Assembly (NCBI RefSeq): GCF_024171995.1
Contig: NZ_JAMTCT010000024.1
Coordinates: forward strand, 1 to 64,000
DNA: 64,000 nucleotides
DNA from: Promicromonospora umidemergens
Lineage (GTDB): Bacteria > Actinomycetota > Actinomycetes > Actinomycetales > Cellulomonadaceae
Direction of reading: 5' to 3'
Shown: in pieces, positions 1 to 64,000 of the stretch
Layout: each line of letters opens with the position of its first letter
How positions within the stretch are numbered: the first letter of the stretch is position 1
The notes under the pieces: generated by a model
What the model saw: only the letters and a program-made list of their open reading frames with translations
Told to the model about the DNA's origin: nothing
Databases searched by the model: none
Position numbers and translations under genes: made by a program

Positions 1-849
1 GAATGCGAGCATCCGGGTCTGCAGCCACTTCCACGTCCGGCGGGGTGCCTGGGGAAGGAACCGCTCGATCGCCTCGGCCCGCTCGGCCAAGGTCAGCTGC
101 GACGCCGAGCGCAGCAGGGTGTGCGCTTTACGGACATCGATACGGCCGGTGATCAGTGCGGTGATCACGGTGGGGTGCTGGGCACCGGACTCCCCGCGGA
201 TCACGACCTCGGCGGCTTCGCTCTCGGTGATCACGAGCTCGCTGGTGACCTGTCCGACCAGCGAGGCGTGCGCGAGCGCGTGGGACTCCCGGGCGGCGCG
301 TTCGGCCACGACCCGGGCCTGCACGCCTGCGGCCCAGGAATGCAGCCGCCCACACGCCGTGACCAGATCACCGAGCGCGTCGTCCGAGAGCTCACCCAGC
401 ACACCAGAACCAGAACCCGCGCCCGCATCGACGTCCGGATCCCTGCCGGTGGGAACACCTCGGTCCAGGCTGCCGTCCAGGTCGATCCCCTCCGAGACCA
501 CCCGCGCCAGCCGCACTCCCGGCACACCCCGCAACGCCTCCCGCAACACATCCTCCGGCCACAGCACCACGGGCACGACGGACGGCGGCCAGTCCGGTGG
601 GAAGCCCGGACCAGCGCCTGGGCCCCTGCCCGAACCTGCGTCCGGCTCAGGGTCTTTTCCGTCCTGCTCGCCGGTCGCCCAAGCCCTCCAGGCTTCCTCG
701 AACCACGCCTCGTCGGACGGTACGTCCTCGAACGGCTCGCCCGGAGGCAGCGCCTCGGCAGCGACCGCATCCACCACCTCGCCGTCCCGGGCAGGGTGGT
801 CGTCCAGGAGCGTGCCAGCCAGGTCGTCGTCAGGCAGCCTCTCGCGCAT
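1..849 (-). CDS. DUF222 (13E12-type, usually HNH-linked) protein, C-terminus beyond the window
   Basis: The reading frame is open from ATG at 849 to base 1 (283 codons) and has no stop in the window, so the gene is cut by the window edge. A strong Shine-Dalgarno (GGGGAGGG, 856-863, minus strand) sits 6 nt before the ATG. The first 150 residues are acidic and low in complexity (Gly/Pro/Asp-rich). A DUF222-like helical segment follows, including VVAERAARESHALAHASLVG and, further on, a part resembling the corresponding region of the protein at 37030-38952 (TGRIDVRKAHTLLRS compared with DGLIDTAKADILLRS). In this family an HNH nuclease motif normally lies near the C-terminus, which is not visible here. 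The cellular role of these multicopy actinobacterial proteins is not established. Assignment rests on this similarity and family knowledge. Confidence 0.75.
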   Translation of the reverse strand, partial: MRERLPDDDLAGTLLDDHPARDGEVVDAVAAEALPPGEPFEDVPSDEAWFEEAWRAWATGEQDGKDPEPDAGSGRGPGAGPGFPPDWPPSVVPVVLWPEDVLREALRGVPGVRLARVVSEGIDLDGSLDRGVPTGRDPDVDAGAGSGSGVLGELSDDALGDLVTACGRLHSWAAGVQARVVAERAARESHALAHASLVGQVTSELVITESEAAEVVIRGESGAQHPTVITALITGRIDVRKAHTLLRSASQLTLAERAEAIERFLPQAPRRTWKWLQTRMLAF

Positions 850-1086
850 ACGGTGCCCTCCCCATCAAGGTCACATGTTAAATAGATCCATCATCCACGT
901 CATGCCTGCGGACGCATGTTCGATTCTAGCTGCGGTCGCCGACATCGAGGCGGTCTTCTGCCCGCTGCGTAAGAACGCGCGCTCCGCACGTGGCTGGCGT
1001 ACTGGCATTCGTCCGCGGAGCAGGCTCACCGTGCGCGCAGCGGTCGGCAGCGCCTCCGTCCGCTGCGCGACCGGCAGATCCTGCGG

Positions 1087-1725
1087 TCAGGTGACGTCCT
1101 CGCCCGCCAGAGCTTTGGCAGCCAGGCGTTCCTCCTCGCTGACCTCCCACACCTCGTGTGCCGCGTGCAGCGCGAGGAGGATGATCGCGCAGCCGAGGAC
1201 CAGGTCGGGCCAGCCCGAACCGGTCCACACGGTGACCACGCCCATGGCGACGATCGCGACGTTCACCAGCACGTCGTTGCGGGCGGACAGGAACGCCGCG
1301 CGGCCGAGGGCGCCGCCGTGGTGGTGCACCCGAGCCAGCAGCCAGGCGCTGGTCCCGTTGACGGCGATCGCCCCGAGCGAGGCCAGCACCACGGGGACGA
1401 CGTCGGGCGCCGTCGGCGCGGGGAACCGCTGCGCCGCCTCCCAGGCGGCCACCGCCGCAGGACCCAGGATGAGCAGTGCCATGGCCTTGCCCATCAGTGC
1501 CCGGCGGGCGAGCGGCCAGCTCAGCGCGACGAGGATCAGCAGGTTGACGGCGGTGTCCTCGAGGAAGTCCACGCTGTCCGCGAGGAGGGAGACCGACCCG
1601 GCGGTGAGCGCCACGGAGAGCTCGACGAAGAAGTAGGCGAGGTTGAGGGCCGCGACGGCCAGAACCGTGCGGCGCAGCTGGGCGGCACGTGGGTCGCCGG
1701 CCCTGGTCACGGTAGCCCTGGTCAC
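1087..1725 (-). CDS. Short cation-diffusion-facilitator-like membrane protein
   Basis: This 212-residue protein has about five to six hydrophobic segments. It begins with a helix around residues 18-45, followed by LLADSVDFLEDTAVN, which resembles the metal-site Asp-x3-Asp segment of CDF transporters. A second polar site, SARNDVLVN, lies in a later helix and corresponds to the family's second metal-binding pair. The cytoplasmic C-terminal domain of full CDF proteins (about 300 residues) is missing, so this is the short form often annotated as cation transporter. The predicted role is divalent metal export. The start is uncertain: GTG codons at 1725 and 1710 sit in a short direct repeat (GTGACCAGGGC) and neither has a convincing ribosome binding site. 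It is transcribed alone, with a 237-bp featureless gap before the DUF222 gene. Confidence 0.6.
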   Translation of the reverse strand: MTRATVTRAGDPRAAQLRRTVLAVAALNLAYFFVELSVALTAGSVSLLADSVDFLEDTAVNLLILVALSWPLARRALMGKAMALLILGPAAVAAWEAAQRFPAPTAPDVVPVVLASLGAIAVNGTSAWLLARVHHHGGALGRAAFLSARNDVLVNVAIVAMGVVTVWTGSGWPDLVLGCAIILLALHAAHEVWEVSEEERLAAKALAGEDVT

Positions 1726-1776
1726 GGTGTCTATTGTCCGCGTAGCACCACCCAGGTCCCGGACCAGAGCCGCCGC

Positions 1777-2598
1777 TCAGTCCGCCGAGCGGACCATCGC
1801 GCGCACGCCCACCACGAGCCCGAGCACGGCCGTGGCCAGGGCGGCCACCCAGCCCCAGGCCACCGTCGAGGAGGCGAGGTCGCCGGCGAACGACGCCCGG
1901 CCCGAGTCGACGACGTACCGCAGCGGGTTCACCGCCGACACGGCGCGCATCCACGCCGGGCCGTTCTCCAGGGGCAGCAGCATGCCGGACAGCAGCATCA
2001 CCGGGAACAGGACGGTCTGCTGCACCACCCAGAACATCCACTCCTGCTTGCGCACCGCGAGCGCCAGCGCGTAGGACAGGGAGCCGACGCCGATGCCGAG
2101 CACGGCGAGCTGCAGCAGCGTGAGCGCCGCGCCGAGGGGGTCGGGGCGCAGGCCGAACGGCAGCATGACGAGCAGTACGACGGTGGACTGGGCGACGATC
2201 GGCACCATCTCCTTGAGCGCGCGGCCCACGAGCTGTGCCGGGCGGGAGAGCGGGGTGACGAGCATGCGCTCGTGCACGCCGGACGAGAGGTCGAGCTGCA
2301 GGTTGGAGCCGGTGACCGACGTGCCGAAGAGGGTGGTCATCGCCAGCACCGCGGGCACGAACCACAGCCAGACGTCGCCGCCGAGCGCGCCGCCGGCGGA
2401 GCCGGCGAGCAACGGGCCGAAGAGCCCGAGGAACACCAGGGGCTGCACCAGGCCGAACAGCAGCGAGAACGGGTCGCGGGCCACGGGCCGGAGCTCGCGG
2501 ACCAGCACGATCCGGGTGTCGCGCAGGAAGCTGCGGCGGGGGAGCGCCCGGGCCGAGGGCCGGTCGGTGGTACCAGGGGTCAGGGTCGCGGCGCTCAT
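1777..2598 (-). CDS. ABC-2 type permease of a DrrAB-like exporter
   Basis: This 273-residue integral membrane protein has six predicted helices and the ABC-2 permease layout. A cytoplasmic N-terminus ends in RDTRIVLVRELRPVARDP, the helices follow, and a segment like SSGVHERMLVTPLSRPAQL lies before the third helix, as in DrrB-type drug exporters. The ATG overlaps the stop of the upstream ATPase gene by 4 nt (ATGA, 2595-2598), so the two are translationally coupled. The pair should form a complete exporter. The substrate is unknown; the family exports anthracyclines, other hydrophobic compounds and lipids. Regulation probably comes from the divergent WYL regulator at 3772. Confidence 0.85.
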   Translation of the reverse strand: MSAATLTPGTTDRPSARALPRRSFLRDTRIVLVRELRPVARDPFSLLFGLVQPLVFLGLFGPLLAGSAGGALGGDVWLWFVPAVLAMTTLFGTSVTGSNLQLDLSSGVHERMLVTPLSRPAQLVGRALKEMVPIVAQSTVVLLVMLPFGLRPDPLGAALTLLQLAVLGIGVGSLSYALALAVRKQEWMFWVVQQTVLFPVMLLSGMLLPLENGPAWMRAVSAVNPLRYVVDSGRASFAGDLASSTVAWGWVAALATAVLGLVVGVRAMVRSAD

Positions 2599-3653
2599 GC
2601 CGGGACCTCCTTCTTGTCCGAGGTGCGGTCGGTCGAGGTCTCGACGGGGTCGGCCTGCGAGGGGTCGGCCTGCGAGGGGTCGACCGCGTTCTCCCGCAGG
2701 CTGCGGCCGGTGAGGCCGAGGAACACGTCGTCGAGCGTGGGGCGCGTGACGTCCACGCGGCTCACGGGGAGACCCGCGGCGTCCGCCGCGCGGAGCAGGC
2801 CCGGCGTGGCGCCGGGACCGTCCGCGATCCGGATCTCGACGGTGCCCTCCGCGCGGTCGGTGGTGACGCGGACCGACCGGGTGCCCGGTGCGCGCTCGGC
2901 GACGGCGGCCAGCTCCGCCGCGTGCTGCGGGGCCACCCGGAGCGTGACGAGGTCGCCGGCCAGCTCCGCCTTCAGGGCGTCGGCGGTGTCGTCCGCGATG
3001 ACCTGCCCGTGGTCCACCACGATCACGCGCTCGGCGAAGGTGTCCGCCTCGTCGAGGTAGTGGGTGGTGAGCACGATGGTCATGGGCTCGGCGGCGGCGC
3101 TCCGCATCCGCAGGATGTGCTCCCAGAGGTTGGCCCGGTTGTGCGGGTCCAGCCCGGTCGACGGTTCGTCGAGGAACAGCAGCGACGGCTGGTGGACCAG
3201 GCCGACGGCGACGTCGAGGCGGCGCTTCTGCCCACCCGAGAGGCTCTCGACCTTGCGGTCGGCCTGTTCGGTCAGGTCGAGGGCCTCCAGCAGCTCTCCG
3301 GCCCGGCCCCGGGCGGTGCGCCGGCCGAGGCCGTAGATCTCGCCCTGGGTGACGAGCTCGTCGCGCACGAGCTGGGCGGCGCCGCCCGCGCCGCCCTGTC
3401 CGACATAGCCGATGGCGGCGCGGACCCGGTCGGGGTGGGTGACGACGTCGTAGCCGGCGACCTCGGCGGTGCCCGACGTCGGCGGGATGAGCGTGGTCAG
3501 CATGCGCAGCGTCGTGGTCTTCCCTGCGCCGTTGGGGCCGAGCACGGCGACCAGCTCGCCGGGTTCGACGTCGAGCGAGATGCCACGGACGGCGTGCACG
3601 GTGCGGGTGCGGCTCACCACGAAGTCCTTGGTGAGCGCGTGGGTGCGGATCAC
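2595..3653 (-). CDS. ABC transporter ATP-binding protein, DrrA-like
   Basis: This 352-residue protein has Walker A GPNGAGKTTT near residue 37, signature LSGGQKRRLDVAVG near 140, and Walker B LLFLDEP directly after. The C-terminal domain of about 100 residues (TLDDVFLGLTGRSL) is typical of the DrrA/CcmA-like subfamily that pairs with ABC-2 permeases. Translation starts at GTG 3653, with GGAG 6 nt upstream. The extreme C-terminus contains a tandem ADPSQ repeat from a 15-bp DNA duplication near 2650-2690, absent from typical homologues and probably unstructured. It is coupled to the permease by a 4-nt overlap. Confidence 0.9.
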   Translation of the reverse strand: MIRTHALTKDFVVSRTRTVHAVRGISLDVEPGELVAVLGPNGAGKTTTLRMLTTLIPPTSGTAEVAGYDVVTHPDRVRAAIGYVGQGGAGGAAQLVRDELVTQGEIYGLGRRTARGRAGELLEALDLTEQADRKVESLSGGQKRRLDVAVGLVHQPSLLFLDEPSTGLDPHNRANLWEHILRMRSAAAEPMTIVLTTHYLDEADTFAERVIVVDHGQVIADDTADALKAELAGDLVTLRVAPQHAAELAAVAERAPGTRSVRVTTDRAEGTVEIRIADGPGATPGLLRAADAAGLPVSRVDVTRPTLDDVFLGLTGRSLRENAVDPSQADPSQADPVETSTDRTSDKKEVPA

Positions 3654-3673
3654 GGTGTCTCCTTCTTGCGGTC

Positions 3674-3701
3674 TGGACCGTTCGGCCTGGATCGTTCGGC
3701 C
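3674..3701. promoter_or_regulatory. Tandem 14-bp direct repeat in the ABC/WYL divergent promoter region
   Basis: TGGACCGTTCGGCC (3674-3687) is followed at once by TGGATCGTTCGGCC (3688-3701), 13 of 14 bases identical. It lies between the GTG starts of the ATPase (3653) and the WYL regulator (3772), so it is a candidate operator for that regulator. This is an inference from position and repetition. Confidence 0.4.
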
Positions 3702-3771
3702 TGGCTACGAGCACCACTCTCCCGGCAGTAGCGGTCAGGTTCTGGCCTCTAGTGCGTGCCATGCTGGATTC

Positions 3772-4785
3772 GTGCTCGAGACCTCCGGACGCCTCCTCGC
3801 CCTCCTGTCGCTCCTCCAGGCCCGACGCGACTGGCCTGGCGCGCTCCTCGCCGACCGGCTCGGCGTGAGCCCGCGCACGGTGCGGCGCGACGTCGACCGC
3901 CTGCGCGAGCTCGGTTACCCCGTGGGCGCCGCCAAGGGGCCCGACGGCGGCTACCGCCTCGGTGCCGGCGCCGAGCTGCCGCCGCTGCTCTTCGACGACG
4001 AGCAGGCCGTCGCGGTGGCCGTCGCGCTGCGCACCGGGACCATCCCTGGCGCCGAGGAGGGGGCGCTGCGGGCGCTGGCCACCATCCGGCAGGTCATGCC
4101 GGCGCGGCTCCGGACACGGCTGGACGCGCTCGAGGTGACCACCGTGCGGCGTCGGACCGGGGGAGCGGGCGCCGCCGAGCCGGCGGTGGGTCCCGACGTG
4201 CTCCTCGCGCTGGGCTCCGCGTGCCAGGCGCGCGAGGTCGTGCGCTTCGACTACGCGGGCGGCACCATGGCCGCCATCGGCGAGGGCGACGGCGCCTTCC
4301 GGCCGCCGCGCCGGGTCGAGCCGCACCACCTCGTGACGTCGGACGGTCGCTGGTACCTCGTCGCGTTCGACCTGGACCGCGACGACTGGCGGCTCTTCCG
4401 GGTGGACCGGCTGACGCTCCGTACCGGGACGGGACCCCGGTTCGTCCCCCGGGAGGTGCCGGGCGGGGACGTCGCGGGCTTCGTCGGCTCCCGGATCAGC
4501 GAGCAGCCGTCACCCGTGCGGGGCGAGGTGGTGCTCCACGCGCGCGCCGCCGACGTCGCGCGCTGGGTCGGCGGCCAGGGCCTGTGCGAGCCGCTGCCCG
4601 ACGTCGACGGCGCGCCACGGTGCCGCGTGGTGCTGGGCTCCTGGTCGTGGGGCGGGCTGGCCGGCCGGTTCGGCGCGTTCGACGTGTCGTTCGAGGTGGT
4701 GGGCCCGCCCGAGCTCGTCGAGGCGACCCGCGAGCTGGCCGTCCGGTACGCGGCGGCGGCGCCGCGCGAGGCCGGTACGCAGTAG
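3772..4785 (+). CDS. HTH/WYL-domain transcriptional regulator
   Basis: This 337-residue protein has an N-terminal winged helix (residues about 5-60; ADRLGVSPRTVRRDVDRLRE is the recognition part) of the HTH_11/DeoR type. A WYL domain follows, with RRVEPHHLVTSDGRWYLVAFD at about residues 180-200. A WCX-like C-terminal extension is present. Such proteins bind DNA and sense small ligands or oligonucleotides through the WYL fold. GTG 3772 was chosen because the protein then begins LETSGRLLALLSLLQ, the usual start of this family. It is transcribed away from the ABC exporter and probably controls it. Confidence 0.85.
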   Translation: MLETSGRLLALLSLLQARRDWPGALLADRLGVSPRTVRRDVDRLRELGYPVGAAKGPDGGYRLGAGAELPPLLFDDEQAVAVAVALRTGTIPGAEEGALRALATIRQVMPARLRTRLDALEVTTVRRRTGGAGAAEPAVGPDVLLALGSACQAREVVRFDYAGGTMAAIGEGDGAFRPPRRVEPHHLVTSDGRWYLVAFDLDRDDWRLFRVDRLTLRTGTGPRFVPREVPGGDVAGFVGSRISEQPSPVRGEVVLHARAADVARWVGGQGLCEPLPDVDGAPRCRVVLGSWSWGGLAGRFGAFDVSFEVVGPPELVEATRELAVRYAAAAPREAGTQ

Positions 4786-4835
4786 GTTGTGCGCGTTCCC
4801 CGCCGATCTCCACGCACAGAACAGAGAGCGCACGC

Positions 4836-5366
4836 ATGACGAAACTGTCCGACTTCAGCGACGACGAGCTCAGCCAGATCCTCGACGCGCCGGGTGCCGT
4901 GATGAAGGGGGCCACCCTCGCGGACGGCAGGCCGGGCGCGATCCGGTTCCTCCGGGAGGCCGCGTCGGGCGCCAAGGTGTTCCGGGAGGCCCAGGAGCAC
5001 GAGAACGGCTTCATCCAGTCGGTGGCGGTCGCGCTGCGCGACCGCACCAGGCAGAAGCCGGAGGACGAGGCCCTGGCCGCGAAGGTGGGCACGCCAGAGG
5101 GTGTGGCCGTGCCGGAGGACCCCCGCCCGAACCCGGAGCGGGACACGGCGAAGGCGGTCGAGCTGACCGCGGCCTCGATCGCGCTGCTGAGGGAGCGGGC
5201 GGACCAGGAGGACCTCGCGGCGTACGGCGAGTGGCTGGTCCGGATCGCGACGCGGGTGGTCGGCTCGACCAAGACCCGCAAGCCCGGGTTCCTCGGCAGG
5301 CGGGTGGCGGTCAGCGAGGGCGAGCAGGCCTACATCGACCGGATCACGGCCGCCGTCGGCGCCTGA
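4836..5366 (+). CDS. Uncharacterised soluble helical protein
   Basis: This 176-residue, charged, probably all-helical protein has no signal peptide or membrane segment. It begins MTKLSDFSDDELSQILDAP. A middle acidic/proline stretch (EDPRPNPERD) is followed by a helix pair (AAYGEWLVRIATRVVGSTK), and a C-terminal part has VSEGEQAYIDRI. I do not recognise a characterised family with certainty. It lies 50 nt after the WYL regulator on the same strand and may be co-transcribed with it. Composition and codon use match the neighbours. Confidence 0.6.
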   Translation: MTKLSDFSDDELSQILDAPGAVMKGATLADGRPGAIRFLREAASGAKVFREAQEHENGFIQSVAVALRDRTRQKPEDEALAAKVGTPEGVAVPEDPRPNPERDTAKAVELTAASIALLRERADQEDLAAYGEWLVRIATRVVGSTKTRKPGFLGRRVAVSEGEQAYIDRITAAVGA

Positions 5367-5384
5367 CGACCACGGCGCACCGGG

Positions 5385-6080
5385 TCAGGCCGTGCGCTGG
5401 CGCGCGTACTCGAGCTCCGGTCGCCCGCGCGTCCCGTACCGGGGCGCGCGGGTGGCGACCCCGGCGTCCGCGAGGAACTCCAGGTAGCGGCGGGCGGTGA
5501 TCCGCGCCAGGTGGAGCTCGTCGGCCACCTCGCTCGCCGACAGCGCGCCGGGCCGCCGGGCGAGCAGGTCGGACACGGCGTCCAGCGTGTCCTGGGACAG
5601 CCCCTTCGGCAGCCCGGCGGCGTTGGAGGTGCGCAGCGCGGCGAACGCGGTGTCCACCTCCCGCTGGCTGAGCGTCGAGACCGGCGAGCGCATCTGCTCG
5701 AAGTACTTGCGGTAGGCGCCGAGCTTCTCGGCGAACAGCCCGAACACGAACGGCTTGATCAGGTACTGCACCACGCCGATGGCCACCGCCTCGCGCACCG
5801 TCTCGAGCTCGCGGGCCGCCGTCACCGCGATCACGTCGACCACCAGCCCCGCCGCGCGCAGCTGCCGGCACAGGACCAGCCCGTGCCGGTCGGGCAGGTT
5901 CATGTCCAGCAGCAGCAGGTGCACCTCCTGCCCGGCGGCCTGGGCGTCGCGCAGCGCGCGGACGGTCTCGCTCGCCGTGTGCGCCACCCCGGCCAGCTCG
6001 AACCCCTCCACCCGGCGCACGTACTCGCCGTGCGCGGCGGCCGTGCCGTGGTCGTCCTCCACGACCAGGACCCGGATCAT
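5385..6080 (-). CDS. CitB/DcuR-family response regulator
   Basis: This 231-residue protein has an N-terminal receiver domain with acidic pair E8-D9, phospho-acceptor D59 in LLLLDMNLPD, and IKPF as the conserved lysine. The C-terminal region (SASEVADELHLARITARRYLEFL) is a winged helix of the CitB/DcuR/MalR type. Its start overlaps the stop of the histidine kinase gene by 4 nt (ATGA, 6077-6080). This pairing with a DcuS/CitA-like kinase next to dctA indicates a regulator of C4-dicarboxylate uptake. Its likely target is the repeat array at 7794-7832. Confidence 0.88.
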   Translation of the reverse strand: MIRVLVVEDDHGTAAAHGEYVRRVEGFELAGVAHTASETVRALRDAQAAGQEVHLLLLDMNLPDRHGLVLCRQLRAAGLVVDVIAVTAARELETVREAVAIGVVQYLIKPFVFGLFAEKLGAYRKYFEQMRSPVSTLSQREVDTAFAALRTSNAAGLPKGLSQDTLDAVSDLLARRPGALSASEVADELHLARITARRYLEFLADAGVATRAPRYGTRGRPELEYARQRTA

Positions 6081-7759
6081 GGTCGGCTCACCCCGGCTTC
6101 CGTCGTACCGGTCACCCGGTCCGACGGCGCGGGGGCGGCCGGGCGCGGGAGCGTGACCGTGAAGACGGCCCCCGCCTCGCCGGACACCTCGATGTCGCCG
6201 CCGAGGCTCTCCACCACCTGGCGGACCAGCGCCAGCCCGTAGCCGCGCCCGCCGGCCGCCGCGTCCTTGGTGCTCCAGCCGTGGTCGAAGATGCGGGCCA
6301 GGTCGCCCTCCGCGATCCCGGTCCCGCTGTCGGAGACCTGGAACACCAGCGAGCCGTCGTCGCCGTTGGTGAGGTAGACCTCGACCCACGCCTCGTCCGG
6401 CGTGCCGGTCAGGGCGCGGGCCGCCGCGGCGTCGATCGCGTTGTCGATCAGGTTGCCGAGGACCGTCACCACGTCCACCGGCTCCAGCCAGTGCGTGCCC
6501 GGCGCCAGGTGCGTCTCGAAGTGCATCTCCACCGCCCGTTCGCGCGCCTGCGCCGCCTTGCCGAGCACGAGCGCCGCGATCACCGGCTCCTCGATCGCCT
6601 CCACCACCCGGTCCGTGAGCCGCTGGCCCAGGTCGCGCTCGCTCGCGACGAACCGCAGCGCCTCGTCGCTGCGGCCCAGCTCGATGAGGGTCGCGATGGT
6701 GTGCAGCCGGTTGCTGAAGTCGTGGGTCTGGGCGCGCAGCGCCTCCGAGATGGTGCGCACCGACGACAGCTCGCCAGTGACCCGCTGCAGCTCGGTGCGG
6801 TCCCGCAGGGAGACGACCTCGCCGACGTTCCGGCCCGCCGCCGCGGCAGTGTCGCGACCCACGAGCAGCACCCGGTCGCCGACCCGGACCGGGCCTTCCG
6901 GCGCGGTGCCACCGAGCACGTCGTGGACGGCGGGGGACAGGCGCGGGTCGCCCACCGCGAACGGCACGGCGAGGTCGGGGACGTCGAGCAGCCGCAACGC
7001 CTCGTCGTTGGCGAGCACCACCGTGCCGTCCTCGACGAGCAGCATGCCCTCCTCGACCGAGTGCAGCACCGCCTCGTGCGCGGTGAACAGGTGCGCCAGC
7101 TCGTCCGGGCCCTTGCTCTCCGTGATCCGGTCCAGCCGCCGCGCGAGCAGCGCCGCGGCCACCGCCCCCGCGCCGAACGCCAGGAGCGTACCGATCCCGA
7201 CGATCACCAGGCGCGGCACGATGTCGTCCCGCAGCCGGTCGAGCGTCACGCCGGCGGAGACCAGGCCGACCACCGCACCGTCGTCGGCCAGGACGGGGAC
7301 CACCGCACGCACCGACGGGCCGAGCGTGCCGTCGTAGACCTCTGTGAACGTCTCGCCCCGCAGCGCCGGGGCGGTGGTGCCGACGAACGGGCGGCCGATC
7401 TGCCACGTGTTGCGGTGCGTGTAGCGCGTCCGGTCAGTGTCCATGATGGTCAGGTAGTCGATGCCCGTCACCGCCATGACCCGCTCGGCGTGCGGCTGCA
7501 GCCGGCCCGACGCCTCGGTGACCGAGCCCGCACGGTCGCTCCGCGCGGTGGCGTGCGCCCTGGTCACCGTGTCGATCACCAGCGGCTCCGCCGCGATCGT
7601 CGCCGCAAGGTCCGTGCTCTCCTCCTCCGCGTGCCGCTCCGCCGAGGACCGGGCATCGAGCGCCAGCAGCCCGAACACGACGACGGCGCCCGCGAACAGC
7701 AGCGCAGTGTGCACCGCGAGGAACCACCTCGCGATGCTCGCACCTCGTCGCTGCACCAC
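6077..7759 (-). CDS. DcuS/CitA-type sensor histidine kinase
   Basis: This protein of about 560 residues starts with a membrane helix (WFLAVHTALLFAGAVVVFGL). An extracytoplasmic PAS-like (sCACHE) domain follows, containing TGIDYLTIMDTDRTRYTH, the ligand pocket region of the CitA/DcuS family. Next come a second membrane helix (LVIVGIGTLLAFGAGAVAA), a cytoplasmic PAS, and the histidine box LRAQTHDFSNRLHTI. The ATPase domain has NLIDNAIDAA (N box) and DSGTGI (G1). A tandem GTG (7759 or 7756) was chosen as start because the protein then opens directly with a basic segment before helix 1; the ribosome binding site is weak. It is divergent from dctA and overlaps the response regulator. The probable signal is external C4-dicarboxylate. 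Confidence 0.88.
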   Translation of the reverse strand: MVQRRGASIARWFLAVHTALLFAGAVVVFGLLALDARSSAERHAEEESTDLAATIAAEPLVIDTVTRAHATARSDRAGSVTEASGRLQPHAERVMAVTGIDYLTIMDTDRTRYTHRNTWQIGRPFVGTTAPALRGETFTEVYDGTLGPSVRAVVPVLADDGAVVGLVSAGVTLDRLRDDIVPRLVIVGIGTLLAFGAGAVAAALLARRLDRITESKGPDELAHLFTAHEAVLHSVEEGMLLVEDGTVVLANDEALRLLDVPDLAVPFAVGDPRLSPAVHDVLGGTAPEGPVRVGDRVLLVGRDTAAAAGRNVGEVVSLRDRTELQRVTGELSSVRTISEALRAQTHDFSNRLHTIATLIELGRSDEALRFVASERDLGQRLTDRVVEAIEEPVIAALVLGKAAQARERAVEMHFETHLAPGTHWLEPVDVVTVLGNLIDNAIDAAAARALTGTPDEAWVEVYLTNGDDGSLVFQVSDSGTGIAEGDLARIFDHGWSTKDAAAGGRGYGLALVRQVVESLGGDIEVSGEAGAVFTVTLPRPAAPAPSDRVTGTTEAGVSRP

Positions 7760-7793
7760 TGACCCATTGTGGCCCGCGCCCGCGACACCGCCG

Positions 7794-7832
7794 ACCGGCC
7801 GAGAAGACCGGCCGAGAACACCGGCTGAGAAC
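7794..7832. promoter_or_regulatory. Three tandem 13-bp direct repeats between the kinase gene and dctA
   Basis: ACCGGCCGAGAAG, ACCGGCCGAGAAC and ACCGGCTGAGAAC follow each other without gaps. They lie 82-120 bp before the dctA start, in the 154-bp divergent intergenic region. Their period and location fit a binding array for the CitB-type response regulator encoded at 5385-6080. Confidence 0.55.
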
Positions 7833-7913
7833 ACTATGGCCGCAATGGTGGGATACGCCGTCGCCGCCAGCACTCTTGTCGCTGACCACACAGCGTTGTG
7901 AGAGGAACACACC

Positions 7914-9308
7914 ATGGCGGAGAAGCAGCCCGCCGGCACCGGGACCACCCCGCGCCGCCGGCTCGACAAGAGTCACTACCTGTACATCGCGGTGATCGTG
8001 GCCGTCGTGGCCGGCGTCATCGTCGGTCTGGCGTCCCCGGACACCGGAGTAGCGCTGAAGCCGCTCGGCACCGGGTTCGTCGCCCTCATCAAGATGATGA
8101 TCTCGCCCGTCATCTTCTGCACCATCGTGCTGGGCATCGGCTCCATCGCCAAGGCCGCGACGGTAGGGCGGGTGGGCGGCCTCGCGCTGCTCTACTTCCT
8201 CGCCATGTCCACGTTCGCGCTCGTGATCGGCCTGGTCGTCGGCAACGTGCTGCACCCGGGCGAGGGCCTGTCCATCACGGGCGCCTCCTACGAGGCGGAG
8301 GGCGAGGCGGAGACCCTCGTGGACTTCGCGCTCGGCATCATCCCCACCACGCTGGTCTCGCCGCTCACCGGTGACTCCGTGCTGCAGACCCTGTTCGTCG
8401 CGCTGCTCGTCGGGTTCGCGATCCAGCAGCTCGGCGCTCGCGGCCGACCCGCGCTCGACGCCGTGCGCCTGATCCAGGGCATCGTCTTCCGCGTCCTGAC
8501 CATGATCCTGTGGGTGGCGCCGGTCGGCGCGTTCGGCGCGATCGCCGGCGTCGTGGGCGAGACCGGGTGGGGCGCCGTCCTCGCGCTCGGCACCCTGATG
8601 CTCGGGTTCTACGTGACCTGCATCCTGTTCATCGTCCTCGTGCTGGGTACCGTGCTGCGGCTCGTCTCGGGCGTGAACATCTTCAAGCTCATGAAGTACC
8701 TCGCCCGCGAGTACCTGCTGATCGTCAGCACGTCGTCGTCCGAGGCCGCACTGCCGCGGCTCATCTCCAAGATGGAGCACCTGGGCGTCTCGAAGCCGGT
8801 GGTGGGCATCACCGTGCCGACCGGGTACTCGTTCAACCTGGACGGCACGGCGATCTACCTGACCATGGCGTCGCTGTTCATCGCGTCGGCCCTCGGCACG
8901 CCCCTGTCGATCCCCGAGCAGGTCGGCATGCTCGCCTTCATGATCATCGCGTCCAAGGGCGCCGCCGGCGTCACCGGCGCCGGCCTGGCGACCCTCGCGG
9001 GCGGCCTGCAGACCTACCGCCCCGACCTGGTCGACGGCGTGGGGCTCATCGTCGGCATCGACCGCTTCATGTCCGAGGCGCGGGCGCTGACCAACTTCAC
9101 CGGCAACGCCGTCGCGACGGTCGTCATCGGCACCTGGACGCGCGAGATCGACCGCGGGCGGGTGGACCAGGTCCTCTCCGGCGTGCTGCCGTTCGACGAG
9201 AGCATGGCGGACGACGCGCACGGCGGCGAGCCCGACGACGCCGCCCCCGTGGCCGAGGAGCGGAACGACGGCTCCCGGCAGAAGGTGGTCGAGCCGGCCG
9301 CGGTCTGA
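7914..9308 (+). CDS. dctA: C4-dicarboxylate:cation symporter DctA (DAACS family)
   Basis: This 464-residue membrane protein has about eight helices and the family's reentrant hairpin motifs. STSSSEAALPRLISKMEHLG is the serine-rich HP1 region, and the segment around SFNLDGTAIYLTMASLFIA contains the NLDGT cation/substrate motif. SKGAAGVTGAGLATLAG is HP2. It imports succinate, fumarate and malate with cations across the inner membrane. The C-terminus is an acidic, probably cytoplasmic tail. The start is supported by GAGAGG upstream. The divergent two-component system and the 13-bp repeats indicate induction by dicarboxylates. Confidence 0.93.
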   Translation: MAEKQPAGTGTTPRRRLDKSHYLYIAVIVAVVAGVIVGLASPDTGVALKPLGTGFVALIKMMISPVIFCTIVLGIGSIAKAATVGRVGGLALLYFLAMSTFALVIGLVVGNVLHPGEGLSITGASYEAEGEAETLVDFALGIIPTTLVSPLTGDSVLQTLFVALLVGFAIQQLGARGRPALDAVRLIQGIVFRVLTMILWVAPVGAFGAIAGVVGETGWGAVLALGTLMLGFYVTCILFIVLVLGTVLRLVSGVNIFKLMKYLAREYLLIVSTSSSEAALPRLISKMEHLGVSKPVVGITVPTGYSFNLDGTAIYLTMASLFIASALGTPLSIPEQVGMLAFMIIASKGAAGVTGAGLATLAGGLQTYRPDLVDGVGLIVGIDRFMSEARALTNFTGNAVATVVIGTWTREIDRGRVDQVLSGVLPFDESMADDAHGGEPDDAAPVAEERNDGSRQKVVEPAAV

Positions 9309-9325
9309 GGACCGCGGACCAGACC

Positions 9326-9366
9326 GACGGCGGTCCAGGCACTCTGGGGGTGCCTGGACCGCCGTC
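9326..9366 (+). terminator. Hairpin terminator after dctA
   Basis: There is a perfect 17-bp inverted repeat (9326-9342 and 9350-9366) with a 7-nt loop, beginning 17 nt after the dctA stop. No T-tract follows; instead the DNA runs into a G-rich tract. It is a likely transcription terminator for dctA. Confidence 0.75.
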
Positions 9367-9423
9367 CTCTGTGCGGGGGGGGGGCGGGGGGCGTCCGACG
9401 GGCCGGGGCAGCACACTGGTCGC

Positions 9424-10368
9424 ATGCATCGGAACCTGCGACGGCTGGCGCCTCTTGTCGCCTCGGCCGCACTCGTCCTGTCCGCCTGCGCACCCGGCAG
9501 CGCCGAGGAGGCCCCGGCCGCCTCTGGCACGGCGGCGGCCGGCCCGACGGCGACCAAGCAGGCGAGCCCGCCGGCGCCGGTCGTCGACGTCGCCGACGAG
9601 CTGGGCCGCCTCGAGAAGAAGTACGACGCCGTCGTCGGCCTGTACGCGGTGGACACCGGCGGCGGGCCGCGGGTGGCCCACCGCGCGGACGAGCGCTTCG
9701 CGTTCGCCTCGACGTTCAAGGCGCTGGCGGCCGGGGCGGTCCTGGAGCGCAGCAGCGCCGACGAGCTCGAGCGGGTCGTCACCTACGACGCCGCGGACCT
9801 GGTGGAGTACTCACCGGTGACCGAGCAGCACGTCGAGTCGGGCATGACTATGCTCGAGATCATCGACGCGGCAGTCCAGGTCAGCGACAACACCGCCGGC
9901 AACCTCCTGTTCGACGCGCTCGGTGGACCCGACGGGCTCGAGGCAGCGCTGCGGGCGATCGGGGACGAGACGACGATGCCCGTCCGCTACGAGCCGGAGC
10001 TGAACGACGTCACGCCCGGCGACGACCGGGACACCAGCACCGCCAGGGCCCTCGCCGGCGACCTGCGGGCCTACGCGCTCGGGGACGTCCTCGACGACGC
10101 AGGGCGGACGGTCCTGGTCGAGGCGCTGCGGGGCAGCACGACGGGGGACGAGACCATCCGGGCCGGCGTGCCGGACGGCTGGGTCGTCGGGAACAAGACC
10201 GGCACCTCCGGCAACGGTGGCCGGAACGACATCGGCGTGCTCTGGCCGCCCGACGGCGAACCGGTGGTGCTGGCGATCCTGACCCGGACCGAGGACCCGG
10301 ACGCGGAGCCCGACGACGCCCTGCTGGCCGAGGTCACCGCGGTCGCAGTGGAGGCGCTGGGCGGCTGA
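9424..10368 (+). CDS. Class A beta-lactamase, lipoprotein
   Basis: This 314-residue protein has a lipoprotein signal with lipobox LSAC (C22), so it is probably anchored outside the membrane. All class A catalytic motifs are present: S96-T-F-K99 (Ambler S70xxK73), S154-D-N156 (SDN loop), E190 in RYEPELN (omega loop, Ambler E166) and K258-T-G260. It should hydrolyse penicillins and other beta-lactams by an acyl-serine mechanism. A Gly/Ala/Pro/Thr linker at residues 28-52 separates the lipid anchor from the enzyme domain. It is transcribed alone, and a G10-C-G6 tract lies 33 nt before the start. No BlaR/BlaI-type regulator is adjacent. Confidence 0.95.
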   Translation: MHRNLRRLAPLVASAALVLSACAPGSAEEAPAASGTAAAGPTATKQASPPAPVVDVADELGRLEKKYDAVVGLYAVDTGGGPRVAHRADERFAFASTFKALAAGAVLERSSADELERVVTYDAADLVEYSPVTEQHVESGMTMLEIIDAAVQVSDNTAGNLLFDALGGPDGLEAALRAIGDETTMPVRYEPELNDVTPGDDRDTSTARALAGDLRAYALGDVLDDAGRTVLVEALRGSTTGDETIRAGVPDGWVVGNKTGTSGNGGRNDIGVLWPPDGEPVVLAILTRTEDPDAEPDDALLAEVTAVAVEALGG

Positions 10369-10410
10369 GCCCGAGCAGTCGGGTCCACCGGGAGAACGTG
10401 CTCGATACAG

Positions 10411-10459
10411 ATATGGACGCGGCGTACACATCTGTGGTTATATGGACGCACAGTCCACA
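10411..10459. promoter_or_regulatory. Repeat and palindrome upstream of the SDR operon
   Basis: ATATGGACGC occurs at 10411-10420 and again at 10440-10449. The second copy is part of TGGAC-N5-GTCCA (10443-10457), itself flanked by TGTGG (10433-10437) and CCACA (10455-10459). It lies 20-70 bp before the SDR start at 10480 and is a candidate operator, perhaps for the TetR regulator at 12238. Confidence 0.4.
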
Positions 10460-10479
10460 TCGGAGAATCAGGAGCAGTC

Positions 10480-11229
10480 ATGAGCACCAGCACCAGCACC
10501 AGCACCACGCGCGTCGCCCTCGTCACCGGAGGGTCGGGTGGGATCGGCCGCGCCGTCGTCGAGCGGCTCGCAGCGGACGGCTTCGCGGTCGCCGTCCACT
10601 ACGCGGGCAACCAGGCCACGGCCCAGGCCCTGGCCGCCGAGATCGAGGCCGCCGGAGGGCAGGCGATCGCCGTCGGCGGGGACGTCGCCGACGAGGTCGC
10701 GATGGCCGCGGTGCTCGACGCGACGGAGGCGGCGTTCGGCGGGATCGACGTCGTGGTGAACACGGCAGGGATCATGGTCCTCGGCCCGGTCGCGACCTTC
10801 GACCTGGCCGACCTCGACCGCATGCACCGCACCAACGTCCGCGGCGCGTTCGTCGTCGCGCAGCAGGCGGCCCGGCGTGTGCGGCCGGGCGGCGCGATCA
10901 TCGGCTTCTCCACGAGCCAGACCCGCCTGCGGCACCCGGGCTACGCGCCCTACGCCGCGTCAAAGGCCGCCGTCGAGGCGATCACGCTGGTGCTGGCCCG
11001 CGAGCTGCGGGGCAAGGACATCACGGTCAACGCCGTCGCGCCGGGACCGACCGCCACGCCGCTGTTCCTCGACGGCAAGGACGAGCAGACCATCAGCACC
11101 CTCGCAGGGCTCGCGCCCCTGGAGCGGCTCGGCACGCCCGACGACGTCGCCGAGACCGTCGCCTTCCTGGCCGGGCCCGCCCGCTGGGTCAACGGCCAGA
11201 TCATCTACGTCAACGGCGGCATCGCCTGA
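10480..11229 (+). CDS. SDR-family NAD(P)-dependent oxidoreductase (FabG-like)
   Basis: This 249-residue classical short-chain dehydrogenase has the nucleotide-binding motif TGGSGGIGRA near residue 17 and NTAG near 90. The catalytic serine lies in GFSTSQTRL and the catalytic pair is YAASK. The C-terminus NGQIIYVNGGIA is typical of FabG-like enzymes. The N-terminus carries a Ser-Thr repeat (STSTSTST) from a short DNA repeat. The substrate is unknown. AGGAG lies a few bases before the ATG. It is followed by a second SDR gene and a TetR gene on the same strand. Confidence 0.88.
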   Translation: MSTSTSTSTTRVALVTGGSGGIGRAVVERLAADGFAVAVHYAGNQATAQALAAEIEAAGGQAIAVGGDVADEVAMAAVLDATEAAFGGIDVVVNTAGIMVLGPVATFDLADLDRMHRTNVRGAFVVAQQAARRVRPGGAIIGFSTSQTRLRHPGYAPYAASKAAVEAITLVLARELRGKDITVNAVAPGPTATPLFLDGKDEQTISTLAGLAPLERLGTPDDVAETVAFLAGPARWVNGQIIYVNGGIA

Positions 11230-11293
11230 CCGGGCGCCTCGCCCGCCAGGAGCCACCCACCCCACGCTCTCGGAACCATCAGAAGGAGCTGTC

Positions 11294-12184
11294 ATGAGCA
11301 ACGTCATCGTCATCACCGGGGCCTCCTCCGGCTTCGGAGCCCTCACGGCCCGCGCCCTCGCGGCCGCCGGCGACACCGTCTACGCGGGCATGCGCCAGAC
11401 CGACGGCCGCAACGCGCCGCAGGTGCAGGCCGCCGAGGACTGGTCGACGCAGCACGGCGCGGACCTGCGCGCCATCGAGCTCGACGTGAACTCCCAGGAG
11501 TCCATCGATGCGGCGGTCGCCGCGATCAAGGCCGAGCACGGCCGCATCGACGTGCTGATCCACAACGCTGGGCACATGGTCGTCGGGCCGGCCGAGGCGT
11601 TCACGCCCGAGCAGCTCGCGCAGCTGTACGACATCAACGTGCTGTCCACCCAGCGCGTGAACCGGGCCGTCCTGCCCGGTATGCGCGACCGCGGCGAAGG
11701 GCTCGTGGTCTGGGTGTCCAGCTCCAGCGTCAAGGGCGGCACCCCGCCGTACCTGGCCCCGTACTTCGCCGCCAAGGCGGGCATGGACTCCCTCGCGGTG
11801 TCCTACGCGGGAGAGCTGGCCCGCTGGGGTGTCGAGACCTCGATCGTGGTGCCCGGCTCGTTCACCAGCGGCACCAACCACTTCGCGCACGCAGGCCACC
11901 CTGCCGACGGCGACGTCGAGGCGGCGTACGAGACCCGGTACGCCGGGCTGATGGACCAGGTCGCGGAGAAGCTCGCCGTCCTGGCGCCCGAGGGCGCTGA
12001 CGTCTCGCTGGTCTCCGGCGAGATCGCGCGCGTCGTCGCCCTGCCCGTCGGGCAGCGGCCGTACCGGGTGCACATCGACCCGGCGAACGACGGCTCGGCG
12101 GAGGTCTCGGAGCTGGCGGACCGGACGCGCCGCGAGTTCCTCGACCGCGTCGGGCTCGGTGACCTGCTCACGGTCCGGAGCTAG
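11294..12184 (+). CDS. SDR-family oxidoreductase
   Basis: This 296-residue short-chain dehydrogenase begins MSNVIVITGASSGFGALTAR with the TGxxxGxG cofactor motif. NAG appears in VLIHNAGHMV, the serine in VWVSSSSVKGG, and the active-site tyrosine/lysine in PYFAAKAGMD. It is longer than FabG types because of a C-terminal extension. AGAAGGAG precedes the ATG at 11294. The gene follows the other SDR after 64 nt, so both are probably in one operon with the TetR regulator. The substrate cannot be told from sequence. Confidence 0.86.
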   Translation: MSNVIVITGASSGFGALTARALAAAGDTVYAGMRQTDGRNAPQVQAAEDWSTQHGADLRAIELDVNSQESIDAAVAAIKAEHGRIDVLIHNAGHMVVGPAEAFTPEQLAQLYDINVLSTQRVNRAVLPGMRDRGEGLVVWVSSSSVKGGTPPYLAPYFAAKAGMDSLAVSYAGELARWGVETSIVVPGSFTSGTNHFAHAGHPADGDVEAAYETRYAGLMDQVAEKLAVLAPEGADVSLVSGEIARVVALPVGQRPYRVHIDPANDGSAEVSELADRTRREFLDRVGLGDLLTVRS

Positions 12185-12237
12185 CATCCAGACCTAGACT
12201 GGCTGGCGCCGTCCAGGGACCCAGGAGGAGTACAGAC

Positions 12238-12864
12238 GTGGAGAACAACCCGACGGCACCCGTCGTCGACGCACCGGGTGCCCGCAGCAGGGGCCGCGGA
12301 CGCCGTCCGGCAGACGAGGTCCGCGGGGACGTGCTGCGGGCCGTGGGGGAGCTGATGCTCAGCGAGGGCATCGCCGACCTCACGTTCGAGCGGGTCGCCC
12401 GCCTGTCCGGCGTCAGCAAGACGACCCTGTACAAGTGGTGGCCGTCCAAGGGCGCGCTGGCCCTCGACGGCTACTTCCACGCCGTCCAGGAGACGCTCGC
12501 CTTCCCCGACACGGGGGACATCCGCGCCGACCTGCTGGACCAGCTCCACGCGTTCGTCCGGCTGATGACCACCACTCCGGGAGGCCGGATCCTGGCGGAG
12601 CTGATCGGCGAGTCCCAGACCGACAAAGACCTCGCCGTCGCGTACCGGGCCCTGTACTCGTCCGGGCGGCGGGCGCTGGCGGGGGAACGGCTCGTGCGGG
12701 CGCAGGAGCAGGGCCAGGTCCGGGGCGACGTCGACGTGCAGGTGGTCGTCGACCAGCTCTGGGGCGCCGTCTACCACCGGCTCCTGATCCCGGACGAGCC
12801 GCTCACCGACGGCTTCGTCGAGTCCCTGGTGGACAACCTGCTCGGCGGCATCGCCCGCAGCTAG
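12238..12864 (+). CDS. TetR-family transcriptional regulator
   Basis: This 208-residue protein has an N-terminal HTH (residues about 25-70; FERVARLSGVSKTTLYKWWP is the recognition region). Its C-terminal ligand domain is of the TetR_C type found with AcrR-like members. GTG 12238 is preceded by AGGAGGAG. It probably represses the two SDR genes just upstream. Its TAG stop shares the palindrome CTAG with the stop of the convergent AEC gene (12861-12864), so both genes end within the same four bases. Confidence 0.87.
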   Translation: MENNPTAPVVDAPGARSRGRGRRPADEVRGDVLRAVGELMLSEGIADLTFERVARLSGVSKTTLYKWWPSKGALALDGYFHAVQETLAFPDTGDIRADLLDQLHAFVRLMTTTPGGRILAELIGESQTDKDLAVAYRALYSSGRRALAGERLVRAQEQGQVRGDVDVQVVVDQLWGAVYHRLLIPDEPLTDGFVESLVDNLLGGIARS

Positions 12865-13886
12865 CCCAGCAGCACCGTGACCAGCAGTGACACCGGCAGC
12901 GCCAGCACCATGCTCAGCAGCGTGACGTCACGCACCGACGTGGTCGCCAGGCGGAAGTGGCCCGCGAACAGGAAGACGTTCTGGGCGGTCGGCAGCGCCG
13001 CCATGAGCACGACGCCCAGCAGCTCGATGCCGTCGAGCCCGAACAGGAAGCGGCCGACCGCCCAGGCGAGCGCCGGCATCACCAGGGCCTTGAGCGCGGT
13101 GCCCAGCACCACCTCTGCCCGCGCCTGCCGGCCCATCGGCCGCTGGCCGCGCAGCGACAGGCCGAACAGCAGCAGCAGGAGCGGTACCGACGCGTTGCCG
13201 AGCATCTCGACCGGCTGCGCGAGCACCGCGGGCAGGTCCACGGAGAAGGTCGCGGCCAGCAGCCCGAGCGCGGTCGCGACGGTCACCGGGTTGGCGAGCG
13301 ACCGGCCGAGGGTGGCGCCCAGCCCGCGGTTGCCGCCTGTCGCCTCGCCAGCCCCGCCAGCCCCGCCAGCCCTGCCAGCCCCGCCAGCCCCGCCAGCCCC
13401 GCCAGCCCCGCCAGCCCTGTCCGCTGCCCGGTCCGCCCGGTGCCGGCACCACGCGAACACCGCCAGGTATACCGGCGCGATCACCAGCAGCTGCGCGATC
13501 AGCACGGACACCACCGGGGCGGCGCTCCCCACGGCGTAGAGCGCGATCGGCACGCCGATGTTGCCCGCGTTCACGTACGAGCTCGCCATGGCGCCCGCCG
13601 CGACCGGCCCGGCTGGACGCCGGAGCAGTCCGCCCGCGACCGCGGCGTAGAGCAGCCCCGTCGCCGCCGCCGTGATCAGCGCGATCGGCGTGTAGGTACG
13701 CAGGACCGCGCCGAGGTCGGCGTCCGACATCAGCAGGAACATCAGCGCCGGGTTGGTGATGTAGTAGACCAGCGGCGAGATCCCGCGCTGCATGGCGTGG
13801 GCCTCGCCCGGCAGCAGCCATCCGGCCACGAACCCCACGGCCACCAGCACGAGCACGATCGCGAACCCGAGCAGCACGCCACCCAC
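12861..13886 (-). CDS. AEC-family (auxin efflux carrier-like) permease with GGA-repeat loop
   Basis: This 341-residue membrane protein has about ten helices and the AEC/MdcF-like layout: an N-terminal helix bundle with YYITNPALMFLL, and a C-terminal bundle with ALPTAQNVFLFAGHF. AEC proteins transport organic anions such as malonate or malate. The central cytoplasmic loop (about residues 155-185) consists of Gly-Gly-Ala repeats encoded by eight 9-bp DNA repeats. It begins 54 nt after gudD on the same strand, so it may be the last gene of the aldarate operon and help move its substrates. The start is GTG 13886 with a weak ribosome binding site. Confidence 0.82.
   Translation of the reverse strand: MGGVLLGFAIVLVLVAVGFVAGWLLPGEAHAMQRGISPLVYYITNPALMFLLMSDADLGAVLRTYTPIALITAAATGLLYAAVAGGLLRRPAGPVAAGAMASSYVNAGNIGVPIALYAVGSAAPVVSVLIAQLLVIAPVYLAVFAWCRHRADRAADRAGGAGGAGGAGGAGRAGGAGGAGEATGGNRGLGATLGRSLANPVTVATALGLLAATFSVDLPAVLAQPVEMLGNASVPLLLLLFGLSLRGQRPMGRQARAEVVLGTALKALVMPALAWAVGRFLFGLDGIELLGVVLMAALPTAQNVFLFAGHFRLATTSVRDVTLLSMVLALPVSLLVTVLLG
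13348..13419. repeat. Eight tandem copies of a 9-bp unit inside the AEC gene
   Basis: The unit is CCAGCCCCG, with copies 3 and 8 reading CCAGCCCTG. Because 9 is a multiple of 3, copy-number changes would lengthen or shorten the Gly-Gly-Ala loop without a frameshift. Confidence 0.9.
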
Positions 13887-13907
13887 CGGCTCAGCCCACC
13901 CGCGTGG

Positions 13908-13943
13908 TCGGACCGCTCATCGGACCGCTCGTCGGACCGGTCA
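13908..13943. repeat. Three 12-bp repeats between gudD and the AEC gene
   Basis: TCGGACCGCTCA, TCGGACCGCTCG and TCGGACCGGTCA are contiguous. They fill most of the 54-bp gap and run into the gudD stop codon. They may be a small intergenic duplication or a recognition site. Confidence 0.6.
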
Positions 13944-15269
13944 CCGAACCAAGCACGGTCGCTTCGGGTCGAACTCCCACCCCTCCACCAGGTACTGCAT
14001 GGCCACCGCGTCGTCGCGCGCCCCCAGCCCGTGCGCCAGGTACAGCTCGTGGGCGGCGGCCAGGCGCTCGCGGTCCAGCTCGACGCCGAGCCCCGGCGTC
14101 GTCGGCACCTGGATCGCGCCGCCCGTGATCTGTGGCGGCGCCGTCGTCAGGCCCTGCCCGTCCTGCCAGATCCAGTGGGTGTCCAGCGCCGTGATCGTGC
14201 CGGGCGCTGCGGCGCCGACGTGCGTGAACATGGCCAGCGAGACGTCGAAGTGGTTGTTGGAGTGCGAGCCCCAGGTGAGGCCGAACTCGTGGCAGAGCTG
14301 CGCCACCCGGATGGAGCCCGCCATGGTCCAGAAGTGCGGGTCGGCCAGCGGGATGTCGACGGCGCCGGCGCGCACCGCGTGCGCCAGCTCGCGCCAGTCC
14401 GTCGCGATCATGTTGGTGGCGGTCGGGAGGCCGGTCGCGCGGCGGAACTCCGCCATGACCTCCCGGCCGGAGAACCGGCCCTCCGCGCCGACCGGGTCCT
14501 CCGCGTAGGCGACGACGCCGCGCATCCGGCGCCCGAGGCGGATCGCCTCGGCCAGCGGCCAGCCGCCGTTGGGGTCGAGCGTGATCCTGGCGTCGGGGAA
14601 CCGCTCCTTGAGCGCGACGACGGTGTCGACCTCCAGGTCGCCCGCCTGCACCCCGCCCTTGAGCTTGAAGTCGGTGAACCCGTAGCGGCCGTGGGCGGCC
14701 TCGGCGAGCCGGACGACGTCGTCGGGCGTCATGGCCTGCTCGCGGCGCAGCAGGCCCCACGCGTTTGAACCGTCGTCCCCGCGCAGGTACGGCAGGCTGG
14801 TGGCGCCCGGGTCGCCCACGTAGAAGAGGTAGCCGAGCATCGGCACGCTGTCGCGCTGGACGCCCTCGCCGAGCAGCTCCGCCACCGGAACGCCCAGGTC
14901 CTGGCCGTGCAGGTCGAGCAGAGCGGACTCCAGCGCAGTGACCGCGTGCACCGTGGTGCGCAGGTCGAACGTCTGCAGGCCGCGCCCGCCCGCGTCGCGG
15001 TCGGCGAACGCGGTGGAGACGGACCGCAGCAGGCTCCGGTACCGCGCCACCGGCTGCCCGACGACGAGCCGCCCCGCCTCCTCGATCGTCGCCCGGATCT
15101 TCTCGCCGCCGGGTACCTCGCCGAGCCCGGTGCGGCCGTCGGAGTCGGTGACTATCGCGATGTTGCGCGTGAAGAACGGGGCGTGCGCGCCGGACAGGTT
15201 GAGCAGCATCGAGTCGTGCCCCGCCACTGGCACCACCTCGACGCGGGCGATCGTGGGGTGCGCGCTCAC
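13941..15269 (-). CDS. gudD: Glucarate dehydratase (enolase superfamily)
   Basis: This 442-residue protein matches the family's usual length (about 445). It has the KxK base motif FKLKGG, the metal-ligand region [22 protein letters not shown], and the His base in [21 protein letters not shown], all typical of glucarate dehydratase. It converts D-glucarate (often also L-idarate) to 5-dehydro-4-deoxy-D-glucarate. GTG 15269 overlaps the stop of the aldehyde dehydrogenase gene by 4 nt (GTGA). It follows kdgD and that dehydrogenase in one operon, so the complete glucarate-to-alpha-ketoglutarate route is encoded together. Confidence 0.93.
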
Positions 15270-16870
15270 GTCGCGGCCCCCGGCCGTGCGGGCTCCAGCA
15301 CGCCGTCGACCCGGCGCGTCAGGTGCCACGGGTTGTCCGACCGGACCGGCTCCGGCAGCAGGTGCTCGGGCAGGTTCTGGTAGGCGACGGGCCGCAGGAA
15401 CCGCTCGATCGCGAGCGTCCCCACCGACGTCGTGCGGCTGTCCGACGTCGCGGGGAACGGCCCGCCGTGCACCATCGCGTGCCCCACCTCGACGCCGGTC
15501 GGCCAGCCGTTCGCGAGGATCCGGCCCGCGGTGCGCTCCAGCACGGGCAGGAGCCGGGCGGCGGTCTCGCGGTCGGCGTCGGTCAGGTGCAGCGTCACGG
15601 TGAGCTGCCCCTCCAGCCGCTCGACGGCGGACAGCAGCTCGTCGGCGTCCGCGTACCGGACCACGAGCGACGCGGCGCCGAAGATCTCGGCCTGCAGCAC
15701 GGGGTTGTCGAGCAGGGTGGTCACATCGCTCGCGAACACCGCGGGGGCTGGGGCGTTGCGGGTGGCCCCGGGCGTGCCGGCGCCGACCTGCTCGACGCCG
15801 TCCTGCGCGGCCAGCGTGTCCACGCCCTGCTGCCAGGCCTCGGCGATGCCGCCCGTGAGCATGGTCTGCCCGGCGGCGGCCGCCGCGGCACGCCCTGCCG
15901 CCGCCACGAAGGCGTCGCCGAGCGCCCCTGCGGGCACGAGGACGAGCCCTGGAGCGGTGCAGAGCTGGCCCGACGAGCCCGTGACCGACGCGAGATACGC
16001 GGTGGCGAGGGCGTCGACGTCGCCGGCCAGGGCGCCGTCGAGCAGGATCGTCGGGTTGATCGAGCTCATCTCGGCGTAGACCGGGATGGGCACGGGGCGG
16101 GCCGCCGCGGTGGCGACCAGCGCGAGCCCGCCGGTGCGGGAACCCGTGAACCCGACGGCCTGGATCGCGGGGTCGGCCACCAGCTTCTGGCCCACCACCT
16201 TGCCCGGGCCGTACACCAGGGAGAACACGCCGGGGTGCAGCCCGCAGCCCGCGACGGCGTCGGCGACGGCGCGGCCCACCAGCTCGGCCGTGCCGGGGTG
16301 CGCGTTGTGCGCCTTGACGACGACGGGGCAGCCCGCCGCGAGCGCCGAGGCGGTGTCGCCGCCTGCGGTGGAGAAGGCGAGCGGGAAGTTGCTCGCGCCG
16401 AACACGGCGACGGGCCCGAGCGGGACCTTGCGCTGCCGGATGTCGACGCGGGGCAGGGGGGTGCGGTCTGGCCGGGCCGGGTCGATCCGCACGCCTCGGT
16501 GGTCTCCCTGGCGCACCACCTGCGCGAACAGGCGCAGCTGGCCGGTGGTGCGGGCGACCTCGCCCGTGAGGCGGGCCGCCGGGAGGCCGGTCTCGCGCAT
16601 GGCCTGGGCGACGACGTCGGGCGCAAGGGCGTCGATGTTGGTGGCTATCTGCTCCAGGAACTGCGCGTGGGGTTCTGGTGCGAGCGCGGAGAAGGAGGCG
16701 GCGGCCTCCTGTGCTGCGGCGGTCGCCCGGGTGACCTGGTCCTCGCCGAGCAGCGAGTAGGCGGGCTCGAGGGCCTGGCCGGTTGCCGGGTCCTGCGCGG
16801 CGAGGGTGCCTGCCGTGCCCACCAGGGGTGAGCCGGCGACGATCGAGTGGCCGGTCAGCTCGGCGCTCAT
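15266..16870 (-). CDS. Alpha-ketoglutarate semialdehyde dehydrogenase
   Basis: This 534-residue aldehyde dehydrogenase has the active-site cysteine in [10 protein letters not shown] and the general-base glutamate in [20 protein letters not shown] is the cofactor loop, and the N-terminal part is of the KGSADH type ([21 protein letters not shown]). It oxidises 2,5-dioxopentanoate to 2-oxoglutarate with NAD(P), the last step of glucarate and of hydroxyproline degradation. AAGGAG precedes the ATG. It overlaps both neighbours by 4 nt. It is the only enzyme of this function visible in the window. Confidence 0.92.
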
Positions 16871-17832
16871 CGGAGGTCTCCTTCTGCTGTGTGCATGTCG
16901 GGGTGCATGTCGGGGTGGACGTCGGCACTCTTGATCAGGGTGGTGAGGTCGGCGAGGTCTTGCGCGGCGAGGTCCTGCAGCGGCGGGCGGACGCTGCCCA
17001 GGTCACGGCCCACGGCCTTGAGACCGCCCTTGACGATCGACACCCCGTAGCCCTTGGTGCGGTCCCGGATGTCGAGGTATGGCAGCACGAACCGGCCGAG
17101 CTTCTCGGTGACGGCCGCGTGGTCCAGGCGGCGCACGTCCCGGTAGAAGGCGAGGGCGAACTCGGGTACGAAGTTGTACATGGCCGAGGAGTAGGTGCTC
17201 AGGCCGAGCTGCAGGAGCGGCAGGGCGAACGTCTCGGCGGTGGGCAGCCCGCCCAGGTAGAAGAGCCGGTCGCCGTTCAGGGTGTGGACGCGGGCGAGCT
17301 GCTCGATGTCGCCGAGGGCGTCCTTGAACCCGATGAAGCTGGGGTGCCGCTCGGCGAGCCGGGCGACGGTCTGCGCCGAGTACACGGCGTTGCCGCGGTT
17401 GTAGACGATCACCCCGAGGCTGGTCGACGCGCACACGGCCGAGGCGTGCTCCAGCAGGCCGTCCTGGTCGCACTCGGTGAGGTACGGGGGCAGCAGCAGG
17501 AGTCCTTCCGCGCCGGCGGCCTCGGCGGCTCGCGCGTTCTGGATCGCCTGGGCGGTGTTGCCGCCGGCGCTGCCGAGCACCGGGGTGCGGCCGGCGGCGG
17601 TCTCGACGGCGAGCCGTACCACGCGGGCCGACTCCTCGGGGGTCAGGCTGAACCCCTCGCCGGTGCCGCCGGCGGCGAACAGGCCGCCGATGTCGAAGCT
17701 CGACTGCCAGTCGATGTGCTCGCGGTAGCGCGCTTCGTCGATCTCACCGTCCCCCGTGAACGGGGTGACCGGGAACGAGAGCAGCCCGTCCTTGAGGACG
17801 GTGGCGAGCTCCTGGGGTGCGTACGTGGCCAC
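16867..17832 (-). CDS. kdgD: 5-dehydro-4-deoxyglucarate dehydratase
   Basis: This 321-residue protein belongs to the DHDPS/NAL family. GGTGEG (residues 55-60), Tyr144 in VIVYNRG and Schiff-base Lys170 in [10 protein letters not shown] are the expected catalytic elements. It dehydrates and decarboxylates 5-dehydro-4-deoxy-D-glucarate to 2,5-dioxopentanoate. GTG 17832 follows GGAGGGG. It is the first gene of the operon with the dehydrogenase and gudD. The C-terminal tail has a DMHP duplication from a 12-bp DNA repeat near 16895-16920. Confidence 0.93.
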
Positions 17833-17925
17833 GGTGGCCCCTCCTGTGACAGACGTCGGCGATGGCGTGCTGGGTCGTGCTGGGTCGGATTCGGCCCGGC
17901 GGACGCCGCCAACCTAAGAAGTCGA

Positions 17926-17943
17926 ACGATGCCTGTCCAAGCC
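17926..17943 (-). promoter_or_regulatory. Aldarate-regulon motif before kdgD
   Basis: On the minus strand this reads GGCTTGGACAGGCATCGT. It differs in one base from the motif at 18909-18926, which lies before tctC in the orientation of that operon. TTGGAC within it, an 18-nt spacer and TAGGTT could form the kdgD promoter. An inverted half, GGCATC (17950-17955), faces GATGCC (17928-17933). It is a candidate site for the LysR regulator at 17997. Confidence 0.6.
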
Positions 17944-17996
17944 CGATTTGGCATCGGCCGATACCCGACCAGCATCACTTCGACCTCGCCGGAGGG

Positions 17997-18875
17997 CTAG
18001 ACGGGATGGAGGAAGCGGAGGAACTCGTGCAGGGCCGGGTCCTTGGCGTCCCGGTTCCAGATGGCGTGCAGCTCGACGACCCCGTGCGGCACGTCGGCGA
18101 GCTCCAGGAACGTCACCCCGGACAGGCCCAGCAGGCGGGCCGACTCGGGGACGAAGGCCACGCCGCGGCCCGCGGCCACCAGCGAGCACATGGTCAGGAT
18201 CTGGCTGACGACGTGCACGACGCCGGTGTGCTCGACGGCGATGTAGCGCACCACCATGTCGTAGAAGTAGCGGGCCTTGGTGGGATGGTGCCCGATCACG
18301 GGCTGCTCGCGGAGGTCGGCTGCGGAGACCGGCCGGTCCAGCCGGGTCAGCGGGTGCCTGTGCGGCACGGCGAGGACCAGGTCCTCCGACAGCAGCAGCC
18401 GGGAGTCGAAGCTCTCCTGGTCGAACGGCGGCCGGCCGAGCGCGAGGTCGAGCTCGCCGCGCCGGATCGCCTCGATCTGCTCGACGGTGACGAGCTCCTG
18501 GAGGTCGAGGTCGACGTCCGGCATGAACTCGGCGATCTCCTGGACCAGCGTGCCGAGCAGGCTGAACCCGGAGGCCGCGGTGAACCCGAGGCGCAGCACG
18601 CCGGCCCGGCCTGCGGCGATCTTCCGGGCCAGCGCGGGGGCGGCGTCGGCGGCGGTGAGGAGCCGGCGGGCCTCCTGGAGGAACACGGCGCCCGCCGTCG
18701 TCAGCTCGACGTGCCGGTTGTCCCGCTCCAGGAGCGGGACCCCGACGGCGCGCTCGAGCTTCTGGACCTGACGGCTCAGCGGGGGCTGGGTCATGGTGAG
18801 GCGCTCCGCGGCGCGGCCGAAGTGCAGCTCTTCCGCCACGGCCACGAAGCAGCGGACCTGGTCGAGGGTGTACAC
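17997..18875 (-). CDS. LysR-family transcriptional regulator
   Basis: This 292-residue protein has an N-terminal HTH at residues 1-60 (FGRAAERLTMTQPPLSRQVQ) followed by a periplasmic-binding-like effector domain. GTG 18875 starts the canonical LysR N-terminus (YTLDQVRCFVAVAEELHF). It is placed between the kdgD operon, on the same strand, and the divergent tct operon. A shared 18-bp motif lies in both promoter regions. The likely effector is an aldarate or keto-deoxy acid intermediate. Confidence 0.88.
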   Translation of the reverse strand: MYTLDQVRCFVAVAEELHFGRAAERLTMTQPPLSRQVQKLERAVGVPLLERDNRHVELTTAGAVFLQEARRLLTAADAAPALARKIAAGRAGVLRLGFTAASGFSLLGTLVQEIAEFMPDVDLDLQELVTVEQIEAIRRGELDLALGRPPFDQESFDSRLLLSEDLVLAVPHRHPLTRLDRPVSAADLREQPVIGHHPTKARYFYDMVVRYIAVEHTGVVHVVSQILTMCSLVAAGRGVAFVPESARLLGLSGVTFLELADVPHGVVELHAIWNRDAKDPALHEFLRFLHPV

Positions 18876-18908
18876 GATGCCTTCCGAGAATCAAGCAATG
18901 CAGTAAGA

Positions 18909-18926
18909 GGCTTAGACAGGCATCGT
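18909..18926 (+). promoter_or_regulatory. Aldarate-regulon motif before tctC
   Basis: GGCTTAGACAGGCATCGT matches 17/18 the motif upstream of kdgD and has the same orientation relative to its operon. TTAGAC plus a 19-nt spacer and TATGCT is a plausible promoter. It lies in the divergent region between the LysR gene and tctC. Confidence 0.6.
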
Positions 18927-19062
18927 ATGGGCTTCCTATGCTCAACGCCCGACCGGGATATGCCTTTCCTCCGGTCGCGGGCGGCCCCCGGGCTGCCTCG
19001 CCCAAGGTCTCCGTCTGTTCAAGATCTCCATCTGTTCGAAAATCTCAATGAGGAGAGCTGTG

Positions 19063-20082
19063 ATGACATCCTTTACCCGCAGGACCCGGCGCACCCGCAG
19101 GGCCCTCCTGGGCGCCACCGCCGCCGGCGCCGCCCTGACCCTCGCCGCGTGCGGCGGGAACGTGGCCGGCGGGGCCGACGCCGCCGGCGCCGAGTTCCCG
19201 ACCGGTCCCGTGACCATCACCGTGGGCCAGGACGCCGGCGGTTCCACCGACCTGATCGCCCGGGCAGTGGCCGAGGGCATGGCCGAGGACCTGGGGGTGG
19301 CCGTCCCGGTCGTCAACCGGGCCGGGGCGAACGGTGCGCTGGCGACCGAGGAGGTCGCTGCCGAGCCGGCGGACGGGCACGAGCTGGTGCTCCTGAACGC
19401 CTCCCTCATCACGATCACGCCGCTGGCGGTGTCCGACGACGAGGCGGTCGACCTGAGCAACCTCGACGTGCTCAAGGGCCTCTCGCAGGACGACTACGTG
19501 CTGCTCGCCAGCGCCGAGTCCGGCTTCGAGGACCTGAAGGACCTCCAGGACGCGTCCGGCGACATCACGTACGGCACCACCGGCGTCGGCACAGGCTCGC
19601 AGCTCGCGCAGGCGGCGCTGTTCGCGCAGGCCGAGATCGACGGCACCGCTGTCCCGTTCGACTCGGGCTCGCCCGCGCTCACCGCCGTCGTCGGGGACCA
19701 GGTCCAGGTCGCCACCGTGCAGCTCGGCGAGGCGAAGCCGCAGATCGACGCAGGCAAGGTCGTCCCGCTGCTGGCCTTCTCGGCAGAGCGCAACCAGTTC
19801 CTGCCGGACGTTCCGACCGCCGTCGAGGAGGGCTACGACGTGCCCGTCTCCCAGTACCGTGCGGTCGCCGCGCCGAAGGGCCTGCCCGAGGACGTCAAGG
19901 CCCGGCTCGTGGAGTCGATCGACGCGGCCACCGCGTCCGAGACCTACACGGCGTTCAACGAGAACAACCTGCTCACCCCGCTGGAGATCTCCGGGGAAGA
20001 GGTCACGACCCAGTGGTCGGAGCTCGCTGAGAAGTACCGGGCGCTCACCGACGAGTACGACATCAGCCTCGCGGAAGGCTGA
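19063..20082 (+). CDS. tctC: Tripartite tricarboxylate transporter substrate-binding lipoprotein (TctC/Bug family)
   Basis: This 339-residue protein has a twin-basic N-terminus and lipobox LAAC, so it is an exported lipoprotein. The mature part has VTITVGQDAGGSTDLIAR, the ligand-loop region of Bug-type proteins, and GTTGVGTGSQLAQAAL. ATG 19063 was chosen because GAGGAG lies 8 nt upstream; an in-frame ATG at 19048 has no such site. It captures a carboxylate for TctAB. Position next to the aldarate genes suggests the ligand is glucarate, galactarate or talarate. Confidence 0.88.
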   Translation: MTSFTRRTRRTRRALLGATAAGAALTLAACGGNVAGGADAAGAEFPTGPVTITVGQDAGGSTDLIARAVAEGMAEDLGVAVPVVNRAGANGALATEEVAAEPADGHELVLLNASLITITPLAVSDDEAVDLSNLDVLKGLSQDDYVLLASAESGFEDLKDLQDASGDITYGTTGVGTGSQLAQAALFAQAEIDGTAVPFDSGSPALTAVVGDQVQVATVQLGEAKPQIDAGKVVPLLAFSAERNQFLPDVPTAVEEGYDVPVSQYRAVAAPKGLPEDVKARLVESIDAATASETYTAFNENNLLTPLEISGEEVTTQWSELAEKYRALTDEYDISLAEG

Positions 20083-20090
20083 GCGACCCC

Positions 20091-20642
20091 GTGGGAACGG
20101 CAACCGAGAAGGACGAGGTGCTCGTGGACGGCGACCCGGCACAGGTCCCGGCCGGCGAAGCTGCCGGCGCAGATACCGACGAGCGGGCCGACGACGTGCC
20201 ACCGCCCGCCGGCCCGGTGGCCAACCTCGCCGCCTGCCTGACGACCGCCGCCGTCGGCGTGGCCGGTGCCGTGGCGGCGGTGGCCCTCGGCCTCGGTACC
20301 CCCGCGCAGCCAGGGGCCGGGCTGTGGCCGCTGGCCGTCAGCGTCGCCGTCGTCGTGCTGTCCCTCGCCCAGGTCCTGATCGGGCGCCGGGGCGGGGACG
20401 GAGAGAAGTTCTCCCGGTACTCGTGGCTCTCGCTGGTCGGCCTCGCGACCCTGCTCGGTCTCGTGGCCCTGCTGCCCGTGATCGGCTTCGAGATCCCCTC
20501 CCTGCTGCTGAGCGTCGTCTGGATGAAGTTCCTCGGCGGCGAGACCTGGCGCTCGGCGCTCCTGTACTCCGCGCTGGTCGTCGGCGTGCTCTACGCGGTC
20601 TTCGTCGGGGCGCTCGGCACCAACGTCCCGCACCTCTTCTGA
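20091..20642 (+). CDS. tctB: Tripartite tricarboxylate transporter small membrane subunit TctB
   Basis: This 183-residue protein has an acidic N-terminal extension of about 45 residues, followed by four predicted membrane helices in the TctB pattern (helices at about 50-70, 80-97, 115-135 and 148-172). It starts at GTG 20091, 8 nt after tctC, and precedes tctA. It is the small accessory membrane subunit of the tctCBA importer. Confidence 0.85.
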   Translation: MGTATEKDEVLVDGDPAQVPAGEAAGADTDERADDVPPPAGPVANLAACLTTAAVGVAGAVAAVALGLGTPAQPGAGLWPLAVSVAVVVLSLAQVLIGRRGGDGEKFSRYSWLSLVGLATLLGLVALLPVIGFEIPSLLLSVVWMKFLGGETWRSALLYSALVVGVLYAVFVGALGTNVPHLF

Positions 20643-20663
20643 CCCCACCCAAGGGAATCGCAC

Positions 20664-22217
20664 GTGGAATCGCTGCACAACGTCGCCGCCGGCTTCGCCG
20701 TCGTGCTGGAACCGACCAACCTCCTGTACTGCCTGGTCGGGGTGGTCATCGGCATGCTCATCGGTGTGCTGCCCGGGCTCGGCCCCGCCGCCACCATCGC
20801 CATCCTGCTGCCGCTCACCTACGGCGTCGAACCCGTCACCGCGATCATCATGCTCGCGGGGATCTTCTACGGCGCCCAGTACGGCGGCACCATCACCTCG
20901 GTGCTGCTCCGCCTGCCCGGGGAGGCGAGCTCCGTGGTCACCGTCCTGGACGGGCACGCGCTTGCCAAGCAGGGCCGGGCCGGTACGGCGCTCGGTGTCG
21001 CCGCCGTCGGCTCGTTCGTCGGCGGCACCGTCGCGATCATCGGGCTGACCTTTCTCGCCCCGCTCGTCGCGGGCTTCGCCCTCGACTTCGGCCCGCCCGA
21101 GTACACCGCTCTGGCCCTCGTCGGCATCCTCCTGGTCGCGACCATCGCCTCAGGCTCCAAGGTCAAGGCGCTGGTCGCCGCCGCCATCGGGCTGCTGCTC
21201 GCCACGGTCGGCCGCGACGCCTTCACCGGCGCCGAGCGGTTCACGTTCGACAGCCTGAGCCTGGCCGACGGCATCGACTTCGTCCCCGTCGCCATGGGCC
21301 TGTTCGGCCTCGGCGAGATCCTCTACAACCTGGAGGAACGGCACCGGGCCGTGTCCGCGCCGGGCAAGGTGACCAACGTCTGGCCCACCCGCAAGGACCT
21401 CAAGGAGTCGTCCGGCGCCGTGGCCCGCGGGTCCCTGCTCGGGTTCTTCCTCGGCATCCTCCCCGGTGGCGGCGCCACCATCTCCTCCATGGCCGCCTAC
21501 GCGGCCGAGAAGAAGCGCGCCAAGGACCCGAGCCGCTTCGGCAAGGGCGCCATCGAGGGCGTCGCAGGCCCGGAGACGGCCAACAACGCAGCCGCCACCA
21601 GCTCGTTCATCCCGCTGCTCACCCTCGGCATCCCCGCCAACGCCACCATGGCGCTCATGTTCGGCGCGCTCCTCATCCAGGGAGTCACACCCGGCCCGCA
21701 GCTCGTGACCGAGAACCCTGAGCTGTTCTGGGGCGTCGTCAACTCGATGTACATCGGCAACGTGCTGCTCCTGATCATGTCGATCCCGCTGGTCGGCGTC
21801 TTCGTCCGGATCCTGCGCGTGCGCGCCGCGATCCTCGCGCCCGTCACCGCGTTGATCACCATGATCGGCGCCTACACCATCAACAACTCCGTCTTCGACG
21901 TGCTCCTGGTCGTCGTGTTCGGCGCCGTCGGCTACCTGATGAAGAAGTTCGGCTTCGAGCCGGGGCCGCTCGTGCTGGCGTTCGTGCTCGGCTCCCTGCT
22001 GGAGTCCAACCTGCGGCGCTCGCTGCTGATGTTCGACGGCTCCGCGACCGGCTTCTTCACCCGGCCCATCTCCGCGACCCTCCTGGTGGTGTTCGTGGTG
22101 GTGGCCGTGCTGCCACTGGTCCGGTCCGTCCGCAACCGGCGGGCGGCCCCGTCGCAGGTGGACGCCGCGCCCGTCAAGAACCGAGACGTCAAGAACCGAG
22201 AGGAAGAGTCAGTATGA
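20664..22217 (+). CDS. tctA: Tripartite tricarboxylate transporter large membrane subunit TctA
   Basis: This 517-residue, about 12-helix protein has the duplicated TctA signature. LPGLGPAATIAILLPLTYG and YGAQYGGTITSVLLRLPGE lie in the first half, and LPGGGATISSMAAYAAEKK and NAAATSSFIPLLTLGIPANA in the second. It forms the cation-driven translocation channel. The length is the family norm. It starts at GTG 20664 and ends in ATGA, which overlaps the following universal stress protein gene. Confidence 0.92.
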   Translation: MESLHNVAAGFAVVLEPTNLLYCLVGVVIGMLIGVLPGLGPAATIAILLPLTYGVEPVTAIIMLAGIFYGAQYGGTITSVLLRLPGEASSVVTVLDGHALAKQGRAGTALGVAAVGSFVGGTVAIIGLTFLAPLVAGFALDFGPPEYTALALVGILLVATIASGSKVKALVAAAIGLLLATVGRDAFTGAERFTFDSLSLADGIDFVPVAMGLFGLGEILYNLEERHRAVSAPGKVTNVWPTRKDLKESSGAVARGSLLGFFLGILPGGGATISSMAAYAAEKKRAKDPSRFGKGAIEGVAGPETANNAAATSSFIPLLTLGIPANATMALMFGALLIQGVTPGPQLVTENPELFWGVVNSMYIGNVLLLIMSIPLVGVFVRILRVRAAILAPVTALITMIGAYTINNSVFDVLLVVVFGAVGYLMKKFGFEPGPLVLAFVLGSLLESNLRRSLLMFDGSATGFFTRPISATLLVVFVVVAVLPLVRSVRNRRAAPSQVDAAPVKNRDVKNREEESV

Positions 22218-22609
22218 GCATCGTCGTCGGGTACGTCCCCACACCCGCTGGGGAGGCCGCCGTGCGGGCGGCGATCGCCGAGGCAGGGCTCAGGGACGAG
22301 GACCTCCTGATCGTCAACTCGGCCCGGGAGGGTTCGCTCGTCGAGACGACCGTCGCCACGCCGGAGGACCTCGACCGGGTGCTCGCGCAGGCGGCGGACG
22401 CCGGCGTGCGCGCGAAGGTGCTGCGCGGCACGCACCGCGACGACTTCACCGACGAGATCCTCGACCTGGCCGAGCAGCACGAGGCGTCGCTGATCGTGAT
22501 CGGCCTGCGCCGGCGCAGCACCGTGGGGAAGTTCATCATGGGCTCGGTGGCGCAGCGGATCCTGCTCCAGGCGGACCACCCGGTCCTGGCGGTCAAGCCG
22601 GCGTCATAG
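22214..22609 (+). CDS. Universal stress protein (UspA family)
   Basis: This 131-residue single-domain protein has the ATP-binding signature GLRRRSTVGKFIMGSVAQRI (G-x2-G-x9-G-S-like spacing) and the C-terminal strand HPVLAVKP. It overlaps the tctA stop by 4 nt and is co-translated. Usp proteins fused or adjacent to TTT and TRAP transporters may tune transport through nucleotide binding; that role here is inference. Confidence 0.88.
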   Translation: MSIVVGYVPTPAGEAAVRAAIAEAGLRDEDLLIVNSAREGSLVETTVATPEDLDRVLAQAADAGVRAKVLRGTHRDDFTDEILDLAEQHEASLIVIGLRRRSTVGKFIMGSVAQRILLQADHPVLAVKPAS

Positions 22610-22653
22610 GTGGTGAGCTGCTGCAGGCGCTGGGCGCTGCTCGGCCGCTGGAT

Positions 22654-22713
22654 GTCGAACGTAGGCTTCGTCGCTTCATGAGCCCTCAGAGAGCGACGAA
22701 GCCTACGTTCGAC
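22654..22713. terminator. Long bidirectional hairpin between the tct operon and the GntR gene
   Basis: Perfect 22-bp arms (22654-22675 and 22692-22713) flank a 16-nt loop. The right arm includes the last codons and stop of the convergent GntR gene. It probably ends transcription from both sides. There is no T-tract. Confidence 0.75.
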
Positions 22714-23413
22714 GTCGGGGAGGCGCCGACTCCTCGATGAGTCGGCGGCGGGAGCCCGCAAGGTGGACCCGCATCGCCGCGGCGGCGGCGAGCGGGTCCT
22801 GCGCCTCCAGCGCCTCCAGCACCACCCGGTGCTCGTGCACGACGGCAGCGAAGCGGCCGGCGTCGGGCCGGTCGCGCTCATAGCGGTCCAGCCGGCCGCG
22901 CGGCATGGCGATCATCTGCGGGCCGAGCCGGTCCAGGGCCTGCAGCAGGAACCTGTTCCCAGCGGCCTCGGCCACGAGCCGGTGGAAGGCGAAGTCGTGC
23001 TGCACGGCAGTCGCCGGATGCCCGTCGGAGGCAGCAAGGGCATCGAGCCGGTCGGCCAGCGCCGCGAGCTGGGCCGGCGTGCGCCGGGTCGCTGCGAGCG
23101 CGGCGGCCTCTGCCTCCAGCGCCAGGCGGTACTCGACCAGGGCGAGCCGGTCGTCCAGCGACCGGGCGAGCTGCGGGGCTCCGTCGGCGTCGTCCGCCGG
23201 GGGAGTGAGCGCGTAGCTGCCGCTGCCCCGCCGGGTGTGGACCAGCCCCTCCAGGTTCAGGCGGGCGATCGCCTCTCGCACGACGGTGCGGCTGACCTGG
23301 TGCTCGGCCGCCAGGCGCGGCTCGCTGGGCAGCTTCTCGCCCGACGCGATGTCGCCGTTGACGATGCGAGTCCGCAATGACTCCACCAGGGTGCCGCTCA
23401 GGGTCTTGGCCAT
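22703..23413 (-). CDS. GntR-family regulator (FadR/FCD subfamily)
   Basis: This 236-residue protein has a winged helix (residues 1-70; LAAEHQVSRTVVREAIARLN) and a C-terminal FCD domain. The FCD domain shows the D-x3-H metal motif in HDFAFHRLV and later histidines (HEHRVV, RVHLAG). FCD regulators sense carboxylic and sugar acids. It is downstream of and co-directional with the talarate/galactarate dehydratase (33-nt gap), so it is probably its autoregulated repressor. The palindrome at 24611-24635 is the candidate operator. Confidence 0.87.
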   Translation of the reverse strand: MAKTLSGTLVESLRTRIVNGDIASGEKLPSEPRLAAEHQVSRTVVREAIARLNLEGLVHTRRGSGSYALTPPADDADGAPQLARSLDDRLALVEYRLALEAEAAALAATRRTPAQLAALADRLDALAASDGHPATAVQHDFAFHRLVAEAAGNRFLLQALDRLGPQMIAMPRGRLDRYERDRPDAGRFAAVVHEHRVVLEALEAQDPLAAAAAMRVHLAGSRRRLIEESAPPRRRT

Positions 23414-23446
23414 GTGCCCATGCTTCCACCGCTCGTCCGTCCTGGG

Positions 23447-24580
23447 TCAGCGGGGGGTGATGAGGGTGGTGTCGGTGGTCCAGGCGCGTGCCTGCTCGCT
23501 GAGGGTGACGCCGAGGCCCGGGCGGTCGGGGACGAGCATGCGGCCGTCCCGCGTCTCGAGGCGCTCGTCGAACAGCGGGTCGAGCCAGTCGAAGTGCTCC
23601 ACCCACGGCTCGCGCGGGTAGGTCGCCGCAAGGTGGAGGTGGATCTCCATCGCGAAGTGCGGTGCGAGGTCCAGCCCTGCCTGGTCCGCGAGCGTGAGCA
23701 GGCGCAGGAACTGCGTGATCCCGCCGACGCGCGGGGCGTCCGGCTGGATGATGTCGCACGCGCGGGTGGCGATGAGGCGCTCGTGCTCCGCGACCGACGC
23801 GAGCATCTCGCCCGTCGCGATCGGGGTGTCCAGGGCCGCGGCGAGCGCGGCGTGGCCCTCGGCGTCGTAGGCGTCCAGCGGCTCCTCGATCCAGGTGAGG
23901 TCGAACTGTTCGAGACGCCGACCCATGCGCAGGGCGGTGCTGCGGTCCCACTGCTGGTTGGCGTCGACCATGAGCGGAACGGAGGGGCCGATGTGCTCGC
24001 GGACGGCGGCGACGCGAGCCAGGTCCGCGGCGCCGTCGGGCAGGCCCACCTTGATCTTGATGCCGCCGATGCCCTCGGCGATCGAGCGGCTCGCGCGGTC
24101 GGTGACCTCCTCGATGCTCGCATTGAGGAAACCGCCCGAGGTGTTGTAGGTGCGTACCGAGTCGCGGTGGGCACCGAGCAGCTTGGCCAGCGGCAGGCCC
24201 GCGCGCTTGGCCTTCAGGTCGTACAGCGCGATGTCGATCGCGGCGAGCGCCTGGGTGGCGACCCCCGAGCGGCCCACGGACGCCCCCGCCCACAACAGCT
24301 TCGTGTACAGCTTGGCGATGTCGTTGGGGTCCTCGCCGACGGCGGTCTGTGCCACCTCCTTCGCGTGCGCGTACTGCGCGGGGCCGCCCGCACGCTTGGA
24401 GTACGAGAAGCCGAGGCCCTCGAACCCCTGCTGTGTGGTGATCTCCGCGAAGAGGAACACGACCTCGGTCATCGGCTTCTGGCGGCCGGTGAAGACCTTG
24501 GCGTCGGAGATGGCGGTGGCCAGCGGCAGCGTGACAGTCGAGAGCTGCACGGTCCGGATGGCGTCGGGCTGGTACGTCAT
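23447..24580 (-). CDS. L-talarate/galactarate dehydratase-type enolase-superfamily enzyme
   Basis: This 377-residue mandelate-racemase-group protein has the KxK base GIKIKVG, metal ligands in VDANQQWDR, WIEEPLDAYD and GEMLAS, and the acid/base His in APHFAMEIHLHLAA. These details fit the talarate/galactarate dehydratase type, which also yields a keto-deoxy-glucarate that kdgD can use. AAAGGAG precedes the ATG at 24580. It stands in an operon with the FCD regulator. Another aldarate or acid-sugar dehydratase of the same subgroup cannot be ruled out. Confidence 0.82.
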   Translation of the reverse strand: MTYQPDAIRTVQLSTVTLPLATAISDAKVFTGRQKPMTEVVFLFAEITTQQGFEGLGFSYSKRAGGPAQYAHAKEVAQTAVGEDPNDIAKLYTKLLWAGASVGRSGVATQALAAIDIALYDLKAKRAGLPLAKLLGAHRDSVRTYNTSGGFLNASIEEVTDRASRSIAEGIGGIKIKVGLPDGAADLARVAAVREHIGPSVPLMVDANQQWDRSTALRMGRRLEQFDLTWIEEPLDAYDAEGHAALAAALDTPIATGEMLASVAEHERLIATRACDIIQPDAPRVGGITQFLRLLTLADQAGLDLAPHFAMEIHLHLAATYPREPWVEHFDWLDPLFDERLETRDGRMLVPDRPGLGVTLSEQARAWTTDTTLITPR

Positions 24581-24610
24581 GGCGCTCCTTTGCGGCGGGT
24601 TCAGATGTGA

Positions 24611-24635
24611 TCATACAAGTATCGAACCTGTATGA
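24611..24635. promoter_or_regulatory. Palindromic operator candidate for the GntR/dehydratase operon
   Basis: TCATACA (24611-24617) and TGTATGA (24629-24635) form a 7-bp inverted repeat around 11 nt. It lies 31-55 bp before the dehydratase start and 26 bp before the divergent epimerase start, in the only AT-rich patch of this area. It is a likely GntR binding site. Confidence 0.55.
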
Positions 24636-24660
24636 CGAATATGGATGGGACCCTGAGCCC

Positions 24661-25602
24661 ATGACCACGCATCTCGTCGTCGGCGCCGGCCCGGTCGGTG
24701 CCGCACTCGCGTACCGGCTGTCCCAGGCCGGTCGCACCGTCCGAGTGGTGACCCGCTCCGGCGTCGGACCCAGCCTTCCCCGCGTCCAGCGGCTCGCGGT
24801 CGACGCGACCGACGCGGCGGCGCTCGCGAACGCCGCCCAGGGCGCGGGCGTGCTGTACAACTGCGCGAACCCCGGGCCGTACCCGGAGTGGGAACGCGGC
24901 TGGCCGCCGCTGGCCAAGTCGGTGCTGCACGCGGCCGAGGCGTCCGGGGCGGTGCTCGTCAGCCTGGGCAACCTCTATGGCTACGGGCCGGTCGACGGGC
25001 CGATGACCCGGAGCAGGCCGCTCGCCCCGTCGGGCCCTCTCGGTGAGGTCAGGGCACAGGTCTGGCAGGAGGCGCTCGCCGCGCACCAGGCCGGCCGCGT
25101 TCGAGTCACGGAGGCGCGGGCCTCCGACTACATCGGACCGTCGGTGACCGAGGCGCACGGCGTCCTGCCGGTGTACGCGGCGGCGACCCTCGCGGGAAGG
25201 TCGGCGCCGGTCCTCGCGGACCCGGACCAGCCGCACACGTGGACGGCCGTCGACGACGTGGTCTCGACCCTCGTCGCGCTCGGGGTGGACGACCGGGCCT
25301 GGGGTTCGCCATGGCTCGTGCCGTCGAACCCGCCCGCGACGGTCCGTGAGGTGCTGCGTGAGCTCGGTGCCCGGGCCGGGACGGGTGAGCCGCGGCTCCG
25401 GCGCGTGCCGCGCATCGCGTTGCGCGCCGGGGGGCTCGCGGTGCCGCTGGCGCGCGAGGCGCTCAGCGTGCTCTACCAGTTCGACCGGCCGTTCGTCGCG
25501 GACACGTCGGAGACCAGCAACGTGCTCGGGGTCCGGCCCACACCGTGGACGCAGATCCTGGACGCGACGGCGCCGGCGTGGCGGGCCCGCGCGACGGCCT
25601 GA
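24661..25602 (+). CDS. NAD-dependent epimerase/dehydratase-family protein
   Basis: This 313-residue protein has the Rossmann motif VVGAGPVGAALA at residues 6-17, NCANPGPYPEW, and LGNLYGYGP with the extended-SDR tyrosine. The usual catalytic YxxxK is not evident, so it may be an atypical member. ATG 24661 was chosen because an upstream GTG (24607) would place the palindromic operator inside the gene. It is divergent from the dehydratase. A role with sugar acids is possible but unproven. Confidence 0.75.
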   Translation: MTTHLVVGAGPVGAALAYRLSQAGRTVRVVTRSGVGPSLPRVQRLAVDATDAAALANAAQGAGVLYNCANPGPYPEWERGWPPLAKSVLHAAEASGAVLVSLGNLYGYGPVDGPMTRSRPLAPSGPLGEVRAQVWQEALAAHQAGRVRVTEARASDYIGPSVTEAHGVLPVYAAATLAGRSAPVLADPDQPHTWTAVDDVVSTLVALGVDDRAWGSPWLVPSNPPATVREVLRELGARAGTGEPRLRRVPRIALRAGGLAVPLAREALSVLYQFDRPFVADTSETSNVLGVRPTPWTQILDATAPAWRARATA

Positions 25603-25653
25603 CGCTCGCGCCCACAGCAAGACGCTGGCCAGGGGCAGTGCTAGCATCGCCGC

Positions 25654-26055
25654 ATGGCGATGACAGAGACGGGGAGCGATCATGCTCCGGACGGTCCAGA
25701 GGCGATGGCGGTGGCGGCCTGCCTGTTCCACGGGTTCTCGGACCCGTCACGGCTGGCGATCCTGCGGCACCTGGCGCTCGGTGAGCACCGGGTCGTCGAT
25801 CTGACCGGGCACCTCGGCCTGGCGCAGTCGACGGTGTCCAAGCACCTGGCCTGCCTGCGGGACTGCGGGCTGGTCGAGTCCCACCCGCAGGGGAGGGCCT
25901 CCGTGTTCTCCCTGAGCCACCCGGAGGCGACGCTCGCGGTGCTGGAGTCCGCCGAGCGGCTGCTCGCCCTGACCGGTGACGCCGTGGCGCTGTGCCCGGT
26001 GTACGGGGTCGACGGCTCCGCCGCGCACGCGACCGTGCGGGACGGTGCGGCATGA
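25654..26055 (+). CDS. ArsR/SmtB-family metal sensor, CmtR-like
   Basis: This 133-residue winged-helix repressor has C67 and C71 in HLACLRDCGLV and C114 in ALCPVYG. That arrangement (two Cys four apart in the recognition helix plus one distal Cys) is the CmtR cadmium/lead site. ATGA overlap couples it to a CDF exporter gene, with a second CDF gene following. It probably represses this operon until Cd, Pb or a similar ion binds. Confidence 0.88.
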   Translation: MAMTETGSDHAPDGPEAMAVAACLFHGFSDPSRLAILRHLALGEHRVVDLTGHLGLAQSTVSKHLACLRDCGLVESHPQGRASVFSLSHPEATLAVLESAERLLALTGDAVALCPVYGVDGSAAHATVRDGAA

Positions 26056-26801
26056 GCGCCGAGCCGGACGCGAACGCGGAAGCCCGGGTGCGGGCGCCAG
26101 GCGACGCGCAGGCGCTGGCGCAGAGGACGGAGCGGCTGACGCGGCGCGGCCTGCGCCTGGCGCAGTTCACGGTCGCCTACAACGTGGTCGAGGGCGTCGT
26201 GGCGATCACGGCGGGCATCGCGGCCGGCCTGGTCTCCGTGATCGGGTTCGGCATCGACTCAGGCATCGAGTCGATCGCCGCAGTGCTCGTGTGGCTCCGG
26301 CTGTCTGCCCGCCTCCGGCACGGCGAGGCCGACGAGCGCAAGGAGCGGATCACGCTGCGGCTCGTGGCGATCACGTTCTTCCTGCTGGCCGGCTACGTGA
26401 CGGTCGAGGGCATCCGCAGCCTCGTGGTCGGCGAGACGCCGCAGAGCTCGCCGGTCGCCGTCGGGCTCCTGATCGCGTCGCTCGTCGTCATGCCGCTGCT
26501 GGCCGCTGCCAAGCGCCGCGTCGGGCTGGCCCTGGCGGACCCGCTCATCCTCGCAGACGCCGCGGAGACCCGGATCTGCGTGCTGCTGTCCGTCTCCACG
26601 CTGCTCGGTCTCGTGATCTTCGCGCTGACGGGCGCCGGCTGGGTGGACGCCGTGGCCGGGTTCGTGATCGCGGCCTTCGCCATCCACGAGGGCCGTGAGG
26701 CGTGGGAGGGCGAGCTGGAGCACGACCACGGCCACGATGTCGACGATGATGGGGACCATGACCATGGCGCCGACCACGGGAGGACCGCCGTCGATGGCTG
26801 A
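26052..26801 (+). CDS. Cation diffusion facilitator-like transporter with His/Asp-rich tail
   Basis: This 249-residue membrane protein has about six helices. GFGIDSGIESIAA in helix 2 and ILADAAETRICV in helix 5 carry the acidic metal-site residues. The C-terminal tail (EHDHGHDVDDDGDHDHGADH) is a metal-binding stretch instead of the usual folded cytoplasmic domain. It starts at ATG 26052, overlapping the sensor stop by 4 nt, and is overlapped by the next gene by 8 nt. It should export a divalent metal sensed by the CmtR-like protein. Confidence 0.85.
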   Translation: MSAEPDANAEARVRAPGDAQALAQRTERLTRRGLRLAQFTVAYNVVEGVVAITAGIAAGLVSVIGFGIDSGIESIAAVLVWLRLSARLRHGEADERKERITLRLVAITFFLLAGYVTVEGIRSLVVGETPQSSPVAVGLLIASLVVMPLLAAAKRRVGLALADPLILADAAETRICVLLSVSTLLGLVIFALTGAGWVDAVAGFVIAAFAIHEGREAWEGELEHDHGHDVDDDGDHDHGADHGRTAVDG

Positions 26802-27717
26802 CCACCAGCACCACCACGGTGCGCACGCCGAACAGGGCAACCGGCGGCGCCTGGCGTTCGCGTTCGGGATCACGGCGGCGGTCTTCCTGGCCCAGGCGGT
26901 CGGCGCCGTGGTCACGGGCAGCCTCGCGCTCCTGGTCGACACCGGGCACATGCTCACCGACGTCGCGGGCCTCGGTATCGCGCTGTTCGCGGCGTCGCTC
27001 GCGCTGCGGCCGCCGTCGCCGCGCAGGACGTGGGGCTTCCGGCGGGCCGAGATCCTGGCGGCGCTGGCCCAGGCCGCCGTGCTGCTCGCCGTCGGCATCT
27101 ACGCGCTGATCGAGGGGGTGGGCCGCCTGACCGGCCCGGCACAGGCGCCCGGGCCGGGCCTGCTGGTGTTCGGCATCGTCGGCCTGGTCGGGAACGTCGT
27201 GGCGCTGCTGGTGCTGGCGGGCGGCAGGTCGGCGTCGCTCAACCTGCGGGCCGCCTTCCTCGAGGTGGCGAACGACGCGCTCGGGTCGGTCGCGGTGATC
27301 GTGGCGGCCGTGGTGATCGCGACCACCGGGTGGCAGCGGGCCGACGCCGTCGCCGGGCTCGTCATCGCGGTGCTGATCCTGCCACGGGCGGCGAAGGTCC
27401 TGGCCGACTCGGCGAACGTGCTGCTGGAGTCCACGCCTGCCGGGATCGACCTCGACCTGGTGCGGGCCCGGCTGCTGGAGGTGGAGAACGTCGAGTCGGT
27501 GCACGACCTGCACGCCTCCCTCGTCGCCACCGGCCTGCCGACCATCAGCGCGCACGTGGTGGTGCGGGACGCCTGCTTCCGCGACGGGCACGCCCCGCCG
27601 GTCCTCGACGCCCTGCAGCGGTGCGTGGCCACCGAGTTCGACGTTCCGGTCGAGCACTCGACCTTCCAGCTCGAACCGGCCGAGCACGCGCGCCACGAGG
27701 CGCCGACGCACGCGTGA
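26794..27717 (+). CDS. CzcD-type cation diffusion facilitator
   Basis: This 307-residue protein has a His-rich N-terminus (MADHQHHHGAHAE) and six helices. The metal site is HMLTD in helix 2 and AFLEVANDALGS in helix 5, followed by a cytoplasmic domain with HDLHASLVATGLPTISAHVVV. It exports Zn, Cd or Co in exchange for protons. GGGAGG precedes ATG 26794. Two different CDF proteins in one operon suggest hetero-partners or different ion ranges. Confidence 0.93.
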   Translation: MADHQHHHGAHAEQGNRRRLAFAFGITAAVFLAQAVGAVVTGSLALLVDTGHMLTDVAGLGIALFAASLALRPPSPRRTWGFRRAEILAALAQAAVLLAVGIYALIEGVGRLTGPAQAPGPGLLVFGIVGLVGNVVALLVLAGGRSASLNLRAAFLEVANDALGSVAVIVAAVVIATTGWQRADAVAGLVIAVLILPRAAKVLADSANVLLESTPAGIDLDLVRARLLEVENVESVHDLHASLVATGLPTISAHVVVRDACFRDGHAPPVLDALQRCVATEFDVPVEHSTFQLEPAEHARHEAPTHA

Positions 27718-27765
27718 CGGCGCCCGGCGGGCCCGGCGTCGACCCGGGCCGGGCTGCGGCGCCGG

Positions 27766-28386
27766 TCAGCCCGCCGGTGTGCTCGCCGGACCGCAGACGC
27801 GCTCGACCAGGTAGCGCCAGCCCGCGTCGAAGGAGGCGGTGAGCGCGGGTCGGTCCAGCTCGGGGGTATCGAAGAGCTGGAGCAGGAGCGGCCCCTCCAG
27901 CGCGGACGTGAGCTGGCCGGCGAGCAGGTCGACGTCGGCCCCCGGCAGGTCGAGCTCGCGCAGCAGCACCCGGATGTGGATCTGGGACATCGGCGGGCGG
28001 CGGCCGCCCGGCTGGCGGCCGCCGACCGCGGCGCGGGCGATGTCCTGGTTCTCCGCGAGGAAGCGGATGCGGGCGGATCCGTAGGCGACGAGGCGGTCGA
28101 CCGGCGGGGCGCCGGGGCCGAGCGGCGGCGGGCCCGAGAGGATCTCCTGCTGCAGCGCGCGCTCGTTGTCGTCCAGGAGCGCCTGGAAGATTCCCGCCCG
28201 GGTCCCGAACCGCCGGAACACCGTGCCCTTGCCCAGCCCGGAGCGCTCGGCGAGCCGGTCCATCGTGAGGCAGCCCGGCCTGTCCTCCGCCAAGAGCTCG
28301 CGCGCGGTGGCGAGCAGCCGCTGCCGGTTGCGCGCCGCGTCGGCGCGCTCGGGGTGCGGAGCGCCCCAGGTCAGCGGTGTACTCAT
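27766..28386 (-). CDS. TetR-family transcriptional regulator
   Basis: This 206-residue protein has an HTH at residues about 20-65 (MDRLAERSGLGKGTVFRRFG) and a ligand-binding C-terminal half. It is divergent from the nitroreductase-like gene at 28472 with an 85-bp gap, so it probably represses that gene. The inducer is unknown. Confidence 0.86.
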   Translation of the reverse strand: MSTPLTWGAPHPERADAARNRQRLLATARELLAEDRPGCLTMDRLAERSGLGKGTVFRRFGTRAGIFQALLDDNERALQQEILSGPPPLGPGAPPVDRLVAYGSARIRFLAENQDIARAAVGGRQPGGRRPPMSQIHIRVLLRELDLPGADVDLLAGQLTSALEGPLLLQLFDTPELDRPALTASFDAGWRYLVERVCGPASTPAG

Positions 28387-28471
28387 TTCCGGATGCTATC
28401 GGGAATCGGGTAAGCGGGGTAAAGTCCGGTTATGTCGACCGGTACGGCCGACCGAGACTGTGGAGGACGAC

Positions 28472-28903
28472 ATGGCAGACATGAACACCGGTGTCATCGA
28501 GGCGTTCCGGGCGAACGCGGGCGTGCTGGGCGACGACGTCGCGGGCGGGCACTTCACCGGCAAGCGCCTGGTGCTGCTGCACCACGTGGGCCGGGCCAGC
28601 GGCAAGGAGTACGTGACGCCGCTCGTGGCCGCGACCGACGGCGACGCCTACGTGGTCACCGGCTCGCTCGGTGGCGCGCCCAAGGACCCGGCCTGGGTGG
28701 CGAACGTCGAGGACGGCCCCGGCGAGACCACCATCGAGGTCGAGGACAGGACCATCCGGGTGAAGGCCACCGTGGTCCGGGCGGGGGAGCCCGACTGGGA
28801 GCGGCTCTACGGCATCTGGGCCGAGTACTGGCCGGACGCCAAGGAGTACGAGACCCACACCGACCGCAAGTTCCCCGTCATCCGGCTCGAGCCGAGCGCC
28901 TGA
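28472..28903 (+). CDS. Deazaflavin (F420)-dependent nitroreductase-family protein
   Basis: This 143-residue protein is of the Ddn/DUF385 (PNPOx-like) type. GKRLVLLHHVGRASGKEYVTP is the family N-terminal motif, followed by DGDAYVVTGSLGGAPKDPAWVANV and a C-terminal ETHTDRKFPVIRLEP. Members bind F420 and reduce nitro-compounds, quinones or enones. GGAGG lies 8 nt before the ATG. F420 dependence here is from family knowledge only. Confidence 0.85.
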   Translation: MADMNTGVIEAFRANAGVLGDDVAGGHFTGKRLVLLHHVGRASGKEYVTPLVAATDGDAYVVTGSLGGAPKDPAWVANVEDGPGETTIEVEDRTIRVKATVVRAGEPDWERLYGIWAEYWPDAKEYETHTDRKFPVIRLEPSA

Positions 28904-28924
28904 GCTCGCCCGCTCGGCTTCCCG

Positions 28925-30049
28925 TCAGCCGACGGACCGGACGAACTCCCGGACGCGCGCCGCCATCTCGCCGGGCACCTCGCCGACCGTGAAGTGTCCG
29001 CCCTCCGCCAGGCGGTCGAACACGTGCAGGTCGAGGTAGTGGCGGCGCGCGAGCGACTCGGGGTACGTCCGCTCGTGCAGCTGGACGAACACGGCCGCAG
29101 GCACCCCGGTGGGCGGGATCGGGCCGGGCTGGTCGGCGCCCTCGTAGTACGGCCGGAACGACGACGCGATCGTCTGCGTCGCCCAGTAGATGGTCGCCTC
29201 GGTGAGGATGCGGTCCCGCGAGATGCGGCGTTCCACCGCGGCGGGGTCGCCCGGCGGGGTGTCGCTCCACTCGACCAGCTTCTCGGTGAGCCACGCGAGC
29301 AGGCCGGCGGGGGAGTCGTTGAGAGCGGTCGCGAGGGTGTCGGGCCGGGTGGCCTGGAGGTGCCCGTAGGCGCCGTCGGTCCGGTGCTTCGCGGCGAGCT
29401 CGTCGAAGAACTCCTTCGCCGCCGGGTCGGTGAGGGCGGCGCGCTCCTCGTCGGTGGGGAAGTGCGCGTGCGTGGCCACGATCCCCGCCACGTGCTCCGG
29501 GTAGCTGGCGGCGATGAGGTCGCTCACGTTGGCCGTGACGTCCTCGCCGTAGGTGAAGTACCGCTCGTGGCCGAGCGTCTCCGTCATCAGCGTGTGCATC
29601 GTCGCGGCCAGCCGCTTCTCGGACAGCTCGCCCTCCGCGTACGGTGTGGAGAACCCGAACCCGGGCAGGCTCGCCACGACGACGTGGAAGTCGGGCAGCA
29701 GGTCGGCGAAGTCGAGCTGCAGGGCGAACGTGTGCGGCCAGCCGTGCAGCACCAGGAGCGCCGGGGCGTCCGGTCGTTCGGAACGCAGGTGCACGAAGTG
29801 CAGGTCGGTGTCGCCGACCTCGGCCAGGAACTGCGGGTGCGTGTTGAGCCAGGCCTCACGCGCCCGCCAGTCCCAGCTGATCCACTGGTCGACGAGCTCG
29901 CGCAGGTAGGCGGCGGTCATGCCCGACGCCGGTCGCCGGGGCGAGTCGTCCGGGATCCGGCTGCGTGCCAGCCGGTCGCGCAGGTCGGTCAGGACCTGGT
30001 CGGGGACGTGGATCGTGAAGGGCCTCGGCTCGCTCAGGGGCTTGCTCAT
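28925..30049 (-). CDS. Epoxide hydrolase with EHN domain (alpha/beta hydrolase)
   Basis: This 374-residue protein has an N-terminal EHN domain (FTIHVPDQVLTDLRDRLARSR) followed by an alpha/beta hydrolase core. The oxyanion motif is LHGWPHTF. The nucleophile elbow is YGEDVTANVSD, with Asp in place of Ser as in epoxide hydrolases, and the catalytic His is in AEGGHFTVGEVP. It opens epoxides to diols. ATG 30049 was chosen because it gives the usual N-terminus; a GTG at 30079 is possible. It is divergent from the GntR gene of the hydroxyproline cluster. Confidence 0.85.
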   Translation of the reverse strand: MSKPLSEPRPFTIHVPDQVLTDLRDRLARSRIPDDSPRRPASGMTAAYLRELVDQWISWDWRAREAWLNTHPQFLAEVGDTDLHFVHLRSERPDAPALLVLHGWPHTFALQLDFADLLPDFHVVVASLPGFGFSTPYAEGELSEKRLAATMHTLMTETLGHERYFTYGEDVTANVSDLIAASYPEHVAGIVATHAHFPTDEERAALTDPAAKEFFDELAAKHRTDGAYGHLQATRPDTLATALNDSPAGLLAWLTEKLVEWSDTPPGDPAAVERRISRDRILTEATIYWATQTIASSFRPYYEGADQPGPIPPTGVPAAVFVQLHERTYPESLARRHYLDLHVFDRLAEGGHFTVGEVPGEMAARVREFVRSVG

Positions 30050-30111
30050 GCAGGAGACGCTACGACGAGCCTCTGACACCGGGTCGTGTCACGACGACGG
30101 ACTCAGGCGTA

Positions 30112-30129
30112 GCAGTAGTATATTACTGC
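30112..30129. promoter_or_regulatory. Palindromic operator candidate before the hydroxyproline GntR gene
   Basis: GCAGTAGTATATTACTGC is an 18-bp palindrome with one mismatched pair, in an unusually AT-rich patch 29-46 bp before the GntR start. The spacing and symmetry fit an autoregulatory GntR site. Confidence 0.6.
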
Positions 30130-30157
30130 CGTTGTCCGGCCGGCCCGGGAGTGCCCC

Positions 30158-30838
30158 ATGAGCGCAGCAGCACCGACCCCGTCCCTCCGTCGCCTTCCGC
30201 AGGTCGCGAGCCTGCGCGAGCAGGTTCACGGCGCCCTCGTCGCGGCCCTCGTCACGGGCGAGCTGGAGCCCGGCGAGCTCGTCTCCGTGCCGACCCTCGC
30301 CGCGCGGTTCGACGTGTCCGCGACCCCGGTCCGCGAGGCGGTGCTGGACCTGGAGCGCCGGGGCTTCCTGGAGGCGGTGCGGAACAAGGGGTTCCGCGTC
30401 ACTCGGGTGAGCGACGAGACGCTGCGGCACGTCGCCGCCGTCCGTCTGGTGATCGAGCCGGTCTGGATGGAGCGGCTGGCGGGGTCGTTCCCGGTGGGCC
30501 GGCTCCCGGAGCTTCGTGCGCTCGCCGACGAGATCGTCGAGTGCGCGCGCGCCGGCGACCTGATCGCCTACCTGCAGGCCGACCAGGCGTTCCACCTGCG
30601 GCTGACCGCCCTGCTGGGCAACCCGGTGGCCGGCGAGATCGTGTCCGACCTGCGGGACAGGGCGCGGCTCCTCGGGCTGTCGGCCATGGTCGCTGGCGGC
30701 ACGCTGGTCGGCTCCGCCCAGGAGCACCATGAGCTGCTCGACCTGCTGGCGGCCGGCGACGGACCGGGCGCCAGGGCGCTCATGGAACGGCACATCGGGC
30801 ACTCGCTGGGCACGTGGGCGGGCAGGCCGGAGGACTGA
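30158..30838 (+). CDS. GntR-family regulator (FCD) of the hydroxyproline cluster
   Basis: This 226-residue protein has the winged helix at about residues 18-80 (LAARFDVSATPVREAVLDLE) and an FCD domain. The metal-site residues appear in QADQAFHLRL and QEHHELLD. It lies 63 nt upstream of the oxidoreductase genes on the same strand. By position it controls hydroxyproline degradation, probably through the palindrome at 30112. Confidence 0.87.
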   Translation: MSAAAPTPSLRRLPQVASLREQVHGALVAALVTGELEPGELVSVPTLAARFDVSATPVREAVLDLERRGFLEAVRNKGFRVTRVSDETLRHVAAVRLVIEPVWMERLAGSFPVGRLPELRALADEIVECARAGDLIAYLQADQAFHLRLTALLGNPVAGEIVSDLRDRARLLGLSAMVAGGTLVGSAQEHHELLDLLAAGDGPGARALMERHIGHSLGTWAGRPED

Positions 30839-30901
30839 TCGGCCCGGCACGGGCGCAGCACGGACCGAAGCGGGACCGAGACCAGCCAGCGAGGGGTGGA
30901 C

Positions 30902-32113
30902 ATGGCAGCGGACGTCGTGATCGTCGGTGCCGGGATCGTCGGCGCGGCGTGCGCGCGAGCCCTCGCCCGGGCGGGCGCCCGGGTCGTCGTGCTCGACCGC
31001 GGCGCTGCCGCCGCCGGCACGAGCGCCCACGGTGAGGGCAACCTGCTGGTCTCCGACAAGGGGCCCGGCCCGGAGCTGGAGCTGGCCAAGGTGTCGCTGC
31101 GCCGGTGGGCCGTCCTCGCGGACGAGCTGGCGGACGAGCTCGGGCCGCGGTTCCCGTCCGTCGAGCACGACACCAAGGGCGGTCTCGTGGTCGTCACCTC
31201 CGCCGACGGCCTGACCGGCCTGCGCCGGTTCGCCGCTGCCCAGCGGGCTTCCGGCGTCGAGGCCGTGCAGGTGAGCGCCGACCGGGCCCGCGAGCTCGAG
31301 CCGGACCTGGCGCCCGGTGTGCTGGGCGCCGTCCACTATCCGCAGGATGCCCAGGTGCAGCCCGTGGCGGCCGCGGAGGCCCTGCTCGCCTCAGCGCGCC
31401 GAGCCGGCGCCGACGTCCGCACCGGCGTCGAGGTGACCGGCCCGCTGCTCGGCGCCGGCGGGGCGCTGGCCGGCGTCGCCACCTCGCGGGGCGAGATCCC
31501 CGCCGGCGCCGTCGTCGTGGCGGCCGGACCCTGGTCCGGCGAGGTCGCCGAACGGCTCGGCTCGCGGATCGCCGTGCGGCCGCGCCGCGGGATGGTGCTC
31601 GTGACCACCCCGATGCCCCAGCGCATCCGGCACAAGGTCTACGACGGCGACTACTTCGCCGCCACGCAGTCGGCAGGCGCGGAGCTGCAGACGTCCGCCG
31701 TCGTCGAGTCGACGCGGGGCGGGACGGTGCTGATCGGGTCGAGCCGGGAGCAGGTCGGGTTCGACGACCGGCTGCGCACCGAGGTGCTCGCCCAGCTGGC
31801 GCGGCGGGCCGTCGCGGTGTTCCCGTTCCTTGCGCGCACCAACGTCATGCGGTCCTACCTGGGCTTCCGTCCGTACATGCCCGACCACCTCCCGGTGATC
31901 GGTCCCGACCCGGCCCGCGCGGGGCTGTGGTTCGCCACCGGGCATGAGGGCGCCGGTGTCGGGCTGGCCCCCACCACCGGCGACCTGATCGCCGCGCAGC
32001 TGCTGGGGCTCGAGCTCCCGGCCGACCCGCGTCCCTTCGCCGTCGACCGGCCGAGCCTTGCCGAGGCCGAGCCTTGCGCACCCCGACCACCCGTGCAGGA
32101 GGTGCGGTCATGA
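30902..32113 (+). CDS. FAD-dependent D-amino-acid dehydrogenase subunit (D-hydroxyproline dehydrogenase, HcnC-like)
   Basis: This 403-residue protein has the dinucleotide-binding motif VVIVGAGIVGAACARAL at residues about 4-20 and a DAO fold. The C-terminal segment GLWFATGHEGAGVGLAPTTG is typical of glycine/D-amino acid oxidases. GAGGGG lies 7 nt before ATG 30902. In the hydroxyproline pathway this subunit oxidises cis-4-hydroxy-D-proline to pyrroline-4-hydroxy-2-carboxylate. It overlaps the following small iron-sulphur gene by 4 nt, and the three genes together match heteromeric HcnABC-like dehydrogenases. Confidence 0.88.
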   Translation: MAADVVIVGAGIVGAACARALARAGARVVVLDRGAAAAGTSAHGEGNLLVSDKGPGPELELAKVSLRRWAVLADELADELGPRFPSVEHDTKGGLVVVTSADGLTGLRRFAAAQRASGVEAVQVSADRARELEPDLAPGVLGAVHYPQDAQVQPVAAAEALLASARRAGADVRTGVEVTGPLLGAGGALAGVATSRGEIPAGAVVVAAGPWSGEVAERLGSRIAVRPRRGMVLVTTPMPQRIRHKVYDGDYFAATQSAGAELQTSAVVESTRGGTVLIGSSREQVGFDDRLRTEVLAQLARRAVAVFPFLARTNVMRSYLGFRPYMPDHLPVIGPDPARAGLWFATGHEGAGVGLAPTTGDLIAAQLLGLELPADPRPFAVDRPSLAEAEPCAPRPPVQEVRS

Positions 32114-32424
32114 CGTCGTACCGGCTACCCGCGGAGCTCGACCCCGCCCGACCTGCCGCAGACAGCCCCCTGACCATCCGGGTGGACGGCGAGCCGGTCA
32201 CCGGGGCGGCCGGGCAGACGATCGCCGGCGTGCTGCTCGGTGCCGGACGGCGCCAGTGGCGCACCACCGCCGACGGCGCGCCCCGCGGTGTGTTCTGCGG
32301 GATCGGCGTGTGCTTCGACTGTCTCGTCGAGGTCAACGGGCTGCGCGACGTGCGCGCCTGCCTGCGGCGTGCGCAGGACGGCGACGTCGTGGCCCGCCAG
32401 GGCGGATCGGAGGCCACCGCATGA
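32110..32424 (+). CDS. Small [2Fe-2S] subunit of D-hydroxyproline dehydrogenase (HcnA-like)
   Basis: This 104-residue ferredoxin-like protein has the cluster ligands in FCGIGVCFDC and a fourth cysteine in RDVRACLR, as in HcnA-type subunits. It links the two flavoprotein subunits electronically. ATGA overlaps exist at both ends (32110-32113 and 32421-32424). Confidence 0.88.
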   Translation: MTSYRLPAELDPARPAADSPLTIRVDGEPVTGAAGQTIAGVLLGAGRRQWRTTADGAPRGVFCGIGVCFDCLVEVNGLRDVRACLRRAQDGDVVARQGGSEATA

Positions 32425-33848
32425 GGAACGTGGTCGTGGTCGGCGCGGGACCAGCGGGGCTCGCTGCCGCCCGGGCGGCAGCGGTGGCCGGGGCGCAGGT
32501 CACGCTGCTCGACGCCGCCGACGGGCTCGGCGGCCAGTACTGGCGCCACCTGCCTGCCGACCGGCCGGCCGCCCGTGAAGGCGTGCTGCACCACAGGTGG
32601 GCGACGTTCGGCGGGCTGAGCGACGTGCTGCGCGCGCACCCCGCCGTGACGGTGCTCCCGTCGGCGCAGGTGTGGTCCCTCGAACGCCTCGACGGTGGCG
32701 TCCGCCTCAACGTCCTGCTCGGGGAGCCCGACGGCGCGGGGCGCTCGGCCCGGACGTTCGAGCCGGACGCCCTGGTGCTGGCGACCGGCGCCCACGACCG
32801 GACCCTGCCGTTCCCCGGCTGGCAGCTCCCCGGCGTCTGCTCGGCCGGGGCGGCGCAGGCGCTGGCGAAGGGAGAGTGGGTCGCCGTCGGACGGCGCGTC
32901 GTCGTCGCAGGCGCCGGGCCGTTCCTCCTCCCCGTCGCGGCGTCGCTGCTGCGGACCGGTGCCACCGTCGTCGGCGTGCACGAGGCCGGCCGGGTCGGCG
33001 CCCTCGCGCGCGGCTGGCTGAGCCGGCCCTGGGAGCTCGCCGGTGCGGCCGGAAAGGCCGGCGAGCTCGCCGGATACGTCCGTGACCTGGTGCGCCACTC
33101 CGTGCCGTGGCGGCCTGGCGAGGCAGTGGTGGCCGCGCACGGCGACGGTCAGGTCGAAGCGGTGACCGTGGCCCGCCTGGACGAGCGCTGGGCTCCGGTC
33201 GCCGGGACGGAGCGGGTGGTCGAGGCCGACGCGGCGTGCGTCAGCCACGGCTTCACGCCGCGTCTCGAGCTGGCGATCGCTGCCGGGTGCGCTCTCGCGC
33301 CGAGCCGGTTCGTGGTCGTCGACGACAGCCAGGCCACGTCCGTCCCCGGAGTGTGGGCCGCCGGCGAGCTCACGGGCATCGGCGGCGCCGACGCCGCGCT
33401 CGCCGAGGGTGCCGTGGCCGGGACGGCGGCCGCGGGCGGCGACACCGGTGCGGCCGCCGCCCGCCGGGCCGTCCGTGCGCGGGACCGGGCGCGCGGCTTC
33501 GCTGCCCGCATCGAGGCGGCGCACGGTGTGGGCGGCGGGTGGACCGGCTGGCTGCGTGACGACACCGTCGTCTGCCGCTGCGAGGAGACCACCTACGGCC
33601 GCGTCCGCGAGGTGGTGGAGCTGACCGGGTCGCACGAGACCCGCTCGGTGAAGCTCACGAGCCGCGCAGGGCTCGGCCCGTGCCAGGCACGGATGTGCGG
33701 CCGCACGCTCCAGGAGCTCCTTGGCGATCCGACGCCGTCCGTCGACCGCCGTCCCCTCGTCGTCCCGGTACGGCTCGGCGACCTCGCCGCGCTGCGCTCG
33801 GCGGCACCGACCCCCGCAGCACCCCGACCCGGAGGAGACCGGACATGA
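32421..33848 (+). CDS. FAD/NAD(P)-binding subunit with BFD-like [2Fe-2S] domain (HcnB-like)
   Basis: This 475-residue protein has an N-terminal VVVVGAGPAGLAAARAAAVA FAD motif, then GGQYWRHLP and ATGAHDRTLPFPGW. It ends in a Cys-rich domain with VVCRCEETTYG and LGPCQARMCG that should bind a second [2Fe-2S] cluster. It is the electron-accepting subunit of the dehydrogenase. It overlaps both neighbouring genes by 4 nt. Confidence 0.88.
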   Translation: MRNVVVVGAGPAGLAAARAAAVAGAQVTLLDAADGLGGQYWRHLPADRPAAREGVLHHRWATFGGLSDVLRAHPAVTVLPSAQVWSLERLDGGVRLNVLLGEPDGAGRSARTFEPDALVLATGAHDRTLPFPGWQLPGVCSAGAAQALAKGEWVAVGRRVVVAGAGPFLLPVAASLLRTGATVVGVHEAGRVGALARGWLSRPWELAGAAGKAGELAGYVRDLVRHSVPWRPGEAVVAAHGDGQVEAVTVARLDERWAPVAGTERVVEADAACVSHGFTPRLELAIAAGCALAPSRFVVVDDSQATSVPGVWAAGELTGIGGADAALAEGAVAGTAAAGGDTGAAAARRAVRARDRARGFAARIEAAHGVGGGWTGWLRDDTVVCRCEETTYGRVREVVELTGSHETRSVKLTSRAGLGPCQARMCGRTLQELLGDPTPSVDRRPLVVPVRLGDLAALRSAAPTPAAPRPGGDRT

Positions 33849-34771
33849 ACCAGCGCTTCGACCTCGGCGGCGTGATCGTCGCTACCACCCTCGCCTTCAC
33901 GCCGGACGACTCCGCACCGGCGGGGCTCGCCGTCGACTACGACCGCTTCGCCGCGCACTGCGAGCTCCTGCTCGACAACGGCTGCCGGGGTGTGGGCCCG
34001 AACGGCTCGCTGGGGGAGTACTCGTCGCTGACCGACGACGAGCGCCGCCGCGTGGTCCAGACCGCCGTCCGGACGGTGGGGGACCGCGGCCTCGTCGTCG
34101 CGGGGGTGCACGGCGTCGGCTCGCACCAGGCCAGGCAGTGGGCCGAGCTCGCGGCGCAGGACGGGGCCGACGCCGTCCTGCTCCTGCCGCCCACCATCTA
34201 CCGTGCGAACCGCTCCGAGGTGCTCGCCCACTACGCCGCCGTCAACGAGGTGGGCATCCCGATCATGGTCTACAACAACCCGTTCGACACCAAGGTCGAC
34301 CTGACCCCGGACCTTCTCGCCGAGCTTGCGCAGCTCGAGAACGTGGTGGCCGTGAAGGAGTTCTCCGGCGACGTGCGGCGCGTGCTGGAGATCAAGGAGC
34401 TCGCCCCGGACCTTGACGTGATCGCCGGCGCCGACGACCTGCTCTTCGAGTCGCTGGTGGCGGGCGCGACCGGCTGGTTCGCCGGCTACCCGAACGCGTT
34501 CCCGCGCGAGGCCGTCGAGATCTACACCCTGGTCGCCGACGGCAGGATCGCCGAGGCCCGGGAGCTGTACTCGCATCTCGTGCCGGCGTTCCGGTGGGAC
34601 TCCCGGACCGAGTTCGTGCAGGCGATCAAGCTCTCGATCGACCTGGCCGGGCAGAGCTACGGCGGGCCGACCCGCCCGCCGCGCGGTCCGCTCAGCGCCG
34701 AGCACGAGGCCCAGGTGCGCAAGGACACCGAGGCGGCGCTCAGCTACATCGCCACCCGAACCCCTCGTTGA
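33845..34771 (+). CDS. 1-pyrroline-4-hydroxy-2-carboxylate deaminase (DHDPS/NAL family)
   Basis: This 308-residue aldolase-fold protein has the Schiff-base K171 in VVAVKEFSGD, Y143 in IMVYNNP, and the G-x-x-GE motif in GPNGSLGEYSSL. In hydroxyproline clusters this family removes ammonia from pyrroline-4-hydroxy-2-carboxylate to give alpha-ketoglutarate semialdehyde. It overlaps the HcnB-like gene by 4 nt and precedes the epimerase. Assignment relies on context as well as the family. Confidence 0.85.
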   Translation: MNQRFDLGGVIVATTLAFTPDDSAPAGLAVDYDRFAAHCELLLDNGCRGVGPNGSLGEYSSLTDDERRRVVQTAVRTVGDRGLVVAGVHGVGSHQARQWAELAAQDGADAVLLLPPTIYRANRSEVLAHYAAVNEVGIPIMVYNNPFDTKVDLTPDLLAELAQLENVVAVKEFSGDVRRVLEIKELAPDLDVIAGADDLLFESLVAGATGWFAGYPNAFPREAVEIYTLVADGRIAEARELYSHLVPAFRWDSRTEFVQAIKLSIDLAGQSYGGPTRPPRGPLSAEHEAQVRKDTEAALSYIATRTPR

Positions 34772-34786
34772 GCGACAGGAGGCGCC

Positions 34787-35788
34787 ATGCGTTCCAGCAG
34801 GACGATCACCGCCGTCGACTCGCACACCGAGGGCATGCCGACGCGCGTCGTCACGGGCGGCGTCGGGCAGATACCCGGTGAGACGATGAACGACCGCCGG
34901 CGGCACTTCATGGAGCACATGGACGACTTGCGGCTGTTCCTCATGAACGAGCCGCGCGGACACGCCGCGATGAGCGGCGCCATCCTGCAGCCGCCCACGC
35001 GGCCCGACTGCGACTGGGGCGTCGTCTACATCGAGGTGTCCGGCTGCCTGCCCATGTGCGGGCACGGCACCATCGGTGTGGCGACGGTCCTCGTCGAGAC
35101 GGGAATGGTCGACGTCGTCGAGCCGGTCACCGAGATCCGGCTCGACACCCCCGCGGGGCTGGTGGTCGCCAAGGTGGCCGTCAGCGACGGCCACGCCGAC
35201 GCCGTCACCATCGAGAACGTACCGAGCTTCGTGACGGCCCTCGACCAGAAGCTCGAGGTGCCCGGCTACGGCGCCGTCCCGTACTCGATGGCGTTCGGCG
35301 GCAACTTCTACGCGCTCGTCGACCTGGACGACCTGGACCTGCCCTTCGACCGGGCCAGGCAGAACGACCTGCTCACCGCCGGCCTCGCCGTCATGGACGC
35401 GATCAACGGGACCGCGCTGCCCAGGCACCCGTCGCTCGACGGCGTCGAGGGCTGCCACCACGTCGAGCTGATCGCCCCCGGCTCGGACGCGCGGCACTCC
35501 CGCCACGCGATGGCCATCTGGCCTGGCTGGTTCGACCGGTCGCCCTGCGGCACCGGTACGTCGGCCCGCATGGCCGAGCTCTGGGCCCGTGGGGAGCTCG
35601 CCCTGGACACCGACTTCATCAACGAGTCGTTCATCGGCAGCCGGTTCGTCGGCCGCCTGGTCGCCGAGACCACCGTCGCCGGCGTGCCCGCCGTCGTACC
35701 GACCATCACCGGGCGCGCCTGGGTGACCGGCACCGCCAGCTACGTGCTCGACCCCAGTGACCCGTTCCCGACGGGCTTCGTCTTCTGA
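34787..35788 (+). CDS. 4-hydroxyproline 2-epimerase (proline racemase family)
   Basis: This 333-residue protein has both catalytic cysteines, C91 in MCGHGTIGVA and C254 in SPCGTGTSAR. That marks it as a racemase/epimerase rather than a hydroxyproline dehydratase, in which one Cys is replaced by Ser/Thr. The context of dehydrogenase and deaminase genes identifies the substrate as trans-4-hydroxy-L-proline, converted to cis-4-hydroxy-D-proline. It is the last gene of the operon, 15 nt after the deaminase. Confidence 0.92.
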   Translation: MRSSRTITAVDSHTEGMPTRVVTGGVGQIPGETMNDRRRHFMEHMDDLRLFLMNEPRGHAAMSGAILQPPTRPDCDWGVVYIEVSGCLPMCGHGTIGVATVLVETGMVDVVEPVTEIRLDTPAGLVVAKVAVSDGHADAVTIENVPSFVTALDQKLEVPGYGAVPYSMAFGGNFYALVDLDDLDLPFDRARQNDLLTAGLAVMDAINGTALPRHPSLDGVEGCHHVELIAPGSDARHSRHAMAIWPGWFDRSPCGTGTSARMAELWARGELALDTDFINESFIGSRFVGRLVAETTVAGVPAVVPTITGRAWVTGTASYVLDPSDPFPTGFVF

Positions 35789-35808
35789 ACCGGCATCTGG
35801 GGGCCGGT
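35789..35808. terminator. Short hairpin between convergent epimerase and aldo/keto reductase genes
   Basis: ACCGGC (35789-35794) and GCCGGT (35803-35808) form a 6-bp stem with an 8-nt loop, in a 21-bp convergent gap. It is a weak but plausible bidirectional terminator. Confidence 0.4.
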
Positions 35809-35809
35809 G

Positions 35810-37027
<1,218 letters not shown>

Positions 37028-37029
37028 TT

Positions 37030-38952
37030 ATGGGTGACGACGCGAACCGGGGTGCGGCTCAGGGCGCGGGTCTGGCCAGCGTCGTGGAACGGCGCCTGCG
37101 CCCCCTGATCACCGGGTCCCCGGCCGCGCCACCCGCTGGGGCGCGCACGACGACCATGGGGCCTGTCCTGAGCTGGGGTGCGGTCGCTCTCGCGGCGGAG
37201 GGTGCACTGCCCGCGGCGACCGTCACCTGGCTTGACCACGACCACGCCCGCACTGCCGCGACCGCTACCCCTGCGGCCGCTGGTGCGGCGGTAGCGGGAG
37301 CCGACGCGGCCGATGACCTGGGTACGGTGCCGGTCGGCGCTGGTCTCGTCGATGTGCTGGCGGGCGTCAATGTCGCCTTGACCGAGGACGCGGCCCTGCT
37401 GGACGTGGCGGCGCGGTGGCAGGAGGTCGTCACCTGGGCCACGGCGATGCAGTCCCGGGCCCTTGGCGAGATCGCCCGCCGTCGTGGCTGGACCGAGGAG
37501 CACAACGCGGCAGCCGCGGAGATCAGCGCGCGCCTACGCGTTCCGCAGGGCGAGGCGAACAAGCACCTGGCCCGTGGCGCGGGCCTGGCCGAACATCCAC
37601 AGGTCATGACCGCTCTGCACGACGGCCTGATCGACACCGCCAAGGCCGACATCCTGCTTCGCAGCGGTAACCCCCTCACGGTCGAGGAGCGCGAGGCTGC
37701 TATCACCCTGTACCTGCCAGAGGCACCCGACCACTCCCGCCGGTGGCTCCGCGAACGGATGAATGCCTTCGCGACCCGGCTGAAGGGAGCTACGGAGACC
37801 ACCAGGCACGCCCTGGCGCGTCGTGCGGTGTTCCTTGACCCTGCCGACAACTCGATGGCCTGGCTCAGCGCGAACCTTCCCGCCACCGACGCCGCCGCCG
37901 TCTGGGACGCGATCGACACGACCGCCCACATCCTCCGGCGTACGCCCGGTGCGACCCGGACGCTGTCCCAGGCCCGGGCTGACGCGCTGGTGGCGATCAC
38001 GACCGGCCGGATCATCGTCCCGCCCGAACCCGAATGTGCACCCGCCGCGCCGACCGACGACCTGAAGCCGGCCGAGCCCGCGACCGCTGAGCCCGCGGCC
38101 GATGAGCCCGCACCAGAAGGACCTGCCGCAGGTCTTCCTGTATCGCCGGCCTCACCTGAGCCGGCCCTGCCCCGGACCACCGTCCCGGCCGTCGGATGTA
38201 CCTGTGGCGGCTGCACCTGCGGTGGCACTGCCGTACGAGTCATCCCGGTGAAGCCACAGATCCGGGTCACCATCGCGGCCACGACGCTCCTTGGGCTGGA
38301 CAACCTCCCCGGTCACCTGGACGGGTACGGCCCGATCCCGGCCGACGTCGCCGCCCGGATCGCGGCCGACGCGACGTGGCAGCGGCTGGTCACAGACCCC
38401 GTCACCGGCATCCTGACCGACCACTCCACCACCACCTACCAACCGGGCAGGCTGCTGCGCCAGGCGGTGACCGCGCGGGATCAGACCTGCGCCTTCCCGC
38501 AGTGCGACCGGCCCGCCCGATGGTCCGACCTGGACCACATCGATCCGTTCGACCACGACCTCGACGCGACCACCCTGCCGCTGGGCACGCCTGGGCAGAC
38601 CCGCGCGACCAATCTGCAACCGCTGTGTCGCGCGCACCACCTGGCGAAAACTCACCACGGCTGGAACCCGGTTCGCGACCCCGGCACCGGGATCACGACC
38701 TGGACCGCACCTACCGGACACCGCTATCTCCGGCCAGCCACCCAGATCGGACAGGTCAGCAACGACACCACCAGCCTGGTCGACGACACCCGAGCGCGTC
38801 TCGGACAGCCACCTCTCGACGAGCGGCCCAGCGCGACGCGTCCGGCCACAGGCCAGTCGACCACGGCCCAGTCGAGCACGGCCCAGTCGAGCACTGCCCA
38901 GCCGACAACCGAGCAGCAGCTGCGACGCTTCTCCGACGATCCGCCCTTCTGA
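37030..38952 (+). CDS. HNH endonuclease-domain DUF222 protein (13E12 type)
   Basis: This 640-residue protein starts at ATG 37030 after AAGGGG. The DUF222 helical domain covers about residues 110-340 (AARWQEVVTWATAMQSRALGE; LPEAPDHSRRWLRERM). A Pro/Ala/Glu linker follows and contains a CTCGGCTCGG cysteine cluster. The HNH motif near residue 500 is CAFPQCDRPARWSDLDHIDP with LQPLCRAHHLAKTHHGW. The C-terminus has STAQS repeats. Nuclease activity is predicted; the biological role of this expanded family is unknown. It is a paralogue of the truncated gene at 1-849. Confidence 0.9.
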   Translation: MGDDANRGAAQGAGLASVVERRLRPLITGSPAAPPAGARTTTMGPVLSWGAVALAAEGALPAATVTWLDHDHARTAATATPAAAGAAVAGADAADDLGTVPVGAGLVDVLAGVNVALTEDAALLDVAARWQEVVTWATAMQSRALGEIARRRGWTEEHNAAAAEISARLRVPQGEANKHLARGAGLAEHPQVMTALHDGLIDTAKADILLRSGNPLTVEEREAAITLYLPEAPDHSRRWLRERMNAFATRLKGATETTRHALARRAVFLDPADNSMAWLSANLPATDAAAVWDAIDTTAHILRRTPGATRTLSQARADALVAITTGRIIVPPEPECAPAAPTDDLKPAEPATAEPAADEPAPEGPAAGLPVSPASPEPALPRTTVPAVGCTCGGCTCGGTAVRVIPVKPQIRVTIAATTLLGLDNLPGHLDGYGPIPADVAARIAADATWQRLVTDPVTGILTDHSTTTYQPGRLLRQAVTARDQTCAFPQCDRPARWSDLDHIDPFDHDLDATTLPLGTPGQTRATNLQPLCRAHHLAKTHHGWNPVRDPGTGITTWTAPTGHRYLRPATQIGQVSNDTTSLVDDTRARLGQPPLDERPSATRPATGQSTTAQSSTAQSSTAQPTTEQQLRRFSDDPPF

Positions 38953-39077
38953 AGGTCTGCGAGACGAACGGCTCGGGCGTGGACCGGGTCTCCGGCACGA
39001 TCGCCCGGCACGAGCTCGGACCGGCGCCCCGCAATCAGCTTGCGGACGTCCCCGCGCCAACACCTATCGTCAGGCGC

Positions 39078-39521
39078 ATGACCGACGAGACGATCGCGTG
39101 TGCGGAGTGCGGTGCCGGCGGCGACCTGGGGGCGTGCGTCGATCTCTTCCACGGGCTGCTGGCTCTCGACCACCAGCGTCTCCAGCCGTGGGGCTCGTTC
39201 CACGGCCTCAACGTCGCGTGCTACTTCCTGCAGCATCCGACGCAGACTTCTGCCGCAGTGCTCGGCGGTCAGTGGCAGGTCGTCACGACGTTCCTCGCCC
39301 AGGGGCTCGACGCCGTGCACACGCTCGAGGCGGATCTGGTGCGCGCGAATCGGCGGAAGGCGGGTCCGCTGCCCAGCTTTGATCCGCCACCGGCGCGCTC
39401 GGCTCCTGCCGCGGTGACGATCGCGGACCTCTCGGTCGACGGCACGTTTCCCGCCGACGGTTACGAAGCCCGCATCCTGGAGTGGGCGCGATCGATCAGG
39501 GCCGAACGAACCCCCGCCTGA
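39078..39521 (+). CDS. DUF5946-like small protein
   Basis: This 147-residue protein has N-terminal cysteines in CAECGAGGDLGAC that could bind metal, followed by LFHGLLALDHQ and FHGLNVACYFLQHPTQ. These resemble the uncharacterised DUF5946 family. No function is known. It stands 125 bp after the HNH gene; that gap holds nothing recognisable. Confidence 0.65.
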   Translation: MTDETIACAECGAGGDLGACVDLFHGLLALDHQRLQPWGSFHGLNVACYFLQHPTQTSAAVLGGQWQVVTTFLAQGLDAVHTLEADLVRANRRKAGPLPSFDPPPARSAPAAVTIADLSVDGTFPADGYEARILEWARSIRAERTPA

Positions 39522-39542
39522 AGGTCCCGCCCCCTCCTCCGC

Positions 39543-39992
39543 CTACGACCCCAGCCTGCGGGCCGCCTCCAGCAGCGCACGAGTGCCCCGCGTGAGCGCG
39601 CGCAGGTCGTCGACGTCGAGCAGCGCGAGGAGGTCGGGCGGGAGGTCCTCGTCGTGCGCGACGAGGCGTCGGATCGCCTCGCTGCCCTTCTCCGTGCTGG
39701 TCACGCGACGGACCCGCCCGTCCGTAGGGTCCGGGGTGCGGACGGTCATGCCTGCGGCGGTCAGCCGGTCGAGGATCCCCGAGACCGTGCCGGCGGAGAC
39801 CCCGAGCGCCTCGGCGAGCCGCTGCGGCGTCGACTCCCGGTCCACCTGCACGAGGGCCAGCGCCCGGAGCTGCTGCACGGTCAGGTCGGTCTCCAGCAGG
39901 GGGCGAAGCCGCGTGGCGAAGAACTGTTCGCCGAGGTCGCGGTGCAAGGTGGCGAGCTCAGCGACGAGCTGGTCGCGGGTCTGGTCGGTCAC
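39543..39992 (-). CDS. MarR-family transcriptional regulator
   Basis: This 149-residue protein has a winged helix in its middle (PQRLAEALGVSAGTVSGILD; RVRRVTSTEKGSEAI is the wing). GTG 39992 gives the normal N-terminus. It is divergent from the RND pump gene, so it is the probable repressor of that pump. The candidate site is the palindrome at 40086-40100. Confidence 0.87.
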   Translation of the reverse strand: MTDQTRDQLVAELATLHRDLGEQFFATRLRPLLETDLTVQQLRALALVQVDRESTPQRLAEALGVSAGTVSGILDRLTAAGMTVRTPDPTDGRVRRVTSTEKGSEAIRRLVAHDEDLPPDLLALLDVDDLRALTRGTRALLEAARRLGS

Positions 39993-40085
39993 GGGCTGAC
40001 CTTAACCGGGACTTCACCCCCTGGGAGAGGAGCCGGACGCCGGCGCCGGAACCGAGGTTGCGAGGCGGGAACCCGAGCAGGATCC

Positions 40086-40100
40086 TTTGCGTTAGGCAAA
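40086..40100. promoter_or_regulatory. Palindrome in the MarR/RND divergent region
   Basis: TTTGC-GTTAG-GCAAA is a perfect 5-bp inverted repeat in an AT-rich patch, 53-67 bp before the pump start. It is a candidate MarR operator. Confidence 0.45.
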
Positions 40101-40152
40101 ATACCGCGCCGACGGAGTCGTGGACCCGGCGTATCCCAGATCTGGAGGCAGT

Positions 40153-43100
40153 GTGTTTCGTCTTGCCCAAATGTCGCTCGCGAACCGTGCGCTCGTCGCA
40201 CTCGCGACGATTGCCGTCTTTCTCGTCGGCATCTTCAGCATGGGGCAGCTTCGGCAGGAACTCATCCCGTCGATCAACGTGCCCATGGTCGCGGTCACCG
40301 CCAGCTATCCGGGCACCGCGCCGGAGATCGTCGCGGACCGGGTCACCGACCCGGTCGAGACGGCTGTCCAGGGCATCGACGGCGTCACCGGTGTGAGCTC
40401 GACCGTCTCGACAGGCATCTCGGTGACCACCGTCGAGCTCGAGTACGGCACCGACATCGACGCGATCGAGCAGGAGGTGACCTCGGCGCTCGGCAGCATC
40501 CAGGGCCTTCCGGCGGACGTCGAGCCCGAGGTCATGGCCGGTTCCCTCGACGGCCTGCCGGTGGTGCAGCTCGCGGTCTCCGGTGACGGCGACGAGCAGG
40601 AGCTGACCGACGCCATCGATTCCGTGCTGGTGCCCGAGCTGTCGGGGATCACCGAGGTCCGTGACGTGACGGTCACCGGCGCCACGGAGCAGCAGGTGGT
40701 GATCGACCCGGACGAGGAGAAGCTCGCCGAGGCGGGCCTCACCGCCGCGCAGCTCTCGTCGGTGCTGCAGGAGAACGGGACCGTCACCCCCGTCGGTGCG
40801 GTCACGCAGGACGGCGAGACGAACAGCGTCCAGGTCGGTACCTCCGTCGACTCCGTCAAGGAGCTCCAGGACCTGCCGCTCGTCCCCTCCGCCGGTTCGG
40901 CGGTGGCGGCGCCGCAGGCGCCCGAAGCACCCGCGGCACCCGGCGCACCGACGGCCCCCGACGCCGGGGGCAGCCCCGCCGACGTCGTGCATCTCGGCGA
41001 GGTCGCCGACGTGAGCGTGCAGGACGTGGAGCCCACCTCCTACTCCCGCCTGGACGGTGAGCCGTCGCTCGCGATCGCGCTGACCAAGACGCCGGACGGC
41101 AACACGGTGGACGTGTCGCACGCGGTGCACGACGTCCTGGCCGACGTCGAGGACGAGCTGGCCGACGCCGGCGTGAGCACCGCCGTCACGTTCGACCAGG
41201 CGCCGTTCATCGAGGAGTCGATCGAGGGCCTGACGACGGAAGGCGGTCTCGGCCTGCTCTTCGCGGTGCTCGTGATCCTGGTGTTCCTGGCGTCCCTGCG
41301 GGCGACGCTCGTCTCGGCGATCTCGATCCCGCTGTCGCTCGCGGTGACGTTCGCGGTCATGAACCTGACCGGCTACACGCTGAACATCCTGACGCTCGCG
41401 GCCATGACCATCTCGATCGGGCGCATCGTGGACGACTCGATCGTGGTGATCGAGAACATCAAACGGCACCTGTCGTACGGCGAGGACCGGGTGCACGGGA
41501 TCATCACCGCGGTCCGGGAGGTCGGCACGGCCATCACCTCGTCGACGATCTGCACGGTAGCGGTGTTCGCTCCGATCGCCCTGGTGGGCGGCATGGCCGG
41601 CGAGCTGTTCCAGCCCTTCGCCGTCACCGTCGCGATCGCGATGGGTGCCTCCCTGGTCGTGGCCCTGGTCGTCGTGCCGGTGCTGGCCTACTGGTTCATC
41701 AAGGTCCCGGCCTCGGCCGACGGCGGCGCCGCCCTGCGCGAGGCCGCAGAGCTCAAGGAGCGTCGCGGCGTCTGGCAGCGTGCCTACGTGCCGTCGCTGT
41801 CCGCGGCGCTGCGCCGCCCGGCCGTCACCCTGGGCGTCGCGATCGCGCTTCTCGCCGGCACGGTCGCGCTGGTACCCCGCATGGAGACCAACTTCATCGG
41901 GGCAGCGGGCCAGGACACGCTCTCGGTGACGCAGGAGCTCGAGCCCGGCACGTCGCTGGCGGCCCAGGACGAGGCGGCCAAGGAGGTCGAGGACGTCCTG
42001 GCCGACGTCGACGGCGTCGAGAGGGTGCAGACGACCGTCGGATCGGGCGACGGGATGGCCGCCGCGTTCGGCATGGGTGGCGGGGGCAGCAGCGCGTCGT
42101 TCGCGATGACGCTGGGCGAGGACGCCGACGGCGAGGCCGTGCAGGACGACGTGAGCGACGCGCTCGATGAGGCGGCTCCTGACGGCGAGGTCACGGTGGC
42201 CGCCGGCGACGCCGGTTTCGCCAGCACGACCGTCGACCTGGTCGTCACGGCGCCGGACGCCGAGGGCCTGGCCGACGCCGCGAGCGCCGTCGAGGACGCG
42301 GTGACGGACCTGGACGGTGTCGAGGACGTGACGAACAACCTCGCCGCGGAGCAGTCCAGCGTGCAGGTGACGGTGGACCGGGACGCGGCGGCGGAGGTCG
42401 GGCTCACGGAGGCGACGGTCTCCGGCCTCCTCGCCGGTGCGATGAACGAGGCGAGCATCGGGACGATGGACCTGGACGGGTCGTCGCTCGACGTCGTGGT
42501 GGCCGGTGACCTGCCGGCGACGACCGCGGAGATCAAGAAGGTCGAGGTGCCGACGGCGGCGGGCGTGGTCCCGCTGAGCGACCTCGTGACGGTCGAGAAG
42601 GTCTCGGCGCCCGCGGCGGTCACGCGGGTGGACGGCGAGCGCAGCGCCACCGTGGCGGTGACTCCCGCCGGGCAGGACCTGGGGGCGCTGACCGTGGCCC
42701 TGACCGAGGAGATCGACGGTCTGGACCTGCCGAGCGGCGCAGAGGTGACGATCGGTGGCGTGGCGTCCGACCAGGCCGACGCGTTCGCCGACCTCGGCCT
42801 GGCGCTGGTGGCGGCCATCCTCATCGTCTACCTCGTGATGGTGGCGACCTTCCGGAGCATCGGGCAGCCGCTGATCCTGCTGGTCTCGGTGCCGTTCGCG
42901 GCCACCGGCGCACTGGGTGCGCTGCTGCTGACCGGGACGCCGCTCGACGTCGCCGCGCTGATCGGTGCGCTGATGCTGGTGGGCATCGTGGTGTCGAACG
43001 CGATCGTCCTGATCGACCTGATCAACCAGTACCGGGCGGAGGGCCGGCCGCTGGACGAGGCGGTCAAGGAGGGGGCGCGGCAGCGGCTGCGGCCGATCGT

Positions 43101-43368
43101 GATGACGGCGGCCGCGACGATCCTCGCCCTGACGCCGATGGCGTTCGGCCTGACCGGCGGAGGGGCGTTCATCTCGCAGCCGCTGGCCCTGGTGGTGATC
43201 GGTGGGCTGGTGTCCTCGACCCTGCTCACGCTGTACGTGGTGCCGGTGATCTACGCGCTGTTCGAGCGGCGCTCGGGAGAGCGCACCTCGAAGCGTGCGG
43301 AACGCGCGGCGCGCCGGGCGGAGAAGGCGCGGTCCAAGGCCGCTGAGGCGGCGCGGGGCGCGCGGTAG
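40153..43368 (+). CDS. RND-superfamily efflux pump (AcrB/HAE1-like) permease
   Basis: This 1071-residue protein has twelve helices in two halves, each with a large extracytoplasmic domain (residues about 35-330 and 580-860). The first helix is followed by the AcrB-type IPSINVPMVAVTASYPGTAPE. Helix 4 carries the proton-relay acidic pair in GRIVDDSIVVIENIKRHL. GTG 40153 was chosen because GGAGG lies 4 nt upstream. A Pro/Ala-rich insertion lies near residue 260. It probably exports drugs or lipids. No MFP or TolC partner is adjacent, as is common in monoderm actinobacteria. Confidence 0.9.
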   Translation: MFRLAQMSLANRALVALATIAVFLVGIFSMGQLRQELIPSINVPMVAVTASYPGTAPEIVADRVTDPVETAVQGIDGVTGVSSTVSTGISVTTVELEYGTDIDAIEQEVTSALGSIQGLPADVEPEVMAGSLDGLPVVQLAVSGDGDEQELTDAIDSVLVPELSGITEVRDVTVTGATEQQVVIDPDEEKLAEAGLTAAQLSSVLQENGTVTPVGAVTQDGETNSVQVGTSVDSVKELQDLPLVPSAGSAVAAPQAPEAPAAPGAPTAPDAGGSPADVVHLGEVADVSVQDVEPTSYSRLDGEPSLAIALTKTPDGNTVDVSHAVHDVLADVEDELADAGVSTAVTFDQAPFIEESIEGLTTEGGLGLLFAVLVILVFLASLRATLVSAISIPLSLAVTFAVMNLTGYTLNILTLAAMTISIGRIVDDSIVVIENIKRHLSYGEDRVHGIITAVREVGTAITSSTICTVAVFAPIALVGGMAGELFQPFAVTVAIAMGASLVVALVVVPVLAYWFIKVPASADGGAALREAAELKERRGVWQRAYVPSLSAALRRPAVTLGVAIALLAGTVALVPRMETNFIGAAGQDTLSVTQELEPGTSLAAQDEAAKEVEDVLADVDGVERVQTTVGSGDGMAAAFGMGGGGSSASFAMTLGEDADGEAVQDDVSDALDEAAPDGEVTVAAGDAGFASTTVDLVVTAPDAEGLADAASAVEDAVTDLDGVEDVTNNLAAEQSSVQVTVDRDAAAEVGLTEATVSGLLAGAMNEASIGTMDLDGSSLDVVVAGDLPATTAEIKKVEVPTAAGVVPLSDLVTVEKVSAPAAVTRVDGERSATVAVTPAGQDLGALTVALTEEIDGLDLPSGAEVTIGGVASDQADAFADLGLALVAAILIVYLVMVATFRSIGQPLILLVSVPFAATGALGALLLTGTPLDVAALIGALMLVGIVVSNAIVLIDLINQYRAEGRPLDEAVKEGARQRLRPIVMTAAATILALTPMAFGLTGGGAFISQPLALVVIGGLVSSTLLTLYVVPVIYALFERRSGERTSKRAERAARRAEKARSKAAEAARGAR

Positions 43369-43394
43369 CACGTCCGGGCGCCTGCCCTCGCTCA

Positions 43395-43432
43395 CTGAGT
43401 CGTCCTGAGCGTCTGTGCTCAGGACGACTCAG
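43395..43432. terminator. Bidirectional hairpin between the RND gene and the L7/L12-like gene
   Basis: Perfect 16-bp arms (43395-43410 and 43417-43432) enclose a 6-nt loop. It begins 27 nt after the pump stop and overlaps the last codons of the convergent gene ending at 43419. Confidence 0.75.
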
Positions 43433-43721
43433 CGCGCCGGTCGACCCACTGCTTGGCCTCGACCAGCCCATGGCCGGTCGCCTCGCGGTAGAGCTTGATC
43501 GCCTCGACCCGCCGGTCGGACCAGATGCACCGGTCGATCTCGGCCACCGTCTCCGGGGGGAGGCCCTCCGCGGCCGGGCCCTCGACGCCGAGGTGCTTGA
43601 TCACCATGTCGAGCTTGCGCTCGGTCCGTTCCGCGGTGCGCGCGGCCGAACGCAGGTTCCCGGTGATGGTGATCGTGCTGAGCAGCAGGATGATGATGAC
43701 TGCCGTCGCGATGAGGTCCAT
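43419..43721 (-). CDS. Small membrane-anchored protein with L7/L12 C-terminal-like segment
   Basis: This 100-residue protein has one N-terminal helix (DLIATAVIIILLLSTITITG) and a charged coiled segment. Its C-terminal helix pair (RRVEAIKLYREATGHGLVEA, followed by KQWVDRR) resembles the end of ribosomal protein L7/L12. Such anchored L7/L12-like proteins are common in actinobacteria and have no established role. Confidence 0.7.
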   Translation of the reverse strand: MDLIATAVIIILLLSTITITGNLRSAARTAERTERKLDMVIKHLGVEGPAAEGLPPETVAEIDRCIWSDRRVEAIKLYREATGHGLVEAKQWVDRRAESS

Positions 43722-43781
43722 GCGCGAACCCTAGTGGCCGTGGCCCGGCCGGCGGCCGGCCCGCCATCGAGCTCTCTCGCC

Positions 43782-43842
43782 TTGACCGAAATACTCCATG
43801 GGGGTATATGGTTACCGGTATACGGCTACCCCCTAGGGGTAG
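43782..43842 (+). promoter_or_regulatory. CsoR-controlled promoter of the copper operon
   Basis: TTGACC (43782-43787), a 17-nt spacer and TATATG (43805-43810) form a sigma-70-like promoter. Just downstream, CTACCCC-CTA-GGGGTAG (43826-43842) matches the pattern of CsoR operators (G-tract palindromes with TACCCC/GGGGTA arms). The operator covers the expected start of transcription. Confidence 0.8.
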
Positions 43843-43865
43843 GGATCGAGCGGAAGGAAGAGACG

Positions 43866-44078
43866 ATGGCGACGAGCGAGTACCAGGTGACCGGGATGAC
43901 GTGCGGGCACTGCGAGACGGCGGTCCGTGGCGAGGTGGGCGGGCTCCCCGGTGTCGCGCACGTCGACGTCAGTGCCGCGACCGGCCGGCTCGTCGTCACG
44001 AGCGATACCACGCCCGACGACGCGGCGGTCCTGGCCGCGGTCGACGAGGCCGGGTACGAGGCGGAGCGCGTCTCGTGA
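43866..44078 (+). CDS. copZ: Copper chaperone CopZ (HMA domain)
   Basis: This 70-residue protein is a single HMA fold. The Cu(I) ligands are C13 and C16 in GMTCGHC, and the C-terminal AAVDEAGYEAE fits the fold. It hands Cu(I) to the P-type ATPase. It is the first gene of the operon and overlaps the next by 4 nt (GTGA). Confidence 0.92.
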   Translation: MATSEYQVTGMTCGHCETAVRGEVGGLPGVAHVDVSAATGRLVVTSDTTPDDAAVLAAVDEAGYEAERVS

Positions 44079-45036
44079 ACGCACCCCAGCGCCTGACCGT
44101 CTACGGGGCGGGTCTGGTCGCGCTGTTCGTCGCGGCGTTCACCGTCGCAGGCCTGGTCGTGCCGAAGGCCGCCGTGGCCGCCTGGTCGATGCCGGCGGAG
44201 GGAGACGACCCGGCCGCCATGGGCATGGAGACGGGCATGGAGACGGGCATGGAGACGGGCATGGAGACGAGCACAGCCCCGGACGCCGGTCCGCACGCCG
44301 GCGAGAGCGCGGCGGCCCCGGTGCGCGGGCTCGCCCTCGAACAGGACGGCCTGCTCCTGAACCCGGTGAGCGCTCCCGACCGGGTCGGCGAGGACGGGAC
44401 TCTCTCGTTCTCGATCACCTCGGCGGACGGCGACGCCGTGACCGCGTTCGAGACCGAGCACGACAAGGAGCTGCACCTGGTCGTTGTGCGTACCGACGGG
44501 GCCGGGTTCCGCCACGTGCACCCGAAGATGTCGGCCGACGGCGTCTGGTCGATCCCGTGGACCTGGGACGCGGCCGGCAGCTACCGCGTGCTCACCGACT
44601 TCGTCCCCGAGGCGACCGGCGAGAACGTGACGCTCAGCCGCACCGTCGAGGTCGGCGGGCGGGTCTCGCCGGAGCCGCCGACGGCGGTCTCCACGAGCGA
44701 CACCGTCGACGGGTACACCGCCACGCTCACGGGAGACCTGGGCACCTCCGGCGACTCCAGGCTCACCGTGACGGTCACGAAGGACGGCGAACCCGTCACC
44801 AGGCTTGAGCCGTACCTCGGCGCCTACGGGCACCTCGTCGCGCTGCGTGACGGCGACCTGGCCTATCTGCACGTGCACCCGGAGGGCGACGAGCCGGCGC
44901 ACGGTTCGGTGTCGGGCCCCGAGATCGGGTTCATGACGAAGGCCCCCACGCCCGGCCGCTACCTGCTGTACCTGGACTTCAAGGTCGACGGGGTCGTGCG
45001 CACCGCGCACCTCGTCCTGGACGCGACAGGGAGGGA

Positions 45037-45040
<4 letters not shown>
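44075..45040 (+). CDS. Exported Met/His-rich protein of the copper operon
   Basis: This 321-residue protein has an N-terminal membrane or signal helix (residues about 8-37). A Met-rich segment with four GMET units follows, encoded by perfect 12-bp repeats. Two beta-rich Ig-like domains come next, and each ends in a similar His motif: [17 protein letters not shown] and [17 protein letters not shown]. The Met and His residues could bind copper outside the membrane. I do not recognise a characterised family. GTG 44075 overlaps copZ, and its stop overlaps copA (ATGA), so it is clearly an operon member. Confidence 0.75.
44222..44269 (+). repeat. Four perfect 12-bp repeats encoding GMET units
   Basis: GGCATGGAGACG occurs four times without interruption. 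It encodes the Met-rich stretch of the copper-operon secreted protein, and repeat-number change would keep the frame. Confidence 0.95.
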
Positions 45041-47301
<2,261 letters not shown>

Positions 47302-47352
47302 CAGATCCACCGACCCACCGACCACAGATCACCACCGAAGAGAGGGCCCACC

Positions 47353-47646
47353 ATGGGACACGACCACACACACGGCGAGCACCAGCACGGCGAGCAGGCC
47401 GACGGCGGCCACTGCGGCGGCCACGCGCCCTCGGCGCCGCCGAGCCACCACGGCATCAACCTGCTCGGCCCGTCGGCCGAGGAGCTCGCGGAGTGCCCGG
47501 TGATGCGCGGCAGCACCGTCGTCAAGGCCGACGCCGAGGCCAAGGGGCTGTTCCGCGACTACGCGGGCCAGCGGTACTGGTTCTGCTGCGCGGGCTGCGA
47601 GGCCCCGTTCGACGCCGACCCGTCGAAGTACGCGGCAACGGTCTGA
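47353..47646 (+). CDS. YHS-domain protein with His-rich N-terminus
   Basis: This 97-residue protein has a metal-binding-like N-terminus (HDHTHGEHQHGE; GGHCGGH). A YHS domain follows at residues about 45-95 (CPVMRGSTVVKADAEAKG; YWFCCAGCEAPFDADP). YHS/TRASH segments bind copper through such Cys. It is 51 nt after copA and before the CsoR gene, so it is an accessory copper-binding protein. Confidence 0.85.
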   Translation: MGHDHTHGEHQHGEQADGGHCGGHAPSAPPSHHGINLLGPSAEELAECPVMRGSTVVKADAEAKGLFRDYAGQRYWFCCAGCEAPFDADPSKYAATV

Positions 47647-47660
47647 CCTGAGATGACACC

Positions 47661-48011
47661 ATGGGAACCATGACCGAAACAGGATCCCCTGGCGCTCTCG
47701 GCGTCAGCGGGGAGGGTGACGCACACGCCACCCATGGGTACATCACCGACAAGGCCAACTACCTCGCCCGGCTCAAGCGCATCGAGGGGCAGGCGCGCGG
47801 GATCCACCGGATGGTCGACGAGGAGCAGTACTGCATCGACATCCTCACGCAGGTGTCGGCCTTGACCAAGGCGCTGGAGAGTGTGGCGCTCGGCCTGCTG
47901 GACGACCACCTCAAGCACTGCGTGGTGGACGCCGCCCGGGCCGGGGGCGCAGAGGCGGACGCCAAGGTGAAGGAGGCCTCCGACGCGATAGCGCGGCTCG
48001 TCCGCTCCTGA
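47661..48011 (+). CDS. csoR: Copper-sensing repressor CsoR
   Basis: This 116-residue all-helical protein has C58, H83 and C87. The spacing (25 and 4) is exactly that of the Cu(I) site of mycobacterial CsoR. LKRIEGQARGIHRMVDEEQ is the family core. It should bind the TACCCC/GGGGTA palindromes at 43826 and 48147 and release them on Cu(I) binding. The start may be ATG 47661 or 47670. It is the last gene of the copZ operon. Confidence 0.92.
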   Translation: MGTMTETGSPGALGVSGEGDAHATHGYITDKANYLARLKRIEGQARGIHRMVDEEQYCIDILTQVSALTKALESVALGLLDDHLKHCVVDAARAGGAEADAKVKEASDAIARLVRS

Positions 48012-48035
48012 GCCGCGGAGGTTGAGACCGCCCGG

Positions 48036-48103
48036 TGTGGTCGGTAGAACGTCAGAAGGTCGGCACCCCGGGGTGCCGACCTTCTGACGTTCTAACGACC
48101 ACA
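48036..48103. terminator. Very long palindromic hairpin after csoR
   Basis: A perfect 50-bp palindrome (48045-48094, 25-bp arms with CCCCGGGG at the centre) is extended by eight more paired bases beyond a single mismatch (48036-48043 with 48096-48103). It lies 24 nt after the csoR stop and ends 33 nt before the copB promoter. It probably insulates the two copper transcripts. Confidence 0.7.
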
Positions 48104-48136
48104 GGACGATGTGTCGCGCCGGACCCCGGACAGCGC

Positions 48137-48166
48137 TTGACCGCGGGTACCCCTGGGGGGTATAAA
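48137..48166 (+). promoter_or_regulatory. copB promoter with embedded CsoR operator
   Basis: TTGACC (48137-48142), an 18-nt spacer and TATAAA (48161-48166) form the promoter. GTACCCC-TGG-GGGGTAT (48147-48163) fills the spacer and matches the operator before copZ. Bound CsoR would block polymerase directly. Confidence 0.8.
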
Positions 48167-48218
48167 TTGTGGTGTGCCGCCCACCCGTGGGGCACTGCTT
48201 CAACCCAGGAGCGATTCC

Positions 48219-50378
48219 ATGAACGAGTCACCCGACCGCCCCACCGAGCAGGCTGTCGTGCCCGGCCCGGACAGCAGCCATCAGCACGGCCATCAGCACG
48301 GCCATGCGCACGGCCAGGCCACCCAGGCCACCCAGGAGCAGCACTCCGGCCACGCGGAGCGCTCCGGCCACGGAGGGCACGGCGGTCACTCCGGCCACGG
48401 TGACCACGTGGGCCAGTTCCGCCGGCTGTTCTGGATCATGCTCGTCCTGGCCGTGCCGGTCGTCGCGTTCTCCGACATGTTCGCGATGCTCCTCGGGTAC
48501 TCCCTGCCGGACGCGACCTGGGCGAACGCGGTATCGCCGCTGCTCGGTACCGTCATGTACGCGTGGGGCGGATGGCCGTTCCTCACCGGGGCGGTCAGCG
48601 AGCTCCGGTCCCGCAAGCCGGGGATGATGCTGCTGATCGGGCTCGCGATCACCGTCGCGTTCGTCGCCTCCCTCGGCGCGAGCCTCGGGCTGCTGGACCA
48701 CCAGCTCGACTTCTGGTGGGAGCTGGCGCTCCTGATCGTGATCATGCTGCTCGGCCACTGGATCGAGATGCGGTCGCTCGCACAGACGACGTCGGCCCTC
48801 GACTCCCTCGCAGCCCTCCTGCCGGACGAGGCCGAGCGCGTCGACGGCGACCAGATCGTCACGGTCGCGCCGGCCGACCTCGCGGTGGGCGACGTCGTCG
48901 TCGTGCGGCCCGGCGGGAGCGTCCCCGCCGACGGCCGCGTCGTCGACGGCCAGGCCGAGATGGACGAGTCCATGGTGACGGGCGAGTCGCGCACCGTCTC
49001 GCGCGGCGAGGGCGATGCCGTGACGGCCGGGACGGTCGCCACCGACTCCGGGCTCCGGGTCGAGGTGACCGCCACCGGCGACGACACCGCCCTGGCCGGC
49101 ATCCAGCGCCTGGTCACCGAGGCGCAGAGCTCGTCGTCGCGCGCGCAGCGCCTGGCGGACGTCGCGGCCGGCTGGCTGTTCTGGTTCGCCCTCGGCGCCG
49201 CCGCCGTCACCGCGGTGGTCTGGTCCCTTGTCGGCCTGCCCGACGACGCCGTCGTCCGCACCGTGACCGTGCTCGTGATCGCCTGCCCCCACGCCCTCGG
49301 GCTGGCCATCCCGCTCGTCGTCTCGATAGCCACCGAGCGGGCCGCTCGCGGCGGCGTGCTGGTCAAGGACCGGCTCGCGCTGGAGAGCATGCGCACCGTC
49401 GACACCGTGCTGTTCGACAAGACCGGCACCCTGACCAAGGGCGAGCCCACCGTCGCAGAGGCGCTGCCCGCCGGCGGAGTCGGCAACGGCGTCGACAGCG
49501 ACACGCTGCTGGCGCTCGCGGCCGCCGCGGAGTCGGACAGCGAGCACCCGCTGGCCAAGGCGATGGTGCGCGCCGCCCAGGACCGTGGTCTGACGGTTCC
49601 CCGGGTCGCCGGGTTCTCGTCGTCGCCCGCCGTCGGGGTCACCGCCACTGTCGACGGCCACGAGATCCGGGTCGGCGGGCCGCGCCTGCTCGAGGAGAGC
49701 GGGCAGGCCGAGCTGCCGGTGGCCGAGGTCTGGCGCGGCGACGGGGCGATCATCCTGCACGTCCTGCGCGACGGGGCGGTGGTCGGCGGCATCAAGCTCG
49801 CGGACGAGGTGCGCGCCGAGTCCGCCGACGCCGTCCGGGCGCTCCACGCCCTGGGCGTCCAGGTGGTCATGATCACCGGCGACGCCGAGGCGGTCGCCCG
49901 GTCGGTGGCCGACGAGCTGGGCGTCGACCGCTACTTCGCGGGCGTCCGGCCGGAGGACAAGTCCGCCAAGGTCCAGCAGCTCCAGGGGGAGGGCCGGAAG
50001 GTCGCGATGGTGGGCGACGGCGTCAACGACGCCCCGGCGCTGGCGCAGGCCGACGTCGGGATCGCGATCGGGGCCGGCACGGACGTGGCCATCGCGTCCG
50101 CCGGGGTCATCCTCGCCAGCGACGACCCGCGGTCGGTCCTGTCGGTGATCGAGCTGTCCCGGGCCAGCTACCGCAAGATGAAGCAGAACCTGTGGTGGGC
50201 CGCTGGGTACAACCTTCTCGCGGTGCCGCTCGCCGCGGGGGTCCTCGCGCCGGTCGGGTTCGTGCTGCCGATGTCGGTGGGCGCCGTCCTGATGTCGCTC
50301 TCCACCGTCGTCGTCGCGCTCAACGCCCAGCTGCTGCGCCGGCTCGACCTCCGGCCTGGAGGTCGAGCCGGGCAGTAG
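48219..50378 (+). CDS. copB: CopB-type P1B ATPase with His-rich N-terminus
   Basis: This 719-residue ATPase has the CPH ion motif (VIACPHALGLAIPLVV) of the CopB group in place of CPC. It also has TGES, DKTGT and GDGVNDAP. There is no HMA domain; instead the N-terminus (residues 20-63) is rich in HGH and GHGG units. CopB enzymes are linked to Cu(II) or Cu(I)/Ag export. AGGAG lies upstream of ATG 48219. The last codons overlap a terminator-like hairpin. Confidence 0.92.
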   Translation: MNESPDRPTEQAVVPGPDSSHQHGHQHGHAHGQATQATQEQHSGHAERSGHGGHGGHSGHGDHVGQFRRLFWIMLVLAVPVVAFSDMFAMLLGYSLPDATWANAVSPLLGTVMYAWGGWPFLTGAVSELRSRKPGMMLLIGLAITVAFVASLGASLGLLDHQLDFWWELALLIVIMLLGHWIEMRSLAQTTSALDSLAALLPDEAERVDGDQIVTVAPADLAVGDVVVVRPGGSVPADGRVVDGQAEMDESMVTGESRTVSRGEGDAVTAGTVATDSGLRVEVTATGDDTALAGIQRLVTEAQSSSSRAQRLADVAAGWLFWFALGAAAVTAVVWSLVGLPDDAVVRTVTVLVIACPHALGLAIPLVVSIATERAARGGVLVKDRLALESMRTVDTVLFDKTGTLTKGEPTVAEALPAGGVGNGVDSDTLLALAAAAESDSEHPLAKAMVRAAQDRGLTVPRVAGFSSSPAVGVTATVDGHEIRVGGPRLLEESGQAELPVAEVWRGDGAIILHVLRDGAVVGGIKLADEVRAESADAVRALHALGVQVVMITGDAEAVARSVADELGVDRYFAGVRPEDKSAKVQQLQGEGRKVAMVGDGVNDAPALAQADVGIAIGAGTDVAIASAGVILASDDPRSVLSVIELSRASYRKMKQNLWWAAGYNLLAVPLAAGVLAPVGFVLPMSVGAVLMSLSTVVVALNAQLLRRLDLRPGGRAGQ
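50339..50371. terminator. Hairpin at the copB 3' end, facing the sialidase 1 gene
   Basis: Perfect 14-bp arms (50339-50352 and 50358-50371) with a 5-nt loop lie within the last codons of copB and 44 nt past the stop of the convergent sialidase. A near-identical hairpin lies at about 51835-51866, after the second sialidase. Confidence 0.7.
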
Positions 50379-50414
50379 GCCCTGCTGATCATCTGCTGAC
50401 CACCTGCTGACTGA

Positions 50415-51677
50415 TCACCCGGAGGCCGCACCGCCCTGCAGGAGCCAGTCGAGGTCGAACGTGGCGAACCGGATGCCGCCGTCGCCCGAATCGGGCTCGT
50501 AGAGCAGCCCGACCGTCCCGTCGGGCAGCGTGGCCAGCGTCGAGTAGCCCATGCCGCCCGGCTGGAACACCCGGGACACGGGCCAGCTCCTGCCGTCGTC
50601 GTAGCTCATCCGGACCGTGCCGTTGTTGCGCGACGTCGTGGACGCCGCGTTCGAGAAGAGGAGCACCTTGGCCTTCTTCGTGCCGCGGGGCGCGTCGGGG
50701 TAGGCCCGCATGATGGAGGCATTGCTCCCGGGGTCAGGGAGCTGCCGGTCGATCCGCACGCGGCCGTAGGTCACTCCGCCGTCCGTCGAGTAGGCCACCC
50801 TGCGAAATCCCGACCCGCCGGAGTCGCGTGAGTTGAGCATGACGCGCCCGTCGGACAGCTCGACCGTCTTGTTCTCGTTCATGTTGGTACCGACCGGCTC
50901 GCCGGCCTGCCAGGTCTTGCCGTGGTCGTCGGAGTACACCGAGACCGCCTGGATCGTTCTTGCGCCGTTGATGATCGTGTACTGCTGGAGCAGGCGGCCC
51001 GCGTGGGGTCCGTACCTGAGCTGGATGCCCTGGCCGGACGCGGCGAACCGGGAGCGCCACGCCGGGTCGGCCGTGACGTCGGCGGTGATCGTGCGGTGCG
51101 TCCAGCTGCGGCCGTCGTCGGTGGACGTCGAGAGGTGCGCCTGGAGGACGTCGCGGTCCGTCGGGTCGACGCCCCGCTGCGAGCCGCCGAAGCCCTCGTC
51201 GTAGGACTTCATGTGGAAGTTGAAGATGGTGCCGGTCTCGCGGTCGACGATGTAGCTCGGGTCGGAGTAGCCCTCGATCGGCCTGGAGGTCTTGCCCGCC
51301 GCGACGACCTCCTGCGGGCCCCAGGTGGCGCCGTTGTCCGTGGAGCGGCGCTGGAGGATCGAGTTCGGTCCGGGGGCGTCGGCGTCGGTGGGGCGCCCGT
51401 CGTAGGACGCGAGGACGTCGCCGCTGGTGGTCACCGTCAGCGCGGTGATCCGGTAGGCGGGGAAGCCGCCCTCGCCGTTGGTCGCGAGCTGCTGTTCGGC
51501 GTAGTCGCCGGGGCCACCGGTCGCCGGCGCGACGTCGTGGTCCGGCCGGGGCGCTGTGTGCTGAGGGCCGTGCTGCGTGGCGGCCGTTGCGACGGTGCCG
51601 CTCGCGCCGAGCAGGAGCACGAGGGCGCCCGCCGTGATCAGCAGGCAGGGCGTTGGTCTGCGAAGGTGTCCGAGCAT
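50415..51677 (-). CDS. Secreted exo-sialidase (GH33-like), copy 1
   Basis: This 420-residue protein has a signal peptide (CLLITAGALVLLLGASGTVA; cleavage near ATA). The catalytic beta-propeller has Asp-box repeats (STDNGATWG, STDDGRSWTH, SYDDGRSW) and an arginine-motif region reading YRIT instead of the canonical YRIP. GLLYEPDSGDGG holds the expected nucleophile Tyr with Glu. It cleaves terminal sialic acids outside the cell. ATG 51677 follows GGAAGGAA. It is a tandem duplicate of the gene at 51880-53151. No carbohydrate-binding module or sortase signal is seen. Confidence 0.88.
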   Translation of the reverse strand: MLGHLRRPTPCLLITAGALVLLLGASGTVATAATQHGPQHTAPRPDHDVAPATGGPGDYAEQQLATNGEGGFPAYRITALTVTTSGDVLASYDGRPTDADAPGPNSILQRRSTDNGATWGPQEVVAAGKTSRPIEGYSDPSYIVDRETGTIFNFHMKSYDEGFGGSQRGVDPTDRDVLQAHLSTSTDDGRSWTHRTITADVTADPAWRSRFAASGQGIQLRYGPHAGRLLQQYTIINGARTIQAVSVYSDDHGKTWQAGEPVGTNMNENKTVELSDGRVMLNSRDSGGSGFRRVAYSTDGGVTYGRVRIDRQLPDPGSNASIMRAYPDAPRGTKKAKVLLFSNAASTTSRNNGTVRMSYDDGRSWPVSRVFQPGGMGYSTLATLPDGTVGLLYEPDSGDGGIRFATFDLDWLLQGGAASG

Positions 51678-51767
51678 GCCGTTCCTTCCGGTCGAGGTAT
51701 CGCTCGGCAAGGTGACCGACCATGAGAGGGACGTTGGTCGGCAAAGGTGCCGAAACAGGACAGATGG

Positions 51768-51784
51768 CATCAGTTGATGACGTC
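51768..51784. promoter_or_regulatory. Degenerate sialic-acid operator before sialidase 1
   Basis: CATCAGTTGATGACGTC aligns with the palindrome at 53239-53258 in the same position upstream of the paralogous sialidase, but it is one base shorter and less symmetric. Confidence 0.4.
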
Positions 51785-51834
51785 TGGACCGTAACCCCGC
51801 TCCGGGAAGCCTGCAACCAAGAGCCGCTGCTGCG

Positions 51835-51866
51835 CCGGCTCGACCTCCGCCTGGAGGCCGAGCCGG
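51835..51866. terminator. Hairpin after sialidase 2, copy of the copB-end hairpin
   Basis: The sequence at 51826-51870 repeats that at 50330-50375 with one deleted base and a few substitutions. It can form the same stem with one mismatch and lies 14 nt beyond the sialidase 2 stop. Confidence 0.6.
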
Positions 51867-51879
51867 GCAGTGAGCGGAC

Positions 51880-53151
51880 TCAGCCGCCGTGCAAGAGCCA
51901 GTCGAGGTCGAACGTGGCGAACCGGATGCCGCCGTAGCCCGAGTCGGGCTCGTAGAGCAGCCCGACCTTGCCGTCGGGCAGCGTGGCCAGCGTCGAGTAG
52001 GCCATGCCGCCCGGCTGGAACACGCGGGACTCCGGCCAGGTCCTGCCGTCGTCGTAGCTGATCCGGACGGTGCCGTTGCTGCGCGACGTCGTGGAACCCG
52101 CGTTGGAGAACAGGAGCACCCGAGCCTCCGCGGACCCGCGCGGCGCGTTGGGGTAGGCGCGCACGATCGAGGCGTTGTTCGTCGGGTCGGGCAGCTCCCG
52201 GTCGATCGTCACGCGGCCGTAGGTCACCCCGCCGTCGGCGGAGTAGGCCACCTTGCGGTAGCCCGAGCGGGCGGAGTCACGCGAGTTGAGCATGACGCGC
52301 CCGTCGGACAGCTCGACCGTCTTGTTCTCGTCCATGCCGGTACCGACCGGCTCGCCGACCTGCCAGCTCGCACCGTGGTCGTCGGAGTACACCGACACCG
52401 CCTGGAACGTGCCGGAGCCGTTGATGATCGTGTACTGCTGGACCAGGCGGCCCGCGTACTTGCCGTACTTGAGCTGGATGCCCTGGCCGGACGCGGCGAA
52501 GCGGGAGCGCCAGTCGAGGTCGGCCGTGACGTCGGCGGTGATCGTGCGGTGGGTCCAGGTGCGGCCGTCGTCGGTGGACGTCGAGACGTCCGCCTGGATC
52601 ACGTTGCGGTCCGCGGGGTCGACACCCGGCCGCGAGCTGCCGAAGCCCGCGTCGTAGGACTTCACGTGGAAGCTGAAGATGTCGCCGGTCTCGCGGTCGA
52701 CGATGTAGCTCGGGTCGGAGTAGCCCTCGATCGGCGCGGTGGTCTTGCCCGCCGCGACGATCTCCTGCGGCCCCCAGGTCGCGCCGCTGTCCGTGGAGCG
52801 CCGCTGCAGGATCGAGTTCGGCCCGGGGGAGTCGGCGGCGGTGGGGCGTCCGTCGTACGAGGCGAGGACGTCACCGCCGTTGGTCACCGTCAGCGCGGGG
52901 ATCCGGTAGTTGGGAAAGCCGTCCTCGCCGTTGGTCGCGAGCTGCTGCTCGGCGTAGGTCCCGGGGCCGCCGGTGGCCGGCGTGACGTCGTGGTCGGGCG
53001 CGGCCGCGAAGTGGTGGGCAGGTGTCGTGTGGCGAGGGGCTGCGGTGTGCTGCGTGGCTGCCGTGGCGGTGCCGCTCATGCCGAGCAGGAGCGCGAGGGC
53101 TCCCGCCGTGACCGCGACGCGGGACGCCGGCCTGCGGAGGTGTCCGTTCAT
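51880..53151 (-). CDS. Secreted exo-sialidase (GH33-like), copy 2
   Basis: This 423-residue protein has a signal peptide (GALALLLGMSGTATAAT), the canonical YRIP motif (NYRIPALTVT), and Asp boxes STDSGATWG, STDDGRTWTH and SYDDGRTW. YEPDSGYGG lies near the end. It is similar to copy 1 over its entire length. The start ATG 53151 has GGAAGGAA upstream. A GACGTCAGA/TCTGACGTC palindrome lies in its promoter region. It should release sialic acid from glycoconjugates to feed the genes to its right. Confidence 0.9.
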   Translation of the reverse strand: MNGHLRRPASRVAVTAGALALLLGMSGTATAATQHTAAPRHTTPAHHFAAAPDHDVTPATGGPGTYAEQQLATNGEDGFPNYRIPALTVTNGGDVLASYDGRPTAADSPGPNSILQRRSTDSGATWGPQEIVAAGKTTAPIEGYSDPSYIVDRETGDIFSFHVKSYDAGFGSSRPGVDPADRNVIQADVSTSTDDGRTWTHRTITADVTADLDWRSRFAASGQGIQLKYGKYAGRLVQQYTIINGSGTFQAVSVYSDDHGASWQVGEPVGTGMDENKTVELSDGRVMLNSRDSARSGYRKVAYSADGGVTYGRVTIDRELPDPTNNASIVRAYPNAPRGSAEARVLLFSNAGSTTSRSNGTVRISYDDGRTWPESRVFQPGGMAYSTLATLPDGKVGLLYEPDSGYGGIRFATFDLDWLLHGG

Positions 53152-53238
53152 GCCGTTCCTTCCGGTGGAGGTGTCGTTCGGCACTGCGGCCGGCCGCGAA
53201 AGGGGCAGAGCGCGGCGACGGTGCCGAACTGGACAGAT

Positions 53239-53258
53239 GACGTCAGATGTCTGACGTC
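53239..53258. promoter_or_regulatory. Palindromic operator before sialidase 2
   Basis: GACGTCAGATGTCTGACGTC is a 9+2+9 perfect palindrome. A 16/18 match (CATCAGACATCAGACGTC) lies at 57031-57048 between the GntR gene and the ABC importer. It is the likely binding site of that GntR protein. Confidence 0.65.
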
Positions 53259-53301
53259 CGGGGAACATATCTCTGTCCGGTGAAGGGGTCAAGGGGGTGT
53301 C

Positions 53302-54084
53302 CTACAGCCCTTGCCAGTCGGGTTTGCCGGCGTAGGTCTGGCGGTAGTAGTCGGCGAGCTGGAGGCGGGAGGCCGCTGCGTCGTCGACCAGGACCGTGGC
53401 GTGCGGGTGGGTCTGCATGATGGTGGCGGGCCACATCGCCGAGATCGGTCCCTCGACCAGCTGGTGGACCGCCTCGGCCTTGGCCCGCCCCGACGCCAGG
53501 AGCACCAGGTGCCGCGCGGACATGATCGTGGCAAGACCCTGGGTCAGGCAGTGCCGCGGCACCTGCTCGACGGACCCGCCGAAGAACCGCGCGTTGTCCT
53601 CCCGGGTCTGCCGGGTCAGGGTCTTGATCCGGGTCCGGGACGCGAGCGAGGAACCCGGCTCGTTGAACGCGATGTGCCCGTCCGTACCGATCCCCAGGAG
53701 CTGCAGGTCCACACCCCCGGCCTGCGCGATGTCCGCCTCGTAGGCGGCGCACGCCGCGGGCAGGTCCTCGGCCAGACCGTCCGGGCCCCGCACCGCGCCC
53801 GGGGCGAGGTCGACCCGGGCGGCGAACTCCTTGTCGATCACGTTGCGGTACCGCTGCGGATGGTCCGCGGCCAGGCCGACGTACTCGTCGAGCATGAACG
53901 CCCGCGCCCGCGCGAACGACAGACCCTCCTCGGCATGACGGCGAGCCAGCTCGTCATACACCGCGAGCGGCGAGGACCCGGTCGCCAGCCCCAGCACCAC
54001 ACCGGGCCGCGCCGTCAACAGCCCCTGCACCGCGTCCGCCGCCAGCCGCGCGAGCTCACCCGCCGGCGCGATCACGACCTCCAT
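53302..54084 (-). CDS. nagB: Glucosamine-6-phosphate deaminase
   Basis: This 260-residue protein has the NagB signature GIGTDGHIAFNEPGSS, LATGSSPLAVYDEL and FMLDEYVGL. It converts glucosamine-6-phosphate to fructose-6-phosphate and ammonia, the entry of amino sugars into glycolysis. It is the last gene of an operon with two oxidoreductases and a GntR regulator; it overlaps the upstream gene by one base (TGATG). nagA and nanE are not visible in the window. Confidence 0.94.
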   Translation of the reverse strand: MEVVIAPAGELARLAADAVQGLLTARPGVVLGLATGSSPLAVYDELARRHAEEGLSFARARAFMLDEYVGLAADHPQRYRNVIDKEFAARVDLAPGAVRGPDGLAEDLPAACAAYEADIAQAGGVDLQLLGIGTDGHIAFNEPGSSLASRTRIKTLTRQTREDNARFFGGSVEQVPRHCLTQGLATIMSARHLVLLASGRAKAEAVHQLVEGPISAMWPATIMQTHPHATVLVDDAAASRLQLADYYRQTYAGKPDWQGL

Positions 54085-55187
54085 CAGACCCGCTCCTCTT
54101 CGTCCTGGTGCACAGAAGCGTTCTGCTGCACAGTGTCCTGGCGCACGGCGACGACGTCGCCGGCCTCTGTCGACCGGTAGGCCGCGTCGATCACCGCGAG
54201 CGTCGCGCGTGCCTCCCCGATCCCGTAGTCGGGCCGCTCCCCGGCCAGCACGGCGTCGACCACGTGGCGCAGGTACGCGGCCGCGGCGACCTGGCCGGCG
54301 TCGTCGGCGATCGTGGTGCGCCCGGCGGCGCCGAACCGGGAGACGGCGGGCGCGTCGTCGTCGGCCACCGCGTGGCCGTGCGAGCCGAGCAGCCGGATCG
54401 ACGACGTGGTGGGCGTCCCGCCCGGAGCGAAGGGCACGCGGCCCAGCGTGATCGTCGCGGTGACGCCGCGCTCCAGCTCCAGCGTGACGACGGCCGTGTC
54501 CTCCACGCCCGCCGCCCGATGAGAGTCCAGGAAGAGTGCACCCGAGAACGCGTGCACCTCGATCGGTCGCAGCCCCGTGAGGTAGAGCGCCGCGTCCGCG
54601 CAGTAGCCAAGGAAGTTGAGCATCTCGCCTCCGCCGGACAGCTTCCGGTCGACCACGAGCTCCGGCCGCTCCACCGACGTGGCGAAGTGCGCGCCCGACG
54701 CGAAGAACTCCAGGTCCAGGTGGCGGGGGAGGCCCACGTGCCCGGCGTCCACCCACGCCCGCAGGCGCCGCAGGGCGGGCGAGTGCGTCCGGTTCACGAC
54801 GGCGCAGGTCCGCCCGGTGCGGGCGGCGACGGCGACGAGGTGGTCGGCGTCGGCGAGGGTGGTCGCCACCGGCTTGTCGACGACGACGTCGAGCCCCGCG
54901 TCCAGCAGCGCCGCCGCGAGGCGGGCGTGCCGGGTGGGCTCCGCGCACACCACGACGAGGTCGATCGGCGAGCCGAGCGCCCCGGCCACGGACGTGACGT
55001 CGTCGACGACACCGAACGGCACGCCGGCGCGGTCCGCGACGGCGCGCGAGTCCTGGACGGCCCGGTCGCCCGCCGTCCGCTCCTCGACGACGCCGGCGAT
55101 CTCGACCCGGTGGTCGGCGGCCAGCAGGGCGAGGTAGTCCGCGGCGTGGCGCACGCCGGAGGCGAAGGCGACCCGCAGGGCGGTCAT
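54084..55187 (-). CDS. Gfo/Idh/MocA-family oxidoreductase 1
   Basis: This 367-residue protein has the family fold. DLVVVCAEPTRHARLA and VVVDKPVATTLADADHL (DKP motif) are conserved. The N-terminal dinucleotide motif is altered (VAFASGVRHAADYL lacks the usual GxGxxG). The usual GG...H..D active-site segment reads SGGGEMLNFLGYCADAAL, with Cys where His is expected. It is embedded in the sialic acid operon and overlaps both neighbours. It could act on anhydro-sialic acid or another amino sugar derivative, or be catalytically divergent. Confidence 0.8.
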   Translation of the reverse strand: MTALRVAFASGVRHAADYLALLAADHRVEIAGVVEERTAGDRAVQDSRAVADRAGVPFGVVDDVTSVAGALGSPIDLVVVCAEPTRHARLAAALLDAGLDVVVDKPVATTLADADHLVAVAARTGRTCAVVNRTHSPALRRLRAWVDAGHVGLPRHLDLEFFASGAHFATSVERPELVVDRKLSGGGEMLNFLGYCADAALYLTGLRPIEVHAFSGALFLDSHRAAGVEDTAVVTLELERGVTATITLGRVPFAPGGTPTTSSIRLLGSHGHAVADDDAPAVSRFGAAGRTTIADDAGQVAAAAYLRHVVDAVLAGERPDYGIGEARATLAVIDAAYRSTEAGDVVAVRQDTVQQNASVHQDEEERV

Positions 55188-56239
55188 GCCGGTGCTCCCG
55201 CAGGCGCTCCCGCGTACCCCGGCACGTCGGCCACCCGTTCCCGTCGGCCCGAGCGGAGGGAGCGCTGCGCGGCGAGCGCCGTCGCGAGGGCGGTCCGCAC
55301 CTGGGGTGTGGTCACGATCTGAGGTGCGTCGCCCCGGACCACGTCGAGCCAGTGCGCGACCTGGGTGCGCAGGGCGCCGTCGACGGACGCGGGGGGAGCC
55401 GTTGCGGCGTCGGAGTGCAGGTCGTCCTCCTCGGAGGTGGTGTGGGTGAGGGTGCCTTCGGTCCCGACCAGCACCATGCGGCGCAGCAGCTCGCCGCGGC
55501 GGCGCAGCGCGTAGCAGAGCTCGAGGGTCGCCAGCGCGCCGGAGGCGGTGCGGAGCTGGATGTGGAAGGAGTCGGGCGACTCCATCTCGGGGGAGAACGT
55601 GCGCAGGCCGCGCGTGAAGACCTCGACGGGCTCGTCGCCGAGCAGCCAGACGGCGGCGTCGACGATGTGGGTGCCGTTGTGCACCGGGTGGCCGCCGGAC
55701 AGCTCGGGGTCGAGCTGCCAGCCGCGCCAGCCACCCGGCCAGGCGTGCCCGGTGTACCAGGAGATGTGGGTCAGGCGGGGGCTGCCGATCTCCCCGCCGT
55801 GCGCGGCCCGGGCGAGCGCGGCGACGGCGGGCTGGAACCGCACGGTCTGGCCGACGACGAGCGTCGTGCCGCTGCCCTCGGTCGCCGCGACCATGGCGTC
55901 GAGCTGTTCGAGGCTGAGGGCGGCGGGCTTCTCGACCTGCACGTGCTTGCCTGCGCGCCCCGCCGCGATGGTGTCGCGCGCGTGGTCGGGCGTGGCGGTG
56001 ACGACGTCCACCGCGGACACGGCGTCGTCGGACAGCGCGTCGTCCAGGTCGGTCGTGGCTCGGGCGCCCGGGACGAGGGCGGCGAGGGCCGTCGCGCGGA
56101 CCAGGTCGTGGCCGACCACCCAGCGGACCGAGGCGTCCGGCAGGGCGGCGAGCGCCAGGAGGTGCTCGCGCGCGAACGCACCGGTGCCGACGACCGCGAT
56201 GCCGACCGGGGCGCGGGCGAGCCGCTGCGGGGCGCTCAC
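55184..56239 (-). CDS. Gfo/Idh/MocA-family oxidoreductase 2
   Basis: This 351-residue protein has the intact NAD motif IAVVGTGAFAREHLLAL at residues 14-30, EKPAALSLEQLDAMV, and the active-site region SGGHPVHNGTHIVDAAVWLLG with histidines. It starts at GTG 56239, overlapping the GntR stop by 4 nt. NanOx-type members of this family interconvert 2,7-anhydro-Neu5Ac and Neu5Ac. Position beside sialidases and a NanA-like enzyme makes that a candidate role. The C-terminus is an AGAPAGAPA tail. Confidence 0.82.
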   Translation of the reverse strand: MSAPQRLARAPVGIAVVGTGAFAREHLLALAALPDASVRWVVGHDLVRATALAALVPGARATTDLDDALSDDAVSAVDVVTATPDHARDTIAAGRAGKHVQVEKPAALSLEQLDAMVAATEGSGTTLVVGQTVRFQPAVAALARAAHGGEIGSPRLTHISWYTGHAWPGGWRGWQLDPELSGGHPVHNGTHIVDAAVWLLGDEPVEVFTRGLRTFSPEMESPDSFHIQLRTASGALATLELCYALRRRGELLRRMVLVGTEGTLTHTTSEEDDLHSDAATAPPASVDGALRTQVAHWLDVVRGDAPQIVTTPQVRTALATALAAQRSLRSGRRERVADVPGYAGAPAGAPA

Positions 56240-56988
56240 GAGGTCTTCCCCTCGAGCGCGCGGTCGATCGGCTCGTAGTGGGAGATGACCGCCGCGCGGA
56301 ACGCCGCGACGTCGCCCGCCTCGGCAGCGGAGATCATCTCGCCGTGCGCGCGCGCCGTCTGGACGAGGTCGGCGGCGACGGAGATGCCCAGCTTGGGGAT
56401 GACCGCCGTGTGGACGTCCCAGAACGCGGCGACGAGCTGCCCGACGAGCGAGTTGTCGAGCCGGGCGAGCAGCCCGGTGTGGAACGCACGGTCCTGGGTC
56501 GCGAAGCTGCGGCCCTCACCTGCGGCCGCCACCATCTCGTCGACGAGCGCGTGGAGGTCGGGGTAGGTGGTGCCGGCGAGGCTGTCGACGATGCGCTCGG
56601 CCATGGCCAGGTCGAGCGCCTGGCGGACCTCGACCACGTCCCGCAGGGCGCGCAGGTCGTCGCCGGGGCTGAGGACACCGCGGAAGACGAGCGACTCGAC
56701 GAGCGCGTCGAGCGACATGTGGCCGACGAACGTCCCGTGGCCGTGCCGGACCTCCACGATGTCCAGCGTCGAGAGGGTGCGGATGGCCTCACGCACGCTC
56801 GACCGGGAGACGGCGAGCCGTTCGCACAGGGCGGTCTCCGTCGGGAGCGGGTCGCCGGGGCGCAGCCCTTCGCCGAGGATGAAGTCCTTGATCTGGTCGG
56901 CGGTAGTGGTCCGCCGTGGGGTGGCCGTCATGGTGGTTCGTGTCTCGGTCCCCGTCGATTCGGGTGCGGTGCCCCGCGGTGTCGCCAT
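56236..56988 (-). CDS. GntR-family (FadR/FCD) regulator of the sialic acid cluster
   Basis: This 250-residue protein has a winged helix (ETALCERLAVSRSSVREAIR) and an FCD domain with metal-site motifs (TQDRAFHTGLL; VISHYEPIDRA). ATG 56988 has GAAGGGG upstream; a later in-frame ATG is possible. It heads the operon with the oxidoreductases and nagB and is divergent from the importer. Operator candidates are at 57031-57048 and 53239-53258. Confidence 0.88.
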   Translation of the reverse strand: MATPRGTAPESTGTETRTTMTATPRRTTTADQIKDFILGEGLRPGDPLPTETALCERLAVSRSSVREAIRTLSTLDIVEVRHGHGTFVGHMSLDALVESLVFRGVLSPGDDLRALRDVVEVRQALDLAMAERIVDSLAGTTYPDLHALVDEMVAAAGEGRSFATQDRAFHTGLLARLDNSLVGQLVAAFWDVHTAVIPKLGISVAADLVQTARAHGEMISAAEAGDVAAFRAAVISHYEPIDRALEGKTS

Positions 56989-57030
56989 CTTGACCCCTTC
57001 GGTTTCTGGTCCTAGTGTCATGCTACACAA

Positions 57031-57048
57031 CATCAGACATCAGACGTC
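57031..57048. promoter_or_regulatory. Operator candidate between the GntR gene and the ABC importer
   Basis: CATCAGACATCAGACGTC lies 43-60 bp before the GntR start and 66-83 bp before the importer start. It matches 16/18 the sialidase 2 palindrome (read on the other strand). Confidence 0.65.
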
Positions 57049-57113
57049 TTCCCTCTCCGGTGAGGTCGAGGAGGCCTGATCCGACTGTTCTGATCCCACT
57101 GTCAGGAGAATCA

Positions 57114-58715
57114 ATGACGCTTCATGCCAGCCCATCTCCCCGGCGTCGCGCCGTCGCGACCGCTGCGGCAGGCTTGGTCGTGGCCCTCGGCCTCGCCGCC
57201 TGCTCGAGCGGCGGCACCACGCAGAGCCCGGCCGGCGAGGGCGCCGCCCAGGGCGAGGTCGACCAGAACGCCGTGATCGAAGCCGGCATCTCGTACACCC
57301 TCTCGGGTGGTTTCGACCCGATGACCACCACCGGTGCCGTGACAGTAGCGGCGAACTGGCACGTGTTCGAGGGACTCACCGAGATCGATCCCGCCACGCG
57401 TGAGGTCTACGCGGCACTCGGTACCGACCTCCCCGAGAAGATCGACGACACGCACTACGAGGTCGACCTGCGCGACGGCGCCGTGTTCCACGACGGCAGC
57501 CCCGTCACCACCGACGACGTCGTCTACAGCTTCGAGCGCGTGCTCGACCCCGAGAACGAGTCCCTCTACGCGGAGTTCGTCGACTTCATCGACACGGTCG
57601 GCGCCGTCGACGACGACACGGTCTCCATCGAGCTCAAGTACCCGTTCAGCCTCGTCGCCGAGCGGCTGTCCGCGGTCAAGATCGTCTCCGAGAAGGTCGT
57701 CGAGTCCGACTACGAGGCGTTCAACGCCCTGCCCGTCGGCACCGGCCCGTTCACGATCACGCACGCGGCTCCCGACGACAAGATCACCTTCGAGCGCTTC
57801 GACGACTACACCGGGCCCCGCCCGGCGCAGGCCGCCGGCCTCGTCTGGAACCTCCTGTCCGACTCCGCCGCACGCGTCACCGCCATGAGCTCCGGCACGG
57901 TCGCCGCCATCGAGGACGTCCCCTACATCGACCTGCCGACGCTCGAGGGCACGACGGACGTGGAGTCCGTCCAGTCCTTCGGCACGCTCTTCATGATGTT
58001 CAACACGGACAAGGAACCGTTCGACGACCCCCGGGTCCGGCAGGCGTTCTTCTACGCCCTGGACATGGACTCGATCATCGAGACCGGGCTGCTGGGCAAC
58101 GGAGCGGCGGCCACGAGCTTCCTGCCCGAGAACCACCCCAACTACAACGAGGCCTCGACGACCTACACCTACGACCCGGAGAAGGCCAAGCAGCTGCTGG
58201 CCGACGCCGGTGTCGAGGACCTCTCGATCAACCTCCTGACCACGGACACGGGCTGGGTCGCCGACCTCGCGCCACTGATCAAGGAGAACCTCGACGCCAT
58301 CGGCGTCGACACGACCCTCGACATCGGCCAGTCCGGCGGCCAGTACACCAAGGTCGACAACGGCAACCTGGACGTCATGGTCGCCCCCGGTGACCCGTCG
58401 GTCTTCGGCAACGACCCGGACCTGCTCATGCGCTGGTGGTACGGCGACAACGTCTGGTCGCAGTCCCGCTACCGCTGGGACGACGACCCGAAGTTCGCAG
58501 AGCTGCAGGACCTGCTGGACCAGGCGGTGCGCACCTCGGGCGACGAGCAGCAGAAGCTCTGGGACCAGGCGTTCGACCTCGTGTCCGAAGAGGTCCCGCT
58601 CTACCCGCTGCTGCACCGCAGCCTGCCCACCGCCTGGGACGGCTCGCGGCTGTCCGGGTTCCAGCCCTTGCCCGTGACCGGGCTGTCGTTCCTCGACGTC
58701 GGCCAGGTCGGCTGA
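57114..58715 (+). CDS. ABC transporter substrate-binding lipoprotein (family 5)
   Basis: This 533-residue protein has a lipobox LAAC near residue 29 and the SBP_bac_5 fold. Conserved parts include YEVDLRDGAVFHDGSPVTTDDVVYS, GTGPFTI and FNTDKEPFDDPRVRQAFFYALD. This family binds peptides, nickel or, in SatA-type systems, sialic acid. AGGAG lies before ATG 57114. It heads the importer operon and lies directly beside the sialic acid regulator, so a sialic acid ligand is inferred. Confidence 0.88.
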   Translation: MTLHASPSPRRRAVATAAAGLVVALGLAACSSGGTTQSPAGEGAAQGEVDQNAVIEAGISYTLSGGFDPMTTTGAVTVAANWHVFEGLTEIDPATREVYAALGTDLPEKIDDTHYEVDLRDGAVFHDGSPVTTDDVVYSFERVLDPENESLYAEFVDFIDTVGAVDDDTVSIELKYPFSLVAERLSAVKIVSEKVVESDYEAFNALPVGTGPFTITHAAPDDKITFERFDDYTGPRPAQAAGLVWNLLSDSAARVTAMSSGTVAAIEDVPYIDLPTLEGTTDVESVQSFGTLFMMFNTDKEPFDDPRVRQAFFYALDMDSIIETGLLGNGAAATSFLPENHPNYNEASTTYTYDPEKAKQLLADAGVEDLSINLLTTDTGWVADLAPLIKENLDAIGVDTTLDIGQSGGQYTKVDNGNLDVMVAPGDPSVFGNDPDLLMRWWYGDNVWSQSRYRWDDDPKFAELQDLLDQAVRTSGDEQQKLWDQAFDLVSEEVPLYPLLHRSLPTAWDGSRLSGFQPLPVTGLSFLDVGQVG

Positions 58716-58745
58716 CCAGCACACCCGCCTGACACCCGTACCGCC

Positions 58746-58781
58746 CCCGGTCCTCTCGCCCACGTAGGCGGGAGGACCGGG
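58746..58781 (+). other. Intercistronic hairpin after the binding-protein gene
   Basis: Arms of 15 nt (58746-58760 and 58767-58781) pair with one G-T position and a 6-nt loop. It lies in the 117-bp gap between the binding protein and permease genes. Such stems often stabilise the upstream mRNA or terminate part of the transcription, giving more binding protein. Confidence 0.6.
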
Positions 58782-58832
58782 ACACCAGAACGGACGCACC
58801 ATGCCCCGCACCACCACCGAAGGAGGCCCCCG

Positions 58833-59789
58833 ATGAACGCGCTCCTGCGGCTCGTCGGCCGCCGCCTCCTCCAGCTGCCGATCATGATCCTCGGCATCAC
58901 GCTCCTCGTGTTCTTCGTGATGTCGTTCTCCAAGGTCGACCCGGCCATCCAGGCCCTCGGCGAGGGGGCCTCGGTCGAGGCGCGCGACGCCTACCGCGAG
59001 GCGCACGGGCTCGACGACCCGCTGCTCGTGCGGTACCTCAGCTTCCTCGGCGGCCTCCTGCGTGGCGACCTCGGCACCTTCAGCGCCCGGCAGACCCCCG
59101 TCGCCGACGAGGTGGTGCGCGCCCTGCCGATCACGCTCGAGCTCACGTTCATCGGGCTCGTCATCGCAGCCGTCCTCGCCCTGCTGCTCGGCGTCGTCGC
59201 CGCGCTCTTCCGTGACCGCTGGCCGGACAAGGCGATCCGCGTCGTCTCCGTCGCGTCGCTCGCCACGCCGTCGTTCTGGCTCGCCGTCCTCCTCATCCAG
59301 GCGGTCACGCTCGGCACGGGAGCTCTACCCGCCAGCGGCCCCCTGCCCGACCCCGGCGTCGACCTGCCCGGCTACCTCGCCCGCATGGCCCTGCCCGCAC
59401 TGGCGCTCGCCGTCCCCGTGGTCGGCCAGCTCACCCGCGTGGTGCGCACCTCCGTCGTCGAGGAGCTCGACAAGGACTACGTGCGTACCGCCATCGGCGC
59501 GGGCCTGCCCCGGCACGTGGTCGTGGGGCGCAACGTGCTGCGCAACGCCCTCATCACGCCCATCACCGTCCTCGGGCTGCGGGTCGGCTACCTCATCGGG
59601 GGCGCGGTCGTCATCGAGGTCATCTTCGCGCTGCCCGGCATGGGCACCCTCATCCTCAACGGCGTCACCAACAACGAGCCGAACCTCGTCCAGGGCGTGA
59701 CCCTGGCGGTGGCCCTGGCGTTCGTCGTGGTGAACATCGTCGTCGACATGCTCTACGTACTCGTCAACCCACGAATCAGGACGGTGTGA
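58833..59789 (+). CDS. ABC transporter permease, DppB/OppB type
   Basis: This 318-residue permease has six helices and the EAA-like loop YVRTAIGAGLPRHVVVGRNVLRNA, followed by GYLIGGAVVIEVIFALPGMG as in OppB. GGAGG precedes the ATG. It pairs with the permease half of the following fused gene to form the channel. Confidence 0.92.
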   Translation: MNALLRLVGRRLLQLPIMILGITLLVFFVMSFSKVDPAIQALGEGASVEARDAYREAHGLDDPLLVRYLSFLGGLLRGDLGTFSARQTPVADEVVRALPITLELTFIGLVIAAVLALLLGVVAALFRDRWPDKAIRVVSVASLATPSFWLAVLLIQAVTLGTGALPASGPLPDPGVDLPGYLARMALPALALAVPVVGQLTRVVRTSVVEELDKDYVRTAIGAGLPRHVVVGRNVLRNALITPITVLGLRVGYLIGGAVVIEVIFALPGMGTLILNGVTNNEPNLVQGVTLAVALAFVVVNIVVDMLYVLVNPRIRTV

Positions 59790-59790
59790 C

Positions 59791-61773
59791 GTGCGACGAC
59801 ACCTCACGGAACGACTCTCCGAGCCGGCGCTGCGGCTGCGTGCCCTGCCCGTCGGGTCCAAGATCTCGCTCGCGTTCGTGCTCCTCGTGGTGCTGGCCGC
59901 GATCTTCGCCCCGCTCGTCGCGGTGCACAACCCGCTCACGACCGGTATCCCCGTGCAGCCCCCGGGAAGCGAGTTCTGGTTCGGCACCGACCGCCAGGGC
60001 CGCGACATCTTCGCCCGCGTGGTGCACGGCGCCCGCTACTCCCTGGTCATCGGCCTCGGGGCGACCGGGATCGCGCTCGTCGCGGCAGCGGTGCTCGGCT
60101 CGATAGCGGCCACGGCGAGCAAGGCCGTCTCCGAGACCCTGATGCGGGTGCTCGACATCATCATGTCCTTCCCCGGGATCGCACTGGCCGCCGTCTTCGT
60201 CTCGGTGTTCGGGCGCTCGCTGCCGGTGCTGGTCCTGACGATCGCGTTCCTGTACACGCCGCAGCTCACCCGGGTGGTCCGGGCCAACGTGCTGGACCAG
60301 TACGGCGAGGACTACGTGGCAGCGACGCGGGTCATGGGCGCGCGGACCTGGTGGGTGCTGGCGCGGCACGTGGCACGCAACTGCGCGGCACCCGTGCTGG
60401 TGTTCACGACCGTCCTGGTCGCCGACGCGATCATCTTCGAGGCGTCCCTGTCGTTCATCCAGGCGGGCGTGCCCGACCCCGAGCCGTCGTGGGGCAACGT
60501 CATCGCCGCCGGACGGGACCTCGTCATGGGCGGCTACTGGTGGGCCACGTTCTTCCCCGGGGCGGCGATCATGCTCACCGTCCTGTGCCTCAACGTCCTG
60601 TCCGAAGGCCTGACCGACTCCATGGTCGCGGCCCCCCGCGGCGACCGCGCCGCCCGCGCGGACGCCGCGGCGGACGACGCGGCGGCCACCCAGGCCGAGG
60701 ACGTCGACCCCGACGTAGCCCCCGCCGAGCCCGCCGTCCCGCTCGCCAGCCGCCTCGCGACCCTCCGCGCCGCCGAGGAGCTGCGCACCGACCGGCCCGT
60801 CCACGACGGCGACCAGGCCCCGCTGCTCGAGGTGCGCAACCTCTCGATCCGGTTCCCCGAGCGGCACGGCGACGTCGCCGTCGTCGACGACGTGTCCTTC
60901 TCCGTCCGCCCGGGCGAGACGATGGCGCTCGTCGGCGAGTCCGGCTGCGGCAAGTCGATCACGTCGCTAGCGGTCATGGGGCTGCTCGACTCGTCGGCCC
61001 AGGTCAGCGGCCAGATCCTGTACCGCGGCCGGGACCTGCTCACGATGTCGCCGAGCGAGCGGGCAGCCCTGCGGGGCACCGAGACCGCGATGATCTACCA
61101 GGACGCGCTGAGCTCGCTCAACCCGTCGATGCTCGTGCGGGCGCAGCTGAAGCAGCTCACCCGGCGCGGCGGGACCCGCACGGCGCAGGACCTGCTGGAG
61201 CTGGTCGGCCTCGACCCGGAGCGCACGCTCAAGAGCTACCCCCACGAGCTCTCCGGCGGACAGCGCCAGCGCGTCCTCATCGCCATGGCGCTCACCCGTG
61301 ACCCGAGCCTGATCATCGCGGACGAGCCGACGACGGCGCTGGACGTGACCGTCCAGGCGCAGGTGGTCGAGCTGCTCGACGGGCTGCGCGAGCAGCTCGG
61401 CTTCGCGATGGTGTTCGTCAGCCACGACCTCGCGCTCGTCGCCGAGATCGCGCACCGGATCACCGTCATGTACGCGGGCCAGGTGGTCGAGCAGGCACCC
61501 ACCAGGGAGCTGCTCCTCGACCCGCGGCACGAGTACACGCAGGGGCTGCTCGGTGCGGTGCTCTCGATCGAGTCGCGCTCCACCCGGCTGCACCAGATCC
61601 CCGGCACCGTCCCCACCCCGCGCGACTTCCCGGCCGGCGACCGGTTCGCCCCGCGCTCGTCGCACCCGGAGCGCGGGCTCGGCGTGCGACCCGTGCTGAG
61701 CCCGGTCGACGGCGCACCGGACCACCTCGTCGCCTCGCCCGGCGCCCCCACCACGATCGGAGCACAGCGATGA
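59791..61773 (+). CDS. Fused ABC permease (DppC-like) and ATPase (DppD-like)
   Basis: This 660-residue protein joins two subunits. Residues about 1-290 are a DppC-type permease (FGTDRQGRDIFARVVHGARYS; EDYVAATRVMGARTWWVLARH). An Ala/Asp-rich linker spans about 290-345. The rest is a DppD-type ATPase with Walker A GESGCGKS, signature LSGGQRQRVLIAMAL and Walker B LIIADEPTTALD. There is no stop or frameshift, so the fusion is genuine. GTG 59791 begins one base after the OppB stop, and ATGA couples it to the second ATPase. Confidence 0.93.
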   Translation: MRRHLTERLSEPALRLRALPVGSKISLAFVLLVVLAAIFAPLVAVHNPLTTGIPVQPPGSEFWFGTDRQGRDIFARVVHGARYSLVIGLGATGIALVAAAVLGSIAATASKAVSETLMRVLDIIMSFPGIALAAVFVSVFGRSLPVLVLTIAFLYTPQLTRVVRANVLDQYGEDYVAATRVMGARTWWVLARHVARNCAAPVLVFTTVLVADAIIFEASLSFIQAGVPDPEPSWGNVIAAGRDLVMGGYWWATFFPGAAIMLTVLCLNVLSEGLTDSMVAAPRGDRAARADAAADDAAATQAEDVDPDVAPAEPAVPLASRLATLRAAEELRTDRPVHDGDQAPLLEVRNLSIRFPERHGDVAVVDDVSFSVRPGETMALVGESGCGKSITSLAVMGLLDSSAQVSGQILYRGRDLLTMSPSERAALRGTETAMIYQDALSSLNPSMLVRAQLKQLTRRGGTRTAQDLLELVGLDPERTLKSYPHELSGGQRQRVLIAMALTRDPSLIIADEPTTALDVTVQAQVVELLDGLREQLGFAMVFVSHDLALVAEIAHRITVMYAGQVVEQAPTRELLLDPRHEYTQGLLGAVLSIESRSTRLHQIPGTVPTPRDFPAGDRFAPRSSHPERGLGVRPVLSPVDGAPDHLVASPGAPTTIGAQR

Positions 61774-62594
61774 GCGGCACCACCACGGCAGGCACCCCCG
61801 CCGCGACCGACGAGCCCGTCGTGGAGCTGCGCGGCGTGCACGTCGTCTTCAAGGCACGCACCGGCACCCTCTTCCGGGCGAACCGGGTGCACGCCGTCGA
61901 CGACGTGTCCGTGCAGGTGCGCCGCGGCCGCACGCTCGGGATCGTGGGGGAGTCCGGCTCCGGCAAGTCCACCATGGCCAAGGTCCTCGTCGGCCTGCAG
62001 GTACCCACCTCGGGAGAGGTCCGCTTCCGCGGCGCCGCGGTGCGCTCCTACACGCCACGCGTGCGCCGAGAGGTCGGGCGGGTCGTGTCGGTCGTCTTCC
62101 AGGACCCCGCCACCGCGCTCAACGCACGCATGCGGGTGCGCGAAGCCCTGCGCGACCCGCTCGACGTGCACCGCGTGGGCACACCGGCAACCCGGGCCGC
62201 ACGGGTGCGCGAGCTCACGCACCTGGTCGGGCTGCCGACGTCGGTCCTCGACGCGCTCCCCGGCCAGCTCTCGGGCGGCCAGCGCCAGCGGGTGGCGATC
62301 GCCCGGGCGCTCGCGCTCGAGCCGGACGTGATCGTCGCCGACGAGCCGACGTCCGCGCTCGACGTCTCCGTCCGCGCGCAGATCCTCAACCTGCTCGCCG
62401 ACCTCAAGAACGAGCTCGGCCTCGGGATGGTCTTCATCTCCCACGACATCCAGACCGTCCGCCACGTCTCCGACGAGATCGTGGTCATGCGCTCGGGCCG
62501 GATCGTCGAGTCCGGACCCGCCGCGCACGTCCTGGACGACCCGCAGCACGAGTACACGCGCACGCTGCTCGCCGCGGCGCCCGCCCTCCTGTGA
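61770..62594 (+). CDS. ABC transporter ATP-binding protein, DppF/OppF type
   Basis: This 274-residue ATPase has Walker A GESGSGKST, signature LSGGQRQRVAIARALALEP and Walker B VIVADEPTSALDVS. The C-terminal peptide-type zone HEYTRTLLAAAPALL matches OppF. It overlaps the upstream fused gene by 4 nt, and its own stop overlaps an upstream GTG of the aldolase frame. It completes the importer. Confidence 0.93.
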   Translation: MSGTTTAGTPAATDEPVVELRGVHVVFKARTGTLFRANRVHAVDDVSVQVRRGRTLGIVGESGSGKSTMAKVLVGLQVPTSGEVRFRGAAVRSYTPRVRREVGRVVSVVFQDPATALNARMRVREALRDPLDVHRVGTPATRAARVRELTHLVGLPTSVLDALPGQLSGGQRQRVAIARALALEPDVIVADEPTSALDVSVRAQILNLLADLKNELGLGMVFISHDIQTVRHVSDEIVVMRSGRIVESGPAAHVLDDPQHEYTRTLLAAAPALL

Positions 62595-62668
62595 GGCAGC
62601 CCGCCTTCCCCGTCCCCGTCGCCGTCCCCACGGACCGCACCACCTCACCACCAGAACCGGAGCCTCAC

Positions 62669-63595
62669 GTGACCACGCCCCTCTTCCGCGGGATCGTCCC
62701 GCCCGTCCTGACCCCGCTCACCGCCGGCGGCGAGGTGGACGTCGCGTCGCTCGACCGCCTTGTGCGCCACCTCGTCGAGCGTGGCGTGCACGGTGTGTTC
62801 GTGCTCGGCTCGACCGGCGAGGTCGCCTACCTCACCGACGCCCAGCGCGACCTCGTCGTGCGGACCGTCGTGCGGGCGGCTGACGGCCGGGTGCCCGTCC
62901 TCGGCGGGGCGATCGACCTCACGACGGCGCGCGTGATCGAGCAGGCGCGTGCGCTGGTCGAGGCCGGCGTGGACGCCGTCGTCGCGACGCCCCCGGTGTA
63001 CGCGATCAACGACACCGACGAGATCGAGCGGCACCTGCGCGCCGTCGCAGCGGCCGTCGACGTCCCCCTGTTCGCCTACGACATCCCCGTCCGCGTGCGG
63101 ACCAAGCTGCCCGTCGACCTGCTGGTGCGTCTCGGCGCCGACGGCGTGCTCGCGGGGGTCAAGGACTCCTCTGGCGACGACGTGGCGTTCCGCCGCCTGG
63201 TCGCGGCCAACGCGGCAGCCGGGTCGCCGCTCGCGCTGTTCACCGGCCACGAGGTGGTCGTCGACGGGATGCTCCTGCTCGGCGCCGACGGCGTCGTGCC
63301 GGGCCTCGGGAACGTCGACCCCGCAGGGTACGTCCGGCTGTGGGACCTCGCGCAGGCGGGGAAGTGGGACGACGCACGCCGCGAGCAGGAGCGGCTGGCC
63401 GCCCTGTTCGAGATCGTGTTCCAGGCGCAGGGCCGGTCCGGCGACGCGGCGGGCGTCGGCGCGTTCAAGGTCGCCGTACAGCGCCAGGGGCTCATCGACA
63501 CCGCCGCGCTCTCGTTCCCCCTCGAGGCGCTCGACGGTGACGTCGCCGACCGGATCGAGGAGATCACCCGCGAGGCGGGCCTCCTGCATGGCTGA
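62669..63595 (+). CDS. N-acetylneuraminate lyase-like DHDPS-family protein
   Basis: This 308-residue protein has Schiff-base K165 in LAGVKDSSGD, Y137 in LFAYDIPV, and GSTGE at residues 47-51. It lies in an operon with the sialic acid importer and a ROK kinase and next to nagB, so it probably cleaves N-acetylneuraminate to ManNAc and pyruvate. The sequence alone would also allow another DHDPS-type aldolase. GTG 62669 was chosen because GGAG lies just upstream; an in-frame GTG at 62591 overlaps the ATPase. Confidence 0.78.
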   Translation: MTTPLFRGIVPPVLTPLTAGGEVDVASLDRLVRHLVERGVHGVFVLGSTGEVAYLTDAQRDLVVRTVVRAADGRVPVLGGAIDLTTARVIEQARALVEAGVDAVVATPPVYAINDTDEIERHLRAVAAAVDVPLFAYDIPVRVRTKLPVDLLVRLGADGVLAGVKDSSGDDVAFRRLVAANAAAGSPLALFTGHEVVVDGMLLLGADGVVPGLGNVDPAGYVRLWDLAQAGKWDDARREQERLAALFEIVFQAQGRSGDAAGVGAFKVAVQRQGLIDTAALSFPLEALDGDVADRIEEITREAGLLHG

Positions 63596-64000
63596 GCCCG
63601 GCCAGGTCGTGGTGGGGGTGGACCTCGGCGGGACGAAGATTGCCGCGGCCACGGTCTCGGCTTCCGGCGAGGTGGGGACGGTACGCACCGTCCCCACCCC
63701 CGCGAGCGCCGGCCCGGACGCCGTGCTCGACGCCGTCGCCGCGCTCGTGCGGACGGTGCTGGCGGACGCCGGTGCCGCGCTCGGGGCCGTGGGTATCGGC
63801 ACGGCCGGCGTGGTGGACGTGGCCAGCGGCACCATCGTCTCCGCGACGGACACGTTCCCCGGCTGGCCGGGAACCTCCGTCGCCGGTGGTGTACGCGACC
63901 GCCTGACCGCGCGGGGGACCGCGCCGGGGTCGGTCCCGGTGTTCGTCGAGAACGACGTCGACGCCCATGCCGCCGGCGAGTCCTGGCGGGGAGCCGCGGC
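63588..64000 (+). CDS. ROK-family sugar kinase (probable N-acetylmannosamine kinase), 3' end beyond the window
   Basis: The gene starts at ATG 63588, overlapping the aldolase stop by 8 nt, and runs open to the window end (137 codons visible). VVVGVDLGGTKIAAATVS is the ROK phosphate-binding motif, and VENDVDAHAAGESWRG contains the catalytic Asp region. In this context it would phosphorylate ManNAc before the epimerase step. The C-terminal zinc motif and half the protein are not visible, so substrate specificity is unproven. Confidence 0.8.
   Translation, partial: MAEPGQVVVGVDLGGTKIAAATVSASGEVGTVRTVPTPASAGPDAVLDAVAALVRTVLADAGAALGAVGIGTAGVVDVASGTIVSATDTFPGWPGTSVAGGVRDRLTARGTAPGSVPVFVENDVDAHAAGESWRGAA

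Follow-up and report, generated by a model that had tools for sequence, protein, structure and literature searches.

In the soil actinobacterium Promicromonospora umidemergens, the gene of a LysR-type regulator lies between a glucarate operon and a divergently oriented operon for a tripartite transporter of the TTT family. A preliminary description had noted that the same 18-bp motif precedes both operons. This raises the question whether the two operons form one regulon, and whether TctCBA would import aldarates. Here we analyze the window, i.e. the whole stretch of 64,000 nucleotides that contains the locus, together with related genomes.

Genes of the lysR Locus

As described before, lysR lies on the minus strand between kdgD (-) and tctC (+) (Table 1). 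The LysR protein has both an N-terminal HTH_1 and a C-terminal substrate-binding domain, and its predicted start codon is a GTG at 18873-18875. The nearest solved relatives are 7w06, BenM and CatM. AlsR is the best NCBIfam model (225.6 bits versus a cut-off of 430), and the protein appears to sit near the BenM/CatM/AlsR branch, outside any named equivalog.

The earlier naming of the glucarate genes holds, with kdgD above its cut-off and gudD clear, although slightly under its equivalog cut-off. None of the best 25 of 36 matched NCBIfam models reaches its cut-off for the aldehyde dehydrogenase; its subfamily was assigned by context. TctC, TctB and TctA are encoded by adjacent genes on one strand and all score above their Pfam cut-offs, which supports membership in the TTT family. 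Next to the tct operon (22703-25602) are genes for a GntR/FCD regulator, a galactarate dehydratase and a protein resembling uronate dehydrogenase (udh). None of the three has its own LysR module, and they possibly represent a second, GntR-controlled branch. A class A beta-lactamase gene is also found near the cluster (9424-10368, +).

Table 1. Genes and putative regulatory elements of the lysR locus (window coordinates).
Feature	Position	Strand	Basis and remarks
gudD, glucarate dehydratase-like, enolase superfamily	13941-15269	-	TIGR03247 780.6 bits (cut-off 828.7); MR_MLE_C
Aldehyde dehydrogenase, ketoglutarate semialdehyde dehydrogenase (KGSADH) by operon context	15266-16870	-	Pfam Aldedh
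kdgD, 5-dehydro-4-deoxyglucarate dehydratase	16867-17832	-	TIGR03249 378.6 bits (cut-off 373.95)
Putative LysR operator/promoter module before kdgD	17911-17976	-	Alignment; profile 66.6 bits, 62.9 with window left out; E 1.2e-13
kdgD-side -10 TAGGTT	17911-17916	-	Predicted
kdgD-side -35 TTGGAC	17935-17940	-	Inside 18-mer 17926-17943; spacer 18 bp
kdgD-side dyad ATGC-N7-GTAT	within 17959-17976	-	Followed by second ATGC half-site
lysR, LysR-type regulator, 292 aa	17997-18875	-	Pfam HTH_1 (PF00126, 81.5 bits), LysR_substrate (PF03466, 133 bits)
Putative LysR operator/promoter module before tctC, divergent from lysR	18876-18942	+	Profile 71.3 bits, 67.4 with window left out; E 4.1e-13
tct-side dyad, form ATGC-N7-GAAT	within 18876-18893	+	Abuts predicted lysR start codon
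tct-side -35 TTAGAC	18912-18917	+	Inside 18-mer 18909-18926; spacer 19 bp; second ATGC half-site upstream
tct-side -10 TATGCT	18937-18942	+	Predicted
tctC, TTT substrate-binding lipoprotein	19048-20082	+	Pfam TctC PF03401; lipobox-like LAAC; PDB relatives are TTT/Bug proteins
tctB	20091-20642	+	Pfam TctB PF07331
tctA	20664-22217	+	Pfam TctA PF01970, 536 bits
Universal stress protein gene, end of tct operon	22214-22609	+	Pfam Usp
GntR/FCD regulator beside the regulon	22703-23413	-	Pfam FCD, GntR; without own module
L-talarate/galactarate dehydratase	23447-24580	-	NF047820 683.7 bits (cut-off 500)
NAD-dependent epimerase-family gene, udh by context only	24607-25602	+	Pfam Epimerase

The 18-mer Is Part of a Longer Putative Operator/Promoter Module

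A search of the window recovered GGCTTRGACAGGCATCGT exactly at 17926-17943 (-) and 18909-18926 (+), confirming the two copies before kdgD and tctC. They are the sole matches in the window at up to 3 mismatches (0.06 expected), and two matches occurred in none of 100 shuffled windows. Nor is the motif common elsewhere in the genome. With up to 3 mismatches allowed, its 6,600,894 bases contain 8 matches, namely the 2 perfect window copies and 6 with exactly 3; outside the window copies, zero matches were found at up to 2 mismatches. The reversed control pattern gave 5 genome matches at up to 3 mismatches.

Within the family, the 18-mer alone beats all 200 shuffles on both sides of lysR in 16 of 16 loci. 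Outside the family it does so in 15 of 25 loci on the tct side and in 8 of 25 on the kdgD side when LysR is at least 49% identical. Below 49% identity, it beats all 200 shuffles in none of 13 loci.

Alignment of the same regions from relatives revealed a gap-free module of about 70 bp, with the 18-mer as its downstream part. The shared motif of the preliminary description is real, but it covers no more than the 3' portion of an element whose upstream half contains the dyad GATGC-N6-GGTATC. The module reads TGATGC-N6-GGTATCA, 4 bases, ATGC, 9 bases, CTTRGACAKGCAT and a TAG..T hexamer. Its parts are an ATGC-N7-GTAT dyad, a second ATGC half-site, a -35 element TTRGAC, a spacer of 18-19 bp and a TAG..T -10 element. 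The profile was built from 48 sites picked from 54 loci by core match, with near relatives limited to the window, L071 and L079. Of these sites 47 (L119 was left out) align without gaps across 72 columns, 11 of which are invariant.

The suggestion that the 18-mer could hold a -35 element is borne out, since the likely -35 TTRGAC lies inside it. When the distance to the best TAGNNT fit was allowed to vary from 15 to 20 bp, it was 19 bp in 38 of 48 sites and 18 bp in the other 10. These spacers are longer than the usual 17 bp between -35 and -10. The centre of the ATGC-N7-GTAT dyad lies 27 bp upstream of module position 0, i.e. at about -65 from the start predicted off the -10 element; taking this -10 as real, the proximal half-sites extend from about -50 to -26 and flank the -35. 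LysR-type promoters have a distal dyad of T-N11-A geometry near -65 and a second site near -35. With its T-N11-A dyad near -65 and its site near -35, counted from the predicted start, the module fits this layout.

In the window, the second dyad arm of the tct-side copy is GAAT instead of the consensus GTAT. After the two copies, the next place in a profile scan of the window scores -14.9 bits and overlaps one of them, and the best of 20 shuffled windows scores -4.1 bits. In the whole genome the sequence profile finds 2 modules only (E about 1e-13), followed by a match at E 0.65. TctC and TctA each gave five matches in the genome (on contigs C1, C7, C11 and C24), and with five TTT systems and 2 modules, the other four TTT systems are without a module. 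Both copies stand out from their surroundings in 10 genomes of the genus: tct-side module columns are 0.95 conserved versus 0.63 and 0.71 in the flanks, and kdgD-side columns 0.81 versus 0.54 and 0.58.

The Module Co-occurs with LysR across Genomes

We compared the distribution of the motif with that of LysR orthologs, called at E<=1e-60, in 221 genomes of the family and in a class sample of 394 genomes. A LysR ortholog is present in 16 of the 221 family genomes. Inverted pairs of the 18-mer, about 1 kb apart and with up to 2 mismatches, were found in 14 family genomes, all of them within these 16. In the remaining two, G021 and G112, the profile found both module copies (L103 and L104). No inverted 18-mer pair on one contig was detected in the 205 family genomes without LysR. 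Some 18-mer match exists in 12 of these, a single one in 11 cases and one on each of two short contigs in G152. The window's genus is represented by 13 genomes, three of which lack LysR and the motif alike.

A similar picture was obtained for the class. The module was found at E<=1e-6 in 31 of 38 genomes with LysR versus 1 of 356 others; 31 of the 32 class genomes with a strong module hence possess LysR. When the 24 training genomes were removed, the numbers were 7 of 14 versus 1 of 356 (Fisher p 1.5e-10). At a looser threshold (E<=0.01), the module was present in 37 of 38 LysR genomes and in 20 of 356 others. The seven LysR genomes without a module at E<=1e-6 are G269, G343, G403, G501, G571, G572 and G590. 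G403 has no good site on either side of lysR (L097, L098), and a 41-bit module precedes kdgD elsewhere in this genome (L212). The link to LysR rests on these genome scans, because the profile was trained beside lysR and most loci described below were picked by LysR.

Genes behind the Module

Regions of up to 20 kb were fetched for 15 of 15 other family LysR places and 38 of 40 class places. Together with the window and 7 regions fetched for profile matches, this gave 61 loci (1.22 Mb). G251 was taken in for its module, G590 is absent from the fetched loci, and L081 and L082 (contigs of G152) are outside all counts. A leave-one-out scan of the 61 loci yielded 96 modules above 35 bits, compared to none in the reversed sequences. 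Genes of the two operons or the galactarate dehydratase gene are faced by 79 modules (kdgD 35, tctC 32, gudD 9, galactarate dehydratase 2, aldehyde dehydrogenase 1), and 17 modules face uncatalogued genes. A module was found upstream of 32 of the 33 detectable tctC orthologs (31 of 32 without the profile-fetched loci). The exceptional locus, L073, has a module as well, with an unreadable gene in front of it. The proposal of one regulon is strongly supported by these numbers and by the motif pair in 14 of 16 family genomes with LysR, the other two being covered by the profile. Comparative sequence analysis hence strongly supports a single regulon that would link tctCBA to the glucarate operon.

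Eight of the 17 uncatalogued genes were scanned against Pfam and NCBIfam and the others in part assigned by eye; some of these frames are probably not genes. In L104 the module faces a tartronate semialdehyde reductase gene that scores above its cut-off. ABC-type binding proteins are encoded behind modules in L070 and L088, and MFS permeases in L115 and L207, where the best models, HpaX and a galactonate transporter, are both below cut-off. The scans also identified D-2-hydroxyacid dehydrogenases in L113, L121 and L207. Genes in L117, L118 and L120 resemble this family by eye. The D-2-hydroxyacid dehydrogenases and MFS permeases of these loci (L113, L115, L117, L118, L120, L121, L207), mostly found beside more distant LysR proteins, are possible further members of the regulon.

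Several loci separate the module from lysR. In G398 a distance of 1.65 kb separates lysR from the tctC module (L099), and one of about 10 kb separates it from the kdgD module (L208). In L094 the catabolic operon and its module are 7.1 kb from lysR, and L103 has a third module, before kdgD, at a distance of 5.3 kb. L083 and L106 have no tct operon opposite lysR; the module copy at this place is weak there (14 and 32 bits, respectively), in contrast to the strong copy on the kdgD side (60 and 71 bits). In L085 both sides reach at most 14 bits in the locus scan, and the genome scan gave a weak kdgD-side match (20 bits, E 0.001). Rearranged loci of this kind suggest that the module belongs to the target operons and not only to lysR.

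In other loci lacking tct, the lysR-divergent copy faces another gene: an ABC-type binding protein gene in L088 and (by eye) L095, a gudD paralog in L096 (by eye), kdgD in L116 and, weakly (30 bits), in L112. For L070, a uronate dehydrogenase-like gene (by eye) lies behind the module divergent from lysR, which scores 43 bits. A 77-bit module precedes tctC in L206 (at about 9618-9686), and LysR was not detected in the 20 kb fetched; the regulator may act in trans here or have been lost. In G506 a module precedes a gudD match 117 bases long, again with no LysR in the 20 kb fetched.

Related Sites in Proteobacterial Loci

The analysis also covered 22 loci of Proteobacteria in which tct genes, lysR and often kdgD are arranged as in the window. 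Such loci include L139, L146, L156, L157, L172, L179, L185, L191, L196, L197, L200 and others, from Bradyrhizobium, Ancylobacter, Bosea, Azospirillum and others, as named in their records. No module above 25 bits was found in the 22. A related dyad, [AG]AT[CG]C-N7-GNATC, a pattern written after viewing 12 of these loci, occurs in 12 of the 22 next to tct and in 5 next to kdgD, never in both places, and in none of the reversed sequences. In all, 17 of the 22 have this dyad, of the GATCC-N7-GNATC type, on one side. The existence of a related proteobacterial dyad is suggestive only.

Modules beside LysR and kdgD were observed in L183 (around 9463, 69 bits), L171 (around 10904, 44 bits), L189 (39 bits) and L194 (42 bits), in the latter two around 9932; the records bear the names Xanthomonas, Bradyrhizobium, Thiomonas and Proteobacteria. 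It is possible that the operator is not confined to Actinobacteria.

Regulatory Model and Alternative Explanations

With a probability of about 0.8, the whole is explained by one LysR regulon, in which kdgD-KGSADH-gudD and tctCBA would be activated together for aldarate uptake and breakdown. LysR itself is the well supported candidate for the regulator and likely binds both modules. In the model proposed here, the operator is of the classical LysR type and overlaps the -35; the 18-mer would be its activation half, and lysR has one copy on each side. A LysR tetramer would contact the distal ATGC-N7-GTAT dyad (about -65) with one dimer and the proximal half-sites (about -50 to -26) with the other. 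Without inducer both promoters, with their long spacers of 18-19 bp, would be off, and LysR would restrain its own expression; such autoregulation is suggested by the tct-side dyad, which abuts the predicted lysR start codon. Binding of an inducer, which we infer to be an aldarate or a breakdown product, might shift the proximal dimer, and RNA polymerase would then be recruited to kdgD-KGSADH-gudD and tctCBA. In consequence, uptake and breakdown of glucarate or galactarate would be co-induced.

The modules could instead bind another regulator, for example the GntR/FCD protein encoded nearby, with lysR as a bystander. A GntR regulator, GguR, is predicted to act on aldarate genes in Halomonas (in the available parts of PMC5507952), and finding LysR in 32 of 33 tctC loci does not decide independently between LysR and GntR, because most of the loci were chosen by LysR. 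We still regard such a binder as improbable. The fetched stretch contains no relative of the GntR protein in 15 of the 33 tctC loci (it is present in 18, including the window), LysR accompanies the strong module in the class genomes with a single exception, and the T-N11-A dyad and the placement at -65 and -35 are generally known as features of LysR-type operators. It is still less probable that the tctC-side copy serves lysR autoregulation only and that tctCBA is no true target. This would agree with the constant offset of 35 from the LysR match start in 19 of the 41 tct-side sites listed. It conflicts with the module just upstream of tctC but remote from lysR in L099, with the module before tctC in L206, a locus without detected lysR that was fetched for its module, and with the weakness of the divergent copy in L083 and L106. 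Finally, there is a negligible probability that the repeat arose by chance or by a recent local duplication and has no function. Near-identity within the own genome does span only 18 bp, as might be expected in this case, but the 18-mer is unique in the genome and both of its places are conserved in relatives. Chance as the origin of the repeat was ruled out by the window and genome counts, the class scan and the complete lack of modules in reversed loci.

The preferred reading, a LysR regulon for aldarates, also includes a prediction about the transported substrate. Galactarate dehydratase is encoded in 31 of the 33 tctC loci; kdgD is present in 28, and 28 have gudD or an approximately 37% identical paralog. 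A udh-like gene was found in 9 of 33, all 9 in the window's genus. The gene content common to tctC loci is therefore that of aldarate breakdown, favouring glucarate/galactarate over uronates. Alternatively, both sites might belong to one LysR regulon in which TctCBA imports hexuronates or their lactones, which the product of the epimerase-family gene turns into aldarates inside the cell. The udh-like gene at the locus and its relatives in the genus would fit, as would the L070 module in front of a udh-like gene. We nevertheless consider this route unlikely. By tblastn, udh is found in 0 of the 23 tctC loci outside the genus, compared to 18 for kdgD, 19 for gudD or its paralog and 22 for galactarate dehydratase, and in the window genome no module accompanies the udh-like gene itself. 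Import of aldarates by TctCBA is well supported by the content of the regulon, and the transporter probably brings in sugar diacids such as glucarate.

Relation to Known Systems

The 7-bp spacing of a distal dyad, proximal half-sites around the -35 and a divergent target are also known from the BenM/CatM promoters of the ben and cat genes in Acinetobacter. The module shares all three features, and LysR lies near the same branch. Unlike in BenM/CatM, the half-site here is ATGC/GYAT, the predicted inducer is an aldarate or its product, and the regulator gene has one copy on either side.

The preliminary description did not know aldarates as an established substrate class of TTT transporters; as a claim of novelty, this did not hold. 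In the available text, Leyn et al. (2017, PMC5507952) predicted that a TctABC system controlled by the GntR regulator GguR takes up galactarate/glucarate in Halomonas, and the review of the TTT family by Rosa (PMC5812351) tabulates this system. For a TTT system that transports D-glucarate, a 2026 paper (PMC13390454) refers to Bouvier et al. (2019). Given the earlier prediction and this citation, the substrate class is not new for the TTT family. The Halomonas GguR regulon resembles the one proposed here in that a TTT system predicted for galactarate/glucarate uptake is co-regulated with the catabolic operon; according to the same parts of the source, the regulator there belongs to the GntR family, whereas here a LysR-type regulator with its own operator probably acts, in Actinobacteria. 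CxaP was dropped as a TTT precedent for aldarates, because the literature, as far as available, calls it a TRAP protein. Binding proteins of the TTT family with known ligands include BugD (aspartate), BugE (glutamate) and AdpC (adipate) in the accessible sections of the review (PMC5812351). TctC belongs to their family by its Pfam domain, and 2f5x, 2qpq and 5oei are among 11 matched PDB sequences. None of the three is given an aldarate ligand in those sections, in contrast to the ligand predicted for TctC.

A literature search, with most subscription papers outside its reach, returned no LysR-controlled TTT regulon for aldarates. The regulatory mechanism and the substrate class would be of known types. 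As far as the searches reach, what appears new is the LysR operator, along with its distribution over actinobacterial families and the way in which transporter classes change behind it.

The locus offers a putative operator at which aldarate regulation by LysR can be tested in Actinobacteria, and ties one of the five TTT systems of the genome to a substrate class through regulation rather than homology. The promoter/regulator pair may respond to glucarate or galactarate. We consider it likely that a widespread actinobacterial LysR aldarate regulon exists, in which the cassette of about 70 bp remains stable and the unrelated transporters behind it (TTT, ABC, MFS) replace one another; the cassette itself could then serve to assign substrates to transporters not yet characterised. 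The same module before TTT, ABC and MFS transporter genes would then permit substrate prediction in many genomes.
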